NCBI GenBank assembly: GCA_964023275.1
Contig: OZ029926.1
Location: forward strand, 25,643,222-25,707,221
Length of the DNA stretch: 64,000 nt
Reading direction: 5' to 3'
DNA from: Norana najaformis
Taxonomy: Eukaryota > Annelida > Clitellata > Crassiclitellata > Hormogastridae
Of the stretch, positions 1 to 64,000 are shown piece after piece (position 1 is the stretch's first letter; each line of letters begins with the position of its first letter). Both the position numbers and the translations under genes were made by a program. Under the pieces are notes generated by a model. That model was not told where the DNA came from and did not search any database. It saw only the letters and a program-made list of their open reading frames with translations.

Positions 1-98
1 AGTACTGCATCAAGTGAATGGGGTTGCCCAAAGATGCCATGTCAAGAACCAAGTCCAGTTGCCAGAAGACGAGAGAGGGAAGGGGAGAGGAGCAGAGA

Positions 99-372
99 GT
101 ATCTGATATCCCACAAGTGAGACGTATGGGAGGTGCTCATTTCCTTTCTTTAGGCCCTTGAGCCAGCAATGGACGAATCCTAGGTTCGTGAACGCAGGAC
201 CAGTGCATCACAGGACTTGCCGTTTACTTCCCAGTTCATGCCCGTTCCATATTCTACTGCTTGGTGACAGAGGCGCGGTGTGCGCAGACAACTTACCCCG
301 GGGTCATTACTTGGAGTCGAACCCCCAACCGCATGATCATTGATCAGACGTGTTGCCGATAGACCACAGCTG
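99..372 (-). repeat. tRNA-derived SINE, family E
   Basis: Shares a long body ('atatcccacaagtgagacg', 'cacaggacttgccgttta') with copies at 7405-7556, 7557-7700 and 25612-25862. On the minus strand the end at about 305-365 reads like a tRNA with 'gtggtctatcggcaacac' and a B-box-like 'gggggttcgactcc', so the element is probably transcribed from the minus strand. Family name is mine. Confidence 0.6.
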
Positions 373-479
373 CACAGAGGCTGTAATACCTGTAAAGTAA
401 ATGTAATATTTGACTCTTGCGCCAGGAAATTGTCGGGCATTCCCAGTGGCTGGTCCTAGCTTTGAAATTCACTGCCCAG

Positions 480-655
480 TCCCAGTGCTTTCTCTCATTT
501 ATTTAATATCTGTTTCAGCTAGCTTACTACAGGAATTTCGACATGGTTTCTCTAATGGATTATGATTTTGATTGTGATTTTCACTTGAAGCGACCTTCGA
601 TTGTTGCCTTGGGCATCATGATAACAGCGCTATAGAACTCATTAGATTGGATTAC
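480..655 (+). repeat. LINE-tail/SINE repeat, family B
   Basis: Carries the block 'ggattatgattttgattgtg' ... 'gccttgggcatcatgataac' ... 'gcgctatagaactcattaga'. Other copies lie at about 2740-2975, 10595-10730 (minus), 22040-22220, 31000-31135, 41870-42000 (minus), 45260-45410, 46260-46405 and 52300-52460 (minus). At 46030-46400 the same block follows the C-terminus of a LINE reverse transcriptase directly, so the family is the 3' end of a non-LTR element or a SINE that borrows it. Confidence 0.6.
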
Positions 656-1174
656 TATCCGTAGCCTCAATTCTGGTTCTTCTGAATATTTACATGTGAT
701 TTGCAATGTTTACACTGTGACCGTAATGTATCCATGTATGGCTTAAAGTTTCCTGTAAGCGAACATGACATTTTAACATGCAGAGATTATGTTAATGAAC
801 ATGCACCGTAATTCCTGTAAGTCGAATATGTAAAGTGTAATTTATCCAGGCTGCCTTGCAGTTAGCCGTAATATCTGTTGGGTAAGGAAGAAATTGTGAA
901 GTATCTAATTTACAGTTTAAACTTACTTGTAATATTAGTAAGGTGATGCTGTAATTGTATGCCATGCTGCTTATAATTAGAACTTGTAATTCCGGTAAGC
1001 TGAAAATTTACATGTAAATATAACATGTATGTTTATGTGTTCAGATATGCCGCAGAAATTTTTACACGAGCCTAGGTATGTTTGAAATAGTTCCTAATCA
1101 AATCTGATGATTAGATTAGATTAAAGAAGTTCCTTGATTGGTGTTTTTTTATTGATTGTACTCTTTGTTGTCAG

Positions 1175-1658
1175 GTGACCTCTATTTTGCCTACGCAAAG
1201 CATGAGGATGCTCTTAGAGGCAAGATTTACAAAGGCCTCACGTTCAACCCCTATGTCGACATCAGCTCAGGAGGCAGCTACACGAAGGTCACGGTCAGAA
1301 GAGGTAATCCCCTTTCCGTTATCTAGCTTCATTAACTGTTTCGTTATCTCATAAATAATTAAATTTTATTTATACCTTTGTAATTAGAACCTTAGACACG
1401 TAATTGTAATTGGAAATTTGTATTGCGCCTCTTCAGGATAAACTCATCAGAGTCGCTCTGTGTGCTGGCTGTAACAGTGTTAAATGTCACCAAGAACAGA
1501 ACTTTCATCTGTTAGTAAACGTTACTCAGATAACTAGAGTTTAACCTACTCAAGAGTAGGCGGATAGTAACTTAATGTGAACAATAATGAATGATTGAAA
1601 AGAGGCAACTATGTTAAGTCCTATCTGCTTGGTCCTCCCAAGCGACTCAAGGTCTTTC

Positions 1659-1689
<31 letters not shown>

Positions 1690-4600
1690 AGACAATTTAT
1701 ATAGCACTGTAGCACAACTGGGGCCGAAGAAAAGGGCACTTTACATGGGTTCAAAAATCAACTACAGTCATAAGATATCTTAAAAAGATGTGTCTTGAGT
1801 CGTGACAATGCTTTTCAGCTGAAGGTGGAATCAAGCCTTTTGCTCCGAGGCTGGCGTTTTCTTCTCCCAGTGAGACAGTGGGGTTAGAGGGTGATAACAT
1901 CACTCTGCGATGCTTCTTCAATGCATAGTAAGTGCATCTTTTGCGACATTTTTTTAGCAAGAAAACAAATTATATTCCTCTGTATGCATTTGCAGCCATC
2001 CTGTTTATTATCCACGGTTTCACCTGGTAGATCTGTTAAAGGCTGATACTGTCTTTGATGTACTTGTGACTGACCTGATTTGGTGATTGGCAGACATATG
2101 TGTATCCAGTTAATATTAATGATAACAGTATTAATTAATAATTCTAAATAATAATGATAACAGCTATATGCCGCTATATAAATCGGCTTACTATTTTTTC
2201 TATTTTATTTATGATGATAAATTTATTATTATTATTATTATTATTATTATCATCATCATCATCATCATCATTATTATTATTATTATTATTAATATAATTA
2301 ATAAGTCTGATTTTTTAGTCCAGATGCTACTTTGTCATGGAAAGGCCCAAACAACATTCTACCGATTGGACGATTCATGACACCTAACTTCCAAACTGAG
2401 CTGAGAATATCGTTCCTGAGGCCATCTGATTCTGGCACCTACATCTGTGAAGGTTCAAATCATCTTGGACGGAACTCGATGGAAATTAGGCTGGCTGTTC
2501 AAGGTTTGTCTTCTTAAGCTGCCTGTTCTGCTTCTTCGGTTACCAGTCTTTCCTGATGTTCTGCTCGGCAGAAAAGATGTCGCAAAAACAGTTACATTGA
2601 AGTGATAATTGGCCATGGATGGAGGAAGGTAGTGTCCATGTGATCTCCCTGAACCTTTATCACTATTTCTCCCTTTCACTCAGTCAGTGGACACTTACAT
2701 TTGCTGTGCCCCATACCTCACCAGTGTTGGGCTGTTAGGTCCAAAGCTTGGAGTTCACTGCCCGATTCAGTTCGTTCTTTGATGTCATTCAGGTCGAAAC
2801 TAAAGATGCACCTTTTCAAATTGTTTGCCCACCATAGCCTGACTACTTTCTCTGATCTGTAGGAATTCGACCCGGCTTCTCCAATGGATTATGATTTGGA
2901 TTGCGATTTTGACTTGAATCGACCGTCAACTGATGCCTTGGGCATTATGATAATTGTGCTGTAGAAGTCTTTAGTTTAGACTATGTTATCTCCCGACACT
3001 TGCTCAAGGCAGGACTATAACGGTGATGATGGTTGTTATTTTCATATCTGGGTATATATGATCTCTCAGGATTAAAAAAATTGCCGGGAGCATTAACTGG
3101 AATTTTGTTTGAATCTCTGCTTATGTTTTGTGCAGTGGAGAAGGTGCTAACAGGTGACTGCATTGAAGTGTTGGATGGCCATAGATAAGTGCTGATGAAG
3201 TGGATATATCCGATGCAGTTGTTGAGAGCAAGGCTATCTTGATTTATTGGTCCCAGAGTATCAAATCCCTGGGGCACAGAGCAGTTTGTTGACAGAATGG
3301 CCGTGTGTTTAGAATTTTTTCTTTCATCTGCTATCTCTATGGCAGCATCACCCATGGGCCTCGGCTTATCTGACAAGTTATGATTCTGCCAGGGTGTCAG
3401 TAACACTGGATCCAGGCAAGGCACTTGACATTCTACCTTGGATGAGGGTTATCTGCCCCGAACTGACAAGTCCAGCTGCCTTCTAATTAGCGCAGAAGCT
3501 GGGTTTGGTTATGCCATGCCAGATTATTATTTTTTTTATCCCTCAGGAACAAAAAATTTTGCTACTTGCTGTTATCGTATTATCATTATTTAGTTTTTAA
3601 AATTTGTTGCACCGAGGTAGATGTTATTAATATAATTATTATTATTTTTATTTGTATTATTTTATTGAATTAATTACATGTGGAAGATCAGTAAATTTGA
3701 ATCCAAGGTGCAAAGCATTTGTAAGTGAGGGACTTTCTAACCATCTCAGGGGAGACTTGACCTGTACCCTCGTGTCCCACAGTGAAGATTTCATTTTGTG
3801 GAGCTTGTCTGTTATTGTTGGTTATTTTTTTTAGAAAAGAACTCTCAGTAGTTGAAAAATTATTTTTATTGTTATTGTTACTATTATTACTATTACTTAA
3901 TTATCTTTTACTATTACTTAATTATCTTTTCATTTCATTACTGAAGTCCTCTAGTATTTACCTCCAAAAGATTTGTCTATTTGCGAGCGCTAGATGAGGT
4001 GTCAGCTCGAGACGCCCATGAAGAACACAACCTGGGTTTCTGACCTTAGTTTTCACACAGTTTTCTTTGTTTCTTTGCAGCTGTTCCAGTTTTCCGTCAT
4101 GCTTCGGACCAACCGCAGAACAAGAATGTTACGGAGGGAGATCCAGTGACCTTCCCTTGTACTGCTTATGCCAAACCAGAGGCAGATATAACGTGGATGA
4201 TGAATGGGGCTCCACTTAACCGTTAGTAAACAACTCTGTTATGATCTCACGTTACACTTAACCATTATTAAGCAACTATTTTGTGGTCCCTCATTAGATT
4301 TAACTGCTAGCAGACAACTCTGTTAATATCCTGCATTAGATTTAACTGTTAAGAAGCAACTCGGTTATGATCCCACATTAGATTTAACTGTTAGCAGACA
4401 ACTCTGTTATGATCCCACTTGCATTTAACCATTAATAACAAGAGTAATGGAGTTGTTGGAGGCATTAGCAGAGGAAAGTGGAAAACTTGGACTGAAAATT
4501 AACTATAACAAAACTAAAATAATGCCAATAACAAAAAAGGAATACAACGGGCCAATAGTTAAGCTTAAGGGACAGGAAATTGAGGTAATAAATAAGTTTG

Positions 4601-7600
4601 TCTATCTGGGAAGTGAAATGAAAGCAGGGGGAGGATCAGAAACAGAAATCAAAAGGAGAATAGCGCTTGCAGGGTCAGCCTTTAACAGGTTACAAAAGGT
4701 CTTCAAACGACATGATATAAAACTGGCGATAAAGCTAAAAATCCTCAACACATGCGTGATCCCAGTACTAATCTATGGATGTGAGTCATGGAGTATTACA
4801 AGAGCAATGGAGAAGAAACTGAATGCAGCAGAAAACAAATGGCTCAGAAGAATACTAAGAGTTAGCTATAAGGACCATGTAACGAATGAAAGTATTAGAC
4901 AACGAACACAGCAACCATTGATAAGTAATGTGATCAAGAAAAGAAGGATGAAGTGGGCAGGACATGTCCTGAGGATGGAGGAGAACCGCAATCCAAAGAA
5001 AATCTTTAAATACAAACCGGACGGAAAGAGAGCAGTGGGAAGACCGAAAAGAAGATGGATAGATTGCCTTGAAGAGGATCTGAAAGGTGCCGGAGTTACT
5101 ATCTATGGGAAAACGGAGGGCAGACGGAGAATGACCCTTGAGGAGATGGCCGGGAAACGAGATTTGTGGAGGGGTGTCATAGAGAAATCAACGACTGGAT
5201 CCAGTCCAGAGATGATTACATGACATGACATTAATAAGCAACTATTTTGTGGTCTCATTGCATTTATCTGTTAGTAAACAACTCTGTTATGATCTCACAT
5301 TACATTTAACCATTATTAAGCAACTATTTTGTGGTCCCTCATTAGATTTAACCGTTAGTAAACAACTCTGTTAATATCCTGCATTATATTTAACTGTTAA
5401 TAAGCAACTCGGTTATGATCCCACATTAGATTTAACTGTTAGCAGACAACTCTGTTATGATCCCACTTGCATTTAACCATTAATAAGCAACTATTTTGTG
5501 GTCTCATTGCATTTATCTGTTAGTAAGCAACTCTGTTATGATCCCACATTAGATTTAACTGTTAGTAAACTATTGTGATGAAATTCAGAATTTTAAATTG
5601 GCATTTCTTCCAGCTCTGACGTGGAGATATGCAGCTGCTGTCCTACTATTACAGTTTCAACATAAAGGGTCCATGTGGGAGACTCTAAAGGCGCTATATA
5701 AATGTTATACTACATTACATCATTGCAGTTACAGATTAGTGAACTTTGTACTTGCTTAAGTATGCATGTATCTGGCGATTTATATAGCGCCTTTTAGCAA
5801 TCTCACAGAGGCATAAGTGGAGCTGTTTTCCTTTTCCAGCTAAGAGTCTTCCAGGGCGCATTTCCATTTCTGCTGACGGGCACAGTCTGACTCTTCGCAA
5901 CGTCTGTCGTGACTGCATAGATCGGGAGTCCTTCTCGGATCTCATGGTCATCCAGTGCAATGCCAGCAACAAACACGGCTATGCATTTGGCGCTGGATAC
6001 TTGAATGTTCTCAGTAAGTATGGCTTATGGCTGTGTCTTTAGCCGCTTGAATATTCTAAGCAAGCATGGTGTATGGCTGTCTTTAGCCACTTGAATGTTC
6101 TCAGTGTGGCTTATGGCTGTCTTTAGCCACTTGAATATTCTCAGTAAGTATGGATTATGGCTGTGTCTTTAGCCACTTGAATGTTCTCAGTAAGTATGGA
6201 TTATGGCTGTGTCTTTAGCCGCTTGAATGTTCTCAGTAAGTATGGCTTATGGCTCTCTTTAGCCGCTTGAATATTCTTGTATGGCTATGTCTTTAGCCAT
6301 ATGAATGTTCTTAGTAAGTACGGCATATGACTGTGTGATTAGCTTCTTGAATTATTATTTCTGCATTTATTGAGCGCCACTATCTGATGACTAAATATCA
6401 ATCAGTGGCGCTGAGCAGTTGTGAATGAAGGACTTGCTCGAAGTCCCTACACAGTAACCATCTCAGGGAATTCGAACCCATACTCTGCGTTACAAGCGCT
6501 GTATCCAGTCAGCTACCATGCCCTATAATTGATTACTGTGCTCAGTAGTATGGTCAAAGTAAGTATGGCTAATGGCTGCATCTTTAGCATCTTAAATGGT
6601 CTCGGTAAACATGGCTTGTGGCTGTCTTTAGCCACTTGAAACTTCTAAGTATGGCCAAGTCTTAAACAGTTTGGATGCTGTTTATCGATATGGCTCCATG
6701 ATTATGGTTGGTAAGTATGGCATTTGTCAATAGGGTTTGTCTTTATTGTCTGTGCCACATACCTTGAGTCTAAAGCAGCCAAAAGATTTCCGTTCACAAA
6801 AGGAGAATGAGACATTTATTGAATCATCAACAACAGATATTTACAGGAAATCTGATATTTACAGGAGAAACTTCATGCAACTGTGTAAATGTCAATGAGA
6901 CAAATCAACCTAAAGGGTCGTTATACATGCTAAATTGAGAGACAGACAGACAGAGACAGAGAGAGAATAACATAACTTAATATGAGATGCTGATTGCAAC
7001 TGTTTACTTTGCAGAGAGAACCAGCGTCAGGTTAGTCGGCGAAACCTCAGTCAGACTCGAAGACAACCAGAAGAGAACTCTTCATTTTCAGTGCATCGGA
7101 ATGTCCGATCCAAGCACAGCCTTCCGCGTCACATGGTACAAAATCATGGACGATGATTCGCGTACCCTTGTCTACCGTGAGCCTCAAGTCATTGTCGTTG
7201 GCAACGGGACGCTGACGATTACGGCAGGCGACAACACAACCAGCAGCTGGGCTAAGCATCGGGGTCGCTATCAGTGCGTTGTAGACAATGGATACAGCAA
7301 AGCTGATGTGATGATGAGGATTGAGGTTGATGAGGTTACACCAACACCAGGTTGGACTTTAAACACTGGCTTTCGAGTCATCCTTAACGTGTTAAGCAAA
7401 GAAGTAAGGTATCCCATATCCCACAAGTGAGACGTAGGGGACGCACTCATCTCCTTTTCTTTAGACCCTTGAGCTGGCAATGGACGAATCCAAATGTCAT
7501 GGACACGGGGGGGGAAGTGCATCACAGGACTTGCCGTTTACTTCCCAGCTTATGTAAAGTATCCCGTATCCCGCAAGTGAGACGTAGGGGAGGCATTCAT

Positions 7601-9578
7601 CTCCTTTTCTTTAAACTCTTGAGCCGGCTGTGGATGAATCCCAAGGTCCTGGACACGGGGCCAGTGCATCGCAGGATTTGCCGTTTATTGCCCAGCTTAG
7701 TAGCCAACTTATTACGAAGAGTAGCCAGTCTTCCCTCCAATTCCCTCCTCTCACTCTCTTTCTGTCAGTCTCTCTCTCCATCTGTCTCAGTCTCTCTTTC
7801 TCTCTCTGTCTCTGTGTGTCTCTGTCTCCCTCTGTCTCTCTCTCACCACTTCATGTGAAATTCTGTTTTTTTTCTTAGGTACTCAGAAGGCAGACATCTT
7901 GGCGTATTGGTGGATCTTCGTGATCATCGCTTGCCTGTTTTTGCTCGTTATTCTGCTTCTCATCTGCTGTATCTGTCTGTTCCGCAATCGTGGCGACAAG
8001 TACGATGGTAAGTCAGAAGATTGTTTAAGGAATTTGAGCTGTCAAGCCATTTTTTATTTTACAAAGTATTTTACATAAGCTTAACGAAAATAATTATGTA
8101 TAATTATTAAAGTAAATGGTAAGTTAGAACTTACATAGACGTTGTTCTTTTGAGAACAGCATAAAGAAATTACAGAGAACTATAGTTTGTCACTAACTGT
8201 AATGATTTACAGTTGTGTAGTGTATGTGTGTTTTTGGAGACAATTAATCTTTGAATTTGAAATTTATCTTAGTACTTATTCGGCTGATCATTGTAAGTTT
8301 TGCGATCACTGGCTTTCAGTTGACGGCAAAGAACGCAAGAACGGAAATGATCCAGAGAAGGAACTTGATGATGCTGGTTTTCGTGATTACCAGAGGCAGT
8401 AAGTCAGATTTCAAATCAACTTTCTGTGCAAACTGTTTCTTACTGGCCCCTAAAACTTCTGGTATTGAGAATTTCCCATCTGCTGACATTTGTTAGAAAC
8501 GGCGATTATCAAAAAACCAAATCGCTGTGGTTAAGGTACCAGCACCTCGAAGATGCTTGTAAGTGCCCATGGACAAATGCATACGTAAAGAGTGGGGCAT
8601 GTTAGCCCATTGTTTAGCGCTCGGCTTGTAACGTGGAGAGTACGGGTTCCAGCCTCCTCCATGAGATGGTTACAATGTAGGGTTTTTAGCAAGTCCTTCA
8701 CTCACAACTGCACTGTGCCATCAACGCTCCATCATATGGTTGTGTTGAGTAAGCCTGTGACAGCCTGGACTGCAAGCGCCATGAAGATAATGTAAATTAA
8801 TAGATAATCTTGGTGAGTTGAACATCACAGAGTAACAAGGGAACATACAAGTTATCCCTTTTTGAATGTTGACCTGTTTGCTTACATTATTGCTGTTGCA
8901 TTCTCGAGCATTTGGTATCATTTTTTAAAATGATTTCTTTCATTTTTAACTTCAACAGTGTATTGGCACCATGGAGAGAATCTAAAAGGTGCTACATCAC
9001 GTGAATGTTCTCAGGCATAATACATCGTAATCGTAAATTTGTAAAGCGCCGCTTCAAGGTAGCCTTATCAGAGGCGCTCCCGACATGTGTACAGTATAGT
9101 AGTCTAGGTCACAGTAGCCGAATGGATAGAGTGCTCAGCCTGTGAAGAGGCGCGTACGGGTACGAGCCTCCTTTCAGACGGTTACCATGTAGGGACCCTG
9201 AGCAAGTCCTTCACTCACAATTCCTCAGTGCCATTGATTGATGCTTAGTCTTTAGATTGTGGTGTGTAATAAATGCGGAAATAATAAGTGTGCTTTAGAT
9301 GTCAGGGAAATGTGACTTTTCCCTTTGCATTGTTGCTTTCACAAGCATCTGACTTGAGCCTTTTGCTGAATAATGGCTTTTCTTCTTACAATTTTTATAG
9401 AGAAGTGGAGCCGTTCAAGGGAAGCCAAAACTCTCTTGGCAGTTCAGCACGACTTTTTGGTGATGAGGATGCAAGCGAGGTCGGCGAACACAGCAAGTTC
9501 TTAGAGAATGGTTCATTCCACAGTGCCTCGTACACAAACACGGTCGATCGCATGAGAGGTCGCAGCGAAATTGTCTAG
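1175..9578 (+). CDS. L1CAM/neuroglian-like Ig cell-adhesion receptor, 3' part, without FnIII repeats
   Basis: Cell-surface adhesion receptor; 5' exons lie outside the window. Exons: 1175-1303, 1819-1927, 2319-2503, 4081-4221, 5840-6013, 7015-7350, 7879-8007, 8320-8398, 9401-9578 (stop TAG). Every junction has an AG acceptor and GT donor, and phases agree throughout, giving 485 visible residues. Exon 1 reads GDLYFA, as in the L1-family Ig2 region. Exons 2-3 form an Ig domain (ITLRC ... SGTYICEGSN), exons 4-5 another (VTFPCTAY ... IQCNASNKHGYAFGAGY, very L1-like), and exon 6 a third (HFQCIG ... YQCVVDNGYS). Exon 7 encodes a membrane span (WWIFVIIACLFLLVILLLI, about residues 368-392). Exons 8-9 are the cytoplasmic tail with GFRDYQRQ and ENGSFHSASY, ending SEIV. 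L1-family proteins normally have about five FnIII repeats between the Ig domains and the membrane; none can be placed here. Family assignment is good; orthology is uncertain. Confidence 0.85.
1660..1692. repeat. ATT/TTA microsatellite
   Basis: A short run of aataat turning into attatt, inside an intron of the L1-like gene. Similar runs occur at 2221-2290, 3515-3660, 16451-16475, 24601-24725 and 33418-33433. Confidence 0.7.
2740..2975 (+). repeat. LINE 3'-end repeat, family B, in intron
   Basis: Begins with a degraded reverse-transcriptase C-terminal segment ('ttggagttcactgcccgatt', then a '...KLKMHLFKLFAHH' type ending) and continues into 'ggattatgatttggattgcg' and 'gcgctgtagaagtctttag'-like sequence. 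No target-site duplication was identified. Confidence 0.5.
4200..5580. repeat. Minisatellite anchored on the exon-4 donor, interrupted by a LINE
   Basis: Unit of about 40 bp with 'ttaactgttagcagacaact' and 'ctgttatgatcccacattag' phrases, present at 4200-4438 and continuing at 5231-5580. The first unit overlaps the end of the L1-like exon ending at 4221 and its donor (cttaacc|gttagtaaac). A LINE fragment (4439-5230) splits the array. Confidence 0.8.
4439..5230 (+). mobile_element. 5'-truncated non-LTR retrotransposon (reverse transcriptase C-terminus), recent insertion
   Basis: An open frame (4447-5223, 258 codons) encodes the C-terminal part of a non-LTR reverse transcriptase. The start resembles the segment after the catalytic motif (KLGLKINYNKTKIM, FVYLGSEM), followed by VLIYGCESWSIT, KWLRRILRVSYKDHVTN, RRMKWAGHVLRMEEN and GRPKRRWIDCLEEDL. 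The endonuclease and most of the RT domain are missing, as in ordinary 5' truncation. The insert ends in short repeats (catgacatgaca) and is flanked by a perfect 7-bp target-site duplication TTAATAA (4432-4438 and 5231-5237). The uninterrupted version of the site is still visible in another unit of the host array near 5477. No stop or frameshift interrupts the fragment. The clade was not assigned. Confidence 0.9.
6001..6720. repeat. Minisatellite of exon-end plus 5' splice site units
   Basis: Seven or more units of about 40-48 bp, each resembling 'cttgaatgttctca' + 'gtaagtatgg' + 'cttatggctgtgtctttagc'. The first copy is the end of the L1-like exon (LNVL) with its true donor at 6014. Units run to about 6340, then a SINE (6350-6525) intervenes, and decayed units continue to about 6720. 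Confidence 0.85.
6350..6525 (-). repeat. tRNA-derived SINE, family A
   Basis: On the minus strand it starts with a tRNA-like head (gtagctgactggatacagcg ... gggttcgaattcc) and ends 'gcgctcaataaatgcagaaa'. Related copies: 8595-8800 (+), 9108-9275 (+), 13877-14032 (-), 27215-27358 (+), 40990-41180 (+), 48897-49080 (+) and 60790-61010 (mixed). Confidence 0.75.
7405..7700 (-). repeat. Two tandem truncated copies of SINE family E
   Basis: Two head-to-tail copies (about 7405-7556 and 7557-7700) of the family described at 99-372. Both stop at nearly the same point ('cttcccagctta', 'ttgcccagctta'), which suggests local duplication of an already truncated copy. They lie in the intron between the last Ig exon and the transmembrane exon. 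Confidence 0.7.
8595..8800 (+). repeat. tRNA-derived SINE, family A
   Basis: tRNA-like head (ttagcgctcggcttgtaacg, then gagagtacgggttccagcct) followed by the family body (aagtccttcactcacaactg). Lies in the last intron of the L1-like gene. Confidence 0.7.
9108..9275 (+). repeat. tRNA-derived SINE, family A
   Basis: Head 'cacagtagccgaatggatag', B-box-like 'cgggtacgagcctcc', body 'gagcaagtccttcactcaca' and the tail 'aataaatgcggaaataataa'. One of the more complete copies of the family. Confidence 0.75.
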
Positions 9579-11904
9579 TAAGTCATGTCTAGTCGAAGGC
9601 AAACATTCTGACGATTTTAGATACACAAGAGAAAAACCTGTGAATTTTCTGTCACGAGTGTCAAGCTGTAGACATTTGGACCGTGTTCTGATTTTGTTCG
9701 ACTTGAGAAAGTATCATATTGGACAATGCATGTGTCGATGATGTCGCAAAAGAAAATCTTTGCAGGGTTTGTTTTATAATGTAAATTTGAGGCAACATGA
9801 ATGTCGGACAACATAGTCAAATGTTCTTTTAGGTTTTTATCATCTTTTGCGTTGAATTTGTTGCCAGTATCCTGTGTTGAAATACGTGTTCTTATGCGTT
9901 TGGTTACTGCTAACGAACTTGAAAGTTTTCTGGCAACTTCCATCTTTGTGGCATTCCACTCTTTGGGAGTTGTGTGGAGTGCTAACCTTCTTTACCAGAC
10001 TAGGTCTGTCTACTAGAGATGTCCTTTGTCTGATGTATTTTTTAATGAGGCTGTTTTCCCTACTTTTCCTGCTTGGCACTGTTGATAAAATCTTAAAGAT
10101 GTGGCATGCACATGAATATTCACATGCATAACACATGCATACAGTGTAGTAGTTGGCTTTATTTGTTTGTCAGGGAACTGTGACTTTTCTGTTGGATATT
10201 TTCTTTTACAAGCATCTGACTTTAGTATTTTACCGAATAATGCCTTCCCTTTGGACAAAAATGAAGCAGTTTTTACTGGAAGAATTGCTGCATAAACTTT
10301 AATGTTGCAATACATCTAGTCACAAGACAGACACTTTTGTAATTTACTGGTTCTCCATTTACCTTTTGAGAGAATGCTGCTTTGCTGTCGTAATCATAAC
10401 GCACTGTTTCATGCCTTCGCTGTGTTTCTTGCTGGGTCTTTGATTGTAGAAATTTTTATTGTAGATTAATACTCATTCCCTTAAATTTAGCGGCTGAGAA
10501 GTGTCTTTAAAAAATCAACTCAATCCGTGAAAAACAACGGTCACAAAAAGAGCATTTTATTTTCGTGCCAAGAACTTGAGTTTGTGTCTAATCTAATCTA
10601 AAGACTTCTATAGCGCCGTTATCATAATGCCCAAGACATCTGTTGATGGTCACTTCCAAGTCAAAATGGCAATCCAAAATCATAATCCATCGGAGACGCA
10701 GGGTCGAACTTCAATAGGTCAAAGAAACATTATTTCTTTTTTAGTTGCTTTTGTAAACTCTGCTAGTCTTGGACGAAAGAAATGCACATGATCAGCATTA
10801 GCAAGCGTTTATGTCTTGCATTTTCACATTTAGTCACAAATATAGTTGAAAATAAATCAAAAACATGATTGAGAATGACACAATCAGTTCAGTTTGTGTG
10901 AAAAATTTTGGTTTTCATTGTGTGTGCGTATATATATATATATATATATATATATACTCATGCCCTTAAATTTATATATATATATATATATATAAATGAT
11001 TGAGAATGACACAATCAGTTCAGTTTGTGTGAAATATTTTGGTTTTCATTGTGTGTGCATGTGTGTATATATATATATGCACATACATACATACATACAT
11101 ACATACAGATGCTTATGAATACACTGTATATAATCACATTTTACGTATACGTTGCGTGCGAGTGTATATACGTGTGCTTGCGCATTATATAGAATTGATA
11201 TGCATATACATATTTAGATCAAATACTCTAGATGTTTTGCGTCTATTTTTTGCACAGTACAGTATTAAATGTTTTTTCTTCGTATTTTGGATTTTACTGG
11301 TTTATGCAGAATGACGTCAGAAAAGCAAATATGCTATTGTTTTTATATACGTTGTTTGATGAGGCTTTCTTTTAACGAATTCAGTGCCTAGTGATTGATT
11401 TTTGATCTGTTTCAAAATGCTCGAAGGAATTTGGTTTTCTTAAGTCGGAATGTTGCTGTAATCAGGAAACTTTTGTGTGGCTTCTGAGTTAGGTGATTTT
11501 CTATGTTTGCACAGGTATAACTATGTACTGTATGTTTAAAAAATTTTCAGTAGCGTCTTCATGGTACCTTCTTTTGTGGAACTTAACCACGTTCTACTGG
11601 AATTTTATTGGGCTTCAGGGTAAAGAGGGTCTGCGGAGACCCGGGCGAATTCTCCTGATTCAGTTGCCTTGACTGTAATTTTGAGAACTTGAATTTTTTC
11701 TGCACTTGTTTCATGTGTCCCTCTTTGCTTTGCCACTGGCTTCAGCTTGAATGTCTTTGTATTCTTGACTTTCTAGACTCGATCGGACCTGTTTGTTATT
11801 ATTATGACCAGTATTACTATTGTTATATTATTTTATTAAGAGTCCAATAAGCTTTACTAGTAGTTAAAATGGTTCTGTCTACCAATTTTGAACATGGAAA
11901 CTCG

Positions 11905-12140
11905 TAATTGTAAACTCGAGATTTCTACAGCACCCAGTGAATGCTAAGTTGTGGGAACCATATTTCTCACGGGCGCTCAGTCAAGACAAATTCGATAGGC
12001 GGGTTCCAGGTCCAAGGGTCAGGCAGGCAGACAGACGATTATGGGGGATTTGGAGTTAAGACAGATATGGGGAAGAGGAGAAACGGCAGAGCTAGCTTTA
12101 CTGCCATAAATGCAGTGGAGCCTTATATAATGTCTTTATA
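11905..12140 (+). repeat. LINE-tail repeat, family C
   Basis: Copy of 'gagatttctacagcacc' ... 'tcacgggcgctcagtcaaga' ... 'ggcaggcagacag'. Family C recurs at 13430-13530, 14190-14285, 28550-28640 (-), 31690-32215, 33895-34060, 34330-34435, 37590-37810, 51600-51720 (-), 57975-58510, 61055-61290, 62410-62580, 62695-62815 (-), 62820-63150 and 63515-63810. Read in the opposite direction, the longest copies encode the end of a reverse transcriptase (WNSLP ... LKSHLF), so the family is the 3' end of a LINE. Confidence 0.65.
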
Positions 12141-12984
12141 ACAAAAAAATTAATGTTTATATAAAAGCGAACAACACTGGCTTTTGAACAAGCTGTTATA
12201 ATGCGGCACTTGATATATCTCGCAAGAGTAACATTATGAGACGAGTCCTGTGGATTTCAAGAGTATTAGTGCTTTTAATTACTAGTCCGCCATTTTCACC
12301 GTAACTTTACTGTCACAAGTTTTGCTGTACGAAGTCTATACTTAAGTGATATTTCTCGGAGTTTTGCGAAGTTTTATAAATAGATTTACAATTATCGGTA
12401 GTTGAAACCGTATGGACATTGGAAAAATGTCGACACATTCGGAGTGGGATATGAAGATTGATCGGTTGGTTGGCTCCGTGTACATGTACATACTTAAGTA
12501 ATTTTTATCAGATTTTATTTGTTTCTGAGTGTATAGAGTATAGATGAAACATTTCTGAATGGCTTTTGCGAACGTTGTTTCGAAATATGCAATAAAACGC
12601 TGGCCGCTTTGCGTTATTTACTTAGGCGGCCATCTTGTTTTAATGGAATTCGTTGCGTTCATGTTTTATGCAATTTTTACGGTGTGGGCGTTTGTTCGCG
12701 TTATTTTTGTGTCGGAAAATGTGTTTTTTTTAAAAAGGTGCTTGTAACAGGCCCCATCAAAACTGCAGTTGGTGTTAAAAATTCTGCTCCCTGCTGTCTG
12801 TCTACAAACGTTTGAATAAATTTCAAAGACCGACAACCACATGTAGTCCAAACAAACCAGTGGCAATTTTATGTTCAAAAAATGAAAAATATTGTCCATC
12901 TAACCTGGTTTGCGGAATGGTTTGTGAACACTCACGGTTTTACAAAACTGACGTCCAGGTGTGAAAAACAGTTGTTTTATTGAC

Positions 12985-13138
12985 TTTAAAATTAAATTTA
13001 CTTTAAAATTAATACTTAAGACTCATTTATTCTCTCAGTACTATAACTAATTAGTATGTTGTAACGCGTCCTTTGAGTAAGACATTGTTTTATTAAGGCG
13101 CGTTATAAATATAAGTTGTATTGTATTGTATTGTATCC
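12985..13138 (+). repeat. LINE 3' terminus with TTGTA-type tail
   Basis: Ends 'taagttgtattgtattgtat' and shares 'gtaacgcgtcctttgag' and 'ttattaaggcgc' with the copy at 14285-14645. This is the 3' end of the same non-LTR element. Confidence 0.65.
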
Positions 13139-13876
13139 AACCAATGCTAGTTAAGCAAAATGTGACAGTGATTCTCGTAGTTTTGTGCAGTTTTTGCAGA
13201 TTAACTCTGAAATTTGTTAGCGGCAAAAATACCGCTTGAGAGGGACCAGCTTAAAGTCGCATAGATCAAGCAGAATTTGAAACTGAATTGAGTTGCAGAA
13301 TTTGAAAGGGGCAGAGACTGGAGGCCGAGGTAGAGAAAGGTAAGCGGAAAAGCGAGTAGATATGGGCGGTTGGATAGTGAATAGCTGGCGAATGTAAGAG
13401 GGAAGTTTGAAGGGCATTGAAATGCGCCCGTTATCGTAAACTCGAGATTCTTACAGCGCCCAACGAAAGTTAAGTCGCGGATTATTCACAGGCGCTCAGT
13501 CAAAACAAAATCGATAGGGTAAGGCAGGATGAAGAGACGGTCATGTTACAGCAAACCACAGACATAGGACCGGCGCCAGTCCGACAAGTTTATGATGTAG
13601 AAGACGTCGTATCGTCTGTGGTTTGCTGGGTAAGTTTCCATCTCAAAGCCTTTTAGTTTTTTGCAATCCCTAAGGGCAGCCGTGTTTCATTTTTTAAGTT
13701 GGGCGAACACTGGGCACGCCAGTAACACGTGACTGTTTTAGAGCATTTATGAAGCCAGAAGAAACCAAATGTAAATGTCCACGTTTTCTATAGCGACCAT
13801 ATGCCCTCGACCTGCTCATTTTCGATGAGGTGAGATCTTTCACCACTGCTGCCCGTTTGAATGGCTACCACGCCAT

Positions 13877-14032
13877 TTAAATCTATTTATTTCTGCATTT
13901 ATTATGCGCTACTATCTAACAACTAAGCATCAGACGATGGCCCTTAGCAACTGTGCGTGAAGGACTTGCTGAAGGTCTCGATACAGGAACTGTCCCAGAG
14001 GAGGATCGAACCCATACTCGCTGTATAAATCT
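13877..14032 (-). repeat. tRNA-derived SINE, family A
   Basis: Minus-strand copy: 'tttctgcatttattatgcgc' at its 3' end, 'gaaggacttgctgaaggtct' in the body and 'aggatcgaacccatactcg' at the tRNA-like head. Degraded. Confidence 0.65.
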
Positions 14033-14284
14033 CGAGATTACGATAACGATCCTTCTTCCGGAATTGGAAGAGCACAGTAAAACGTCAAATTGATTCTTCC
14101 AGTTTTAGAAGAGTCATCTTCTGAATATGGTAGATCCAAAAGAAGTCTCAATAATCGTCCGTTATCCTGTGAATATACAGTGCATCGTAATCGTAATCTA
14201 GAGATTTCTACAGGAACCAGCTTATTCACAGGCGCTCAGTCAAAACAAAATCGATAGACAAAAGGGTTCGGTTCCAGGTCAAGA

Positions 14285-14648
14285 TCTACTTATGTTCAAA
14301 ATTATGTCAGGCTCTGCCCCATCCTACCTGTCCTCTCTAGTTACACCTTGTACTTCCACTGAGTCCAAAAGAAGATTGCGTTCGGCTTCAAAAGGGGACT
14401 TTGAAGTCAGAAGAGTAAACCTACAGTTTGGTAAAAGAATGTTTGAAGTAACTGGTCCAGCGGTATAGAACTCATTACCTGAATCTATCCCAAGATGCTC
14501 TTCAATAGATACTTTTCAATTAAAACTTAAGACTCGTTTATTCTGTCAGTACTATAACTATTATTATTATGTTGTAACGCGTCCTTTGAGCAAGACACTG
14601 CTTTATTAAGGCGCCTTATAAATGTAAGTTGTATTGTATTGTATTGTA
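14285..14648 (+). mobile_element. Non-LTR retrotransposon 3' fragment (RT C-terminus)
   Basis: One frame reads SGSAPSYLSSLVTPCTSTES, then RRLRSASKGDFEV and FEVTGPAV, followed by NSLPESIPRCSS and LKLKTRLF. This is the standard C-terminal segment of LINE reverse transcriptases. The conserved Trp of 'WNSLP' is a TAG stop here, so the copy is dead. It ends in a TTGTA-repeat tail at about 14625-14648. Confidence 0.8.
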
Positions 14649-14908
14649 AGATCCAGGAGTCAGGCAGGCTACAGTGGATGGTGTTTGAAATTGAGCAAGA
14701 AGAAAGATAAGGGGAAGAGGAAGTTTACTGCAGGACCTATTTTATATAATATTATATCAAATATTTAAAATATGACACCAATATTTAAATCATTCATAAC
14801 ATTAAAATTTTAAATTACACTTTTGAATTGACTCATAACATGTCTAATATTTGGCAATAAGTACTCACAACAATCAGTCAAAAGTGAAAGAATAGCATTT
14901 AAAACATT

Positions 14909-14980
14909 TGGAGATGCCGGGTCTCGAACCCGGGGCCTTTCGCATGCAAAGCGAACGCTCTACCGCTGAGCTACATCCCC
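14909..14980 (-). tRNA. tRNA-Ala (TGC anticodon)
   Basis: A 72-nt cloverleaf on the minus strand starts GGGGATGTAGCTCAGCGG and ends CATCTCC plus discriminator A. The acceptor stem is fully paired and has the G3:U70 pair that marks alanine tRNAs. The D arm (GCTC...GAGC), the anticodon loop CTTTGCATG (TGC) and the T arm (CCGGGTTCGAGACCCGG) are intact. No intron. It should be an active gene. Confidence 0.95.
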
Positions 14981-15336
14981 TGAACGACTGGTGTACGGTC
15001 AACATATTATAAATAGGCCAGTTTGATTTAAATGCGCGTTCTGCCAATGATTATTTTATTCACGTTGAATTGAAATGTCACGCTTCAGTGAATTCTAGAT
15101 TCCAACCCATGATCAAAAGTGACATCAGGTGATCGTTGTACACGGTACAGAATTACCAAAGGAATCTTCTATAGATCAGACCCGTAACATTAATGTCTCA
15201 AAATTAAAATCAGCCATGTCTCAAAAAGTCCTAAACACCCAATTTAGTTTTCCTACTCGAAACGACTTGCGAACTTTTGTTCATAAATAAAGAAAGCTGG
15301 ACCTCCCGCTAAATGACAAGCTCTCAATGGAAAAAG

Positions 15337-15408
15337 TGGAGATGACGGGATTTGAACCCGTGGCCTCTTACATGCGAAGCAAGCGCTCTACCACTGAGCT
15401 ACATCCCC
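15337..15408 (-). tRNA. tRNA-Ala (CGC anticodon)
   Basis: A 72-nt cloverleaf on the minus strand: GGGGATGTAGCTCAGTGG start, anticodon CGC in CTTCGCATG, T arm ACGGGTTCAAATCCCGT, G3:U70 present, discriminator A. All stems pair. It lies 357 bp from the TGC copy in the same orientation. Confidence 0.95.
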
Positions 15409-15684
15409 TGATTGTAACTGTCCGAGCCGTTTTGTCTTATGGAGTAGACTAACCTTATTGTTAAAATCTCCACTGGAATTCCATTTTGTAGTTGTCAAGT
15501 CCAACGTTTTTCTCGTGTTTACATCAAGTCTTCGATTTCATTGTTTATCCAATATAGACCACGTGATCTGTATTAGTTCCTGTTTACTTCGAAATTTTCA
15601 TGCAGAGCTCTGTTTTGGATCTTAGGGGAAAAAATCTAGGAATCGTTGGATAGCAAAACAGCTGTTAGTCCAATCTACCGCGCA

Positions 15685-15756
15685 GGGTATGCAGCTCAGT
15701 GGTAGAGTGCTTGCTTCGCATGTAAGAGGCCACCGGTTCAAATCCCGTCATCTCCA
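15685..15756 (+). pseudogene. Decaying tRNA-Ala (CGC) copy
   Basis: Nearly the same as the copy at 15337-15408 but on the opposite strand. Base 4 is T facing C69, base 8 is C instead of the nearly universal U8, and the T stem (ACCGG/CCCGT) has a C:C mismatch. G3:U70 and the CGC anticodon remain. This pattern fits a pseudogene, although weak activity cannot be excluded. Confidence 0.8.
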
Positions 15757-16040
15757 ATTTCACCTCGCGTTTTGTCGCATGATTTCGTTACGTTACGCAG
15801 TTTACCTCGTAACGTGTTACACATTAGTTTTCACGTATCACACGATACTCTGCAAAATGTACATTCCAAAATACATTGAGTCGAATCAGTTTCAGTCAGG
15901 TAAGTGCAACGCTTTAAAGAAGCTGGTAAAGGCGATTATGTTAAAAGTGAGTTGTCCAAAAGACCCCTAAGGTAACAGTTCCGATTTGACCTTGTGACCT
16001 GACCCGGAAAATGCCCTTGACCTTCACAATTCTGCTCTGT
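15757..16040. other. Spacer between the tRNA copy and the TARS1-like segment
   Basis: No gene, repeat family or RNA is recognised in this stretch. Similarity to the TARS1 flank begins near 16040. Confidence 0.4.
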
Positions 16041-18230
16041 AATCAGGGCCAGAGATTCAGTTCTCTTCATGACATTTTTTGGTTTTGTGACTATTTTAGG
16101 CCATTTTGGCTTTCCCCAAGGCAGTGTGCTGTCATTCCAATTACTCGACAGTACGACGTTTACGCACGACAGGTTTGTTGACACATTCATTTGATGGGTT
16201 TTAGAGTTATCATTGAAATCGTTTTAGAGTTATCATTGAAATCGTTTGACTTATGGTTTTCCACCACTGGGTTACATGTTTTAAAGAGATTAGTTTTATA
16301 AATTAGTATAAGACATGCATTTCTGATTGTCACGTGTTCAAATACGTAAATGCCTACGTTAAGCAGTTGATTGTTTAACCGTGCTGCTGTCTGACCCCTA
16401 ATTCAGACTGCTGTGTACTTTGCACATGTAACAAGTTTTTGTACTACTGGCATTAATAATAATAATAATAATACCAATAAATAATATGTGTGCATTTGTC
16501 AGATAACAATTGGTAACCACATCTTGCCTTCATCTGTAGATCAGGGATGAATTGTGTGATGCCGGATTTGCCTGTGAAGCCGATCTGGAATCAGGCTACA
16601 CGATGATCAAGAAGATCAGAAATTCGCAGCTGGCCCAGTTCAACTTCATCCTGAGTAGGCAGTTGATTTATTGTTTTCCAATGCTGAATTAAATTGCTCT
16701 TAGAGTTTGTTCTATTACTCTCTCTCGCATGACCATACCATCTTAGTCTGGCCTTCCGTACTTTCTTGGTTATGTATCTAAGCGTCCATCTCAGGATTCT
16801 CATCTAAGTTCTCTCCAAGAACTGTTTGTTAGATAACTGTGTTCTGTCATTTCTTCTTAAGTAAGGTTCTTAAAGGCGCTGTCAGCTGGTAAGATACATA
16901 CCGGAAACATACATGTATTCTACCACCTGCACAACATTAGAGATTGTAGGACATCCGCTAAAATTGGTCTATTTACACTCCACCCCTGCATTTGACCACA
17001 TTTATCATTACCCACCCATCCCCTTTTGCCTAGATCTGTCTGCCATATGATTTCTTAAGTTGTATAATGAACGAGCGTTCTTCTGTTGTTGTTTTGAAAC
17101 AGTTGTTGGTCAAAACGAACAGCAAAACAGCACTGTCTGGGTTCGCACGCACGACAACAAGGTTCTTGGCGAGCAGCCGATCGGTCACGTGATAGAGCGA
17201 TTCAAGCACTTTGTCGAATCAAAAGTCGTGGATGCCGAGGACAAATTCTAGATGTTACACATCTTTGACCCTGCCTTCTTTCCAGTCATTGCTTTCGTAT
17301 GTTAAGACTCAGGCTATTGATTGTAGAAGATCTTTGGTAATTGTTTGTAACTTTTTCAACGTATATCAGATAAGTGATTCTGTATTGATGTTTTAAGAAT
17401 GCATGCTGTATAATGTAACACTGAAACTCTACCATCATATGAAATTTAAGAAATGTTAAAACTCAAGGTGATGTAGTCTTCAGGTGTGTGATTTTTTCAT
17501 AGCCTGCTGGATGACTCGACCCAGCGTTCTGGGGTTCAAATTCCCACCAGGACACGTAGCTTGAAGATTTCTGTTGCTAGCGAAGAATTCCATCGATTGG
17601 GAGATCAGAAGGCAAGAAAACAGACTGGCCACATGACTTCGTAAGCCAAGTCTAGGACAACAAAGTCGCTAACTGTACTGCCTAGGCAAATGTTTGCCTA
17701 GGCAGTGGGGACTTTACTGTAGTGGGGACTGTTTGCTGTGTGGGCACCGTGCAGATGTGTATTGCGAGCACGCGCTCACAAGGAAGTCCATAGTATTAAC
17801 ATCCAGTCCATCTTCCTGAGAATCACACGCACTGATGCGTTACGGTAACAGCAACATAGAAGTTTCCAGACTAAGTTAGATGTAGGAAGAAGCAAGTCAC
17901 TCTGCTCCAAGTCTACATTTTTTGACTAAATATGGGCAGGCCACTAGTGCTTCCCGAATCCAAGCTCTGCTGGTCTTTCATTTGAAACTGAAGCTTCAGT
18001 GTAGTAACATGGCAGTTCATGTTGTTGCCTTGTTCACTATTGGTTATGGTGATTGTGCCATGCGACTTTTTTGAGGAAATTTGGTCATGTACGGTTATTT
18101 GTGTGATGGTCTCGTGGTTGGCATGCTGGCTGTCAACCAAGAGATAGGGTTCAAATCCAAGGCTGAGCGACGTTTCAAAATTTCTGCTTCACTTGTGCTC
18201 ATTGCCAACTCCCAATAAAATGAGTACAGT
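16040..18230 (+). pseudogene. Partial genomic duplicate of the TARS1 3' end (last three exons and flank)
   Basis: Exon-like blocks 16100-16172, 16540-16654 and 17103-17251 (TAG) match TARS1 exons 17, 18 and 19 in order, phase and exact length (73, 115 and 149 nt). All AG acceptors and GT donors are kept. Introns and the 3' flank also match (compare 47950-51060), so this is a DNA duplication and not a retrocopy. The three blocks read open with no frameshift: [18 protein letters not shown], then [18 protein letters not shown], then [19 protein letters not shown]. By hand count about three quarters of residues equal the parent. Only the anticodon-binding domain is covered; no catalytic exon precedes it, and no own promoter or start is apparent. 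Most likely a unitary fragment with a surviving frame; a chimeric transcript is possible. Confidence 0.8.
16655..16805 (-). repeat. Degraded LINE RT C-terminal fragment
   Basis: The minus strand reads MRILRWTLRYITKKVRKARL followed by RWYGHA, the familiar segment near the end of LINE reverse transcriptases, then diverges. It sits within the duplicate of TARS1 intron 18. Confidence 0.5.
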
Positions 18231-19119
18231 GACCGCACATTGTCAGTGAGAAGATGGGTGGCGAGGTCAAGGACTGGCCAGATACCATCTCATTCTGATA
18301 ATAGGAAAACAGTCGTTAACACTTCATAGTCATGACTGCCCCTTAAGCTAACCCCAATAGGGGTTAGCTTAAGGAACAGCTAAAAATACAATGACAAAAA
18401 TTTTTATTGTGTGGTAAGTGGTAGACCATTAAGGTTCTTTGCATCAACTGCATCTTCCTCCAAGATCTCCAATTACAGACTTAATGTCTTCAAAATTGCG
18501 TTGGTCATCTTATCCACCACGGGTCAAATTTAAAGTTGTTGCTCTTGTGTACAAAGAGCTTCGTATATGATCTAGCACCGAGCTATCTTGCTGACCAGCT
18601 CTGCGCTTTTGAGGTGAATTTATAAATTAGCGCGATATAATTATCTGATTAACACTAATATTTAAAAGTACTTGCATACTGCATCTACGTGTGGATAAAT
18701 ATAAGTATTACATCGAAAACAAGTTTTCACATCTGAACAGCTTATGTTTGAGGCATAAAGGAAACAATGGAGTAATAGAACAATGAAGCAACAAATCGAC
18801 CCGCCATGTTCAGGAATTAAGCCGCCCCGTTAAAACGTCAACGAACTTCTCCAATTTCACTTGTAAGTGCGACCTTATAGTTTATTTAAATATCCAGAGA
18901 GCGATATCAGAAGCTCTTTGAGTACTTACTTACGTAATTAATCTCGAAACCTCTACCGGAAGTGGCGTCTATTGTTCTCGTCGTTGGCCAGAATTAAAAT
19001 GTTTATTATCGTGAACGGTCTTTATCAAAGAGATCTTTATTGTTGATTGCTACGTTTAACAAGTCGCAAAATTCCCGAGTCTCTTGAAGATTAATGAATC
19101 AGTTTGTTCTCTGCCAAAA
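17252..19119. other. Flank between the TARS1-like segment and UBE2Q
   Basis: 17252 to about 18230 matches the downstream flank of TARS1 (49990-51060), including a tRNA-derived SINE at about 18095-18230 ('tgtgatggtctcgtggttgg', 'gggttcaaatccaaggc'). A perfect hairpin lies at 18341-18374. 18380-19119 shows no exon or repeat I recognise and contains the presumed UBE2Q promoter; no TATA box is evident there. Confidence 0.5.
18341..18374. other. Perfect hairpin, 15-bp arms
   Basis: CCTTAAGCTAACCCC (18341-18355), loop AATA, then the exact reverse complement (18360-18374). Not part of a recognised gene or element. Confidence 0.9.
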
Positions 19120-22100
19120 ATGGCTTGTATGGCTCGGCTTAAAGAGGACACGAAGTTTCTAGAAAATCTCTTTTCTAACAAAAACGAGCGTTTTGAGATC
19201 ATCTCTGCCTCAGTCGATGAAGTGACTTGTCGTTTCATCGGAAAAGCAAGCGATCGATCCGTCGTTATTCACGCAAATGTTACGGTGCGAATAAAAATTA
19301 TAATAGCTCTCTAATCTAAGTTTTCTAAATTTTGTATTGCACTCCCTTTAAGCATCTCTGAGACGTTACGAAACGAGGCTATTTTAGCTTCGGGCAAACT
19401 AAAAGTCTCAATTCTTTGTTAGCTTGATGATCGAATTTATCGATTTCGGTTGTCTTGCGCGCGGAGGAAATTCAGAAGTTATGATTTAAAGTAATTATAT
19501 GTCTTACGAAAGCATCGTCAGGCAAAGAGTTTTATCGCAAGCTGTTTGATCGCCTTCGAGGACTTCTGAAAAGGCGATATATAAATGTCCCGATAACTGA
19601 CTAACTTCATTGACTTCCTCGAGAGTCCAAGTGACTGAACACTTGAGGAGGCCAGAAACTTGGATTCTTGAGAAACCCTAGTTTGTTTCTGGGTCAGGTT
19701 ACAAGACAAGATTGCCAGTTGGGTGGTGAAATAATTCATTCCTGGGTAAGTGTCCCCCAGATATCTTTACCTTGTATGGGGAAGAGGGGAAGGGAAGGGT
19801 AACCCAAATTCAAAGAAAGGCAAAGGGGTTAGCACATACAGTTATTTCAGTACAGAACATGTGTTCTTGTGAATGGTGGCACTTCTTAAGGGGTGATATG
19901 AGGGAGTTGTTAGGTGAGTGAACGAATGAGGTGCGTTTTAACATGTGTTCTTGTGAACAGGAGACTTATCCGCAGACCGCTCCAATCTGGTTCTCTGAGA
20001 CAGACGACCTTTTAGTTTCAGCTGCAATCGAAAAATTATGTGATACATCGCCAAGCAATTACAACGTAAGTTCATCTTAAAAGTGTAACATAACGTTTTC
20101 ACTTGTCTACAACAATAAATGCAGAATTAATATTATTAACGTAAGGTATCATGTATCAGCTGATGGAAAATGTCACGTCCATTCCTGAGATATAGTCCCA
20201 TTTCTCTACCAGTGATCACATATGTGTAACATCCACTTATAAATGTGTTTTATTGTGTTATTTGCATGTAATATGGTCTGCAAATTTGCCAGGTAAGCAC
20301 TAACTGAAAATCACGGCTACTGATTTCACCAAATCCTCATTCATTCGTTCATTTTGTGTAGATCCTCTTCAAGATGTCTTCTTGAAAGCCCTTCCAACCC
20401 AGCATCGATGCAAGAGAACTGTTTTCTTTCACTGCGTAACTCTTTAATGTTACAAGCTTTTATGGGATTTTACAGATAATGAGGCTACCTTGAAGCGGCA
20501 CTCAAATTTCTTATTACGATTACTGTATCAAAAGGAGGTCATAAAACTAACCGCACATCATTTTTGTGTAGAAGTTGCTACTGAATTTGAACAAACTCCA
20601 AAATATTTGCAGTAGCTTTCCACAACACGTTTTTCGTGCCAGAACTTGCTGAGCAGCAGCTGGTCAAATTATTTACCTCTTCTCCTATAAGTTTTTAAAT
20701 CCCGAGGGATCTTATGTAACTTTGAAATTGTTTTGTTCTCTTGGTGTTTACAGATTTGTAAACAGATTCGTATTCTGCTGACGGAATTATGTCAAATGTC
20801 GGGATTTTCTCAACCTGAAGAGATTAAGGTGATCGACTCCTACCTTACCAGTAAGGTTCGTATCAACAGCTGATCTCTTGGTGAAAGGTCAAGCATTCGG
20901 CACTCGTTATCTTTTGGGAAATGCATTTATTTTCTGGCAACTGTTTTATAAGCAATTGGTGAAGGATTGTTTCATTTGAAAAATATGATAATATGCAGAT
21001 CATGTAGAACTTATGTTAGCATTTATTTTATTGCAACTTTATATATTCTGGCAGAAATTGGCATAAAAGTCCAAAACCGACAGCATGCAATGCCACTTCA
21101 GTTGTAAAACCTGTGACGATAATTTGTAACAATGATGAACCTAATTTGTTTAGCTTAAATTATCACAATTAATAGCTGCACAAAGTTCAGCTTCTAACTA
21201 ACTTCCAGTTTGACTAAATATGAATATTTTAATAATAAACAACGAATAACAGTAATGAGCACCTCTGCTGCATTATCCTATGTACTTTGCTTACTTTACA
21301 GGGTGATTCAATGCACATCAATATAACAGCAGAAGATGATGAAGATTCAGATCTGGCAGACGACGATTTCCACTACGAAATGGACGAAGACCAGTCCAAG
21401 TAATAATGATAATTAGTAACTTCTACAGCGCCAGTGTCTAATGCACAAGGCGTCAGCCGATGGTGCACCAAAGCCAAGCCACAATTAGGTCGATATCCAG
21501 AAGGTCAGTCCACAAGACAGAGGCAGCCTAAGGTGGATAAACAATTTGGAATAGGTCAGTTTTAGGCAGGCACAACGGCAGCTTTTTCCGATGTAGCTGT
21601 GCCATTATTTTCTTTTTTCAGTTTTAAGTTTCTTCTGCAGAAGGTTTTTGCTTTTGACGTAACTGAGATGGGCAGAACAAGTGATGTATGTCATTCCCTA
21701 CTCTTTTCTTCCCCTTATCTCTCCTTCAGATCCAATTACAAACATCACCTATCGTAACCATCTGACTGCCTGCCTTTCAACGAGAATAAGCTGTTAAAAA
21801 TTTCATTTATTTTAATGAAGAATGCAATTTTTGTTGGATTTTTCACCAAAGACGATTTAATGTTGTTGTCTGTGTTAAATTCTTTAGTGAGAACAAGGTG
21901 AACGAAGAGTTGGACGGCATCGACACAGACAATCTCCTCACCCTCGAAAGGCTGAAACAGTCCCAAAGACAAGATTACCTTCAAGTAAATGTCACTGTAA
22001 ATGTCTCGTTTTACCCACTGGAGCCAGACTTCTGGTTCCCTGACCTACGGGATTTCGACCAAACTTCTCCAACGGATTGTGATTTAGAACTGGTTTCATT

Positions 22101-25100
22101 TGAAGCGAGTATTGATTGAAAGTATTGATTGATGGGTGCCTTGTGTGAAGTGAGTATTGATTGAAAGTATTGATAGATTGGTGCCTTGTGTGTTATGATA
22201 TGGGCGCTATATAAGTCTGATTAGATTAAAATGCCTGTGGTTATTCTTAATTGTTTGCCTGCCTTTATCTCTGTCAAGGGCCAAGACTTGTCTTATTTGA
22301 TGGTGGACTGATGTTACTCAGTTGGAAGCTTACTGAAAACGACACTCTATACATATTCATTTGCATTGAAGTGTAGCCTGCTTTTATTTAGCGCCTTTAA
22401 ATCACTCTTAGTTTGATTCAGGGCATTTATAAGTTGGTTTTTAGTTGACAAGGAAACACTGTTGCTTGTTTTTTGAATAGTCATTCAGCTCTGTAGGAGG
22501 GATTAATTCCATCCAGAAGGAGAGAGAGATTCACCAATAAATCCTTATGAAATTTCCTCGTCTGCTGCAAGCAGACGAGGAAAACTGGTCCAGTGTGTCA
22601 AGCTTAGTTTGTTAGTTGTTTAAATCTGTTTTGTTCATGTTCAGTTGGCAACATTTAGATTGTATTTGCGCAGAGAGTGGGTATGGATGTAGCTGAAAAC
22701 TTGTATAGAGCCATTAAAGTACTTCAGAAAGGCTACGTAACAGAACTAAAAAGTTGCATCTTAAGATAAGATAAGAATTTTCCTTGAGCTATTTTTGGCA
22801 GTGAAGCTTGAAGTCTGAGTGGAAGACGTTTTCTCGAGGACGGTCCATTGCAGGTGAAAGAACAGTCGGTTGATTGGATGTTCCTTTCTTTAGATCTGTT
22901 TGTCTATTTGCTCAGTCTGCCTAGCTGTATTTCTGTGTGCTCTTTCTGTCCATGTATGTCTTTCTTTCTGTGTTCTGTCTCTCTCTGTCAGTGTGTCTGT
23001 CTGTCAGTGTGTCTGTCTGTCAGTGTGTCTGTCTGTCAGTGTGTCTGTCTGTCAGTTTGCATCTTATTCTTCTGTTGTGTTTGTGAAAACAGGGTACAAT
23101 GACTGGTTCAGTGCAAGCATCAGATCGACTTCTAAAGGAACTGAGGGAGATCTATCGATCACAAAGTTTTAAACAAGGTTTGTTTACTGCTGTCTGTCGG
23201 TCACAAAGTTTTAAACAAGGTTTTTTAATGATGTCTATTAATCACAGAGTTTTAAACTGTTTGATTTGGGCTTTTTACCATACTCACTCTGCCGTTTGTT
23301 TATGACTGAATTCATGAGTAAGATGTTTCCCGTGACTGAGCTTTTTTTGGGCGCTGAAGTAATGCAAAGGTTACGATTACAGCCAATCGATGGACATACG
23401 TAATCTGAACATATGTAATATGTAAACGGACATATGTAATCCTACTGCAGCAACAGTGTGGGTATTTTGTTGAATGAATACTAATTTCCCTGCTGATAAA
23501 AACTTCCCTGCTGTCTAGAACCATGATTGCAGAACGATATTAAATATTATTTGACAAAACGGTGGTTATTTTTAGTCAGGAACAGTATGATGATACTTTA
23601 CACAGAGGTGCTTTGGTGCCGTTTTGGTGCTTGTTTTGAACGCCAGTGATGTTTTTGTCATAGTTACTCTGACTGCTCCTGAGTAATGAATTTACATGTT
23701 GTGCATAGCGTTGTAAAGGGTGGTTTTCAAGGATATATCTGGGGTTACTTCGGTTTACCAATTTGTAGTATGGAGTGTGCCATTGTGGGCTGTCCTGTAG
23801 CATGCTGGATCTGTTATTCAGTGGTTGTGAGATCGATCCTGCTGAGTAGCGACTCTGGATAGGTTGTTGGCAAACACTTATCTTGTGCTTTGGACTATGA
23901 CTTGCTGAGCATGCACTCATTATGAGTGTGATCAGGAAAAAGAACAAATGAGTCTGCCGTTAACTTTTGCAGTTGGAGTTTTGGTTGCCAGCTGTGGAAG
24001 GACAAGCATGTTAGAGTCACGTTTTGCCTTTTTCTTGTTTATTGCAGGTATCTACGACCTCGAATTAGTAAACGATAACCTCTACGAGTGGAACATCAAA
24101 CTAATGAAGTATGTTTAAAGTTTTGTTTGACAGAAAACTTTCAAATGCAAAGTATACGGTCGTGTATTTTGCTTTTGAACTTGCTTTGTTGTGGGGTTTA
24201 TCACAGCTGTTGTGATGTTTGCACTCAATTTATTCAAAGGAATTGTTTAAGAAATGAAGAAATTACAGCTTGAATCAGTTAAAGAATGATTAATTCTATC
24301 ATAATCTGTCAGTAAGTTGATCAGTTAGTTAAAGCATTGACTCACGAAATAATCACTTCAAAGTAAATAAATTAAAGAGCAAAGTAACTGTTGGGCTGAA
24401 TCAGCTCAGCAACAATTTAGGAATAGTAATTTTAATAATAATAATATTATTAAAGTTTTTTTGCAATACCTCTTCATCTGTGTCAAGCATGGTCATGCCA
24501 TTGCCTTCAGAGATAATCGCAAAACTGGGACGAGGCTTGATTCTTCAGAAATCCATCTGGTGTTCCCCAAATCTGATTTTTTCATTTTTGACAGATTCCT
24601 AGCTTGCATAAAATAATAATTATTATAGTAATATTAATAATAATAATAGTTATAATGACAGTAATAATAATAATTATAGTATGCTTAATAATTATTATAG
24701 TAAGATTAATAATAATAATAATATCCATCAGGATTAAAAAATTCTATGGAGAATTAAAAATTCTGGGATGGCTCGTCTTCTAGCTTTGTGTGTGTTTCAC
24801 TTTGTAGAGTTGACCCAGATAGTGCGCTGTATGGTGATCTGGTTGTTCACAAGGAAAAGTACGGCCTTGACCACATTCTTCTAAACTTCACGTTTAAGGT
24901 TTGTACGTTACGGAAAATCTGTAATGTTCAACGTCAGTTGGATGATATTGCAATTTCAATTTCCTTTTGCAAAGAATTTTTGTTTTTTTTTGCAAATTTG
25001 TTGTGATTGATGAGGCTCCAGAAACTGAAAGACAGGCTTTGGAGATTAAGATTATTGACATACTGACTCACCATGACCTGGTTTCTTGTTGACATGCTTA

Positions 25101-26621
25101 TTCGCCATGATTAGATTATCTGTTGATTCGTCTGGAGTAGTCTCCCTGTTTACATTACTCACAACAGCGTGTTGCTAGACACATTCGCAAAGCAGCTTAA
25201 GACCTATTTGTATCGTTTTTCTTATGTTGTCTGACCCCTTGTGCCTTTAGGATTTGAGGAAGTCGGTTTAGCTGAGTTGTTTTTTGTAGGACACATTTCC
25301 ATTTGAGCCTCCATTTGTCCGAGTCATCCATCCGGTGATTTCCGGCGGATATGTGCTTGGTGGTGGCGCCATCTGCATGGAACTCCTGACGAAACAAGGC
25401 TGGAGCGGCGCCTACGGCCTCGAATCTGTCATTCTGCAGATTTCAGCCACTTTAGTTAAAGGCAAGGCGAGAATCCAAATGGGGGCATCAAAGGTTAGTT
25501 CTGCATAATAATTTAACCCCTCTGTCTTTTAGTGAAGGCTTGAATATAAAATACTGTATATGCTTAAGTTTTGTTAGATATAACTTTAACTCTGCTGATA
25601 ATTAAAGTAAAGTATCCCATATCCCACAGGTGAGATGTAGTGGAGGCGCTCATTTCCTTTTCTTTAGGCCCTTGCGCTGGCAATGGACGAATCCCAAGGT
25701 CCTGGACATGGGGCCAAGAAATCACAGGACTTGCCATTTACTTTCCAAGTTTCGCCAGTACCAAATTATACTGCTTGGTGACAGAGGCACTGTGTGCTCA
25801 AACAACTTGCAACCTGCAACTGCATGATCATCGACCAAACATGTTACCGATAGAACACCATATCATACATTAATAAATAAACAGCCTGTTTTGTCACACG
25901 AGCAACTTTTGACCGGGTGTGTGAGGGGAAGTTAACGAAGTCTTGGGAGTAATTCTGTGCCGTTGCTCTATAGCCGTTGATTTGATTAAGGTGCAGTGCT
26001 GAATACGTAGATCTCTCTAAGGATTTCGTTTTGTTTTGTTTTAGCACCAGTACACGCTAGCCAGAGCTCAGCAGTCTTTCAAATCGCTTGTTCAAGTTCA
26101 CGAAAAGAGTGGTAAGTAAACAGGACCTCGTGCTATTGATCTCTGCCGTTTAAAAACGCATCTTGTGAGGTACCTGAAGAGAAAGAGTTAGGTTCTAAGG
26201 CTGAATTAAAATCCTTATTTCAACTGATGCTTGATTAACAAATCAAAATGACTTAGAAATATTTAATGGTTTATTCAGAATACTAGTAATCCGCACAAAC
26301 TACAATATGTTCTTGGATACCCATGATTCCGTTTAGCGCAAAGTGGCAGAGTCATATTCCCCAAAGCTGTTATTTAAAAGTTCAGATGTTTGCGAAAGTA
26401 TATACTGCATCCCTACAGTCAGATCCAGGGGAGGCGATTCTAGGTAAATGGCCCCAAACCAATTAAAAGTTTGTTAACTCGGTCTTGGTAAATTTCGCTT
26501 ATCATCATGCAGTTGAATGCCAAATTTTTATCTTTCAATTTCACTGCACTCTTCTGTTGTTCAATCCTTTTCTTTTATTTTACTTCTAGGATGGTTCACA
26601 CCGCCAAAAGAAGACGGCTAA
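19120..26621 (+). CDS. UBE2Q2: Ubiquitin-conjugating enzyme E2 Q (UBE2Q1/2 type), complete
   Basis: E2 enzyme that accepts ubiquitin from E1 on a cysteine and passes it on. Exons: 19120-19284, 19961-20065, 20754-20855, 21302-21399, 21888-21984, 23093-23177, 24048-24108, 24808-24898, 25290-25493, 26045-26111, 26590-26621. All borders are GT/AG and phases agree, giving 368 aa, close to the roughly 375 of vertebrate UBE2Q2. N-terminal RWD-like part ([33 protein letters not shown]), acidic linker ([20 protein letters not shown], residues about 134-153), then [20 protein letters not shown] and the UBC core. The active-site Cys is at about residue 297 in [20 protein letters not shown], with GKARIQMGA after it; the end is [10 protein letters not shown], as in the family. 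The start at 19120 matches the family length. Which of UBE2Q1 or UBE2Q2 is the closer relative was not resolved. Confidence 0.95.
21402..21565 (-). repeat. LINE-tail repeat in UBE2Q intron
   Basis: Matches in reverse the tails at 33290-33430 and 47690-47800: 'cttctacagcgccagtgtct', 'gcacaaggcgtcagccgat', 'gccaagccacaattaggtcg'. Confidence 0.6.
22040..22225 (+). repeat. Family B repeat with internal duplication
   Basis: 'gacctacgggatttcgacca' and 'acggattgtgatttagaact' belong to family B. The segment 'gcgagtattgattgaaagta' is then repeated about 60 bp later before the end 'gggcgctatataagtctga'. Confidence 0.55.
22553..22583. other. Perfect hairpin, 14-bp arms
   Basis: TTTCCTCGTCTGCT (22553-22566), loop GCA, exact reverse complement (22570-22583). 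Located in UBE2Q intron 5. Confidence 0.9.
22975..23060. repeat. TGTC microsatellite with higher-order unit
   Basis: The 16-base unit 'tgtctgtctgtcagtg' repeats about four to five times, ending 33 bp before UBE2Q exon 6. It may act as part of the pyrimidine-rich region of that acceptor. Confidence 0.75.
23155..23260. repeat. Tandem copies of the UBE2Q exon-6 end and donor
   Basis: The exon end 'atcacaaagttttaaacaag' with donor gtttg (23178) recurs as 'gtcacaaagttttaaacaag' + gtttt (ends about 23220) and as 'atcacagagttttaaactg' (ends about 23260). Confidence 0.85.
23505..23705 (+). repeat. Unclassified dispersed repeat, family F
   Basis: About 200 bp shared with 30040-30250 ('accatgattgcagaacgata', 'gtcatagttactctgactgc', 'ctcctgagtaatg'), and a shorter piece at 30505-30590. 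No open frame or terminal structure was recognised. Confidence 0.6.
23800..23950 (+). repeat. tRNA-derived SINE-like element
   Basis: 'ctgtagcatgctggatctg' with the later 'ggttgtgagatcgatcctgc' resembles a degraded tRNA head. The tail ('taggttgttggcaaacactt', 'gagtgtgatcaggaaaaag') is shared in part with 40550-40690. Confidence 0.4.
25612..25862 (-). repeat. tRNA-derived SINE, family E
   Basis: Near full-length copy in UBE2Q intron 9. It runs from 'atcccatatcccacaggtga' to the tRNA-like end 'gatcatcgaccaaacatgtt' (read on the minus strand), as in the copy at 99-372. Confidence 0.65.
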
Positions 26622-27214
26622 TTATTTCGTTTGACTTCCAAGCGCTCCTTCATTGACTCACTTACTAACTTTAACGCGAAAAGCGAGGAGAGTTTTCTGC
26701 GTTTAACACATTTGGACAATTTGGGGGCTTTGCGTAGGAATCGTTTCAAACTTGGGCTGTAGAAATTGTGAAGTTTATATTTGGATCGATTAGGTCAGTT
26801 CCGATCCAGTCTTGTGGTGAATATGGCTGCACGAGTTATAATTCAGAGGCGTTTGACATTCGTTTCCATTCTCTATAATTTCCAGCTTCTTATTCAAAGA
26901 AAATGCTTGTATGTAAAGATTGTGAGGAAAACGTTACAATACCTAGAAAACTGTTACAAGTTACGCATTACAAAGTTACGTAATAACAATGGTGAAACCT
27001 CATTTTGTATTTGTTACATGCAATTAGAAATGTGCAGAATGTGCATATCTGTACGTTATTATTCGTCGCAATGTTCCATTTTCAAGATTTATCGATTTCG
27101 TACATTCTCCACAAAATCCTGAGTTCTAATCAGTTTTTCAAATTGGAAGCAGAAAAATGTTAAAAGAACATTGCATATATTGTTTTACATGGCAGCTGAA
27201 TTGTATGAACATTT

Positions 27215-27358
27215 GCTGTTTTACAAGAAGTGCGAGTTTGAGCCTCCCAGGACAGTTACGGCATAAGGACCATAGGCAAGTCCTTTGTTCATGATTGCTC
27301 AGCGCCGTTGATTTATGCTCTAATCATTAGAGAGTGGCACTTAATAAATACAGAAAAA
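27215..27358 (+). repeat. tRNA-derived SINE, family A, head lost
   Basis: Keeps the body and tail ('gcaagtcctttgttcatgat', 'gctcagcgccgttgatttat', 'cacttaataaatacagaaaa'). Only traces of the tRNA-like head remain. Confidence 0.65.
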
Positions 27359-27849
27359 ATTATGTAGCTCCTCTTTAAGAGCTTCTTGGAGGTTCCCGTA
27401 ACAGTGCGTATGCTGTGCATCTTTTCAGTAATGATGCTCTTATTATGTATATATCTCCGGGTATTTATATAGCACCTTTTAAGAACCCCACAAGCATGCT
27501 AAAACATGACTACATAGGGTGCAATTTAATATGAGTTGAAAATGTTTCTTGAGCTGTCTGGGAAAAGTAGATTTTCAGAGGAAGATTGCTTTAGAAGGCT
27601 TGTGTTATGGTTCGAAATGTAGCGCTGTGGCGAAGGAGTCATTGAGGAACTGTACATCTTCTGGTCTCTGGGGCTTCACAGATCATAAAATTTTAGTTGT
27701 GTCAGTCCAATAGATTGATTTCAGAAAGCGGTTTTGCTTAGAAGTGTCCATCGCTTGATTCACTGCACAAAATGATAATTGTGCCATAGAATTTCAAAAT
27801 TGTTATGTGTGCGGAGTCGGTAAATCTGAACCTGAGGCAAACCAAATGA

Positions 27850-28145
27850 TTAGATTTGATCAAATGGCTTTCGTAAGCTAACACATTTAGAGCTATGCCA
27901 AGATTCCGTGCAACAGATATTCTGAAAAATTTCTTCTTTGTCACTGAAAATTTGCTTTGTTGTATAGTTTGGTATAAACACTCTTTGTAAACCAGTCTCT
28001 CTTGCAACCATACTGCATCCCCTTCCTTCTACAACTGAAGCAACTGCTGCTTGCATTTCATGTTCAGGAACATGAGCCTCTTGATGGTCTATTTGTTTTT
28101 CTTTTCTTATGATAAGGCATGCCTGATCTGAAAAATATATAATAA
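27850..28145 (-). pseudogene. Possible DNA-transposon HTH remnant
   Basis: The minus strand reads HQEAHVPEHEMQAAVASVVE, then GRGCSMVARETGLQRV. This resembles the pipsqueak-type helix-turn-helix found at the start of pogo/Tigger-like transposases (charged start, AV..V..G.S...A...G). No DDE domain follows in frame. The resemblance is by eye only. Confidence 0.3.
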
Positions 28146-28199
28146 ATTTATAAAAACATTTCTGTCGGTTTAATTGGAAATGTTATTAATTGGAAATGC

Positions 28200-28240
28200 G
28201 TTGGCACCCTTGATCCTTAGGATCAAGGGTGCCAATGCAT
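28200..28240. other. Hairpin, about 21-bp arms
   Basis: TTGGCACCCTTGATCC, loop TTA, then GGATCAAGGGTGCCAA form perfect 16-bp arms. The flanking 'atgcg'/'tgcat' extend the match with one mismatch. Confidence 0.9.
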
Positions 28241-28289
28241 ACAGAGATCGTGGATGCAAAACTATGATGTTTTTACTTAAATGCATCTT

Positions 28290-28353
28290 GCACTGTAAAT
28301 CACGTCATTCAAATCATAATCTAACGATTTGAATGACGTGATTTACAATGCAA
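28290..28353. other. Hairpin, 27-bp arms
   Basis: Left arm from 'tgcactgtaaatcacgtcat' to 'tcaaatc', about 10-base loop, right arm 'gatttgaatgacgtgattta' to 'caatgca'. One mismatch in 27. It sits about 50 bp from the hairpin at 28200. Confidence 0.85.
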
Positions 28354-30764
28354 AGTCTTGAAATAGTTTTAAGAAATAAATCAATTATATTCACAGTTGT
28401 ATTTAAAAAGTATGAAATGGCTTTCCTGCAGGGTTCGTAATAAAACTGAAAAAATTACCTTTTAACGTCAAAATCTAATTTTTGCGCTAATTATTACAAA
28501 ACCTGACTGATTCCGGGATCTTGTCCTAAAACCGAACCTTTCTGCCTAGCGATTTTGTTTTGACTGAGCGCCTGTGAATAAGCTGGTTCCCCCGACTTAG
28601 CTTTCGATGGGCGCTGTAGAAATCTCGAGATTTCGATTACGAAAACCCGCTCCATTCATGCCAAAACGCAGAAAGTAGGTTCAATCAATAAATATAATAC
28701 GCTGGTACCCTGCTTTTCTTCAGTACGAGAAAATAGGGATCAAAGGTGCATCGGGATCACGGGAGCCAAGTCTCCCTTACCCACTGTTCCCGAAGTGGTA
28801 CCGAGAATTGCAATAGTAAGGTTTTAAATTTCTCTAGTGCTACGTAAAAGCTAAGCGCGGGACACCGGCGTGTTCACGAACGCTGCGTCAAGTCAGAACC
28901 TGGAAGTCACGCGTTGGGCCCATACCCGTCCACCACAGGCAAAATGACAGCCTACCATGGGCCGAATGAACGTTGCTGTCTGTGAAGGTATCGTCCAAAG
29001 ATATCGTGTGAAGAACAAGATCCAACTGATTGGAAACGGGGGGAAGGGCACAGTGGAACTGTTGCGGGTTATGCTTTAGGCTACAACAGCTTCAACACGG
29101 GCGCTTAGTGAAAAACAAAATCGACGTGGCAGGCAAGGTCAGGTTCGGTTCAAAGTCGATGCACGGTTTTCACAATTGAAGAAAGTCTATAGAAACAAAC
29201 TAAACACCAACCCAACGTGTGCTATAGTCGTATCCGTAATCGTAATCTCGAGATTTCTACAGCGCCCACTATTTGTTCGTCCTACTAAATAAATATAACC
29301 TGAGCGCTAATAGAAAACCTAGCTTTTTTCTGTTCACTTTTCTACTCACTTTAGCGCTTATAAACACGAATAGATTAATTACCGACTGCGCTACAAAATG
29401 CGTTTACCACTGTTGGGCTAGTTAAACGGCGGGCTGAAACATGCATGCTTAGAAACGATAACGGATATGATATAGGTAAATGATGTTCTCTATCTTTCAG
29501 TGGTGAAGAGATGTGGGGTTTAGATGTTTTACTTCTATCATAATGAATCCGACGGGTTAAAGGTTATTTAGTCTAGGATTCTGATGTTTCTAAGCTTAAG
29601 TTATATCTTTTAAGCAAAGCTGCATTTACTGAAGTTGTTTAATACTGAAATTAGTGTTTTAACGGATTGTAAATTTGACTAGCATAGAATAGCACGTGTG
29701 TCGGCATTAAGTTGTACTTTAAAACGGTTTAGGTGGTGCTATATTAATGTAGCAAAAATCAGTATTATGCTGCCAATACTAAACCTTAAAATTCAGCCAT
29801 TGCTGTATAACTCTATGAGTGATTTAATTAAAAATTATTTGAAGTATTCCGTCTAGCATTTATTCATTGCTAATGAAGTTAATTCTAAAATTTTTCTGTG
29901 CATTAGGCATTTAGGTCATTTAGTGTAGTACCTCGTCCTTTAAAATCCTTGTGTTCAGTCTATACTGAGCCTTCATTCTATGACCATGCTACAAGCTTCA
30001 GACTTTTCTCGCTTAGAATCTTCCCAAAGTTTTGGCAGTTCTGCTGATAAAAACTTCCTTGCTGCCTACAACCATGATTGCAGAACGATATAAAACTCCT
30101 TAGACGAAACCGTGGTTATTGTTAGTCTGGAACAGTATGATGACACTTTACATAGAGGTGTTTTTGTGCCGTTTTTGGCACGATATTAGCACCAGTGATA
30201 AGTTTTTTGTCATAGTTACACTGACTGCTCCTGAGTAATGGATTTGCACGTGAAGTTAGAATTCTGAACCACATTGACTATAAAAGAGTGCTAGCCATTC
30301 AGGTTAGGTTTACAACGAGTCAGATGTTATTTGGGTTTATCAATTTGTAGTAAAATTCCTCTTGTTTGTGTGATAAAAATAATTTAGAAAGATACATTTT
30401 CTTTGATGAGCATCTAATGAATTTTGTGAAGTGCTAGCTAATGTTGTAATGCTAAAACATGATGATTTAGTTGCAAAGGAAATAGAGTGATGATCTTTTA
30501 AACATGGAGGTGCTTTGGTGCCGTATTGGCGCTACTCAAAGCCACCAATGATTCTGTGTTTAGTCATAGTTACTCTGACTGTTTCCTCAGCCAAAATCTG
30601 TGGTGCAAGGTTTGTTTTTACAGAAAATAAAAATTTACGAGTACTGATTCAGTGTTAACGGTAATGTGCTTTGAATATACAGCAGTTTCTAAACTACAGT
30701 AACTAACGTCTGATAAATATGTACTGATGGCTTAAGTATTTGGACAAGATCAAACAACCCTGTT

Positions 30765-31390
30765 ACACACACTTAGTATCTTGACTTTTTAGTGTCTCGG
30801 TACGGATAAACAAAAGACAGGAAAACCAACTGTGGCTCTCGTACTGAGTGGGCGGTCAGTACCATCTTCAGTTCCGTTACCCTCGGACATCTTGATAATA
30901 AAATCTGTACAAATTCTTTTGAAGTCTTTAAAATCCTGTTTTGCAAGTTGCCAAAGATCTTGTGCTTAAATTGAACATACAGTTTTGTTATGTTGTTTGA
31001 CCTGCAGGCATTCAACCCGAATTTTCGAATGAATTCTGATTTTGATTACGATTTGTGAAGTGACCATCGACTGATAATGCCTTGGGCATTATGATAACGG
31101 CGCTATAGAAGTCTTTAGATTATTGATTGATAGAACGATGAAAATAAAACTGTTAAACACTGCTGTGAATTAAAACATATAAGAAGCTTTATGTCTCCAG
31201 GCTGAAATTTACTGCTGCAACATGATTTTTTGGTAATTTGAAGACTTGATACTTGTAAGAATCCTGTTACACACACTTGGTATCTCGACTGTTTCAGTGT
31301 CGTGGTACAGATAAACGACAGGAAAACTAAACTGTGGCTCTCGTACTGAGTGGTCGGTCGGTACCATCTTCAGTCCCGTTACCCGCAGAC
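30765..31390 (+). repeat. Pair of 125-bp direct repeats around a family B copy
   Basis: 'cctgttacacacacttagta' ... 'ctgtggctctcgtactgagt' ... 'gtaccatcttcag' at 30765-30890 recurs at 31265-31390. A family B tail (about 31000-31135) lies between them. Confidence 0.75.
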
Positions 31391-31689
31391 AATTACGATA
31401 GCCTGTAAAATAGTTAACGTTTAAAGCGAATTCAAAGCTTAATACATGTACTTAACTAAAAGCGTGTAATGATTGGCAAGCTTGTAACTGGGACCAGCAG
31501 GGCAATTTGACACGGGCTCGCATAGAGAAGGGGCATAGTTGTAGTATCGGGAACAACTCTGGCCTGGGATATGGGCGTGGCTTTAACTTAGATTAGGTAC
31601 CTCCCAAAATTTTACAGCGGCGCTTAATAAATGCAGAACATCTCGGCAACTTTGTCGTTAATGCCAAGTCGGTTGGTTCATTTGTAAAC

Positions 31690-32215
31690 TCGAGATTTCT
31701 ACAGCGCCCATCGAAGCTAAGTCGCGGAACATGCTTATTCACAGACGCTTAGGCAAAACAAAGTCGATAGGTGAGAAGGGTTCGGTTCCTGGTCAAGATC
31801 TAAGAGTCCGGCATTGGATCAGTATGATAGATAAGGGGAAGAAGATGAATCCGGATAGGACCTGCGGAGAAGGAGTGTTTCTAGTTTGGAGTGGAAGGCC
31901 TGCGCGGAGATTGCAAGGGGTGAAGATGTGGGTGAGTGGTGGTGGGTCGGATAATTGTCGTATAATAATACGGAGGAAACAAGTCCAGGAAAAGATGGGA
32001 TTTTAGCCGAGGTATAAAGACTAACAGAGACCCTGCAGAGCGAACGTTTCCCGGGAGAGAGTTCCAGACGTGGGCCACCAAACGGAAAGGCAAGCCGACC
32101 AACAGCTGTCCCCATGTCCTTGTTCTCGTCAGCGTGAGACGGCGAGGAGACCGGGTTGAGTATTTATGAATCTTGGGAGTCGGCATAGGACGCAGTGAGG
32201 TTGGTTGAAATGTGG
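31690..32215 (-). mobile_element. Non-LTR retrotransposon 3' end, family C, RT C-terminus
   Basis: Minus-strand frame reads KIHKYSTRSPRRLTLTRTRT, LVAHVWNSLPGNVRSA, RLKSHLF. In a second frame after an indel it reads AFHSKLETLLLRRSYPDSSS. The beginning (31690-31800) is the common family C end ('gagatttctacagcgcccat', 'cgctt aggcaaaacaaag'-like). This copy ties the short family C repeats to a LINE. Broken by frameshift. Confidence 0.7.
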
Positions 32216-32219
32216 GTGA

Positions 32220-32490
32220 GGGGTCATCCATAAAGGACGTCCGCAAGAAAGATTACTTTGTGCCCCTCTCTCCTCCCTTGTCCCCATTTGGCCTTAACCT
32301 CCTCACTTCCCCCGTGACAGACGTCTGCACTCCAAAACCAGTGAAAAATAAGACCAGCATCGAGAAAACCGTCATGTACCAAATTTATATGCCCGAGGTC
32401 CGAATAGGCCATAACCCTCCCTCCCCTGGTCTGCATTTGCATGACCCATCCATCCTTCCCTCTTTGCAGACGTCATTTATGGATGACCCC
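32220..32490. mobile_element. Possible MITE with 27-bp terminal inverted repeats
   Basis: GGGGTCATCCATAAAGGACG... at 32220-32246 is mirrored by ...CGTCATTTATGGATGACCCC at 32464-32490 (about two mismatches in 27). Length is 271 bp and no open frame is seen. No clear target-site duplication. A partial match to the left end occurs at about 49612 ('aagggatgtccgcaaaaa'). Confidence 0.6.
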
Positions 32491-32495
32491 TAACT

Positions 32496-32715
32496 ACGTT
32501 TTTCTATAGCGATCGTATGCCCTCGACCCTGCTCTTTTATCAATGAATTAATCGGGTTAGGTCCTTCCCCACGTCTGCCCCTTTAATGGGCGCCACGCCA
32601 TTAAAGGTCCCCGTGTACGGACAGTGCTAGCCCGAGATTCAAATCTCTGACATGTAGCCACGATCGGTTTACAAACCAGCATCCTCAACCACACGCCAGG
32701 GGGCGCATCGGACGT
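32496..32715 (-). repeat. tRNA-derived SINE-like element, family H
   Basis: 'tttctatagcgatcgtatgc' and 'gggcgccacgccattaaagg' are shared with 13775-13880. The minus strand near 32640-32680 has a tRNA-like 'cagagatttgaatctc' segment. Confidence 0.45.
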
Positions 32716-33928
32716 ACGCCGCGCCCTTTAAACTTCCCAGTTTCCCCCGTTATAATTCTGATATAACCATGATCCCTCTCTCTCACAGATAAATAGACAC
32801 ACAGACAGAGAGAGCTCTACATGCCGAGGCTAAGAAAACAAAGTCGCTGACTTCGTGCCAATGGCTCCTTGTCGAGTTTAGCTCAATGTACGGCCGTTCA
32901 TCTTTTAATTCGTATCCGGATATTTTTAAAAATTATGTTTTAGTGGATTCCTCTTTTATTTGTAGTTTGAGTGACGCTCTTAAAACAGGTGTTGAAGTGA
33001 CTGCCCTTCCTTTTTCTTTCATGTCCATCCCTTCTCATCAATAACGAATTAACTATAATTAAAAAGCATACTAGAATTTTTGAACAACATAATGACAGTT
33101 AGTAAATCGCTACAGCAGTTAACTCGGCCACTGCCTTTTGTCGGGTGCCAGTCCGAAGTCTGGATAAAGGAGGAGGGCGACGCCAATCGCCTTCGCTAGG
33201 ATCAGAGTCGTTAAAGAGAAACTACGCACAATCGCTTGGTTAATCTCTATCGCATTAAAAAAAATGTAAGGTAACAAAAGGTCGACATTATCCACCATAG
33301 GCTGCCTCTCTGTCGTTCGGACTGACCTTCCGGATATCGACCTGATTGTGGCTTGGTTTTGGTGTGCTATCGGTTGATGCCTTGTGCATTAGACACTGGC
33401 GCATTAGAAGTTGCTAATTATTATTATTATTAACGGCTCTGGCAGCTACAAGATGTCGCTAAACAATGGGGAAAACGGTTGATAACTTAAATCCTGAGGT
33501 ATGAATTATACGAATATTAGCATTCGTATATGCCTTGATTTAGACACCTTTAAAACGCTTTCAACTTACTATATATATAGACATGTATTAACTTAGTTAT
33601 TTGATTATGGCCTGCTGTTGAGCTGATATCAGGTAATCGAAGGTCGACGTCAAACGGCCCTGGCGGCCATAAAACCTGGTTAAGAAATGGAAACTACTGC
33701 TAATCGCTGGATAAACTCCGCTACTGCGGTGTATTCGGGAGGTGCCAGTCAGAAGCCAGGATAAAGGAGGAGGGGGACGTCAATCATCTTCGTTATGACA
33801 CAGCGTTGTTAAACAGAAACTACTACTACCACTACCACTATTACCACCAAGGTGACTACTACTACAACTCTTGACTCTTGGATCTCGACTCGGAACCGAA
33901 CCCTTTTGCCTATCGATTTTGTTTTGAC

Positions 33929-34054
33929 TGAGCGCCTGTGAATAAGCTGTTCCCCGCGGCGCGGCTCTCTTTGGGCGCTGTAGAAATCTTCCAAGATTTC
34001 TACAGCGCCCAACGAAAGCCGCGCCGTGGGGACCAGCTTATTCACAGGCGCTCA
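33929..34054. repeat. Head-to-head palindrome of two family C ends
   Basis: Left arm 33929-33990 and right arm 33993-34054 are near-perfect reverse complements: 'gagcgcctgtgaataagct' ... 'gggcgctgtagaaatctt' / 'aagatttctacagcgccc' ... 'agcttattcacaggcgctc'. Only two bases separate the arms. Confidence 0.9.
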
Positions 34055-34900
34055 CGAACTCGGCCACTGCCTTTAGTCGGGTAGTGCCAGTCCCAAGTCT
34101 GGATAAAGTAGGAGGGCGACGCTAACCTTCTTCGTTATATGACACGGCTTCGTTGAACTTTACTGTATTCGATGACTTCTAAGACGGCCGTTGACGGGAG
34201 AAGGGGATATGCGGAATATTATCTGTAAGAGGAGACTGATACGGGTAGGACGTGTACAATGCTTATGGACAAATGTAGAAGAACCAATCAAGTGATGAAA
34301 TGGATTCTTCAACGAAAACGGGGCAACGTACCGAACCCTTTTGCCTATCGATTTTGTTTTGACTGAGCGCCTGCGAATAAGCAGGTTCCCGCGACTTAGC
34401 TCTCGTTGGGCGCTGTAGAAATCGCGATTACGAAGGTAATGCTAGGAAGAGAGAAGGCAAGAGACCACCAAAGATGACTTTGGATGTTTGGAGATGTAGT
34501 GGGACGAAGCAGCAAGACTCCCGATCAGTTGTTTTGTGTTTCGGTCTAACCGCTGACCAATAAATTGCAAAATAACTAGGCTAATCGTGCAAATTGTCTG
34601 CTGTGAGTTGTCATTCATAAGCATGTCGCTTCTCAGAGACAGCAAGGAATATACATGACAGGTTACATATCTGCGAGTGACCATATACCGGCACCATGTG
34701 GTTGTGTGACGTTCTGTTTGAAAGTGAACGTTTCCTAGAATCACTGTTAAACCGTATAATGAAATATGAAATGGACTTGGTTTAGATAAAATGATTTGAA
34801 AGTTTACACATAAATGAAATTTCTTTAATTTTTATATTATATGTTATAATTTATACTTAAAGTTGCATTCAGTCAATCGCTAGATAACGCAAGACTACAA

Positions 34901-34908
34901 TGACGTCA
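34901..34908 (+). promoter_or_regulatory. CRE/ATF palindrome TGACGTCA upstream of TARS1
   Basis: Full consensus TGACGTCA 58 bp upstream of the TARS1 ATG, followed by a pyrimidine-rich stretch (cttctattttttgtg). CREB/ATF factors bind this sequence, and vertebrate aminoacyl-tRNA synthetase genes are known ATF4 targets. Use here is inference; the transcription start is unknown. Confidence 0.5.
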
Positions 34909-34965
34909 CTCAGTAGCTGGGCTTCTATTTTTTGTGTAGGGGAAAGGAAGAGTTCTCCTGAGAAA

Positions 34966-37900
34966 ATGGCAGACAGCGTGGTGGAAAAAGTTGAGAAACT
35001 GCTGATTGACGGCGAGAAAAAGGCATGAATCCTACTTACAATTCACATTTAGTTATAAAGAGACTTTTGTTGTGTTTAATTTTGGCTAGACAATGCTGTC
35101 CAGATTTCCTATTTTGAAGATTGTCAAGCGATTAGGATTACCGCTGAGCGGCTGCCAGAAAATGTATAAATGGGTTCGTTTGATTTCGTTTCTATGCGAT
35201 TTTAATTAAAATGTTTAACCCTGACCCGTCCAATTCTGTTGGGACTTTTCTTGCATCCCAGGCAGTCCGTGAAATCGCTTGGTTTGGCGTAGAAATGCGG
35301 TATTTGGGATTACAAGCAACGTCACATGTATTGCATCAGACGTTTTTAACGTCTGCGGCTTTTCGTGGCAGCCAGGTGGGTGGTTAGGTGTGCGAGTAGG
35401 GCGGACGTATGACGCTTTCCTATGTAGGTTGCCACACCTAGCGTGGCCTCAATCTTAAGCACTGAAGCGCTCATTGGAATATTGTTTGAATCTGTGACAT
35501 CTTATGCATAGTTGTGGAAGGAAATAATGGTAATTGTCAAACTAATTGGGAGATTGGTGTGTTAATTTGTTGACTAGATTTTGATTTAGTTGTGACTGTC
35601 TGTTTTTTAAGTCTGACTGTTTTCTGTTATTGTTTATTGAAATGTGAGGAACACTCATGACCAGGATGATGCCCCCATTACCCAACATACATGATATTCG
35701 ATATTAGTTTGTGTCCAAACTTGAAAGAATTCCTTGTTAAGAAGTTAATGGTTTCTTAACGTTCACTGTCATGCAGTCAGATTTGGGGAAGTGCAGAGCC
35801 AGCTACCTAACCCTTGGATTTATTGCTAATGCATTTATTGGGTAGTCTGCCTACAGGTAAGATTTTTAGCAAACTCTGAAACTATGTCAATTTCAGGAAG
35901 GTCATCCTCACGAAGGCAAGAAGGGGAAGAAGGACAAAGATGGATGCAATGCGGCATGTCAGCATCCAGTTGAGGTTAGATCGAATTATCTGGGTCAGGT
36001 CACATTATATGGGCCAGGTCAGAGAGACATTTAATAATAGGAATTTTGTCTTGTTTAATTGTCTTGTATATGGTTGTTTTCGGATAAGTTACTGTGTTAG
36101 GTAGACACCAATGAAGTTTTTAGTATTCAGTCAATTAAAAGAGAATATTCAGTGTAAATTTGCATAATATTTTTACTGTGGCTGTGTTCTGTGGATTAAT
36201 TTGAGTTATGTCAGATGTGAGGTACATGAGACTTGCTGTGTTAAGCGCCTTGATATGTACTTACATTTCTGTAGAAATTATTAAAAGCAGTAAACATTAT
36301 GAAGTTAGACACATATGTATATATCTTAAATGTCTGATTATAAAATGGATGGAAAAATTATAACAAATCTAGATGATAAGCTTACATTGGAAATAACATT
36401 TCAAGTTGAAGAGGAATTTCATTGTTTTAGGTGAAAATTGTAATTTGTTAATCAGTGTCGTTTGCTGTGTTCTTTGCTTGAGCAGATGGAGCCACCGCCT
36501 GCGTTCATCGCCTATCGGCAGCAGCTGTGGGACAGTCTGAAGAAGGACTATGATGAGTGGGTCAAAAGCCAGCCTCCGCAGTCCATTCTCATCTCGATGC
36601 CTGACGGAAAGAAGTTTGAGGGGCTGTCGTGGAGAACCACCCCATTTGAGGTGGCAAAAAGCATCAGGTATTCATTTATCTATTTATTTCAGTCAGTTTT
36701 CTATATTTATTTATTCATCTATATTAATTTATTCATCTTGATTGATTGATTAGATTTTATTGATCAACATAATAATTAAACCATTACAATCACAGTCTGT
36801 CACATGCATCAATGTCAATGGGCTGACTTAAAAAGAACAAAAGGTTCTGCCATGAAGGTCACCTGTTTATTACATCATGGATTACAAATAAGTGACAGCA
36901 GTATAATGAGTAAATCAATTAATAATCTAGAATATAAGAGTAATTAATGTAATCAATTAATATATTAATTTATCTGTAATTATTTTTATGTATCTGTCTA
37001 CCTATTTACTTGTTGTTGCAGTTGAAATGTCTTAGAAAGTAAAGTTTAGTAATTCTTTTTTTGACTTAGTCCATCAGCAAACGTTTCAGTTATGGCGAAT
37101 GACAGATCCGACGTTTATGTCAACAGAGCATATGTGACAGAAGTCTGCATTACGTGAAATGTCTGGAAGCTTGTGTGTACACGTGATTGACATTTGTTTT
37201 CAGTCAAAGTTTTGCTGATGAGGTGGTCATTTCCAAGGTAAATGGTGACGTGTGGGACCTTGACCGGCCGTTTGAGAGCGATGCTGAGCTGAAGCTACTG
37301 AAGTTTGATGATCCCGAGGGTGAGTGACACTTCTTCTTATCATACTTCAAACTGCCCATCTTGTCTTCTGGGTGTACTCTGAACAGACCCTCTCTACATG
37401 GAGTACTTCGACCAGCCACTGTAATCTACTTGGCTTCCTTTGAATAACCCCTCATCTTTTTGGTGGTCTTTGAACAGCCCCTCTGGAGGAGTGGCCCTAT
37501 GGAGGCACAAGTGGGTCACACTGCCCCTCACATTTATATTGAACCGAGACTCTGACGTGGTGTGCTGAATGAATTTTGTCATGTGAAAAAACTGAAATAC
37601 AGCACCCAACGAAAACTTGTCACAGGAACCAGCTTATTTGTAGGCACTGAGTCAAAACAGAATCAATAGGCAGAAAGGGTTCAGTTCCAGGTCATGATCC
37701 AAGAGACGGGCAGGCAGATAGTCAGATGGCGTGGTGTTTGGAATTGAATTGGAGATAGGAATTGTGGAAGAGGAGTGTTTTCAGTTTTGAGTGAAAGACC
37801 TGTACGTGTGTGCGTAATGTTTTTGTGCAAACAGCTCGAGCCGTTTTCTGGCACTCGAGCGCTCATATACTCGGCGAAGCAATGGAGCGTCATTACGGTG

Positions 37901-40900
37901 GTCACCTCTGCTATGGTCCTCCAATCGAAGAGGGATTTTACTACGACATGTCGCTTGAAAACAGGTACAACCTCCCACATGCCCTGCTCATGCTTGTTGT
38001 ATACAACAGTTTTGAAACTCACGACAGCTCTACAGTGTTTAGATTGTGTGCATTTTGACCTATTGCGTTTTGAAAACATGCACTAGCTTGATTGTTTTGT
38101 TCTTTTGTTTAAGATATGATTTATAAGAATTTAAAAGTTATTAAAGTTGTGTTTGGTACACCATGGATTTCTGATACTTTGTTATGCAGTCATTGTTATT
38201 GCTATGATTCTTTTTTCCATTCTGACTGAGAGCTGCGTTCAGAGGTGCATGAGATGTGCTTTGCAACTGCTATGTTAAAATGTTATTTGAATCATGAGCT
38301 ACATCAGACACCTGTGATGTTTGTGTGTGTGGTTGAGAGAGAGAGAGAAAGAGAGAGCTGAACTTACTGTTGGATATTGACTTGCTTTTGTGTTTTCCGT
38401 TTTGTGTTCGGATGCTAGACAAGTGTCGCCATACGATTATCCGAACCTTGAGACTGTCGTTAAGAAGATCGTTAAAGAGAAGCAACCATTTGAGCGACTG
38501 GAGATGAAAAAAGAAGATCTTCTCAAAATGTTTCAGGTATTCAGCCACAGTAGCAACAGTTGGACAACGCATTGGGCTTAAAAACTGTACTTTGGCAACT
38601 GGCTTAACAACAGTTGTATAGCAGCATCGGTCTGAACAGTTGTACAACAGCTACATCAGCTGTAGAACAGCATCGGACAACAAATGTGCAACAGCAACTG
38701 GCCTAACAACACCCGTACAACACCTTAGAAATTGCTAAACAGCAGCACCTGGCTTGACAACGTTTGTATTGATCTATATTGAAGACAGCTGTTGCACTGT
38801 TATCATACGGCACAAGGTTTCAATCAATAGAATGTGTATTGATTGAAGATACAACAGTCGAAGCAAGATGCAACCAGCCATGCCTCATATGTTAACATTT
38901 ATGTGTGTACATAAAAAATTTTGATAGTATTAATAAATTTCTTCAGAACAATTTTTTTAATCCTGAGGGCCATCCTACATTGGATAAAAAATATAAAAAA
39001 AGGAAAAAAATAATTATAGATCAACCATTTTCTACTGTTAAACTAATTTTTGTATTCGAGAGAAATTGTTCCTACCTTGGGTTAAAAAAGTGATGTGATT
39101 CCAACATTTTTGGAGATAATCAAGTAAAATTTTCAGAAATTCCTTATGTCTGGTAGAAGAAAATGTGTGCCTGATTTTATTAAAATCCAAGATAGTGTAA
39201 TGTACACTTCTGGTTGCTTCGACATGGAATGACCCTGATTACAGAATGTGTTACTGTGTAATAAGTCTCTGATGTAATAGTAAAAGGTGGTAACGAGTGA
39301 ATGGGTGTGTTTTGTTTTTGCAGTACAATGAGTTCAAGCTGCGAATCATTAACGAGAAGATTGACACTCCGACCACGACTGTCTATCGGTGTGGCCCTCT
39401 GATTGACCTGTGTCGTGGCCCCCACGTTCGCCACACTGGCAAGGTCAAGGCCCTTCAGATTACCAAGGTCGGTCCCTTCTTTTCTCTTACCACGAATTAC
39501 CTGCTTGGATTGACTTTTGACTTTGTAAAGCACCCTAGAAGTAGCCAGCTACTTACGATGCTATATAAATTGTCGTCATTACATTATTTTACACTACGTG
39601 CTGTGAGCCTGAATGGTGTTTTAAAGCGGTCATCTCAACTTGTAATACTCTGCAGTTGGGTGAAGCCTTCCACTGAAGGCTTAGGGACTTGCGAGCAGAG
39701 AAAGTGTTCCCATTTGTATTCGGGCTATTAGAGTTTTACTTGATGACAACGGGATGTTTACTTGTTTATGACTGGATTTTTACTTGTTTACGAACTTGAA
39801 AAGGGTTTTTTGAAGAAATATGGGAAGACTTTAGCTAGTAACTTGTCGTGCAAAAGTGCAAAAATGCAAGTGAAATTTGTAGTGTCTTCCTAACAAAGAT
39901 GTGGATTTTATTCAGTTGCCGTGATGAGAATAGACCTTTACCTGAAACATTTTATGTTCTTATCTTGTTGTCTTTTTATATTGTTTTCCTTGTTGTCTTT
40001 TTATATTGTTTTCCTTGTTGTCTTTTTATATTGTTTTCCTTGTTGTCTTGTTATCTTTTTGTATTGACCAGTGAACATGCAAAATGAATGTATGCATTTA
40101 TGAATACCATAGGTTTATTGAATACAGTGAATGTGCAAATGAATGTATGCATTCAGTGAATGCAATAATGATGTGGATGAGTTAGGGTAGTAAGTTGTCC
40201 TTTGGAGCCAACAATGCTGTGACATTAGAACTAAACAAAGTTATAAATTCATTCAGCAGAGCCATTCAAATGTTTTTTGATTCAAGCTAAGAATCTGTGT
40301 TGATCCTCAAATTCGAAGTATTAATAGACATTTGGTTTTCCCGTTTAATTAAAGAATTCATCAACATACTGGGAAGGCAAAGCCGACAAGGAGAGCCTTC
40401 AACGCATCTACGGAATCTCATTTCCCGATTCGAAGCAACTCAAGGAGTGGCAAAGGATCCAAGAGGAGGCAGCCAAGCGCGATCACCGCAAACTAGGGCG
40501 TGTGAGTATTGATCGATGGATCAGAGTTAACCATTGAACGATCACGCCATAGGTTTGTGGTCTAGTTGGTAACGCAGTGCATCTGTAATCCAACGATTGT
40601 GGGTTTGAGCATGGTGAGCAGACTCTTTGTAACAACCCCTGGACAGGTTGTTTGCACACACTCATGTCATGCCTCAGTTGTGGATCTTTTGACAGTGAGT
40701 GCTTGATAATTGAAATAAATTAAAATAAATATAATTTTTCTTCCGGATAATTTTTGACTTCCTGAGGGATCACAGATACCTCGGGGCAAAATAAATAAAT
40801 AAATAAATAATTAGTAAACTGCAGTTGTTATTGTTGTTGCAAGTAGTTCCTAATTTCACTAAAATCAGATGTCATTTGTATAATGTTGCGTCTTAAAATA

Positions 40901-43900
40901 ACCCATCGTAGAATGCCCTAGACATGATGTTAATTAGTCGCTTTAGGTCAACAGTCTTGCCAAGTAGAAAGCAACCATCAACCTATATGGAGGGGCACTG
41001 TGCCCGACTGGTTAGAGCGCTTGGCTTGTAACACGAAGAGTACGGGTTCGAGCCTCCTTCCATGAGACGTTTGGTTACTGTGTAGGGACCTTGAATCCTT
41101 CACTCACATTTGCTCAGCGCCATCAATTGATGATTTGTCATTAGGTAGTGGTGCCTAATAAATGCAGAAATAATAATAATAACAGTATGTGAATGAAATG
41201 CTGTGATAATACTTAATATTTTCCTCTTTGTTTGAAAGTTTATGTGACCTTTACCTGAAAGATTTTATGTTCTTATCTTGTTATCTTTTTATATTGTTTT
41301 CCTTGTCGACTTTTTATGATGTGTTGACTTTTTTGACATCTAGGACCAGGAGCTGTTCTTCTTCCATGAGCTGAGTCCGGGCAGCTGTTTTTTTCTGCCG
41401 AAAGGTGCTCACATCTACAACACCCTTTGTAACTTGATGAGGGTAAGTCAGCCAGTGGATATACCTACAGGGCACAATACAAGACAGTGGCTGATTGGTC
41501 AAGTTTTTGCAAGGTAACTCGAAGGTTACGGATTCTAGCCTTCCCTCCAAGATGGTGTCTGGGTAAAGACTTTGAGAAGTCTTTGATGTCCAGTTGCTTT
41601 GATGTCTTGTTACTAGATGGGGCCACTTACATATTTAAGGAAACAATGAAGTGGTTAGAAATCAAATGATGTTCCTTAGCTTGAGACTGGGTGCCTAGTT
41701 AGCATCTTTTAAAAGGCACTGACGTATGAAGCACAGCTGTATTACACACCTAAAGAGAAGCCGCTTAAGGGTAAGCTGTATTTGTGTCTTGAGCTGGACA
41801 GATTTTCCAGAACTTTTCAGCAGATTGTTCTTGAATGACAGTTCACTGTGGAAGGAAGTGCAATCTAATTTGATCTCAAGGCTTCTATAGCGCCGTTATC
41901 ATAATGCCTTGAGCATCAGGCAGTGGTTGCTTCAAGTCAAAATCGCAAATCAGAATACACGATACATTGGAGAAGCTGGGTTGAATTTTGATAGTTTAGA
42001 GAAATCAGAAGCCATGCTACAGTGGAGCAATATGCTCAAGTCGTCTTATGTGAGCAGACTGTGGAAATAATCAGCTTCAGTGCATGGTTAGATTAAGATT
42101 TGGCGAGTACTGTTTGACTGTCTTGAGTCTGTTTTAAGCTTATAAATGTATGTGTCTGTGTGTACAGTCTGAGTATCTGAAGAGAGGATTCACGGAGGTT
42201 GTCTCGCCAAATCTCTACAACATCAAACTTTGGGAGATATCAGGTCATTGGCAGCACTACGCGGTACGGCGGTTTATTTCACGGAATTCTTGGCTCTGAT
42301 TTCTGTTCTTGCAATTCTCCTTTCTTTGATTTTTTCTGTTCTTGGATTTTTCCTTTCTATGTTTTTTCTGTTCTTGGATTTTTCCTTTCTTTGTTTTTTC
42401 TGTTCTTGGATTGTCCATTCTTTAATTTTTTCTGTTCTTGGATTGTCCATTCTTTAATTTTTTCTGTTCTTGGATTTTTCCTCCTTTATTTTTTCTGTTC
42501 TTGGATATTTTCTTTCTTTTATTTTTTCTTTTCTTGGATTTTACCATTCTTTTATTTTTTCCTGTTCTTGGATTTTACAATTCTTTTATGTTTTCTGTTC
42601 TTGGATTTTTCCTTTCTTTTATTTTTTTTCTTTGATTTTTTCCGTTTTTGATTTTTTTATATGTTTTTCCATTCTTAGTCATCAGATTTTATCAGTACCT
42701 CTTAGCCAAGCACTTAGGTGAATAACCTTTGGTCCCGCCTTTTATGGGGTAAATTGAAGCAATCTGCAGATGGCATTTTTCGATTCCTGCATGAAACTTG
42801 CCATCGAATTAAGCTACATTTTAACTGCAACGTAAATATTATTATTAATTGGTGTTTTTTTGTTCAGGAGCACATGTTCTCGTTTGAAGCGGAAGGCGAG
42901 AAGTTCGCATTGAAGCCGATGAACTGCCCAGGCCACTGGTAGGGGAATCATTGACTCATTCACTTATTCATTCATTCATTCTATCAGTCATTCGTTCATT
43001 CTATCATTCACTCATTTTCATTTGTTATTATTGTCATTTTTGTTCATGAGGGATCATATCTACGCCAGAGTTGCAGTTTTAAAAGTTTTTTCGGTTTTGT
43101 TTCCAGTCTGATGTTCGATCATCGCCCGCGGTCGTGGAAGGAACTGCCGATACGTTTAGCCGATTTTGGAGTTCTGCACCGGAATGAGCTCTCTGGCGCC
43201 CTCTCTGGCCTGACCCGTGTACGACGATTCCAGCAGGATGATGCCCACATCTTCTGTCGCCCCGACCAGGTCAGGAATATTTTCTAGTCGCTTTATAGTC
43301 TCAGGGGGTCCGAGAGGTCGAAACTATTTTCTTGATGTTTACTTTTTTGTTTTGGAAAATATAGTTAGTTTTCATTTTAAAAATATGTGATTTATTTTGG
43401 CATGCAATCGATTTTTTATTGTTATTTTGCTATGAATTAATACATTAATTTCTCAGTTTTAATTTCTAATTTGGTAAATATTGATAGATATGACCCATGT
43501 AAACAAAAGCTCTTTGGGGTCCTTGATAATTTTTAAGAGTGTGTGAAGGGGTCCTGAGACCAAAAAGTTTGAGAACCGCTGGTCTAGCGATTCTGTCTGT
43601 CCATAACTGACAGGGAACCACCTTTTAATGATGCAGCTTGGTTGACTGTAAACAAGTCTGTATCCTTTACCTTTATGCTTTTGAGGAGTTTATATAGAGG
43701 CATGTAAGCAGGTGTGTTACATTTCGTAATCGTAATCGAGAATTTATAAAGCACCACTTCATGTTAGACTCATCAGAGGCGCTTGTGGCCGAACAGCCCA
43801 GAATTCTGTTACAACGAGGTTGGATACCCAGAGCCGCTGGGGGACAGAATGGTCTTCACGCGCTTGCGGAAGAGGGAAGGAGGAAGGCAGAGAAGCTACA

Positions 43901-46900
43901 TTTATCTTTATGCGTCTGAGGAGTTTTTATAGAGGCATGTAAACAAGTGTGTTACCTTTACCTTTATGTTTCTGAGGAGTTTTTATAGAGGCATGTAAAC
44001 AAGTGTGTTACCTTTACCTTTATGCTTCTGAGGAGTTTTTATAGAGGCATGTAAACAAGTGTGTTACCTTTACCTTTATGCTTCTGAGGAGTTTTTATAG
44101 AGGCATGTAAACAAATGTGTTACCTTTACCTTTATGCTTCTGAGGAGTTTTTATAGAGGCATGTAAACAAGTGTGTTACCTTTACCTTTATGCTTCTGAG
44201 GAGTTTTTATAGAAGCATGTAAACAAGTGTGTTACCTTTACCTTTATGCTTCTGAGAAGTTGGTACAGGGGTGTGTAAACAAGTGTTATTGTTACCTTCA
44301 TTTGCTGTGCTGATTTGGTGACGTTGATTTGATTAGATCAAGGAAGAGATCGCCGGCTGTTTGGATTTCCTTCGCTGCATCTACACCATCTTTGGATTCA
44401 CCTTCCAGCTGCGACTTTCCACTCGGCCGGAAAAGTTCCTCGGAGAAGTCCAGCAGTGGGATGAAGCAGAGCAGGTCTGAAATTACTAGATACATGTAAT
44501 GTCACATGAGCAGAGGTTCGTGTAGCTCCTCAAATTTACTCATAGTAATGCTCAGTTATTTCTTTTGCTAAAATCTATGTATGTATGTAGATCTGGCTCA
44601 GCTCCAGAACACATCAGTGAGCTGCTCGTACCCGTTGCGAACCAATCAGATCGACAAAAACTGAGATTGGCTGCATGTGGACAGCTTATAGTTCTGCGCT
44701 CCCAGATGGCGCGTCACACTTTTTCCTGTATGGAACCATCTCTCTGGAATAGTTTGCATCCAGAAATTCGAACTTTTGTTCCCTTAACAGCTGCACAGGA
44801 AAGATTCTCGGCCCGTCTTAAGACGTACCTTTTTGGGAACTTCTAGATAGCCATGCCATAGCACCTTTGTAGGTTTCTTAAAACATGCTGTACAAGTGTC
44901 CGGATACATGCGTATATCCCATGCATATAACACCCTACATACAAGTATACACATGCAAAATTTACTGGAAACTTTTTATAACGATTTTTTGTGATTTTGT
45001 TTGTTGTCAACAGCAACTGAAGGAAAGTCTGGACGAGTTTGGTGACAAATGGGAGTATAATCATGGCGATGGCGCTTTCTATGGACCTAAGGTATGACCT
45101 CCACTTTAAACGCACCTTAATTGAAGATGTTCATGGATGTATGGTGCTGTCTGGTGCGTTGGATGTCTTTTACATTTGCCACTGGGGTTCATATCCCAGT
45201 GTGTCAATTGAATCTGGCAATTCAGTGTCAACGCTTGCTGACCCTTGGGAGCCTTATCAGAATTCCCTGACCTACTGGATTTCGACATGGCTTCTTCAAT
45301 GAATTGTGGTCTTTGATTACAGTTTCGCTTGAAGCAACCATCGATTGATGCCTTGGGCATTATGATAACCGCACTGTAGAAGTCATTAAATTAGATTAGA
45401 CACTGTAATGAGTTCATTTCTTTTAACCAGAACTCCATCCTTGTATTAGAATTCATGTTGAAATGAAGAGTTTTATATGGTAACTTGTCTTTACCACTGT
45501 ACTTTAGATTGATATAACAATCATGGATGCTCTGCGGAGGCCGCATCAGTGTGCTACGATTCAGCTGGACTTTCAGCTTCCGCAGCGATTCAACCTCACG
45601 TACATCAGGTTAGTTGGTTAGTTCTCTTGACGCTTTATGTAGCGCCTTTAAGTACGTCACAAAACTGCCAACTATAACCACCATTTCACATTCTTAACTA
45701 CGCTTATCTATTGAAGCTGTCTGTTTTTGTTTTTTGTGGTTTACTTTCAACCATTGGAGTTTTTTTGTGGTTTACTTTCAACCATTGGAGTTTTTTTGTG
45801 GTTTACTTTCAACGATTGGAGATTTTTGTGGTTTACTTTCAACCATTGGAGTTTTTTTGTGGTTTACTTTCAACGATTGGAGTTTTTTGTGGTTTACTTT
45901 CAACGATTGGAGTTTTTTTGTGGTTTACTTTCAACGATTGGATCACAGCTGACACAGTTTAATTTGCTCCCAAGTTTTATTTATTCTGTCAGTTCTGTGA
46001 TGTCATTCCGACCTAAACTTAAGACTTAAACCAGCCTATCTCTGTTTCTTGCTAAGCCGTCACACCCACAAATATTGCACTCGATCAGTGGACTCTACGA
46101 CTCTTGTTGTCCCTCGTACCAGGACAGCGTTGGGTTATAGAGTGTTTTTGGTTGCTGGTCCATTGATTTGGAATTCGCTGCTAAGTTCTGGCAGTCCTGT
46201 GATGTCATATAGGTCTAAACATAAGACTTGTCTGTTTCAACTTGCTTACCCACCGTAGCCCAACTGCTGGTTTCTCTGACCGGTAGGAATTCAACCCGGC
46301 TTGTCCAACAGATTATGATTTTGGATTGTGATTTTGACTTCGATTTATGCCTTGGGTATTATGATAACGGCGCTATAGAAGTCATTAGATTAGATTAGAC
46401 ATTGGCTGGAGTGGTGATATCAAGCAAAGTTGAGTCTGATTAGTTCCAGGAATAGGGTTGATCTTCCAAGGGTAGAAGACCATCTGGCACCCAGTCAGCC
46501 CTCCATCCTTTCAGGGTGAACGAGTGAGAGTGTAAGTCAGGGTTTAAAAGAGATCTGTTGTTTGCTGTGGTTGTGTTTTTGCCTGGATTTGCTTCAGGTG
46601 TTTATACAGATGTGTTATCGCTAGTGTTTTGCCATTAACTCTTAAACTTCCATGGAGTTTCTACATACGTTTGCCATCTACCTGTTTTGAGACCCTTTAA
46701 TTTTATTCATTTCGTATATTTTATTTCATTTGGCCAACAGCGGTGATGAGAAGAGCGAGAAGAAGCGACCTGTGATCGTCCACAGAGCCATCCTTGGATC
46801 CGTCGAGCGAATGATCGCCATTTTGTGTGAGAACTACGGTGGAAAATGGTAGGCATCTTATTCTAAACAGCATTCTGAAAAACCTTTCAAAGATAGCTCA

Positions 46901-49442
46901 GAATTGGTGTCTTATGTTTCTCAACTAGGTCCACCTTATGACCTGATTCGGTGTGATGTGAATTTTGGTGTGATGCATTTGGGGATGTTTGCAAAACGAA
47001 TTCAGCTTCTGAGCATGTCCCTTTTATAAAGTCATCATGATCTTCATCAAGATCCATGGACAGAAAGCCCGCAGGTGTCCAGCAAACACATCATCACCTG
47101 TCTCCACACTCTGTGGTCCTGTGCCGGTGTATGCTCAAACTGTGTAAATCCTACTGGCACCAGTCTTTGATATCATCCATCCACTCTCCATTAGGTCGTC
47201 CTCGTCGCCCATTTCCATCCATAATTCCCATCATCACACCTTTTATTTTTCTGCTATTGTCCATTCTACATGCATGTCCGAATAAACCCAGTTTTCATCT
47301 TATATTTGTGTTAGATCTTCCTTTATGTTCAGTCTTCTTCGAACCTCCACATTTGTCACCTTCGTTGTCCAATTCAAATGTTGTATTGTCAGCTTGGCTT
47401 TACAATGTATCCTTGTTATAACTGGTTACTTGACATGGCTTTCAAAGTTTTTGTTCTAAGGAGGTTTCTGTGTACAAGGAATCAGAAATAATAGTGTTCA
47501 AGTAGAAGTCATTGATATTCAGTCCTTATTCCCCAAACTTACTATACTTTAGGCTAGAACTGTTGTGTCAACAGGCTTTCGGTTGCTGAATCTAAATTTT
47601 GGAACTCCCTCCCTGTGTCTGTTCATTCTGCACTGTCGCTCCTGTCATTTCGTTCTCAACTTAAAACTTACCCATTTCAAATTGCTTATCCACCATAGGC
47701 TACCTCTCTGTCTTGGGGACTGACCTTATGCCTATTGACTTGACCTTGGCTTTGGTGCGCCATCGGTTGATGCCTTGTGCATATTAGACAGTGGTGCAAA
47801 TTACTACTAATAATTATTATTACTGGGTAAAGAAGTACTGTTATTTGGATCGAGGGGAAGGCATCAACAACTTTGTTAGAATTTTCAGCAGTGCATTTTT
47901 AACCTGAACAGTTATTATCATTGTAGTTCGAATAAAAGCGGGCCTTTTGGCTGATATCAGAGATTCAGTTCTGTTTCTGACAATGTTTGGTTGTGATTTT
48001 AGGCCGTTCTGGCTTTCCCCGAGGCAGTGCATGGTCATTCCAGTTGCAGCTCCGTTTGACGCCTACGCCCAGAAGGTTTGTTGATACATGCATTTGATGG
48101 GTTTTAGATTTATCGTTCAAATCGCTGGACATATGGTTTTCTGCCATTGGTTTATGTGTTTTAATGAGATTAGTTTTATAACTGAGTGTAAGACGTACAT
48201 TTCTGATTGTCATGATTTCAAATACATGATTATCTACGCTGAGCATTTGGACATCTAACCGTGCTTCTGTCTGACAGCTAATTCAAACTGCTTCGTAATT
48301 TGTGCGTATAACAAGTTTTCATACTATGGCAATACTATTATTAATGATATTAATTAATACTAATAACAATGAAGAGAATATGTAGATACATGCGTGCATT
48401 TGTCAGAGAATAATTGGTAGCCACATCTTGCCTTCATCTGTAGGTCAGGGATGAGTTGTTTGAAGCCGGATTTGTCTGTGAAGCTGACCTGGATTCAGGA
48501 GACACGATGAACAAGAAGATCCGAAACGCGCAGCTGGCTCAGTTCAACTTCATTCTCGGTAGGCAGTCGACTTATTGTTTTCAGCTTAGCTACATCAATG
48601 AACTGGATCCTCTGTATAGCAGTAGCTTTAGGAGCTCTTTCAGACACTGTGCTATCATAACTCCCTCCCGTTGTCCGTATTTGGCTGACCCCCTCCTTGC
48701 CCTCTGTGCGGACGTCCTTACTGGATGCAATTGGGCTGTTATGTACAGCAGGACCTATCCAGTTCTTTTTGAGTTTGACCTTTGACTCGTAACGATGTAG
48801 ACCTGATTGTCTGTAAATTTTCGTAGCTGTTGGTGATCAGTGAAGTGACTGCAATGCATAGACATTCATGCACTGTTCATATATGTATTTATCTGAGTGG
48901 AGCAGGATAGCCGATTGATCTGAGCGCTTGGCTTGTAGCACGGAGAGTATGGTTTCGAGTCTCCCCTTAGAGGGTTACTGTGTAGGGACCTTGAGCAAAT
49001 TCTTCACTCTTAGTTGATTCGCACCTCAGATTCAGATTTATTGGCCTTGCATGTGTAATAAATCCAAAAATAAATGAATAAATTTGTATAGCTCCTTAAG
49101 AGAACCTCTCAAAGATGCTGAAGCGTTGCTTTCTAACAGTATAAAGAGGTGCAACATAAGATAAGCTTAAATATTTTGTTACATACGCCCTTACGTGACA
49201 GCGCTTCTGAAGCCTGTAGAGTGGAATATAGACGTTGCTAGTGTGTGCCTTGACTCGTATAATGAACAAGCTTTTTCCTGTTATTTGAAACAGTCGTGGG
49301 TGAGAAGGAACAGCAGAACGGTACCGTCAACATCCGCACGCGCGACAACAAGGTTCTCGGCGAGCAGCCGATCGCTCACGTGAAGGAGCGATTCAAGCAC
49401 TTTGTCGAATCAAAAGTCCAGGATGCTGAGGACAAATTCTAG
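34966..49442 (+). CDS. TARS1: Cytosolic threonyl-tRNA synthetase, complete, 19 exons
   Basis: Class II synthetase that charges tRNA-Thr. Exons: 34966-35022, 35897-35974, 36486-36667, 37204-37319, 37835-37964, 38419-38536, 39324-39467, 40355-40501, 41344-41442, 42168-42263, 42868-42938, 43107-43269, 44337-44474, 45014-45091, 45508-45608, 46741-46848, 48003-48075, 48444-48558, 49294-49442. Phases close exactly: 2163 nt, 720 aa (human about 723). TGS domain ([20 protein letters not shown]), editing domain with HSSAH (H151, H155) and CRGPH (C257, H261), catalytic core with MNCPGHC (zinc Cys about 409), motif 2 ([20 protein letters not shown]), FYGPK, motif 3 region ([11 protein letters not shown]), then the anticodon-binding domain ([36 protein letters not shown]). 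Intron 1 has a GC donor; the other borders are GT/AG. The short basic N-terminus (KKGKKDKDG) is of eukaryotic type. Confidence 0.97.
35023..35896 (+). other. TARS1: GC-AG intron 1 of TARS1
   Basis: Exon 1 ends GAG AAA AAG and is followed by gcatga. No GT occurs before the in-frame TGA at 35026-35028, and the next exon ([12 protein letters not shown]) starts after 'tttcag' in matching phase. A GC donor is therefore the simplest reading. Confidence 0.75.
37590..37810 (+). repeat. LINE-tail repeat, family C, in TARS1 intron 4
   Basis: 'cagcacccaacgaaaacttg', 'aaccagcttatttgtaggca', 'tgagtcaaaacagaatcaat' and 'gtttggaattgaattggag'. It ends about 25 bp before TARS1 exon 5. Confidence 0.65.
39930..40066. 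repeat. 26-bp minisatellite in TARS1 intron 7
   Basis: The unit 'tctttttatattgttttcct' + 'tgttg' occurs about four times. The preceding 'gacctttacctgaaacattt' and one unit recur at 41250-41330 in intron 8, so exon 8 is bracketed by direct repeats of intronic sequence. Confidence 0.75.
40550..40700 (+). repeat. tRNA-derived SINE-like element
   Basis: A tRNA-like head 'gtggtctagttggtaacgca' and 'gattgtgggtttgagc' is followed by 'caggttgtttgcacacactc', which resembles the element at 23800-23950. In TARS1 intron 8. Confidence 0.55.
40990..41180 (+). repeat. tRNA-derived SINE, family A, well preserved
   Basis: Clear tRNA-like head: 'gcccgactggttagagcgct', 'tggcttgtaacacgaagagt', B box 'gggttcgagcctcc'. 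Body and tail end in 'aataaatgcagaaataataa'. The best copy for defining the family. Confidence 0.8.
41870..42005 (-). repeat. Family B repeat in TARS1 intron 9
   Basis: Minus-strand family B copy: 'ttctatagcgccgttatcat', 'gccttgagcatcaggcagtg', 'caaatcagaatacacgatac'. Confidence 0.6.
42290..42660. repeat. Pyrimidine-rich minisatellite in TARS1 intron 10
   Basis: About ten units of 30-36 bp built on 'tttttctgttcttggatttt' + 'tcctttcttt'. The open frames through it are translations of the repeat and not genes. Confidence 0.85.
43670..44285. repeat. 57-bp minisatellite in TARS1 intron 12, split by a repeat
   Basis: The unit 'tttatgcttctgaggagttt' ... 'atagaggcatgtaaacaagt' ... 'gtgttacctttacc' is repeated about eight times between 43910 and 44285, with a first copy at about 43665-43725. 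Between the first and second copies lies a roughly 180-bp insert (43726-43905) starting 'cgtaatcgtaatcgagaatt', like the LINE tails. Confidence 0.85.
44590..44850 (+). mobile_element. LINE RT C-terminal fragment in TARS1 intron 13
   Basis: An open frame reads [40 protein letters not shown] and [14 protein letters not shown], the standard C-terminus of LINE reverse transcriptases, with no internal stop. 3' sequence follows (atagccatgccatagcacct). Different subfamily from 14285-14648. Confidence 0.75.
45720..45945. repeat. 31-33-bp minisatellite in TARS1 intron 15
   Basis: Seven units of 'gtggtttactttcaaccatt' + 'ggagtttttttt'-like sequence. Open frames through it are artefacts. Confidence 0.85.
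45985..46405 (+). mobile_element. LINE 3' end with family B tail in TARS1 intron 15
   Basis: A frame reads [40 protein letters not shown] and [17 protein letters not shown], then a stop, then the family B tail ending 'gcgctatagaagtcattaga'. This copy shows family B is the 3' end of a LINE. Confidence 0.75.
47560..47825 (+). mobile_element. LINE 3' end in TARS1 intron 16
   Basis: A C-terminal RT remnant (FWNSLP-like, [18 protein letters not shown]) is followed by the tail 'ggctttggtgcgccatcggt', 'gatgccttgtgcatattaga', ending in TAATTATTATTA. The tail matches 33290-33430 and 21402-21565. Confidence 0.65.
48897..49080 (+). repeat. tRNA-derived SINE, family A, in TARS1 intron 18
   Basis: tRNA-like head 'gatctgagcgcttggcttgt', 'agcacggagagtatggtttc', body 'gtgtagggaccttgagcaaa', tail 'aataaatccaaaaataaatg'. 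No counterpart was found in the partial TARS1 duplicate, so the insertion probably follows the duplication. Confidence 0.7.
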
Positions 49443-50677
49443 ATAAATTCGTCACTTTGTTGACTTTCTCAGCATTCTTTCCATTCATCGCATAGTTAAA
49501 CGAACGTTAAGTTAAGGAATGAGGGCAGGCAATTGATGCTTCAAGAAAACACAAGAACTTGTGACTGTTGTTTAGACACAATGCATATATCTTTGCAGAG
49601 ACTTCATACATAAGGGATGTCCGCAAAAACGGGCACACCCTCCCTCCCCTCAGGGTGCGATTTTTGGTTGGCAGATTTAGGGGAACCAGTCCAAACATGG
49701 GCAACCCCCAGCGAGGTAAAATTGGCTGAGCCGGTACAGCAATTGTTGATTTGGGCCATGTTTTTAAATTTCTGGTTACTGGCTCTGTTGTCTGTAGTTG
49801 GGAAATTTGTGAGTCAGGGAAAATATATGGGGAAATATATTTTCAGAGAAGACACTCAGAGCCAGCAGAGGGGGAATTGCCGACAATAAATCGCATCTTG
49901 ACTCCTGTAGAAGATTTTGGGGTAATTGGTTGCAATTGTTTTTGCCACTTAAAACTAGGTGTTTCTGTGTAGACTTTTGAAGAATGCTTACTATCTGATG
50001 TAACATCTGAAACTCTGCCACAATAGTTTGTTACTCTATGAAATTAGTATTACATAAGGTAATGGAATCTTGAGGTTTGTCTCATTTTTTCGTAGCATAC
50101 TGGACCCTGAGTTCTGGGTTCAAATTTCCACTCGGGACAGATAGACTGAGGAGTACTTTTGTCAGCGAAGAATTCCATCGATTGGAAGATCAGCAGAAGT
50201 TGAGAAAACGGACTGGCCACCCGACTTCATAATCCAAGTCTAGGACAATGAAGTCACTAACTGCACTTCCTAGGCAAATTGGGACTTTGTTTTATTCCTA
50301 GGCAAATTGGGGCTTTGTTTTAGTGTAGGGAGGGACTGTTTGCTGTGTGAGCCATGTACACGCACATACAAGCACTCACACACAAGGAAGTTCATCCCCT
50401 TTTAACATCCAGATAATGAGATTCAGGGGCCCTGATGCATTACAATAACCATAGAAATTTCCAGACTAGGTTAGATGTAGGAGGGAGCAAGTCACTCTGC
50501 TCCAAGTCTACATTTTTGGGCTTAATATGGGGAGGTCACTAGTGCTCCCCTAATCCAAGCTCTGCTGGTCTTTCATTTGAAACTGGAGCTTCGATGTAAA
50601 GTCTTAACCTGACAATTCACGTTCTTGCCTTGTTCGCTAGAGGTTATGTTGGTCTTAAACTTGGTCATGAACAGTTA

Positions 50678-50923
50678 GTTGCTTCCATACTTCGGGCATG
50701 TACTACGGAAGAGTGGAGATTGCCTAGAGAAACAGATCATCCAAAGCACAATGCCTGGGTCCCGAGCTAGGGGAAGACCAAAGATGACATGGATAGACAA
50801 CATCAAGTCGTGGACTGAATTATGGTTTGATCAGTTGTTCCAAGAGACCAGGGACAGAAGGAGATGGCACGAAATTGTCTGTGGGTGCAGCCAATCATCA
50901 CTTCAAGGACGGTTGAAGACAAG
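50678..50923 (+). mobile_element. Short LINE insertion with 7-bp target-site duplication
   Basis: Encodes the last part of a LINE reverse transcriptase: LPYFGHVLRKSGDCLEKQII, GSRARGRPKMTWIDNIKSW, TRDRRRWHEIVCGCSQSS. Flanked by ACAGTTA at 50671-50677 and 50924-50930. The duplicated TARS1 flank has the empty site (acggttatttgtg, about 18091-18103), so the limits of the insert are directly visible. Confidence 0.9.
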
Positions 50924-50930
50924 ACAGTTA

Positions 50931-51065
50931 TTTGTGCGATGGTCTAATGGTTGGCCTGCTGGACTGTCAGCCCAGAGGCTGGGTTCAAATTCAGGGCACA
51001 GCGATGTTTCAAAATGCCTGCTTCACTTGTGCCCCTTGCCGACTTGCTATAAAATGAGTGACCAT
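50931..51065 (+). repeat. tRNA-derived SINE, family G
   Basis: 'gtgcgatggtctaatggttg', 'gactgtcagcccagaggctg', B box 'gggttcaaattcagg'. Related copies at 18095-18230 and 59780-60002 (minus). Present in both TARS1 flanks, so older than the duplication. Confidence 0.7.
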
Positions 51066-51078
51066 AAACTGACCAAGT

Positions 51079-51266
51079 ATATATGCCATTTTAGACTACT
51101 GCGGGTGTTTAGTCCTTCCCCTAGACTGACCTGCAACTATATATATATATATATATATATTGCTGTTTATATATAATATATATATTAATATATATATTAT
51201 ATATATTGTTGCAAGTTAGTCTAGGGCAAGAACTGAACACCCGCAGTAGTTTAAAATGGCATATAT
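51079..51266. repeat. 59-bp inverted repeat with (AT)n core
   Basis: Arms 51079-51137 and 51208-51266 are reverse complements with about six mismatches; the 70-bp core is nearly all TA. Possibly a MITE-like element or a fold-back product. No target-site duplication was seen. Confidence 0.85.
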
Positions 51267-53442
51267 TTACAAGCAAAAATAAACTCACGTGTACACAGAA
51301 AATCGACCACAGCGGTCCAACGGACATCGGAATCTCCACGAAACACAGCATCAACTTTACAAGAAAAGGTCATCAGCGGCGGGAGACGGAATCAACATCA
51401 AAACTATCAACTTAAAACGACTTCTTCAAAACGATCAACTTCAAAATTACATCTCCTGAGTCCGGCACTCCAACACAGCAAAACGACCAACAGGGTCAAA
51501 CCAAAAGCCGGACTGAATTTAACTCACACTCGTGCCTATTTATAGGGCGGAGTTCCCTCCGACGTACCCATCTGTGAATGTCTGACTCTTAGATCTTGAC
51601 ATGAACGAGAACCATTCCTACCTATTTTAAATTTTGACTGAGCGCCTGTGAATAAAAAATGGTTCCTACGACTTAGCTTTCATTGGACGCTGTAGAAATC
51701 TCGAGCTTACGATTACGATAGATTGCAAACGTCTAAAGCAGTAAATTTAAACTTACAACAGTGGATAAACCCAACACTGATGAAAAACAGCTGTTTAATT
51801 GAGCATTTAATTAAAATTCATGATAAATAACTGTTTTCTTCATTAAATGGGTCACTGTTGGTAGATTTCCATTCCATAAACTCCGCATTCGTTGATTCGT
51901 TTTAAGATCTTATTACATCTTCCAATTTTCGCAGCATGATCGAATTGTCAGTGTTCATGATCGAATGATCCGAGTTTCTCGTTTCAAGCTGGTTCACAAA
52001 GCCCAAAGCAAAAGGTTCACTGCTTACAGCAAGAACGCATTCCAAAACGTGTTCTCTGTCTTTAAAAATCATCTTAGAACCGAGCTGCTCAAATTGTTGG
52101 GTTTATATTTTGAAGAATATTCTCTTCTATTATTTTCTTATCCGTTTTGAAGATTTATTTCATTCCTATTATTTGCTGATGATCTGTTTGAAGGCTGTGT
52201 TGAACATGGATGCTCAAAATTTTCAAATCGAGACAGGCATTTGAAAGAATAATGCGTTTAAAACAATTTCCATGACTTTAATCCATCATTTCTTCCTCTA
52301 ATCCGATTACTTCTATAGCGCCGTAATAATGGTGCACAAAGCATATCAATCGTTGGTAACTTCAAGTGAAACTGTAATCAAAATCGTAATCCAAGAGTGA
52401 AGTCCAACTCAAATCTAATGACTTATGTAGCGCAGTTAGCGTCTAGCACAAGGCATCAATCGATGGTTGCTCCGGTTGAATCCGTAGTCAAAAATCTGTT
52501 GCAGAAGATTGGTTGAAATTAATTAGGTCAGGAAAACCATGTCAGGCTACGGTGGGTAAGTAAGTACCACCTTCTCTGGTCTTGTGGCAACTGGGTCTTG
52601 TTCTTAGCATGATATCTCTGGACAACTCTTAACTTCAAGCATTAACAACGCTTAGTTATAATTAGTGGCTTAGAATGTAGAGTTTATTGTTATAATTCGC
52701 ATTGTCTAAAGCTTCATGATGGTCTAGGCTTTAGGTTAAGAGCGCTATAGAAATGTACAGTTTAAGATTATGAATCGGAAATAGGCTACATCTTTTTATA
52801 GAAGTTATGCTACTGGTTAAGAAGAAGAGCAGACCGCTTCAGCCAGCCCACGAGTCTTTACCATGTTGGATCTCATTTGAGTCCTTTTCCTGGACGTGGT
52901 AATATCAAAGTACCCTACCCCGGAGCACAGTTAGCCATGCAAGACGAACATTCTAGGCCTTACATTCTAGGCCTTAGTAATCCGCTGTTATTGTTTCTAT
53001 CATAACATAGGTTTTAAGTGGTTGAACAATGAGTTGAAATACTGGCTGAACAGTTCAGTCGCTTCCTCGTAATTTACAATGACTATTCCGTTTTCGTCTT
53101 CCTTTATCAATGGTTCTTGCATTTCTTTCCGTTTCACTTCCTTCTAACATACTTGTTAAAAATCTTGCTATCTTCCGTTACATCCCTTGATAACTTCTGC
53201 TCAAAACTCTATTGCCTTCTATTCACAGATAAGCTTATTCCTTCCATTCACGGAATTAGTTCGTAACTTCGCAAGTCTTCCAGTATTTTCCTGGTCCATT
53301 CCAGTCTTTGCTTTCTTCTTTCAAACTTCAGAAATTTAGACCTCCAGGCTTCGTTCTTTATCCTCCTTTCGTGTCACTCAAGACAATCATATTCCTACCA
53401 CTGAAAGACTTCTACGAGATGAACTTTCCACTTCACGGCTCC

Positions 53443-56400
53443 TTAAAACAAGAAACGTATCGTAAAAAGAACAGTTAAGGTCGCGAATTCCATCTTGATT
53501 GACGACAATTTTTCAGCAGAGTTTGGTTTGGTTTTTACGTCGCTTCTGACACCCGTGTCCTTAGAACTTGTACCCTTGATGGTGTCTTTCTGTCTGGCCT
53601 CGACGGCTCTGACGGTCACCCTTTGCTCGCGATACACGTCATCGTCATCGTCATCGTAATCGTCAACTTCGAAGTTGAAATCTTCGTCGGATCTCGGCAG
53701 TTCCGTAGCGAAAACCCAGTCGAGGTCCTTTGCGAAATCTCGGCTGAATTTCGTTGTTTTTGAATGAGTAGGAGTAGCGGCGGTGTAGCTCGCTTTCTGG
53801 CCTAGGTGACGGGAGCCCTGACTGTTCTCCAGTCCGTCATTGAGCGAGCTGTCCGACCACCGGACGTTCTGGACGGACGATGTGGGGCTCGTCCGGAGAA
53901 CGGGACTTTGTACTTCGAAGTCCAGGTGTGGAAATTTCAAAGTGAGAGGAACTTGGGTCCGGTGTTGTGTAAATGACGACGACGATGTTGGGGTTGACGT
54001 CTGCTTTGGACGACGCGTCCTTGATCTGCGCGTAGACTTCCGGTGTAGCTCTGGGTCAGCCTGAACTCTGACCTCGAAGCTCGGAGCCACTGATGTCGGA
54101 GGAAGAGCAGAATCTGTGTGCGTGGTCCGGTCGCGTTTTCTGTGCAATTCCATTTCCGCCGAGTATTCAGTGTTCATTCGACCGTGACCAAAGTCTGCTG
54201 ACCCATCCGGTCTTTCTGAGACAGTCTCGGACACGCTTGGGTTGCGATCGGAGTCTTCGTGATAGGCGTCGAGTGAGAACGTACGGGTGGACTGTTCCGT
54301 GTTAAGCGAACCGGAACGTGTGCTATCGTGCGTGTCCCGAGGCGCGTCGATCTTGCTCTTGAAGAACTTGATGGGCGAAGTGAAGAAAATGCGTTCCATG
54401 TCGAGATCGATGTCGTCACGGTCCGTTTCATCGCGTCGCAGAGTGCATTCATCTGTGTCCCACCATTTCCTGAACAGTTTCCCGAAGAAATCGCCTTCAC
54501 TGAGCCGTGTCAGAGCGGCATCTAAGCGTCCGACGAGGGAACCATTGCGCCTGGTCGCGAGGACGTAGCTAGTCTCATGGGTGAACTGATCGAGGGCTAG
54601 TAGATCGCAGGGTTCTCTGGACGAATGGTAGGACGCCTCCAGGGACTCCATAATCAGGGCGAAGTCTCCTCGTCGGACCTTTCTCAACCCCTCTTCCAAC
54701 GAAATGACTATCTCCGACGGAGTCTTGTCGTTCCAGATCTGCTGGTAGAGAGACAAGTTCGAGGTCTTCAGCTGATAAGCCACTGCCTCGCTGGAGACGC
54801 CGAACCCAAGTCGGGAATGTTCGGTGTCGTTGAGGAGGTTCTCGAGCAGCCAGGGGCGATGGTCTGAAGGCGTGTCTGGAGCTCGAACGAGCACTGAGAT
54901 GGTGGATTTGAGGAGCGGTTGCGTGTAGCTGAAGCGACGTGCATGGTGCAGGCTGACGGAATTTATCGGAAGAACACTGACGTTTGCTACCTGCAGTAAG
55001 CAATAAATAACAATTAATAAATAATAATAGCTAAAAAATCACATTCTTCGAATACTGGACACGCGGTAAATGTTAAAAAATCACAGATTTTTACAATCCC
55101 TCTTGAATACAGACTCGTCTGTTAAAAATATATCTGAATATATGTAGTTCCGATGTTTAACGACATCTTATGACATCAAAGGCCGTTGACGTCGCCCTCC
55201 TCCTTTATCCAGGCTTGGGACTGGCACTACCCCAAACAAGGGAGTGGCGGAGTTCCGAATATATTAAGACTATATGAATAACATATACAGCTGAGCGTGT
55301 TTATCTATTTTAAACTTCCTATCGGAAAAAAATCAGAATTACTGCAGCAACATATTTAGACAACTGAATCATTACGCCTGATTTTTCTTGGAGTTGAATT
55401 TTTATATATAGGGACAGTAGAACACGTTTTAAAGGTGTCTAAAGAGAGTATCGGACTGTACGAGCTTATTTCTTATTTACAATAATAGCAGAGTATTTAA
55501 GTTAGTAGTAATTGTTTCCAGTTTTTATTGACATCTTCTGATTGCCGAGGCCGATGACATTAATCCCAGCTTGCCCATATATCCGGACAGAATAACTGCA
55601 AAACCGAACGTTTATTAATCAATGTTTAACTTCATCTTGTGGCCGCCACAGGCCGTCAATATCGACCTTCCTTTATTATTAAACAATGCAATTGCAACTG
55701 TAAGTAAGTAAGTAAGTAAGTATATTCTTTATTAACCAATAGCTAATCGCACATCGGTTTACAAGTATTTAAGAACACAAGAAAACTTAATATTCATACA
55801 ACATCCTAACAATAAAACACTTACGCGTTAAATTGTCAGCAGGAGGAATAATACGATCATGGGTGTGGGGCCGTAGGGAATAACTGAGGGTTTTAATTGG
55901 TTGGAGTAGCTGATGTAAGAAATGATTTGGGTTGGTCAAGATTGCTTTAAAAGACGAGCATCAGCTGTGCCACAGAGTTCATCGAACGTTGGGGAGTTCC
56001 CAGGAAGATATCGGAGACGCACAAGTCTCCGCATCAAAGCCTGGAGCCGAGCTCTAGCCTGTGCCCCAGCATAGCCCCACCACACGGGAGAGGCGTACAG
56101 CATCCTGGCCAGTGTTGTGGCTCGGACAACGTCGTAGAGCCGAGGGCCAGTTAGGCCATGTGATACAAGAATTCGTATGGCATATAAAGACTGACGTGCC
56201 TGACTATGAATCCGATCAATATGAGAATCAAAATTTAACATCTTCGATAGGGTAACACCCAATATTGTCATCTCTGGTACCCTGGTTAAACCGGGAATCA
56301 CATTAGGTAAAATTATCTGCTGATTTCTCATTCTTGGCCGGTGAATTATCATTTCACATGTCTTTTTATGATTAAGTTTTAAGTTACACTTATCCGCCCA

Positions 56401-58153
56401 AAGGGCAACATGGTCCAGTTCAGCCTGAACCATCAAGCTATTGCAGGATGGTACAAGAAGGTAACTGTCATCAGCGTATTTAAATAACCCATTGTTGGGT
56501 GCTAAAGGCTTATACTTGGATATGGCAACTAGGAAGTTCACTGGTCCCAGACCCGAACCCTGAACAATACTGGAATTTATGCCAACTAAGGTAGAGACAC
56601 TACCATTGAATTTGGTGCAGCAACAAGGTAATGATTTTAATTCTACTCATTTTATTTATTTATAGCGTCAGTGGAAGCGTTTTAAAAGGTGTCTAAATTG
56701 ACCACTGAATAATTCAGTTTACGCAACGATTTAAAAAGTATAATAGTAGTTTCCAACGTTTAGCGACACCTATGGCATCAAAAAATTGTACAGTTTCTCT
56801 AATCTTTTTTAAACTCGCGAGTAATTAAACGATCGGTTAGTTTCCATTATTTCACAACATTTTATGGCTGTTCTAGGGCCCGTTGACGTCGACCTTACCT
56901 TACCTTATAGGCAGGTATAGTATATGGCTGAATGAGTTTGTGATCTAAGGTTTCCGCAGTTTAACAACATCTTATGGCATAAAAGGCCGTCGACATTGCC
57001 CTCCTCCTTTATCCAGGCTTGGGACTGGCACTACCAGATATAAGACAGTGGTGGAGTTAAATCCAATCAAGTAGTAGTAGTAGTTCCAATGTTTAACGAC
57101 ATCTTATGGCATCAAAGGCCGTTGACGTCACCCTCCTTTATCTAGGCCTGGGACTGGCACTACCACAAATAAGGCAGGGGCGGAGTTAAACTAACCCTAT
57201 CAGTTATTAATATGTCGTCGGTAGTAAGCGTTTAAAAGGTGTCTAACAACACTTGACTTATTCAGCGTTTGATTATAACATAATTTAGTTTGCGGTAGTA
57301 GCATCCAGTGTTTAGCGACATCTTGCGGCCATGGACTGCGCTTACCATGTCATACCAGTTAAACTGATGCAATCCGCGTTACGGATTGATTTATGATTGC
57401 AATTAATATGAGATGCTTATGGCAAAATTATGCACCAAAGTACTGGATCAAAACAAAATTATGCAGAATGGAAAAGAAAATATACTTCGTTCGAGAGTTT
57501 TTCCGTAAGTTCCGCCCAGCCGTTTCCGTTCTTCCTCTTCCTACCATTTCCATCCTCCTTTTCCACCACCAACCATTCGATCTGGAACGGTACGATTCGT
57601 GACATCTCTTTTACTACATCGACCAGATACCCAGAGACGCTGTCACCGCTTGGCATCAATTGCCGAGTGAAAAATGGATCCACCTGGCGAACAGTACAAA
57701 AAGCTCAATAGTGTGGCGTCATCTAGCGAATATCTAAAAAATGAGTTAAATACCAATTGAAGTGCAATTTTCTGAATACAATAACATTTACAATAGATGT
57801 CGTTGAAATGCTATTTGTTTTGGTAGTGTTCGTTTATTAGTCTGTTTTTCATTCCTCTCTCCCTTCTTTCATTTCATCCAGCATTCGTGTCTTATTTTAT
57901 TTTTCCTTACTTCCTTCCGCCTATCCTTCCTTTGTCCATTTCTTCTTTCCTTCACTACTTTCTTCTCATTTTCCTAATCGTAATCGTAATCGCAAAAATT
58001 GAGATTTCTACAGCACCAAACGAAAGCTAAGTCGCGGAAAAAAGCTCATGCACAAGCGCTCAGTCAAAAGAAAATCGATAGGCAGGTAAGGTCAGATTCA
58101 GTTCCAGGTCAAAGACAGATGAGACGGCTGCGGTGGATGGTGTTTAGAATTGG

Positions 58154-58196
<43 letters not shown>

Positions 58197-58713
58197 ACAG
58201 ACAGACAAGGACAGAGACAGAGACAGAGGAAATAGGAGGAATCGGCATAGGATTTCTAGAATAGGATTGTTTTCAGTTTTGAGTAAAAGGCCAGGGCAGA
58301 GATAACAAGAGATGAAGTGTTGGTGAGTTCGTATGAGGGATCAGATAGACATTTGTCGTAAATCCAGCTGAAACTGATACCAGACGGTAGAAGCAACTTG
58401 AGCAATGGGGCGATTACCAAATTTTGTGGGTGGACAGGCAATGTAGCGTTAGGACAAAAGAGGATTGATAGGAGTGGTTGAATTGTAAATTGTAGGCTCT
58501 TCAAAAACCGAATTATAATAATAGTTTATTATAGGCCAGTATAGTCGACTAAAGCTGCGTTCACAATGCGATTAATTGCTACAACGACTCGTCCAGCGTA
58601 GAGGAGCCTTAAGGATGTACTTCGGCCGCGCAGGAATCTTACCTCGACCGCAGCGATCCTCAACGGTTGTACGATTTCTCCGCCAGTTTTATAGTGCGTC
58701 CTATCGTTGACCT
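53443..58713 (-). CDS. Pore-less ionotropic glutamate receptor-like ligand-binding protein, 3' part
   Basis: Exons in transcript order: 58713/58711-58643, 57683-57486, 54990-53443 (stop TAA); GT/AG borders, phase 0 joins, 604 visible residues. Exon A ends EIVQPLRIAAVE; exon B reads VDPFFTRQLMPSGDSVSGYL, VDVVKEMSRIVPFQIE and GWAELTEKLSNE; exon C continues VANVSVLPINSVSLHHARRF, SYTQPLLKSTISVLVR. Together these are the S1 half of an iGluR ligand-binding domain. S2 follows at once: ENLLNDTEHSRLGFGVSSEA, LSLYQQIW, RRGDFALIMES (E204), the disulfide pair C217/C271, and FRKWWDTDEC. M1, pore and M3 should lie between S1 and S2 but only about 12 residues do; M4 is missing too. Then comes a charged, Ser/Thr-rich stretch (272-578, DDYDDDDDDVY) and a hydrophobic C-terminus (FATLTVLFTIRFLF). 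5' exons are not in view. A secreted or GPI-tethered binding protein is inferred. Confidence 0.85.
55140..55260. repeat. Family D repeat (representative copy)
   Basis: About 110 bp: 'ttccgatgtttaacgacatc', 'tcaaaggccgttgacgtcgc', 'cctcctcctttatccaggct', 'tgggactggcactacc'. Other copies: 33125-33240, 33640-33830, 34055-34150, 56955-57065, 57080-57190, 60165-60270, 60300-60410, 60425-60500, 63395-63470 and 63835-63910. The last 10 kb is especially rich in them. No tRNA head, open frame or terminal repeat is visible. Confidence 0.75.
55695..56645 (-). mobile_element. Non-LTR retrotransposon, RT C-terminal half, TTAC tail
   Basis: Minus-strand frame from about 56645 reads SSIVQGSGLGPVNFLVAISK, then LFKYADDSYLLVPS (the YADD catalytic motif), NLKLNHKKTCEMIIHRPRMR, VTLSKMLNFDSHIDRI, RMLYASPVWWGYAGAQAR and LVRLRYLPGNSPTFDELC. 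It is open to about 55936. The 3' end carries 'aataaagaatatacttact' and a (TTAC)n tail at 55699-55722. 5'-truncated; a different family from 4439-5230. Confidence 0.85.
57684..58642 (-). other. Intron of the receptor-like gene with family C tail and GA microsatellite
   Basis: Family C copy at 57975-58510 including a (GA)n run at 58155-58192. On the minus strand the copy ends in a degraded RT C-terminus (ALAFYSKLKTILF). No exon recognised between the two receptor exons. Confidence 0.6.
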
Positions 58714-58869
58714 CTGACAGAAAGAAACAGGCACAGGGATAAGCAGACGTACACAGAACGACAAGCAGAAGGAGCTCATGAAACGCGTGGATAAACTAAC
58801 TTAAACGAGGCTGGATTGCAAAGAAAATCAACCAGGCAGAGGGGAATAAGAAGGAAATCAGACAAAAAT

Positions 58870-59094
<225 letters not shown>

Positions 59095-59129
59095 TCATCC
59101 TCCTAGATCATAAACTACGCACACACATA

Positions 59130-59264
<135 letters not shown>

Positions 59265-59480
59265 GCGTTCATATATTTACATAATAGACTTAGCACTTAA
59301 TAGCATGCATGTACATACACATAGATCTAGACAAAGACAGACGTGGAAAAGGTCAGGACAGGGGAGGGGGATGGTAGGCAGGAGGGGGAGGGTGGAGTGG
59401 CCTGTGTTGTTTATGCATGTGCCGGGATAGACTATCCGATATCCTCGACTGTCTATACACGCCTCTTTTTTCCCGTCTAG

Positions 59481-59622
59481 ATATCCGACATATATCACAA
59501 CCTCCTCCATCCCTGCCTGTGCCTTACGAACGCCTCAACGCCATGGACCAGCGCTCGGGGATGGGGAAAAGAGGGAGGGGAAAAGTGGGGAGGGCTGCAC
59601 TGCGTCCACGAGAGGAGGAGCA
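59481..59622 (+). CDS. Possible isolated + strand exon
   Basis: Preceded by a good acceptor (cctcttttttcccgtctag) and followed by a near-consensus donor (gagca|gtaagt). The open frame between reads QPPPSLPVPYERLNAMDQRS, then GMGKRGRGKVGRAALRPREE. The low-complexity, G-rich content and lack of any partner exon make it weak. I do not recognise the protein. Confidence 0.25.
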
Positions 59623-59779
59623 GTAAGTTCTCAGAGTTCAAACACATTTTACCAAGATGAAGAGCAGTCTCTTAGACACCTCTTTTAACTCTGTCATTTG
59701 AGTTATAAATTAATGGACAACAGAAGGCGTTAAAGCAGTACCTTGATCGGAATATGGTGGAAGAAATTTCGAAGACTTT

Positions 59780-60002
59780 GTTTGCTTAGCCTCGGCATAT
59801 GAGGGCGGGCAACCGGCCATGACACTTTCCCACCATAGTGTTCCACCGGGAGTGAGTGTCAGTGTACTCATTATAGCTGAGTTGGCTTGGCGGCGCAAGT
59901 GGAGCCAAAATCATGAAACCAATTTCTGCCCTAACGGGGATTTGAACCCTCGACGTTAGGGTTGACAGTTCACCAAGCTAACCACTAGACCATCGCGCAC
60001 TC
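59780..60002 (-). repeat. tRNA-derived SINE, family G, well preserved
   Basis: Minus strand: 'gcgcgatggtctagtggtta', 'gtgaactgtcaaccctaacg', B box 'gagggttcaaatccccg', then a body with 'ggctccacttgcgccgccaa' and 'gagtacactgacactcactc'. tRNA-like head clearer than in the copies near TARS1. Confidence 0.8.
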
Positions 60003-61054
60003 CAACGAAACCCTGCTTCAACGAAATGCTTCGAATGGATTTCAAAGAAAGAGAAGACGACGACAAAGAGGAACAATTCCTTACACACCTCTTTTAAGAA
60101 TGTCAGTTGCCTTTTAATTTGAAGTAGCGCGAGATGTGATTAACTTGAAAAAAAATTAATCTGTGATTAACCGACCACTGCCGTGTTTGGGCGGTGCCAG
60201 TCCCAAGCCTGTACGAATGAGTAGGGCGACGTCAACGGCCTTTGATGCCATAAGATGTTAAACAGTGGAATTACTACTATTATTGTAATTAATTGATTTA
60301 ATTCCGCCGCTGCCTTTAGTCTGGTAGTGCCAGTCCCAAGCCTGACTGAAGGAGGAGGGCGACGTCAACGGCTTTTGATGCCAATAGATGTTAATTTGTG
60401 GAACTACTACTTACTGTAATTAATTGAGTAATGGAAGATCGACGTCAACGTTCCTAGCAGCTGCAAGATGTCGTTAAACAATGGAAACTGCTATAAATAT
60501 CGTTTGTGTTTAGACACCTTTAAATCGCTCTTCAGTTTGCTTAAAATAAGCATTTGAAGGCGCGTAGGTAGTCAGTTTCGAAACCTCAGTATCTTTCAAC
60601 TGACAGGGCATGGTCGATGTATTCATTAATAGCCGAGCCCTGTAGATGGCGCAAGAAGAGCAGAAATTTTGAAACATCTTTGCTTCGCAACGGGGATTTG
60701 AAATTATAGAGGAAATGCCTCGAAACAAACATCGACACCTTTAAGTTCATACTTACTTTTCTGTATTCATTAAGCTCCACTACATGACGACAGAGTCCAT
60801 CGATAGCGCTGAGCAATTGTGCCTGGAAGACTTGATCCTGGAGCCCTACACAGTAACCGTCTCAGGGAAGGAGGCTCGAACCCTTACGCTCTGCTTTACA
60901 CGGCGAACACTGAAGCCAATCGGCAGCCGTGTCACGCCAAGGCGTATTCAGCGCCATCGACTGATGCTTAGTCATTATAAAGTGGCGCTTAATAAATGCA
61001 GAAATAATAAACATCTCGGCAACATCGTCGTTAATATCGAGTCAGTTGGTTCAT

Positions 61055-61290
61055 TCGTAAACTCGAGATTTCTATAGCGCCCAACGAAAGCTAAGTCGCG
61101 GGAAGCTGCTTATTCACAGGCGCTCAGTCAAAACAAAATCGATAGGCAGGAAGGGTTCGGTTCCAGGTCAAGATCCAAGAGTCAGGCAGTCAGACGGCTA
61201 CGGTGGATGGTGTTTGGAATTGGATTGGCAGGATAGATAATGGGAATAAGAGGAATCAGGATGGGATCTGTGAAAGAGGAGTGTCGTTGA
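61055..61290 (+). repeat. LINE-tail repeat, family C, near consensus
   Basis: 'cgagatttctatagcgccca', 'cgaaagctaagtcgcgggaa', 'gcttattcacaggcgctcag', 'tcaaaacaaaatcgataggc', 'ggttcggttccaggtcaaga' and 'ggatggtgtttggaattgga'. A good reference copy. Confidence 0.75.
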
Positions 61291-61489
61291 TTCCGAATTC
61301 ACAGGTGGTCGAGAAATCCTGTGTCCTGCAGCTAGACCTTGGGGTATCTTGACACCATGATAGGGTATCAAAAACACCACCTCGTAACCTTCCACTGGGA
61401 GCCACGACACGTGTCGACCGTTAAGTAAACATCGATTCACTCTTAATTCTGACAGACTGACCCGTTGAATAATATGATAGACGCACATA

Positions 61490-61960
61490 TGGAGAAAGAG
61501 AGAGACAGACAGACAGGCAGGCAGACAGAGAGAGCCAGAGAGAGCGCGAGAGAGACAGACAGACAGGCAGACAGAGAGACAGAGACAGACAGCGAGACAG
61601 AGAAAGAGAGAAAGAAAGAAAGAAAGAGACCGAGAGAGACAGAGAGAGGCAGAGGCAGCGACAGAGACAGACAGACAGACCGAGAGAGACATGGACAGAG
61701 ACAGACAGAGAGAAAGAACAGAGACAGAGAGATAGACTTACAGACAGACAAGCAGAGAGCGAGAGAATAAAAGACACAGAAAGACACAAAGACAGACGGT
61801 GTAAGAGAGACGCAGACAGAGGCAGAGGTTAAGGCACAGATATAGGCAAAAGCAGACAGAAACAGTGACACAGACACAGTGAGGAAAAGACAGAGGCAGA
61901 GACACAGACATAGACAGACACACACACACACACAAAGAGGCCCAAGAGCAGCAGCAGGGA
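61490..61960. repeat. Degenerate GAGA/CAGA/ACAC simple-repeat tract
   Basis: About 470 bp of mixed gaga, caga and acac units. Long open frames on both strands (Ser/Leu/Cys or Arg/Glu-rich) are by-products of this composition. Confidence 0.9.
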
Positions 61961-63184
61961 CAGAGAGAGGTACAACGAGAAAGACTAATGTTCAGCCAAT
62001 CCTGCAAGTTGTTTTCGTCGCAGATATAAACCCAGTTTTTACAAAACTCTTTGATTGGTTGATACATTTCTTCCGATGATTGATTGACCGAAGGCGTCGA
62101 CAGATGGCGATCCATCAGATCGGTCGCATAGAGTGCAAAGATTTATGACGTCATCGCCCAACTGTGGTTTCTACCGCGATATATGCTCCCTCTTCGTGAT
62201 AAACGATGTGTTGGCAAACACAGACCAAACAACTTATTAAGAGTTCGAATATAATACGAGAAGTTATATAGCTCCTTAAATTATTGCTCAAGGCATCAGT
62301 CGACGGTCGGTACTAAAGCAAGTCGGCGTGCTGAACAAAATCCAGGGTAAGTCCATGTGATAAGCCAAGAGTGAAATCCGAGATGACACAGAAACAGCCT
62401 ATGTAATTGTAATCGTAATCGTAAACTCGAGATTTCTACAACGCCCAACGGTAGCTAAGTCGCGGCAACCAGCTTATTCACGTGCGCTCAGTCAAAACAA
62501 AATCTATAGGCAGGAAGGGTTTTGTTGCAGCTCATGATCCAAGTCAGGCAGTCGGGCAGCTACTATGGGTGGTGTTTGGAAATGGATCCCCATCTTCCTC
62601 TTATCTCCCTCTCTGCTCCAATATCAAACATCACCCACCGTAGCTGCCACGCTGTCCCTCTGCCTAACTTATGCCTCTGTCAAGACCTAGAACCGAACCC
62701 TTTATGCCTATCGATTTTATTTTGACTGAGCGCCTGTGAATAAGCAGGTCCCCGCGGCGCGGCTTTCATTGGGTGCTGTAGAAATCTCGGAATTACGATT
62801 ACGATTACAATTACGATAGTTAAGTCGCGGCAACCAGCTCATCACAGGCGCTCATTCAGAACAAGATCGATAGGCAGGAAGGGTTTTGCAGCTCAAGATC
62901 CAAGAGTCAGGCAGTCAGGCAGCTACTATGGGCGTTGTTTGGAAATGGATCTGTAGGATAGAGAGAAAGGGTAGAAGAGGAATCAGGATAAGATCTGCAG
63001 AAGAGGAGTGTTTCGAATTTTGAGTGGAAGACCTGCTCAGAGATTGCAAGGTGTGGAGTGATTATGGGTGAGATAATTGTCGTATAATAAAATGGAGGAA
63101 ACAAGTCCAGGAAAAGATCGGAATTTAGGCGAGATGAAAAGGCTAACCGAACCCTGCCGAGCGAACCCTTCTGGTTTCAGATAT

Positions 63185-63350
63185 GAATATTCATGAGTAA
63201 CGATGTCCTGCCGGTGATTGGATGCTAGATTCTGTTAATAAATATTCATAAGTAATGACGTCATGCCTGTTGATTTCAGACCAAAGGAAGACGAATGCAT
63301 TGTACCTCGGGTACATTAGCATCCAATCACCAATTGACGCCTATATAGCA
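63185..63350 (+). promoter_or_regulatory. Promoter-like block: CRE, inverted CCAAT boxes, TATA
   Basis: Contains TGACGTCA (63256-63263), a 14-bp inverted repeat carrying CCAAT boxes on both strands (GTGATTGGATGCTA 63214-63227; TAGCATCCAATCAC 63317-63330) and TATATA (63342-63347). 'aatattcatgagtaacgatg' is repeated as 'aatattcataagtaatgacg' 52 bp on. No coding start is seen within 600 bp on the + strand, so it may be part of a repeat. Confidence 0.3.
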
Positions 63351-64000
63351 TAGAGAAAAAATCGATTTAAAGGTGTTTAAGCAAAACCTATTTTTTAGTT
63401 TCCACTGTTTAATGACGTCGTGTGGCTGACAGGGCCGTTAACGTCGACCTCTCACCACCGTACCATCCCTTGTAAGCAAGAGGCAACTGTAATACAAAGT
63501 TTAACGACATCTTAATCGTAATCCCGAGATTTCTACAGCGCCCAACGAAAGCCGCGCCGCGGGAATCAGCTTATTCACAGGCGCTCAGTCAAAAGAAAAT
63601 CGATAGGCAAAAGGGTTCGGTTCCGGGTCAAGATCCAAAAGTCAGACGAAGAGACAGCGTGGCAGCTACGGGGGGGTGTTTAAGGGTTGGACAGGAGAGA
63701 GAGATAAGAGGAAGAAGGGTTATCAGGATAGGATCTGTGAAAGAGGTATGTTTTCAGTTTTGAGTGAAAGGCCGAAGCAGAAATTGCAAGTGGTGGAGCA
63801 TCGATGAGTTTGTGTGTGATGGGTCAGAAAACTGGCATCTTATGGCATCAAACGCCGTTAACGTCCCCCGCCTCCTTTATCCAGGCTTGGGACTGGCACT
63901 ATCCGACTAATTTAAATGGCTGCAAGCTACAATTAAACGAAATTAACTTAAACATAGCTTCTGAAAATGCGATTTAAAGGTGTCTAAAAACCTGATATTG

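Follow-up and report, generated by a model that had tools for sequence, protein, structure and literature searches.

The presence of a gene in which the S1 and S2 halves of a glutamate-receptor-type ligand-binding domain (LBD) follow each other almost directly, within the 64,000-nucleotide stretch of Norana najaformis DNA analyzed here (the window), raised a question about the role of a glutamate-receptor clamshell that is unable to open a pore. This channel-less gene of the ionotropic glutamate receptor (iGluR) type lies on the minus strand, and its three in-phase exons within the window join into 604 residues (Table 1). The exon coordinates and reading frame proposed in an earlier note on this DNA were confirmed. 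In agreement with that note, a single 1548-nt exon carries the last part of S1 together with S2, leaving 13 residues (the note gave about 12) between the conserved landmarks of the two halves, and two upstream exons of 198 and 71 nt, bordered by GT-AG introns, supply the rest of S1 in phase.

Table 1. Features of the channel-less gene, in positions of the window
Feature	Coordinates	Strand	Evidence or remarks
Exon 2, start of S1 half (..QPLRIAAVE)	58643..58713 (71 nt)	-	AG acceptor and GTAAG donor, in phase; matches P0001 and PF10613
Exon 3, middle of S1 (DPFFTRQL..GYLVDVVKEM..WAELTEKLSNE)	57486..57683 (198 nt)	-	GT-AG borders, phase 0; PF10613 24.3 bits alone
Exon 4: end of S1, junction, S2, stalk, hydrophobic C-terminus, stop	53443..54990 (1548 nt including stop)	-	Open frame, AG acceptor, stop at 53443
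End of S1 (VANVSVLPINSVSLHHARRFSYTQPLLKSTISVLVR)	54883..54990	-	Alignment to GluK3 and GluA2
Natural S1-S2 junction, place of M1-pore-M3	54844..54882	-	13 residues
S2 half of ligand-binding domain	54445..54843	-	Holds both cysteines of the whole protein, residues 217 and 271
Invariant motif MERIFFTSPIKFFK after S2	54358..54399	-	Window gene, P0001 and P0002 identical; P0003 agrees across the 14 residues of the motif
Hydrophilic low-conservation stalk	53518..54357	-	Ser+Thr 24%, charged 31% (residues 303-560); disordered in P0001 model
Hydrophobic C-terminus, candidate GPI-anchor signal	53446..53517	-	Best 15-mer EFATLTVLFTIRFLF, mean Kyte-Doolittle 1.53, ends at stop
Intron at ancestral iGluR position, phase 0	54991..57485	-	
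Intron inside S1, phase 0	57684..58642	-	

The joined protein aligns across the junction with the engineered S1-S2 constructs of GluK3 and GluA2, and 197 distinct PDB sequences match it at E<=0.001 (best, 4.8e-18), the matches running through S2. The Pfam search of the 604-residue product suggested in the earlier note returned Lig_chan-Glu_bd (PF10613) at 37.5 bits (cut-off, 30) and lacked Lig_chan (PF00060). PF10613 passes in the joined product only, since the 198-nt exon alone stays under the curated cut-off and exon 53443-54990 alone gives no Pfam match. The silence of Lig_chan proves little by itself, because Lig_chan likewise failed to pick up L020 and L021, NMDA-like loci in which membrane segments are present, and the channel-less reading rests instead on the continuous exons. 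The mean Kyte-Doolittle value does not exceed 1.3 in any 19-residue segment of the joined protein, the maximum being at the extreme C-terminus; therefore, M1-M3 and M4 are absent, as the earlier note had maintained. At the position of M4, a hydrophilic stalk follows S2 and gives way to a short hydrophobic C-terminus that ends at the stop. Because the junction is located within one exon, M1-M3 cannot enter at this point by way of an additional exon, and the objection that transcripts might contain such an exon fails.

The three exons within the window lack a start codon and end in the hydrophobic C-terminus, neither of which had been remarked on before. A scan between window position 58714 and position 73680 revealed nothing convincing as a signal-peptide exon. 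A genome search with the N-terminus of the database homologue P0001 returned a single place (E 0.11), G000:C14:25720015-25720153, 13 kb outside the window, with which strand, phase, donor and sequence agree. This exon 1 brings the start codon and a predicted signal peptide (MKFARRFRGSTISVVVLSLVIVTSSVLG in the four-exon model, by inspection). Approximately 60 residues lie ahead of S1 both in the four-exon model and in P0001, and, in the 30 kb that precede each of the 12 loci of this kind found in the genome, no same-strand match to the amino-terminal domain PF01094 was observed (by eye, with 115 of 192 candidates scored in the genome search). All of these results support that the window gene encodes a natural, secretory, channel-less S1-S2 protein derived from a receptor gene.

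The window gene and eleven more loci make up these 12 genes, all of which have S1 fused to S2, a pair of cysteines in S2 and a hydrophobic tail. The exon borders of the paralogues were picked by eye, and the first S1 exon was located in 3 of 10 paralogues. About 29 channel-bearing loci (Lig_chan match, grouped by eye) were found in the same genome, whose globin exons match giant hemoglobins best and thereby mark it as that of a clitellate annelid. Outside it, three database homologues (75, 55 and 68% identity) share the junction, a feature that the earlier note had proposed to look for in orthologues, and P0001 and P0002 continue across the exon borders in the manner of spliced transcripts. 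Database searches, in which the candidates sharing most words with the query were the ones scored, gave at least 3 and at least 20 proteins; among the 20, a named animal source is given for P0012 only, and P0020, P0021 and P0023 look bacterial. A relative is also present in the annelid Paralvinella. The missing M4 and the poor conservation of the stalk and the C-terminal tail would fit a decaying or misassembled ordinary iGluR from which one deletion removed the channel, either in the assembly or in the lineage. Nevertheless, such an account is very unlikely, since the open frame is conserved in the three homologues and a local deletion in the assembly does not explain eleven more loci of the same layout and homologues from other sources; neutral decay is likewise contradicted by the conserved frames and by the read-through of P0001 and P0002.

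The free clamshell-type binding domain also recalls the bacterial substrate-binding proteins of the SBP_bac_3 type, which could have been acquired by horizontal transfer. The SBP_bac_3 profile matched all eight paralogues scanned, and it was above the cut-off (56.9 versus 26.4 bits) in the one with full scores. However, PF10613 scores higher in that same paralogue (99.6 bits), the window protein itself reaches 14.4 bits, below the SBP_bac_3 cut-off, and the introns at the iGluR position and the S2 cysteine pair are those of iGluRs, all of which makes a bacterial origin extremely improbable.

How the protein is held at the membrane was approached by hydropathy. In each of the 12 genes, 0-12 residues separate the end of the hydrophobic stretch from the stop, which leaves almost no cytoplasmic tail and, by eye, suggests a GPI anchor for the channel-less proteins. 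The tail of the window gene (1.53) and that of L016 (1.41) are weakly hydrophobic, and P0011, a database relative, has its hydrophobicity peak elsewhere than at the C-terminus. In some genes, among them L012 and L018, short polar or charged ends come after the hydrophobic stretch, which would rather suit one transmembrane helix or free secretion, an unlikely alternative given the position of that stretch in all 12 genes. Signal peptides were seen for the window gene, P0001 and P0002, and the clamshell fold was seen in the structure model of P0001; for the window gene, the fold, the signal peptide and the anchor are predicted features. Thus, of the earlier proposal of a surface or secreted binding protein made from a receptor gene, the secretory and channel-less character is maintained, and a tethered protein with a predicted GPI anchor fits better than a freely secreted one.

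We consider it very probable that the window gene, one of 12, encodes a secretory cell-surface clamshell of the iGluR type without a channel, composed of a signal peptide, an S1-S2 LBD, a stalk and a predicted GPI anchor. The architecture and descent of this family are well supported, and its origin would be an animal iGluR that lost the amino-terminal domain, M1-pore-M3 and M4. Whether the channel was lost once was addressed with a tree whose ordinary-receptor rows are partial and were chosen by exons lying in the examined loci. The best tree does not unite the 12 genes, its internal support is low, and several alternative groupings pass the AU test, as would be expected if the channel had been lost several times and the 12 genes were not one family. 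We regard repeated loss as somewhat unlikely, since a single-origin tree differs from the best one by 0.03 log units (p-AU 0.61) and the junction measures 11-14 residues in 10 of the 12 genes. Also compatible with the test are a grouping of clades I, II and IV, clade III with either receptor group, clade IV with AMPA/kainate-type receptors (p-AU 0.09) and clade I with NMDA-like receptors (p-AU 0.08). The placement of clade II with AMPA/kainate-type receptors was rejected (p-AU 0.011).

The binding pockets vary among the four clades, and hence their ligands probably differ. In the window gene, the arginine that holds the alpha-carboxylate is lost, which makes L-glutamate an unlikely ligand of its protein, whereas L018, judging from its pocket, would bind an amino acid. 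Binding and function can be inferred as follows. The clamshell would close around a small molecule outside the cell. As it lacks a pore, its action would consist in buffering that molecule, removing it or offering it to a partner in the membrane. Tentatively, and with less confidence than in the architecture, we propose an annelid family of about a dozen surface-tethered clamshells whose diversified pockets may bind different small molecules and either pass these on to membrane partners or use such partners for signaling. A role as accessory or decoy subunit paired with the channel-bearing iGluRs, rather than a free-standing binder, is fairly unlikely. iGluR LBDs form dimers, the potential partners are encoded in the same genome, and the conservation of the motif after S2, which exceeds that of the LBD, points to a protein partner; however, an anchor stands here in place of the channel that normally holds the subunits together.

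In agreement with the earlier note, which knew of no described family with this layout, no channel-less or GPI-anchored iGluR LBD family was found among the open-access papers listed in literature searches, preprints aside. One survey left aside any iGluR sequence in which fewer than four of the SYTANLAAF residues were conserved (PMC6307864), and another characterizes iGluRs and insect-type ionotropic receptors (IRs) by PF10613 plus PF00060 (PMC2924276), criteria that would exclude such channel-less genes. Because they fall outside these working definitions, twelve loci in a genome with about 29 channel-matching ones could be missed in a count. If their proteins bind ligands, they would offer LBDs that stand alone by nature and differ in their pockets, much as acetylcholine-binding protein did for nicotinic receptors.

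Compared with known systems, the family shares with animal AMPA, kainate and NMDA receptors the S1-S2 clamshell, PF10613, the S2 disulfide cysteines and the intron before the last S1 segment, but it has no channel, no M4 and no room for an amino-terminal domain, and a hydrophobic C-terminus takes their place. Insect-type IRs likewise have an iGluR-derived LBD, which can lack glutamate-contacting residues (PMC2924276), whereas their definition includes PF00060, absent here. The engineered GluA2 and GluK3 S1-S2 proteins are fused at nearly the same site (13 residues here versus 11 in the GluA2 construct), but they are man-made and carry neither stalk nor anchor. Acetylcholine-binding protein, from gastropods and one annelid, is a receptor ligand-binding domain without its channel (PMC3423370); its likeness is one of concept only, since it has the Cys-loop receptor fold and forms soluble pentamers, whereas the sequence matches of the window protein are to iGluRs and its family has the iGluR fold and is probably tethered. 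The channel-less clamshell would thus be a tethered counterpart of acetylcholine-binding protein and, if the proposal holds, a second and independent case in which animals freed the binding domain of a neurotransmitter receptor from its channel.

The three minus-strand exons of the channel-less S1-S2 gene of the window (window gene; table below) join into 604 residues. In line with the claim of the earlier note that this protein is a glutamate-receptor ligand-binding domain (LBD) without an ion channel, the joined protein matched Lig_chan-Glu_bd in Pfam with 37.5 bits (cut-off 30) and gave no match to Lig_chan; SBP_bac_3 was matched below its cut-off, and scans of single exons gave no match for the long exon and 24.3 bits for the 198-nt exon. 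With residues 1-273 as query and a threshold of E<=0.001, matches were obtained to 197 distinct PDB sequences, and the top ones among the best 60 of the 197 were GluK3 and GluA2 ligand-binding constructs, aligned over residues ~31-271 with the S1-S2 junction included. The spacing between the S1 and S2 landmarks, put at about 12 residues in the earlier note, was 13, compared with 11 in the GluA2 construct. The S2 cysteine pair provides the only cysteines of the protein, and the mean hydropathy of 19-residue windows peaks (1.3) at the C-terminus.

A protein search retrieved P0001 (619 aa, 75%), P0002 (639 aa, 55%) and P0003 (524 aa, 68%), from contigs of 2662, 2439 and 1900 bases of the source 'lgn', which we guess to be assemblies of public reads, and these three also came back from a profile search. 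All three share the junction of the window gene; P0001 and P0002 run continuously across the exon borders in the manner of spliced transcripts, and P0003 starts with an apparent intron. When the N-terminus of P0001 was used as genome query, it matched a single place (C14:25720016-25720111, E 0.11), on the chromosome and strand of the window gene and ~13 kb past the window end. This start exon encodes MKFARRFRGSTISVVVLSLVIVTSSVLGRQNSATTVGVDGSDVTQS, and its donor (GTGAG) fits in phase the acceptor at 58713. The extended model has four exons spread over ~23.5 kb and encodes 651 residues, in which a signal peptide was recognised by inspection.

Positions of the window-gene exons and motifs and of other features, in window numbering
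Feature	Position	Strand	Remarks
Window-gene exon	58643-58713	minus	GT-AG borders, phases matching
Window-gene exon (198 nt)	57486-57683	minus	GT-AG borders, phases matching
Window-gene exon (long)	53443-54990	minus	GT-AG borders, phases matching
Motif MERIFFTSPIKFFK	54358-54399	minus	After S2; conserved in window gene and homologues
DWVF..T..PR region	~53689-53772	minus	Second short conserved motif in the otherwise variable tail of window gene and homologues
Long GACA and TA repeats	58880-59262		Just upstream of exon 58643-58713
RVT_1 reverse-transcriptase fragment	55936-56646	minus	26.2 bits, sub-cut-off; in the intron preceding the long exon
Threonyl-tRNA synthetase-like gene exons	39294-39731, 42955-43287	plus	tRNA_SAD, tRNA-synt_2b
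Possible immunoglobulin-domain exon	6981-7430	plus	Ig_3, E 1e-4, sub-cut-off
Three tRNA-Ala	14909-15756	two minus, one plus	850-base span

Globin exons of the genome matched giant haemoglobins, namely Glossoscolex chain D (90 bits) and extracellular globin-4 of 4v93/1x9f (108 bits), the latter from Lumbricus.

The genome (608 Mb assembly, 17 contigs), in which the window occupies G000:C14:25643222-25707221, contained 21 places matching a 187-residue query. Twelve loci beyond the window gene were read. Ten of them (L011-L019, L022) are channel-less, a single open exon covering S1-end through S2; membrane segments are present in the other two, L020 and L021. The preceding S1 exon lies upstream in all ten, with phase-0 borders (chosen by eye) that are GT-AG in nine and GC-AG in L022; the exon before it was located only in L011, L012 and L019. 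A further channel-less gene, L056, with one additional intron within S2 (approximate borders), was reached via PF10613 (73 places in the genome), bringing the family to 12 genes, window gene included. When L014 served as query, the same 12 genes came back among at least 37 matches, and by our reading no additional match crossed the junction; the counts of this search are lower bounds. The junction measures 11-14 residues in 10 genes, 30 in L013 and 46 in L017, and the S2 cysteines are conserved in all 12. When the exon-encoded sequence is scanned from S1-end to the stop, the top hydrophobic 15-mer ends 0-12 residues ahead of the stop in every gene, its mean hydropathy ranging from 1.41 (L016) to 3.25 (L019), with 1.53 in the window gene; among the 12 database proteins listed, P0001-P0010 and P0012 show this pattern and P0011 does not. 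P0012 (Paralvinella palmiformis per its source), which was left out of the tree, resembles clade I by eye, with a CNGI..SKMYS end and a hydrophobic tail. Further family relatives, P0013-P0019, come from JGI, ENA and 'lgn' contigs and carry partly disordered insertions.

A tree of 14 family rows (the 12 genes, P0001 and P0002), eight ordinary iGluRs, two NMDA-like and two reference sequences resolved clades I (L012, L014, L015, L019, L022), II (L011, L013, L016, L017), III (L018, L056) and IV (window gene, P0001, P0002), with bootstraps of 97-100 and weak support at deeper nodes. A topology test was compatible with a single origin of the family and likewise with several alternatives. At the pocket positions Arg485 and 705 (GluA2 numbering), the alignment-dependent assignments place Arg485 in eight of the 12 genes (L012-L015, L018, L019, L022, L056); the window gene has His there, L011 has Lys, and L016 and L017 have Thr. 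Position 705 is proline in clade I and acidic in the other three clades. Judged by these residues, clade III resembles amino-acid binders, unlike the window gene. The MERIFFTSPIKFFK region is conserved at 17-19 of 19 residues, above the 56-74% of the LBD, which hints that this motif may engage a protein partner; it bears some resemblance to the DWVF..T..PR motif. Because it has no pore, the window protein cannot conduct. We favour a predicted surface ligand-binding role, with sink and co-receptor both possible forms, in which a tethered clamshell would buffer, capture or present ligand, or pair with another receptor.

Topic searches of listings and abstract openings of open-access papers other than preprints found no description of a channel-less iGluR LBD family. 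The criteria of two surveys show how such a family could escape notice, since one needs at least four conserved SYTANLAAF residues (PMC6307864) and the other PF10613 plus PF00060 (PMC2924276).

Lig_chan gave 46 genome matches, grouped by eye into 29 loci, and none at the 12 family genes; this silence alone is weak evidence because L020 and L021 were missed too. With 115 of 192 candidates scored, PF01094 (ANF_receptor) gave 106 matches. In this scored set, no same-strand match was seen in the 30 kb upstream of any of the 12 genes, and receptors at C1:59.32, C16:14.85 and C7:23.51 Mb do have one. Around L012 (G000:C10:5314943-5515364), five minus-strand ANF_receptor matches in open frames of 262-309 residues lie within 200 kb and are perhaps an unrelated tandem family. 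The family and the six ordinary iGluRs examined (L023-L026, L042, L048) agree in the position and phase of the acceptor that precedes the last S1 segment, an argument for descent of the family from an iGluR gene. In the ordinary receptors L025 and L026, S1-end, M1-M3 and most of S2 lie within one exon, from which a deletion would yield the exon of the family. This one-exon layout is unlike that of most other receptors in the genome, whose matches are split over exons.
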